Below, piece after piece: positions 1 through 7,845 of a stretch of 7,845 bases of DNA. The notes under the pieces were generated by a model. The model saw only the letters and a program-made list of their open reading frames with translations, ran no database searches and was not told where the DNA came from. Position numbers and translations under genes: made by a program. Position 1 is the stretch's first letter. Every line of letters begins with the position of its first letter. The DNA is from Candidatus Methylomirabilis sp. (GTDB taxonomy: Bacteria; DYJV01): contig DYJV01000055.1 in NCBI GenBank assembly GCA_020722945.1, positions 8,607 to 16,451 on the forward strand, given 5' to 3'.

Positions 1-160
1 ACTGGTTAAAATATCTTCTACCAAAACCTCTCATACCGGCACCTCTCCTAGCTCCCATACCAAATCCTCTTACAGCTCCTCTGCCTCTACCGCACATACC
101 AAATCCACCACCTGTCATAGCTCCTTGTCCCATTGGTCCTGTTCCATCAAATCTTGGCAT
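1..160 (-). CDS. DUF5320-type Gly/Arg-rich small protein (3' end outside window)
   Basis: Seen: a minus-strand frame opens with ATG at 160-158 and runs open through the left edge (53 codons visible). It starts MPRFDGTGPMGQG and continues with a composition dominated by Gly, Arg, Met and Phe, including a single Cys at residue 23. An AAAGGGGG ribosome binding site lies a few bases upstream, which fixes the start. The opening matches the DUF5320 family, whose members start with an M-P-x-x-D-G-T-G-P-M-G signature and are short. It lies 21 bases downstream of the DUF134 gene on the same strand, so it is probably the second gene of that operon. The function of the family is not known to me. Such peptides tend to sit near DUF134 and NifX/NifB-like iron-molybdenum cofactor proteins, so those may lie to the left. 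The Gly/Arg composition would suit a flexible or nucleic-acid/metal-contacting peptide, but that is inference. Confidence 0.8.
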   Translation of the reverse strand, partial: MPRFDGTGPMGQGAMTGGGFGMCGRGRGAVRGFGMGARRGAGMRGFGRRYFNQ

Positions 161-181
161 AAAATCACCCCCTTTCATCTT

Positions 182-631
182 TTATATCTTATTAAATCTA
201 TGCATACAACATCTACCATGCCCAAAATGTTGTGCCATATTTTTTATTTTCAGACTCCCACACTCTGGGCATTTGGTAATTTCACTTAAATTTATAGATA
301 TTTCAACTATATGTCCACATTCATCACACCTGAAAAGATTTTTCCTGAAATGAATATTCCCACCTTCAATAATAAGCTCTTTACAGTTGATTATAGCATC
401 TGCTATCTTCTTCCTTGCCTGCTCAATCAACCTTGTAAATGTAGGTCTCGAGATCCCCATATGTTTTGAAGCCTCTTCCTGATCAAGCTGCTCATAATCT
501 GAAAGCCTTACTGCTTCAAATTCATCAACATTAAGTATAACTTTTTCAAGGGATCTCATAGGGATTCCAGCAGGTTTAAATATAGCTGCAATAGGTGGTG
601 TCTCAACAAAACGCTCTTTTTTAGGTCTCAT
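182..631 (-). CDS. DUF134 helix-turn-helix protein with C-terminal zinc ribbon
   Basis: A predicted DNA-binding protein of 149 residues. Seen: the N-terminus MRPKKERFV with a basic patch; residues 32-80 carry the DUF134 core (VDEFEAVRLSDYEQLDQEEA, then MGISRPTFTRL), which reads as a helix-turn-helix at about 46-75. The C-terminal part has two CxxC pairs (C102/C105 and C121/C124), a zinc-ribbon pattern, and ends with a His/Cys-rich HFGHGRCCMHRF tail. A longer TTG start (646) is possible, but AAAAGGA lies five bases before the ATG at 631, and known DUF134 proteins begin like MRPRK, so I choose ATG. It heads a minus-strand operon with the DUF5320 peptide. Its promoter region carries two identical 13-bp repeats, consistent with autoregulation (inference). 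Family identity is firm; the ligand or target genes cannot be read from the sequence. The extra zinc ribbon could sense metal or redox state. Confidence 0.9.
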   Translation of the reverse strand: MRPKKERFVETPPIAAIFKPAGIPMRSLEKVILNVDEFEAVRLSDYEQLDQEEASKHMGISRPTFTRLIEQARKKIADAIINCKELIIEGGNIHFRKNLFRCDECGHIVEISINLSEITKCPECGSLKIKNMAQHFGHGRCCMHRFNKI

Positions 632-647
632 CTTTATCCTTTTCAAT

Positions 648-686
648 CATATGTTCAAAACTAATATAATAAACATATGTTCAAAA
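648..686. repeat. Pair of 13-bp direct repeats (CATATGTTCAAAA), candidate operator
   Basis: The 13-mer CATATGTTCAAAA occurs at 648-660 and again, identically, at 674-686, with starts 26 bases apart. The second copy contains a perfect 10-bp palindrome, AACATATGTT (672-681). One copy covers the expected transcription start, the other fills the -35/-10 spacer of the DUF134 promoter. This is typical repressor-site geometry. The TGTTCA half-site resembles those of ArsR/SmtB-type operators, but the natural candidate regulator here is the DUF134 protein itself. Confidence 0.6.
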
Positions 687-691
687 GTCAA
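663..691 (-). promoter_or_regulatory. Sigma-70-like promoter for the DUF134 operon
   Basis: On the minus strand, TTGACT (691-686) and TATATT (668-663) are separated by 17 bases. Transcription would start near 656, giving a leader of about 25 bases before the ATG at 631. Position and orientation fit the DUF134 gene exactly. The match is by eye; the start site is inferred. Confidence 0.65.
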
Positions 692-788
692 TGCTTTTAA
701 TTTTATTTTTTAAATAATTTTTAAAGTATTTGAGCTTTCATTTATAAATTTAAATTATGAATTAGATTTTTACATAAAAAATAATAAT

Positions 789-830
789 TTGACAAATTTA
801 TAAAAAAATAAATAGTAAAACATATATAAT
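789..830 (+). promoter_or_regulatory. Candidate promoter elements for the yedF-selD gene cluster
   Basis: A perfect TTGACA lies at 789-794 and a perfect TATAAT at 825-830. They are 30 bases apart, too far to form one sigma-70 promoter. TTGACA could pair with a weak TAGTAA at 813-818 (18-base spacer); alternatively TATAAT could act with a poor -35 and give a leader of about 16 bases before the yedF ATG. A promoter somewhere here is very likely because this is the divergent gap upstream of the cluster; which pair is used is unclear. Confidence 0.4.
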
Positions 831-852
831 AAGAAAATCAAGGGGGAACAAT

Positions 853-1467
853 ATGAAAATTGATTGTAGAAATCTTGGATGCCCAGAACCTGTAATAAGG
901 AGCAAAAATGCACTACAAAATCTAAAAGACGGTGAGCTTCTCGAGGTTCTCCTCAACTCATTCTCATCAATCTCTAATGTTACCAGATTTGCTCAAAATC
1001 AGGGATTTAATGTATCAGAAAATAAATTGGATAGTGGCGATACAATATTGAAAATTTACAAAGAGGGAGATAATAGCAAAAATTCTTCAGATACTCTTTC
1101 TCCAAATAAAAATATTGAAGATAACAATTTTTCCAACAAAACTATCTTTGTTAAGGATGACAGGATGGGTGAAGGTGATTTTGGTAGAAAGTTGATGAAA
1201 GGTTTCTTTAAAGCATTGAGTGAATACAACAAAATCCCTAAAAATATTATCTTTGTTAACAGAGGGATACTCCTTACAACACAAGACGATAATCTTGATC
1301 TGGTTGAATCACTTAAAATACTTGAAAGTAAAGGCACAAAGATTTATAGCTGTGGGCTCTGTTTTGAAAATTTCAAGATTGATACCAAAAGTTTAAAGAT
1401 AGGGGTGATTGGGAATGCTTTTGATAATGTAAATATGATGATGAATACAGACGTTGTTTCTATCTAA
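853..1467 (+). CDS. yedF: YedF, selenium-metabolism protein (TusA-like + DsrE-like domains)
   Basis: A 204-residue, probably cytoplasmic protein of the YedF family that accompanies selD in many selenium-using bacteria. Seen: residues 1-70 form a TusA/SirA-like domain with the hallmark CPEP motif (C10-P-E-P) in NLGCPEPVIRSK. A Ser/Asn-rich linker (about 71-96) leads to a second domain with DRMGEGDFGRKLMKGFF (103-119) and a conserved-looking SCGLC motif (C167, C170) near the end, typical of the DsrE/F-like half of YedF. The ATG follows AGGGGG by seven bases. The stop is 12 bases before the selD ATG, so the two are surely co-transcribed. TusA-type CPxP cysteines carry persulfide sulfur in related proteins. 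By analogy YedF may carry or guard reactive selenium for SelD, but its exact reaction is not established. Alternatives are unlikely given the two-domain layout and the neighbour. Confidence 0.9.
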   Translation: MKIDCRNLGCPEPVIRSKNALQNLKDGELLEVLLNSFSSISNVTRFAQNQGFNVSENKLDSGDTILKIYKEGDNSKNSSDTLSPNKNIEDNNFSNKTIFVKDDRMGEGDFGRKLMKGFFKALSEYNKIPKNIIFVNRGILLTTQDDNLDLVESLKILESKGTKIYSCGLCFENFKIDTKSLKIGVIGNAFDNVNMMMNTDVVSI

Positions 1468-1479
1468 AAAGGGGGAAGT

Positions 1480-2520
1480 ATGATTGGCAATAGTGCAAAA
1501 CTTACAAAATTTGTAAGAGCGGCAGGGTGAGCAGGGAAGCTTGCTCCGGGCGAGTTGTCTGAATCTGTATGCTGTTTGTCTTCCCACAATAAAAATGTGA
1601 TCGTATCATTTGAAGGTAACGAAGATGCTGGAGTATTCAAGATCAATGACAACCTTGCAATTGTCCAGACTGTTGATTTTATCACCCCTGTTGTTGATAA
1701 TCCTTACATATATGGGCAGATTGCTGCGGCAAATTCGCTTAGTGATGTCTTTGCTATGGGTGGAGAGGTAAAAACCGCTCTAAACCTTATAGGATTTGAT
1801 TCTGTTCACCACTCAAAGGAAGTTTTAACCGAAATTTTACAGGGTGGTGAGAGTAAAGTGACCGAATGTAACGGTGTTATCTTGGGTGGTCATACAATAG
1901 AGACTATCGAAATGTTGTATGGTCTGAGTGTTACAGGATTTGTTCACCCTTCAAGAGTTTTGAGAAATAATAGTGTCCGAGAGGGTGATATTTTGATAAT
2001 TACAAAACCTATCGGAGTGGGGATTCTCTCCACAGGAGTTAAAGCTGACCTTGTTGACGATAAGGTAATCAACGAAATGGTCAAGTATATGTCTATGCTC
2101 AATTACAAAGCTTCAGTTGTCGCAAACCAATTTGACATTTCAGCTTGCACAGATGTTACTGGGTTTGGTCTTGCTGCACATAGCTACGAAATGACTCATC
2201 ACAAATTCACAATAGAGATAGAGTTTGATAAAATTCCAATACTTAAAGAGGCTCTTTATCAGGCTTCAATGGGTATTATCCCGGGTGGAGCCTACTCAAA
2301 CCAAAATTTTATGAAAGATAAAATATCTATAAAGAAAAAATTAACCTTTGAAGAGGAGATACTCCTTTTTGATCCACAAACTTCTGGTGGCCTCCTACTA
2401 ACTGTAAACGAAAAAGATGCAAACAAATTTATTACCCAGTTGATAGATGAAGGGGTAGAGAGTGCAGTTGCAATAGGATATGTAAAAAAATTTGATGAAA
2501 ATTTTATAAAAATAGTATAA
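1480..2520 (+). CDS. selD: Selenophosphate synthetase SelD, selenocysteine-containing (TGA 1528-1530 = Sec17)
   Basis: SelD makes selenophosphate from selenide and ATP (EC 2.7.9.3), the selenium donor for selenocysteine and selenouridine tRNA. The frame opens with ATG at 1480 after GGGGGAAG and is interrupted by one TGA (1528-1530). Read as selenocysteine, it gives 346 residues, the normal family length. The N-terminus runs KFVRAAG-U-AGKL, so U17 and K20 fall exactly where E. coli SelD has its essential Cys17 and Lys20. Further matches are the Mg/ATP-binding aspartates D49, D66 and D89 (NEDAGVF, TVDFITPVVDNP, LSDVFAMGG), GGHTIE, TDVTGFGL and the C-terminal DPQTSGGLLL. A start at TTG 1555, which ignores the TGA, would remove the catalytic residues and lacks a ribosome binding site. 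The gene follows yedF by 12 bases. A Sec residue here implies that SelA, SelB and tRNA-Sec are encoded elsewhere and that SelD depends on its own product. Confidence 0.95.
1528..1561 (+). promoter_or_regulatory. Putative bacterial SECIS element of selD
   Basis: Directly after the TGA, the mRNA can fold with a lower stem 1532-1535/1558-1561 (C-G, A-U, G-C, G-U), an internal loop, and an upper stem 1543-1546/1552-1555 (G-U, C-G, U-A, C-G). The apical loop is CGGGC (1547-1551). The loop begins 16 bases after the TGA and has G at its second position, both in line with the described bacterial SECIS pattern recognised by SelB. The stem is short, and a competing pairing of 1529-1532 with 1543-1546 exists, so the exact fold is uncertain. 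Confidence 0.6.
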
Positions 2521-2521
2521 A

Positions 2522-2569
2522 GCTCTTTGAAATACCAAATTACGGAGTCAATATGATCAGCCAAAGAGC
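2522..2569 (+). repeat. 8-bp inverted repeat enclosing the aminotransferase ribosome binding site and start
   Basis: GCTCTTTG (2522-2529) is perfectly complementary to CAAAGAGC (2562-2569). The 32-base loop between them holds the ACGGAG ribosome binding site (2542-2547) and the ATG (2553-2555). In the mRNA this could form a hairpin that presents or limits the start region. It has no T-tract, so it is not an intrinsic terminator. The function is inferred, and chance is possible. Confidence 0.35.
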
Positions 2570-3698
2570 CTCCAACATTGCCCCATTTTATGCTATGGAG
2601 ATATTAGAAGAAGCTCATCTTCTTGAAAAAGAAGGGAAAAATATCATTCATCTTGAGATTGGAGAACCTGATTTTGCTACACCATCCAAGATTTCTGACA
2701 AAGCAGCAGAGGAGCTTAAAAAGGGTAACACACATTACACACACAGTCTCGGGACAGTAGAGTTACGAGAAGCTATTGCAGAATTTTATTACAACAAATA
2801 TAAAGTCAAAGTTGATCCAGATAGAATACTTATCACCAATGGCACATCCCCATGCTTCTTCCTTATATTTTCAGCACTATTAGAGTCAGGGGATAAAGTA
2901 ATAATGTCAAACCCCTCTTACCCCTGTTACAAAAACATAATACAGTTTTTGGGGGGCACTCCTCATTATATAAATGTTTTTGAAGAGTCTAATTTTAGAC
3001 TACCTATTGATGAACTTAAAAGACATCTTACCCCAACAATCAAAGCCCTGCTTATTAACTCTCCATCCAATCCTACAGGCACAATATTAGACAAGAAAAA
3101 TCTTCAAGAGATATCTACACTCGGTAAATTAATTATATCTGATGAAATTTACCATGGTCTTACCTATGATGGTGATGAGCATACTATTTTAGAATTTGAT
3201 AGTAATGCAGTAGTTTTAAATGGATTCTCCAAATTATACGCAATGACAGGTTGGAGACTTGGGTTTATGATTGTTCCACAATACCTTATAAGACCTATCC
3301 AGAAAATACAGCAGAATTTCTTTATATCTGCTAATTCATTCGTGCAGGCTGCTGGGGTGGTTGCACTAAAAGATGTTGATGAGGATATAGAGAAAATGAA
3401 GCAAACCTACAATACGAGAAGATTGCTTATGCTCAAGAGGTTAAAAAAAATTGGGTTTGAGATAAAATCAGATCCTGTAGGTGCATTCTACATCTTTGTA
3501 AATATCAAAAATTACTCCAACAACTCACTTGAATTTGCAAAAAACATACTCCATAAAGCCAATGTCGGTGTTACTCCCGGTATAGACTTTGGAAGCAATG
3601 GTGAAGGTTTTTTAAGATTCTCCTATGCTAATTCGATTGATAATATCAATATTGCAATGGACAGATTAGAGGAATTTTTTAGTAAAATAGATAATTAA
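2553..3698 (+). CDS. PLP-dependent class I/II aminotransferase (aspartate-aminotransferase-like)
   Basis: A cytoplasmic fold-type I aminotransferase of 381 residues, the usual length of the AspC-like (I-gamma) group. Seen: the N-terminal IGEPDF (36-41); SPSNPTG (170-176) with the pyridine-ring-contacting N173; SDEIY (196-200) with D197 and Y200; GFSKLYAMTGWRLG (224-237) with K227 as the Schiff-base lysine and R235 as phosphate ligand; and FLRFSY with R355, which binds the substrate carboxylate. All catalytic positions are intact, so it should transfer amino groups between an amino acid and a 2-oxo acid. The side-chain specificity cannot be read; aspartate, alanine or aromatic substrates are all possible. 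The ATG follows ACGGAG by five bases, 32 bases after selD. An 8-bp inverted repeat encloses the start. The next gene begins immediately after its stop codon. It is not a selenocysteine lyase: the NifS/SufS motifs are absent. Confidence 0.9.
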   Translation: MISQRASNIAPFYAMEILEEAHLLEKEGKNIIHLEIGEPDFATPSKISDKAAEELKKGNTHYTHSLGTVELREAIAEFYYNKYKVKVDPDRILITNGTSPCFFLIFSALLESGDKVIMSNPSYPCYKNIIQFLGGTPHYINVFEESNFRLPIDELKRHLTPTIKALLINSPSNPTGTILDKKNLQEISTLGKLIISDEIYHGLTYDGDEHTILEFDSNAVVLNGFSKLYAMTGWRLGFMIVPQYLIRPIQKIQQNFFISANSFVQAAGVVALKDVDEDIEKMKQTYNTRRLLMLKRLKKIGFEIKSDPVGAFYIFVNIKNYSNNSLEFAKNILHKANVGVTPGIDFGSNGEGFLRFSYANSIDNINIAMDRLEEFFSKIDN

Positions 3699-4835
3699 AT
3701 GCCAAAATTTCTTAAAGTAAAAGGTTTCTTTGACCCGCAATTAGGGGAAATGATATATAATCCTATAATAAAATGGGATGATGATTTATCAATCCACATT
3801 CTAACGACTCCTCTACCACCCTCTGTAAAAATCAAACAAATCAAAGGTTACATTACCACACCATTTTTTGATCTCCACACACATCTTTTCCTGACAGGCT
3901 CATCTGAAATATCTGAGAGAGAAAAAGTGTTAAAAGAAGATAAATTTACTACTGAAAATCGGATAGAGGAGAATATCGAAAACTATAAAAAATATGGGAT
4001 TATTGGAGTTAGGGATGCTGGGGATAATCTTTTTGCAGCTCTTGATATGAGTAAAAAAATATCTGATTTTACAATTATCCCATCTGGTAAAGCTATCTTT
4101 AAAAAAGGTAGATATGGTAGTTTTATAGGTGAGCCATTTACTGATAAAAAAAGTTTGATTGCCATACTAAATTCATTAAATAGTAAAGGTGCACAAGTTC
4201 TCAAAATAATAAATTCAGGGATTAATTCTGTTGATAAATTTGGCAATCAAACCACTTCACAATTTACTTATGATGAATTTAAATTACTATCAGATTTCGC
4301 AAAAAATAATGATTTAAAAGTAATGGTTCATGCAAATGGAGAAGAAGCTATAAAAATGGCTGCTTCTTTTGGAGTTACTTCTATTGAACACGGTTTTTTT
4401 ATGGGAGAAGATAATATCAAGTTGATGATAGACAACAATGTTTCACTTATTCCAACTTTTGCAGCAATGTTTAATCTGATTTACAATAAAGCCTTTACCA
4501 ACAAACAGAAAGAGGTAATAAAAAAAACTACTGACCACCATATTGATGAAGTTAGGCAATTTTTAGAACTTGGTGGTAGATTAAATCTTGGGACAGATGC
4601 TGGCTCTTTTGGAATGATGCATGGTGAATCAATATTTGATGAGATTAAATTTTTTCATAAATCAATTGGCTTATCATTTGAAGAGATATTAAAAATTGTA
4701 TCTTACGATAACCTTCTGCTAGCTGGTGTAACTATCAAAAGATACCCATTTCTTATATTTATGGATCAGTTTAATTATCAATCTCTAAGTAGCAGTAATA
4801 GCAAAACTATACAGTATACAGAGTGTGAAAATTGA
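3699..4835 (+). CDS. Metal-dependent amidohydrolase (imidazolonepropionase/prolidase-like superfamily member)
   Basis: A 378-residue TIM-barrel amidohydrolase. Seen: a short N-terminal strand-rich part (about 1-52), then the metal-binding DLHTH (H60, H62), a candidate carboxylated lysine in QVLKII (K169), H211 in VMVHANG, H231 in SIEHGF and D300 in LGTDAG. This is the full HxH-Lys-His-His-Asp set of a binuclear site, so the enzyme is likely active on a C-N (amide, cyclic amide or peptide) bond; the substrate is unknown. The C-terminus is unusual. After LAGVTIKRYPFLIFMD the sequence becomes polar and lacks the G-x-I-x-x-G-x-x-A-D-L-V stretch that normally closes the small beta-sandwich domain. 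The ATG abuts the aminotransferase stop, with only a weak upstream GAGG, so translation is probably coupled. The TGA stop overlaps the TTG start of the next gene. The pairing with an aminotransferase hints at amino-acid or peptide breakdown (inference). Confidence 0.85.
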   Translation: MPKFLKVKGFFDPQLGEMIYNPIIKWDDDLSIHILTTPLPPSVKIKQIKGYITTPFFDLHTHLFLTGSSEISEREKVLKEDKFTTENRIEENIENYKKYGIIGVRDAGDNLFAALDMSKKISDFTIIPSGKAIFKKGRYGSFIGEPFTDKKSLIAILNSLNSKGAQVLKIINSGINSVDKFGNQTTSQFTYDEFKLLSDFAKNNDLKVMVHANGEEAIKMAASFGVTSIEHGFFMGEDNIKLMIDNNVSLIPTFAAMFNLIYNKAFTNKQKEVIKKTTDHHIDEVRQFLELGGRLNLGTDAGSFGMMHGESIFDEIKFFHKSIGLSFEEILKIVSYDNLLLAGVTIKRYPFLIFMDQFNYQSLSSSNSKTIQYTECEN

Positions 4836-5203
4836 TTAAGTTAAAGATTTTTGACTACATAATTATATTTACTGTAATAATTTTAATCATTTTATCTTAC
4901 TTATACTTAAAAAATAACTTTTCACCAGACAATATTGAGATAATTACCACTGATAAAAGGTTGCATTTTTCTTTAAAAAAAGATATTGTAATCACAATAA
5001 AGGGAGCTATAGGTGAAATGAGAGTTGAGATAAAAAATATGAAATTACGAGTTATTGAATCTTCATGCCCAAATAAAATTTGCATTAAAAGCGGCTGGAT
5101 ATCTAAAAATGGTGAGCATATTGCTTGTATCCCCAACAAAGTCTTAATAACCTTAACTTCTTCAAACAAAAATCTAAAAGATTACGATTTTATAGTAGAG
5201 TAA
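4832..5203 (+). CDS. Membrane-anchored NusG domain II-containing protein
   Basis: A 123-residue protein. Seen: one hydrophobic segment (about residues 8-26, FDYIIIFTVIILIILSYLYL) after a short basic start, then a soluble domain with SSCPNKICIKSGWI (77-90) and IACIPNKVLI (97-106), which is the pattern of the NusG domain II family of small envelope proteins. Cysteines C79, C84 and C99 are conserved-looking. No lipobox is present, so an uncleaved N-terminal anchor with the domain outside the cytoplasm is likely. The start codon is TTG, overlapping the preceding TGA as TTGA. No in-frame ATG or GTG lies upstream, because a TGA at 4826 blocks that frame, and the next gene starts 16 bases after its stop. 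The shared name with transcription factor NusG reflects a fold only; this protein is not expected to bind RNA polymerase. Its role is unknown. In other genomes such genes occur near redox and membrane-bound electron-transfer functions. Confidence 0.8.
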   Translation: MIKLKIFDYIIIFTVIILIILSYLYLKNNFSPDNIEIITTDKRLHFSLKKDIVITIKGAIGEMRVEIKNMKLRVIESSCPNKICIKSGWISKNGEHIACIPNKVLITLTSSNKNLKDYDFIVE

Positions 5204-5219
5204 AAAGTAGAGGGGTAAA

Positions 5220-5495
5220 ATGTTTGGAATAGGCTTTAATGAACTTATAATTATACTTGTTGTTGCTCTTATCGTTATAGGACCAAAGAAATTACCCGAG
5301 ATAGCAAAAACTCTCGGCAAAGGTTATAGAGAGTTCAAAAATGCTTTTGATGATGTCAAAAACGAAATTAATCTCGATATGTCCGATGATAAAGAGTATA
5401 CCAAAATTAAAGTAGTCGGCAAAGACAACAAAAAGGATGAAAACTCTAAAAAATCAAATATAGAAGAGGAGATAAAAACATCTAAAAATGAGTGA
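5220..5495 (+). CDS. tatA: Twin-arginine translocase subunit TatA/TatB family
   Basis: A small pore-forming or receptor subunit of the Tat system, which exports folded proteins with a twin-arginine signal. It has 91 residues. Seen: [20 protein letters not shown] forms the transmembrane helix (1-20), a GPKKLPE hinge follows (21-27), then the amphipathic helix [16 protein letters not shown] (28-43) and a charged Lys/Glu/Asp-rich tail. The polar residue at position 8 is Glu and the hinge is G-P-x-x-L-P, both typical of TatB, while the overall size and position before tatC fit TatA. In organisms with one such gene the protein often serves both roles, so I name it TatA with that caveat. AGAGGGG lies just upstream of the ATG. 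The stop overlaps the tatC start by eight bases (ATGAGTGA). Confidence 0.92.
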
Positions 5496-6330
5496 TTTAT
5501 ACTCTTCTGACAATCAGAAAAATAGCGACAATCTCATTGAAGAGAGTCATGACACTTCACCCTCTGATCCTTCAGAGGATAATAAAATGGAATTTAGTGA
5601 TCATTTAGCAGAGTTAAGGCAGAGGCTCATCAAAATATCTATTGCTGTTTTTATAGGTTTTGGGGGGTGTTATTACTTTGCAAAAGAGCTTTTCTACTAC
5701 TTTACACTACCACTTCTGAAAGTTTTACCAGAAGGGAATACACTTATATTTACCTCTCTACCTGAAGGGTTTTTTACATATCTCAAAATTTCATTCTTTG
5801 CAGGGTTTATTCTCGTATCACCCTATATATTTTATCAGCTATGGAAGTTTATCTCACCCGGGTTGTATCCAAAAGAGAGAAAGTATGTCCTACCCTTTGT
5901 TGCTGCGTCAACAATTTTTTTCGTTATGGGTGTAAGTTTTGCATATTTTATAGTTTTCCCTTTCGGATTTGAATTTTTCCTAAGTTTCCAGAATGACTAT
6001 ATAAAAGCTCTTCCGACTCTTCAGCAATACCTAAAATTTGCATTACAGCTACTTTTTGCGTTTGGTCTAATATTTGAGATGCCTGTGATATTCTATTTTC
6101 TTGCCAAAATTAAACTTATAAATTCTAATATACTTACCAAAAATAGACGATACACAGTGGTAATCATCTTTATTGTCGCAGCAATACTTACTCCCCCTGA
6201 TGTATTTACACAATTTTTAATGGCAATACCCCTTCTCTTACTTTACGAATTAAGTATATTAATAGTAAAAAGAGTGGAGAAATCCCAAAAAGTAGCTGAA
6301 GAGGCTAAAGATAAAGATGAAGCAGTATGA
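5488..6330 (+). CDS. tatC: Twin-arginine translocase subunit TatC
   Basis: The six-helix membrane receptor for twin-arginine signal peptides, 280 residues from the first ATG. Seen: the signature [12 protein letters not shown] (36-47) just before the first membrane helix, then [39 protein letters not shown] in pieces (88-125), with P112 and the FxxPGL motif, E129-R130 after GLYPK, FEMP (196-199) and LTPPDV (234-239). All are standard TatC landmarks. The start is ambiguous. The ATG at 5488 overlaps tatA but has its GAGGAG 16 bases away, and it yields a 33-residue acidic, Ser/Asp-rich extension. An internal ATG at 5587 (M34) has AGAGGA at an ideal seven-base spacing and gives the usual TatC N-terminus. 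The C-terminal tail (264-280) is highly charged. The stop overlaps the next gene by 14 bases. Confidence 0.95.
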
Positions 6331-7198
6331 TTTTCCACCTTACAGACCTCCAAATGAAGCAGATAGCTGCCTTATAAGATTTACAAGGGGATGTCCATGG
6401 AATAAGTGCCAATTCTGTATGATGTATAAAAGGGTAAAATTTGAAATACGGGGTGTTGACGAAATATTAGAAGATATCCAAAATGCTCCCTCCATCTTTG
6501 GCAGAGATATAAAAAGTGTTTTTATAGGGGATTCAGATTCTCTCTTGATGAAAACAGATACTCTTGTCACTCTTCTAAAAAAAATAAGAGAAGTTTTCCC
6601 CAATTTAGATAGAGTTACAAGTTATGCAAGAATCAAAACTCTCAAAGCAAAAGGTCAAGATAATCTCAAAAAACTTTTTGACGCTGGTCTGACAAGGGTC
6701 CATATAGGTCTTGAATCTGGCAGTGATAAGGTGCTCGAGCTTATAAACAAAGGCTCAAAAGCTAAACATTTTATACAAACAGCACCAATGATTCACAAAT
6801 CAGGACTACAGTTTAGCCTCTATGTTCTTCTTGCAGTAGGAGGAAAAGAGTATTCCCATATTCACTCATCAGAAACAGCAGAGGTAATAAACCAATCAAA
6901 TCCTGATTTTGTAAGATTCCGAACCATTATCCCTATCCCCGGAAGTGGTATAGATAAGATGTTTACTTCTGGTGAGCTTACATATCTCTCTGATAAAGAT
7001 ATTATAGCAGAACAATTAAATATAATACGAAATATTCAAGCCAAAACCTATATCGCCAATGACCATATTTCAAACCTTGTATCGATTGAGGGGGAGATTC
7101 CCCAAAAAAAAGATTACTTTCTAAATATCCTTCAAAAAGCTTACGATTCTTTTGGTGATAAGAGCAGAGATAAAGAGAAACTTTTAAGATACCTTTAA
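6317..7198 (+). CDS. Radical SAM protein with CX4CX2C cluster motif
   Basis: An iron-sulfur/S-adenosylmethionine enzyme of 293 residues, probably cytoplasmic. Seen: RFTRGCPWNKCQFCMMYK (21-38), where C26, C31 and C34 would bind a [4Fe-4S] cluster. The spacing is CX4CX2C rather than the common CX3CX2C. Further landmarks are VFIGDSDSLLM (68-78), at the place of the SAM-binding GGE-like strand, and HIGLESGSDKVLELINKG (129-146), a motif of the COG1032/Elp3-like branch. No B12-binding domain precedes it, and no extra cluster motif or TRAM domain follows. The protein is therefore a compact single-domain form, and its substrate is unknown. Proteins with this TRGCPWNxCxFC opening are found across anaerobes, generally unannotated. 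The ATG lies 12 bases after GAAGAGG and overlaps tatC by 14 bases, so it belongs to the same transcript. It ends the gene cluster; a T-run follows the stop. Confidence 0.88.
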   Translation: MKQYDFPPYRPPNEADSCLIRFTRGCPWNKCQFCMMYKRVKFEIRGVDEILEDIQNAPSIFGRDIKSVFIGDSDSLLMKTDTLVTLLKKIREVFPNLDRVTSYARIKTLKAKGQDNLKKLFDAGLTRVHIGLESGSDKVLELINKGSKAKHFIQTAPMIHKSGLQFSLYVLLAVGGKEYSHIHSSETAEVINQSNPDFVRFRTIIPIPGSGIDKMFTSGELTYLSDKDIIAEQLNIIRNIQAKTYIANDHISNLVSIEGEIPQKKDYFLNILQKAYDSFGDKSRDKEKLLRYL

Positions 7199-7207
7199 TT
7201 TTTTTTT
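7199..7207 (+). terminator. Possible weak transcription end after the radical SAM gene
   Basis: Nine T residues follow the TAA stop directly. No GC-rich stem precedes them, so this is not a convincing intrinsic terminator. A bulged hairpin starts about 20 bases downstream but lacks a T-tract of its own. The end of the cluster is likely near here because no further plus-strand gene follows for 460 bases. Confidence 0.25.
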
Positions 7208-7222
7208 AAAAACATAAATTAG

Positions 7223-7256
7223 GCTTGTCTATTGTGTCAACAATACAGACAGGAGC
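7223..7256. repeat. Imperfect palindrome / hairpin 1
   Basis: TGTCT-ATTGT (7226-7235) pairs with ACAAT (7240-7244) and AGACA (7247-7251), with a two-base bulge (AC) and a GTCA loop; GCT/AGC can extend the base around a GG bulge. The 3' arm carries CAGACAGG, also found in hairpin 2 about 96 bases further on. Confidence 0.5.
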
Positions 7257-7329
7257 TGAATAAATTATTACAATTAATGTAAATAAAAAACTATCTGCAA
7301 ATAAATCTGCTTGTGCAGTCACCTATCAG

Positions 7330-7349
7330 CCTGCCTGTAGACAGACAGG
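7330..7349. repeat. REP-like palindrome / hairpin 2
   Basis: CCTGCCTGT (7330-7338) and ACAGACAGG (7341-7349) are complementary except for one C-A mismatch, separated by AG. This GC-richer island in an AT-rich gap resembles the short CCTGnCTG/CAGnCAGG palindromes dispersed between genes in many bacteria. Its distribution in the genome is unknown. Confidence 0.5.
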
Positions 7350-7395
7350 GTAGACGCATACAGAAAATGTTTCTTAAAAAATGGGAGCAATTTTA

Positions 7396-7424
7396 TTGAC
7401 ATAGGAACTATTACCATTTATCAT
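7396..7424 (+). promoter_or_regulatory. Strong sigma-70-like promoter inside the intergenic region
   Basis: A perfect TTGACA (7396-7401) is followed after exactly 17 bases by TATCAT (7419-7424), five of six matching the -10 consensus. Transcription would start near 7431, about 228 bases before the next gene. It could drive a small RNA or a long leader of the downstream AAA-ATPase-like gene. Confidence 0.45.
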
Positions 7425-7623
7425 ATCAAATGTATATGAGAGATCTTTTTTAATATTATTCCAAATTTATTTTGAAACACCATCACTTTTTTTAGGCCTT
7501 GAAACAAATTCTCATTTGACAAACAAACAACCCTCCTACCTTGTCATTGATAGCAGTAGTAAAACAATTCTTCTATCCCAATATCCAATAACAAATGAGA
7601 TTAAAACTTAAAAAAATTTTCAT

Positions 7624-7652
7624 TTGAAATTATCTTTTTATCTTGCTATATC
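7624..7652 (+). promoter_or_regulatory. Candidate promoter immediately before the AAA-ATPase-like gene
   Basis: TTGAAA (7624-7629) and TATATC (7647-7652) are 17 bases apart. Only six bases separate the -10 from the ATG at 7659, so the expected transcription start coincides with the start codon. Each element differs from consensus, so support is moderate. Confidence 0.4.
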
Positions 7653-7658
7653 AACTTT

Positions 7659-7845
7659 ATGAAACTAAAAACTCTTCCGATAGGTCAATCTTCATTTGAA
7701 AGAATTATTAAAGAAAATAAAATCTATGTTGACAAAACAAGGCTTCTTTACAATCTGATAACAGAAGGAGAGTTTTACTTCCTCTCCCGCCCCAGACGAT
7801 TTGGCAAATCTTTACTTGTATCCACACTCAAAAATATCTTTCTTG
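7659..7845 (+). CDS. AAA-ATPase-like protein of the PD-(D/E)XK nuclease (DUF1703) family, 5' part
   Basis: Only the first 62 codons lie in the window; the frame is open at the right edge. Seen: LPIGQSSFERIIKENKIYVDKTRLLYNLI in pieces (6-34), then FYFLSRPRRFGKSLLVSTL (39-57). The I-x-x-x-x-x-Y-V-D-K-T and F-L-S-R-P-R-R-F-G-K-S-L blocks are diagnostic of the AAA-ATPase-like family (PF09820), which usually continues for 400-500 further residues and ends in a PD-(D/E)XK nuclease-like domain. R44-P-R-R-F-G-K50-S51 is the Walker A region. These genes are commonly multicopy and patchily distributed; their role is not established, with mobility, defence or DNA processing all proposed as possibilities. 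No Shine-Dalgarno sequence precedes the ATG (TCAACTTT is there instead), and a promoter ends six bases upstream, so translation may be leaderless. Whether the rest of the gene is intact cannot be seen. Confidence 0.85.
   Translation, partial: MKLKTLPIGQSSFERIIKENKIYVDKTRLLYNLITEGEFYFLSRPRRFGKSLLVSTLKNIFL

Follow-up and report, generated by a model that had tools for sequence, protein, structure and literature searches.

The selD gene in the window, by which we mean the whole 7,845-nucleotide stretch of Candidatus Methylomirabilis sp. DNA analysed here, almost certainly encodes a normal bacterial selenophosphate synthetase with selenocysteine (Sec) at its active site, as judged from sequence evidence of several kinds, namely the gene itself, the position of an in-frame TGA codon, the selenium machinery of the genome, the conservation of the codon and the covariation of a hairpin that follows it. 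The features on which this reading rests are collected in Table 1, together with the neighbouring genes.

Table 1. Features of the window (positions counted from its first nucleotide).
Feature	Positions	Strand	Remarks
DUF5320 Gly/Met-rich protein	1-160	-	cut by the left end of the window
DUF134 DNA-binding/zinc-ribbon protein	182-646	-	adjoins the DUF5320 gene
yedF, selenium-metabolism protein	853-1467	+	TusA-like and DsrE-like domains; immediately precedes selD
Putative ribosome-binding stretch	1466-1479	+	G-rich, aaaaagggggaagt; just upstream of ATG 1480; identified by eye
selD, selenophosphate synthetase (selenide, water dikinase)	1480-2520	+	346 aa, predicted Sec at residue 17, start ATG 1480
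TGA predicted to be read as Sec	1528-1530	+	catalytic position (E. coli Cys17), from alignment; same codon TGA in 28 other SelD genes
Putative bSECIS apical hairpin, register as conserved in relatives	1543-1555	+	stem 1543-1546/1552-1555, loop CGGGC 1547-1551; pairs covary among the 29 TGA forms
PLP aminotransferase, amidohydrolase, NusG domain II protein, TatA/B, TatC, radical SAM protein	2553-7198	+	downstream run, closely spaced
AAA-ATPase_like protein, start (PF09820)	7659-7844	+	cut by the right end of the window

The initial annotation had proposed that the TGA lies in frame with ATG 1480 and with the remainder of selD, that it falls together with Lys20 on the essential Cys17 and Lys20 of the E. 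coli enzyme, and that a mechanical annotation would lose the first 25 residues, and our analysis bears out each of these points. Indeed, apart from the TGA the frame is intact over 346 codons down to the stop codon at 2518-2520, and the protein obtained by reading through it scores 340.3 bits against TIGR00476 over residues 7-313 (equivalog cut-off 125) and comprises the Pfam domains AIRS and AIRS_C. Alignment with E. coli SelD (PDB 3u0o) places Sec17 and Lys20 on Cys17 and Lys20, in agreement with the requirement of the family for an active-site Cys or Sec and a lysine three residues further on (here U17 and K20). A plain open reading frame call starts at TTG 1555, which would correspond to a situation in which the UGA does act as a stop codon and the SelD protein has 321 residues. 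This is extremely improbable, considering that such a protein would be devoid of residue 17 and Lys20, that the peptide encoded upstream of TTG 1555 is conserved with Cys-containing SelD proteins (the N-terminal peptide MIGNSAKLTKFVRAAG aligns with those of Campylobacterota), and that by eye no clear ribosome-binding stretch precedes position 1555. The annotation is thus corrected: SelD includes the first 25 residues, and with them the active site. No other candidate for TGA readthrough was found elsewhere in the window.

The TGA codon is also conserved. Matches to SelD were obtained in 38 of 60 genomes (E ≤ 0.001), and most of the strong ones contain exactly one internal TGA. The codon for residue 17 is TGA in 29 of the fetched genes, including that of the window, and TGC or TGT in 34 homologues; the latter are nearly all from Campylobacterota, and the 28 other TGA-containing genes belong to many families and mostly to distant genomes. 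The other genome of the same phylum among those compared (L062) likewise has a TGA in its SelD gene. Some particular cases were noted within this set. The SelD gene L065 has TGA at the aligned codon and another stop codon 14 codons upstream, so that fewer residues are encoded ahead of Sec, from a different start. Five genomes (G046, G031, G022, G032 and G033) each yielded at least two strong SelD matches, and in G046 and G031 a TGA-containing form is paired with a form whose open frame is long (about 745 aa) and free of stops.

Absence of selA, selB and selC from the genome had been named beforehand as one of the observations that would speak against a Sec-containing SelD, and this is not the case in the assembly, a 2.51 Mb draft in 184 contigs (98.14% complete, 5.79% contamination). 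One tRNA-Sec lies above the Rfam cut-off (72.8 bits), with the anticodon TCA (UCA) assigned by ARAGORN, and both SelA (595.8 bits) and a full-length SelB (350.9 bits) are encoded. The same genome encodes a selenouridine synthase and a formate dehydrogenase alpha subunit (FdhA; L081, G000:C110:24079-26085, minus strand) whose gene has a single in-frame TGA and, downstream of this codon, a hairpin whose loop reads GGUCU; FdhA is predicted to be a second selenoprotein of the genome. A single copy of SelD was found, which means that in this draft genome the predicted Sec enzyme has no Cys back-up. Given the draft status and the level of contamination, it could be argued that the TGA was introduced by a sequencing error, or that selD is a decaying pseudogene. 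The likelihood of this is negligible: the frame is otherwise intact over its 346 codons, the Sec machinery is complete, and 28 other SelD genes have TGA at the very same codon. In fact, this conservation rules out a sequencing error, and resequencing is not expected to give TGC or TGT.

As to the signal for Sec insertion, the initial annotation had placed a hairpin with a G-containing loop at a bSECIS-like distance from the TGA; a covarying hairpin does follow the codon, the part in need of refinement being the register, which is now set to 1543-1555. In the window the pairs are G-U, C-G, U-A and C-G, and the fifth position is a C-C opposition, hence the loop CGGGC. Counting from the U of UGA the element spans nt 16-28, and the stem tested consists of nt 16-20 with nt 24-28. 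RNAalifold gave no consensus structure, and base pairs were therefore counted on a specified structure instead, using a gap-free alignment of the 29 TGA forms. Pairing is observed in 77.9% of the cells (shuffled mean 68.4%), in 15 cells both partners are changed, and the covariation score of 0.324 (shuffled mean 0.173) was reached by none of 500 shuffles, it being noted that the shuffles leave sequence relatedness in and that this region of SelD is conserved as protein as well. The register outscores every slid register on covariation. The four core pairs are formed in 80% of the cells in the TGA forms against 23% in the Cys forms, which are mostly close kin of one another, and the nearest Cys forms, those of Campylobacterota, lack the hairpin.

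The published limits for bSECIS elements comprise a loop of 3-9 nt, a stem of 4-16 bp, a G at the first or second loop position, a spacing of 16-37 nt and a minimum free energy (MFE) at or below -7.5 kcal/mol (PMC13188914). The hairpin of the window lies within the geometric limits, with a loop of 5 nt having G as its second base, a stem of 4 bp including one G-U pair and a spacing of 16 nt, although stem length and spacing (loop start 16 nt after the UGA) are both at the lowest allowed value. The minimal 4-bp unit amounts to -2.4 kcal/mol and an extended fold containing it to -9.0 kcal/mol, whereas competing folds are lower, at -11.9 and -14.9 kcal/mol. The bases are paired differently in the lowest-energy folds of the segment, and one of these pairings extends into the UGA. 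The MFE structures obtained by folding this sequence alone were considered as the SECIS element and rejected, one of them because it pairs bases of the UGA, the others because their registers are not conserved in the relatives. Since the lowest-energy folds differ from it, the hairpin of the window is in itself a modest example of a putative bSECIS element, and its support is drawn from the relatives. An Rfam scan of the window gave no match; RF00031 gave none in the genome nor in any of 14 control genomes, and this silence in all controls makes the result uninformative.

The weakness of the local hairpin could suggest that the UGA is read by a near-cognate tRNA, with insertion of an amino acid other than Sec. 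We attribute practically no probability to this, as tRNA-Sec, SelA and SelB are all encoded in the genome and the hairpin is kept in the TGA forms only. In the Sec reading, SelB would bind the hairpin that closely follows the UGA and bring Sec-tRNA(Sec) to codon 17 during translation of selD, and the full-length SelD, with a selenolate in its active site, would produce selenophosphate from selenide and ATP. SelA would then use selenophosphate in the formation of Sec-tRNA(Sec), serving both SelD itself and formate dehydrogenase, and the selenouridine synthase would be a further consumer of the selenophosphate made by SelD. The initial annotation had stressed the circular dependence of SelD on its own product: that SelD would need this product holds, but the same is true of all organisms that have only a Sec-containing SelD, and the circularity is thus general. 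A cell devoid of SelD might start up from inherited SelD, or through low-level insertion of another residue. One may also conceive that the stabler alternative hairpins, which overlap both the UGA and the conserved hairpin, act as a switch, by which translation of selD would sense the supply of charged tRNA-Sec; this is very unlikely, and were it true, it would make of SelD and its own product a self-regulating loop.

The genes around selD were analysed as well. YedF scores 175.5 bits against TIGR03527 (cut-off 110) and comprises the Pfam domains PF01206 and PF02635; the two genes are also adjacent in L022, L026, L046 and L057, a link between YedF and SelD has been published (PMC5322559), and yedF and selD are probably co-transcribed. 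The DUF5320 and DUF134 genes read away from this pair. At the other end of the window, the AAA-ATPase_like gene is preceded by about 450 bases without a listed open reading frame of at least 60 aa.

Many bacteria are already well known to have a Sec-containing SelD, among them Aquifex aeolicus and Haemophilus influenzae, and the initial annotation had recognized that the kind is known. In a survey of reference prokaryotic genomes, 19% of the detected SelD genes encode Sec, always at the same position (PMC4561486), and another paper lists 38 such genes, including those of Clostridium difficile and Geobacter (PMC1794560). The SelD of the window shares with these Sec forms the active-site Sec codon, the downstream hairpin and the presence of the Sec machinery in the genome, and differs in sequence divergence only (34-51% identity to the fetched Sec forms). 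E. coli SelD belongs to the same family and has Cys in place of Sec. The closest SelD proteins, both in sequence (54-58% identity) and in the tree, are the Cys forms of Campylobacterota (Sulfuricurvum and relatives); yedF immediately precedes selD in three of them, codon 17 specifies Cys, and the hairpin is lacking. In a tree of 39 rows the SelD of the window is sister to these Cys forms (100/97), and the Sec form L051 is next outside (100/98). The simplest reading is a change from Sec to Cys in the campylobacterotal line, with the reservation that sampling is narrow and that transfer between phyla is possible. This topology fits, rather than proves, the published direction of change, from Sec to Cys, with no changes from Cys to Sec found (PMC1794560). 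The SelD described here is thus one more instance of a known family, from a phylum that is sparsely sampled.
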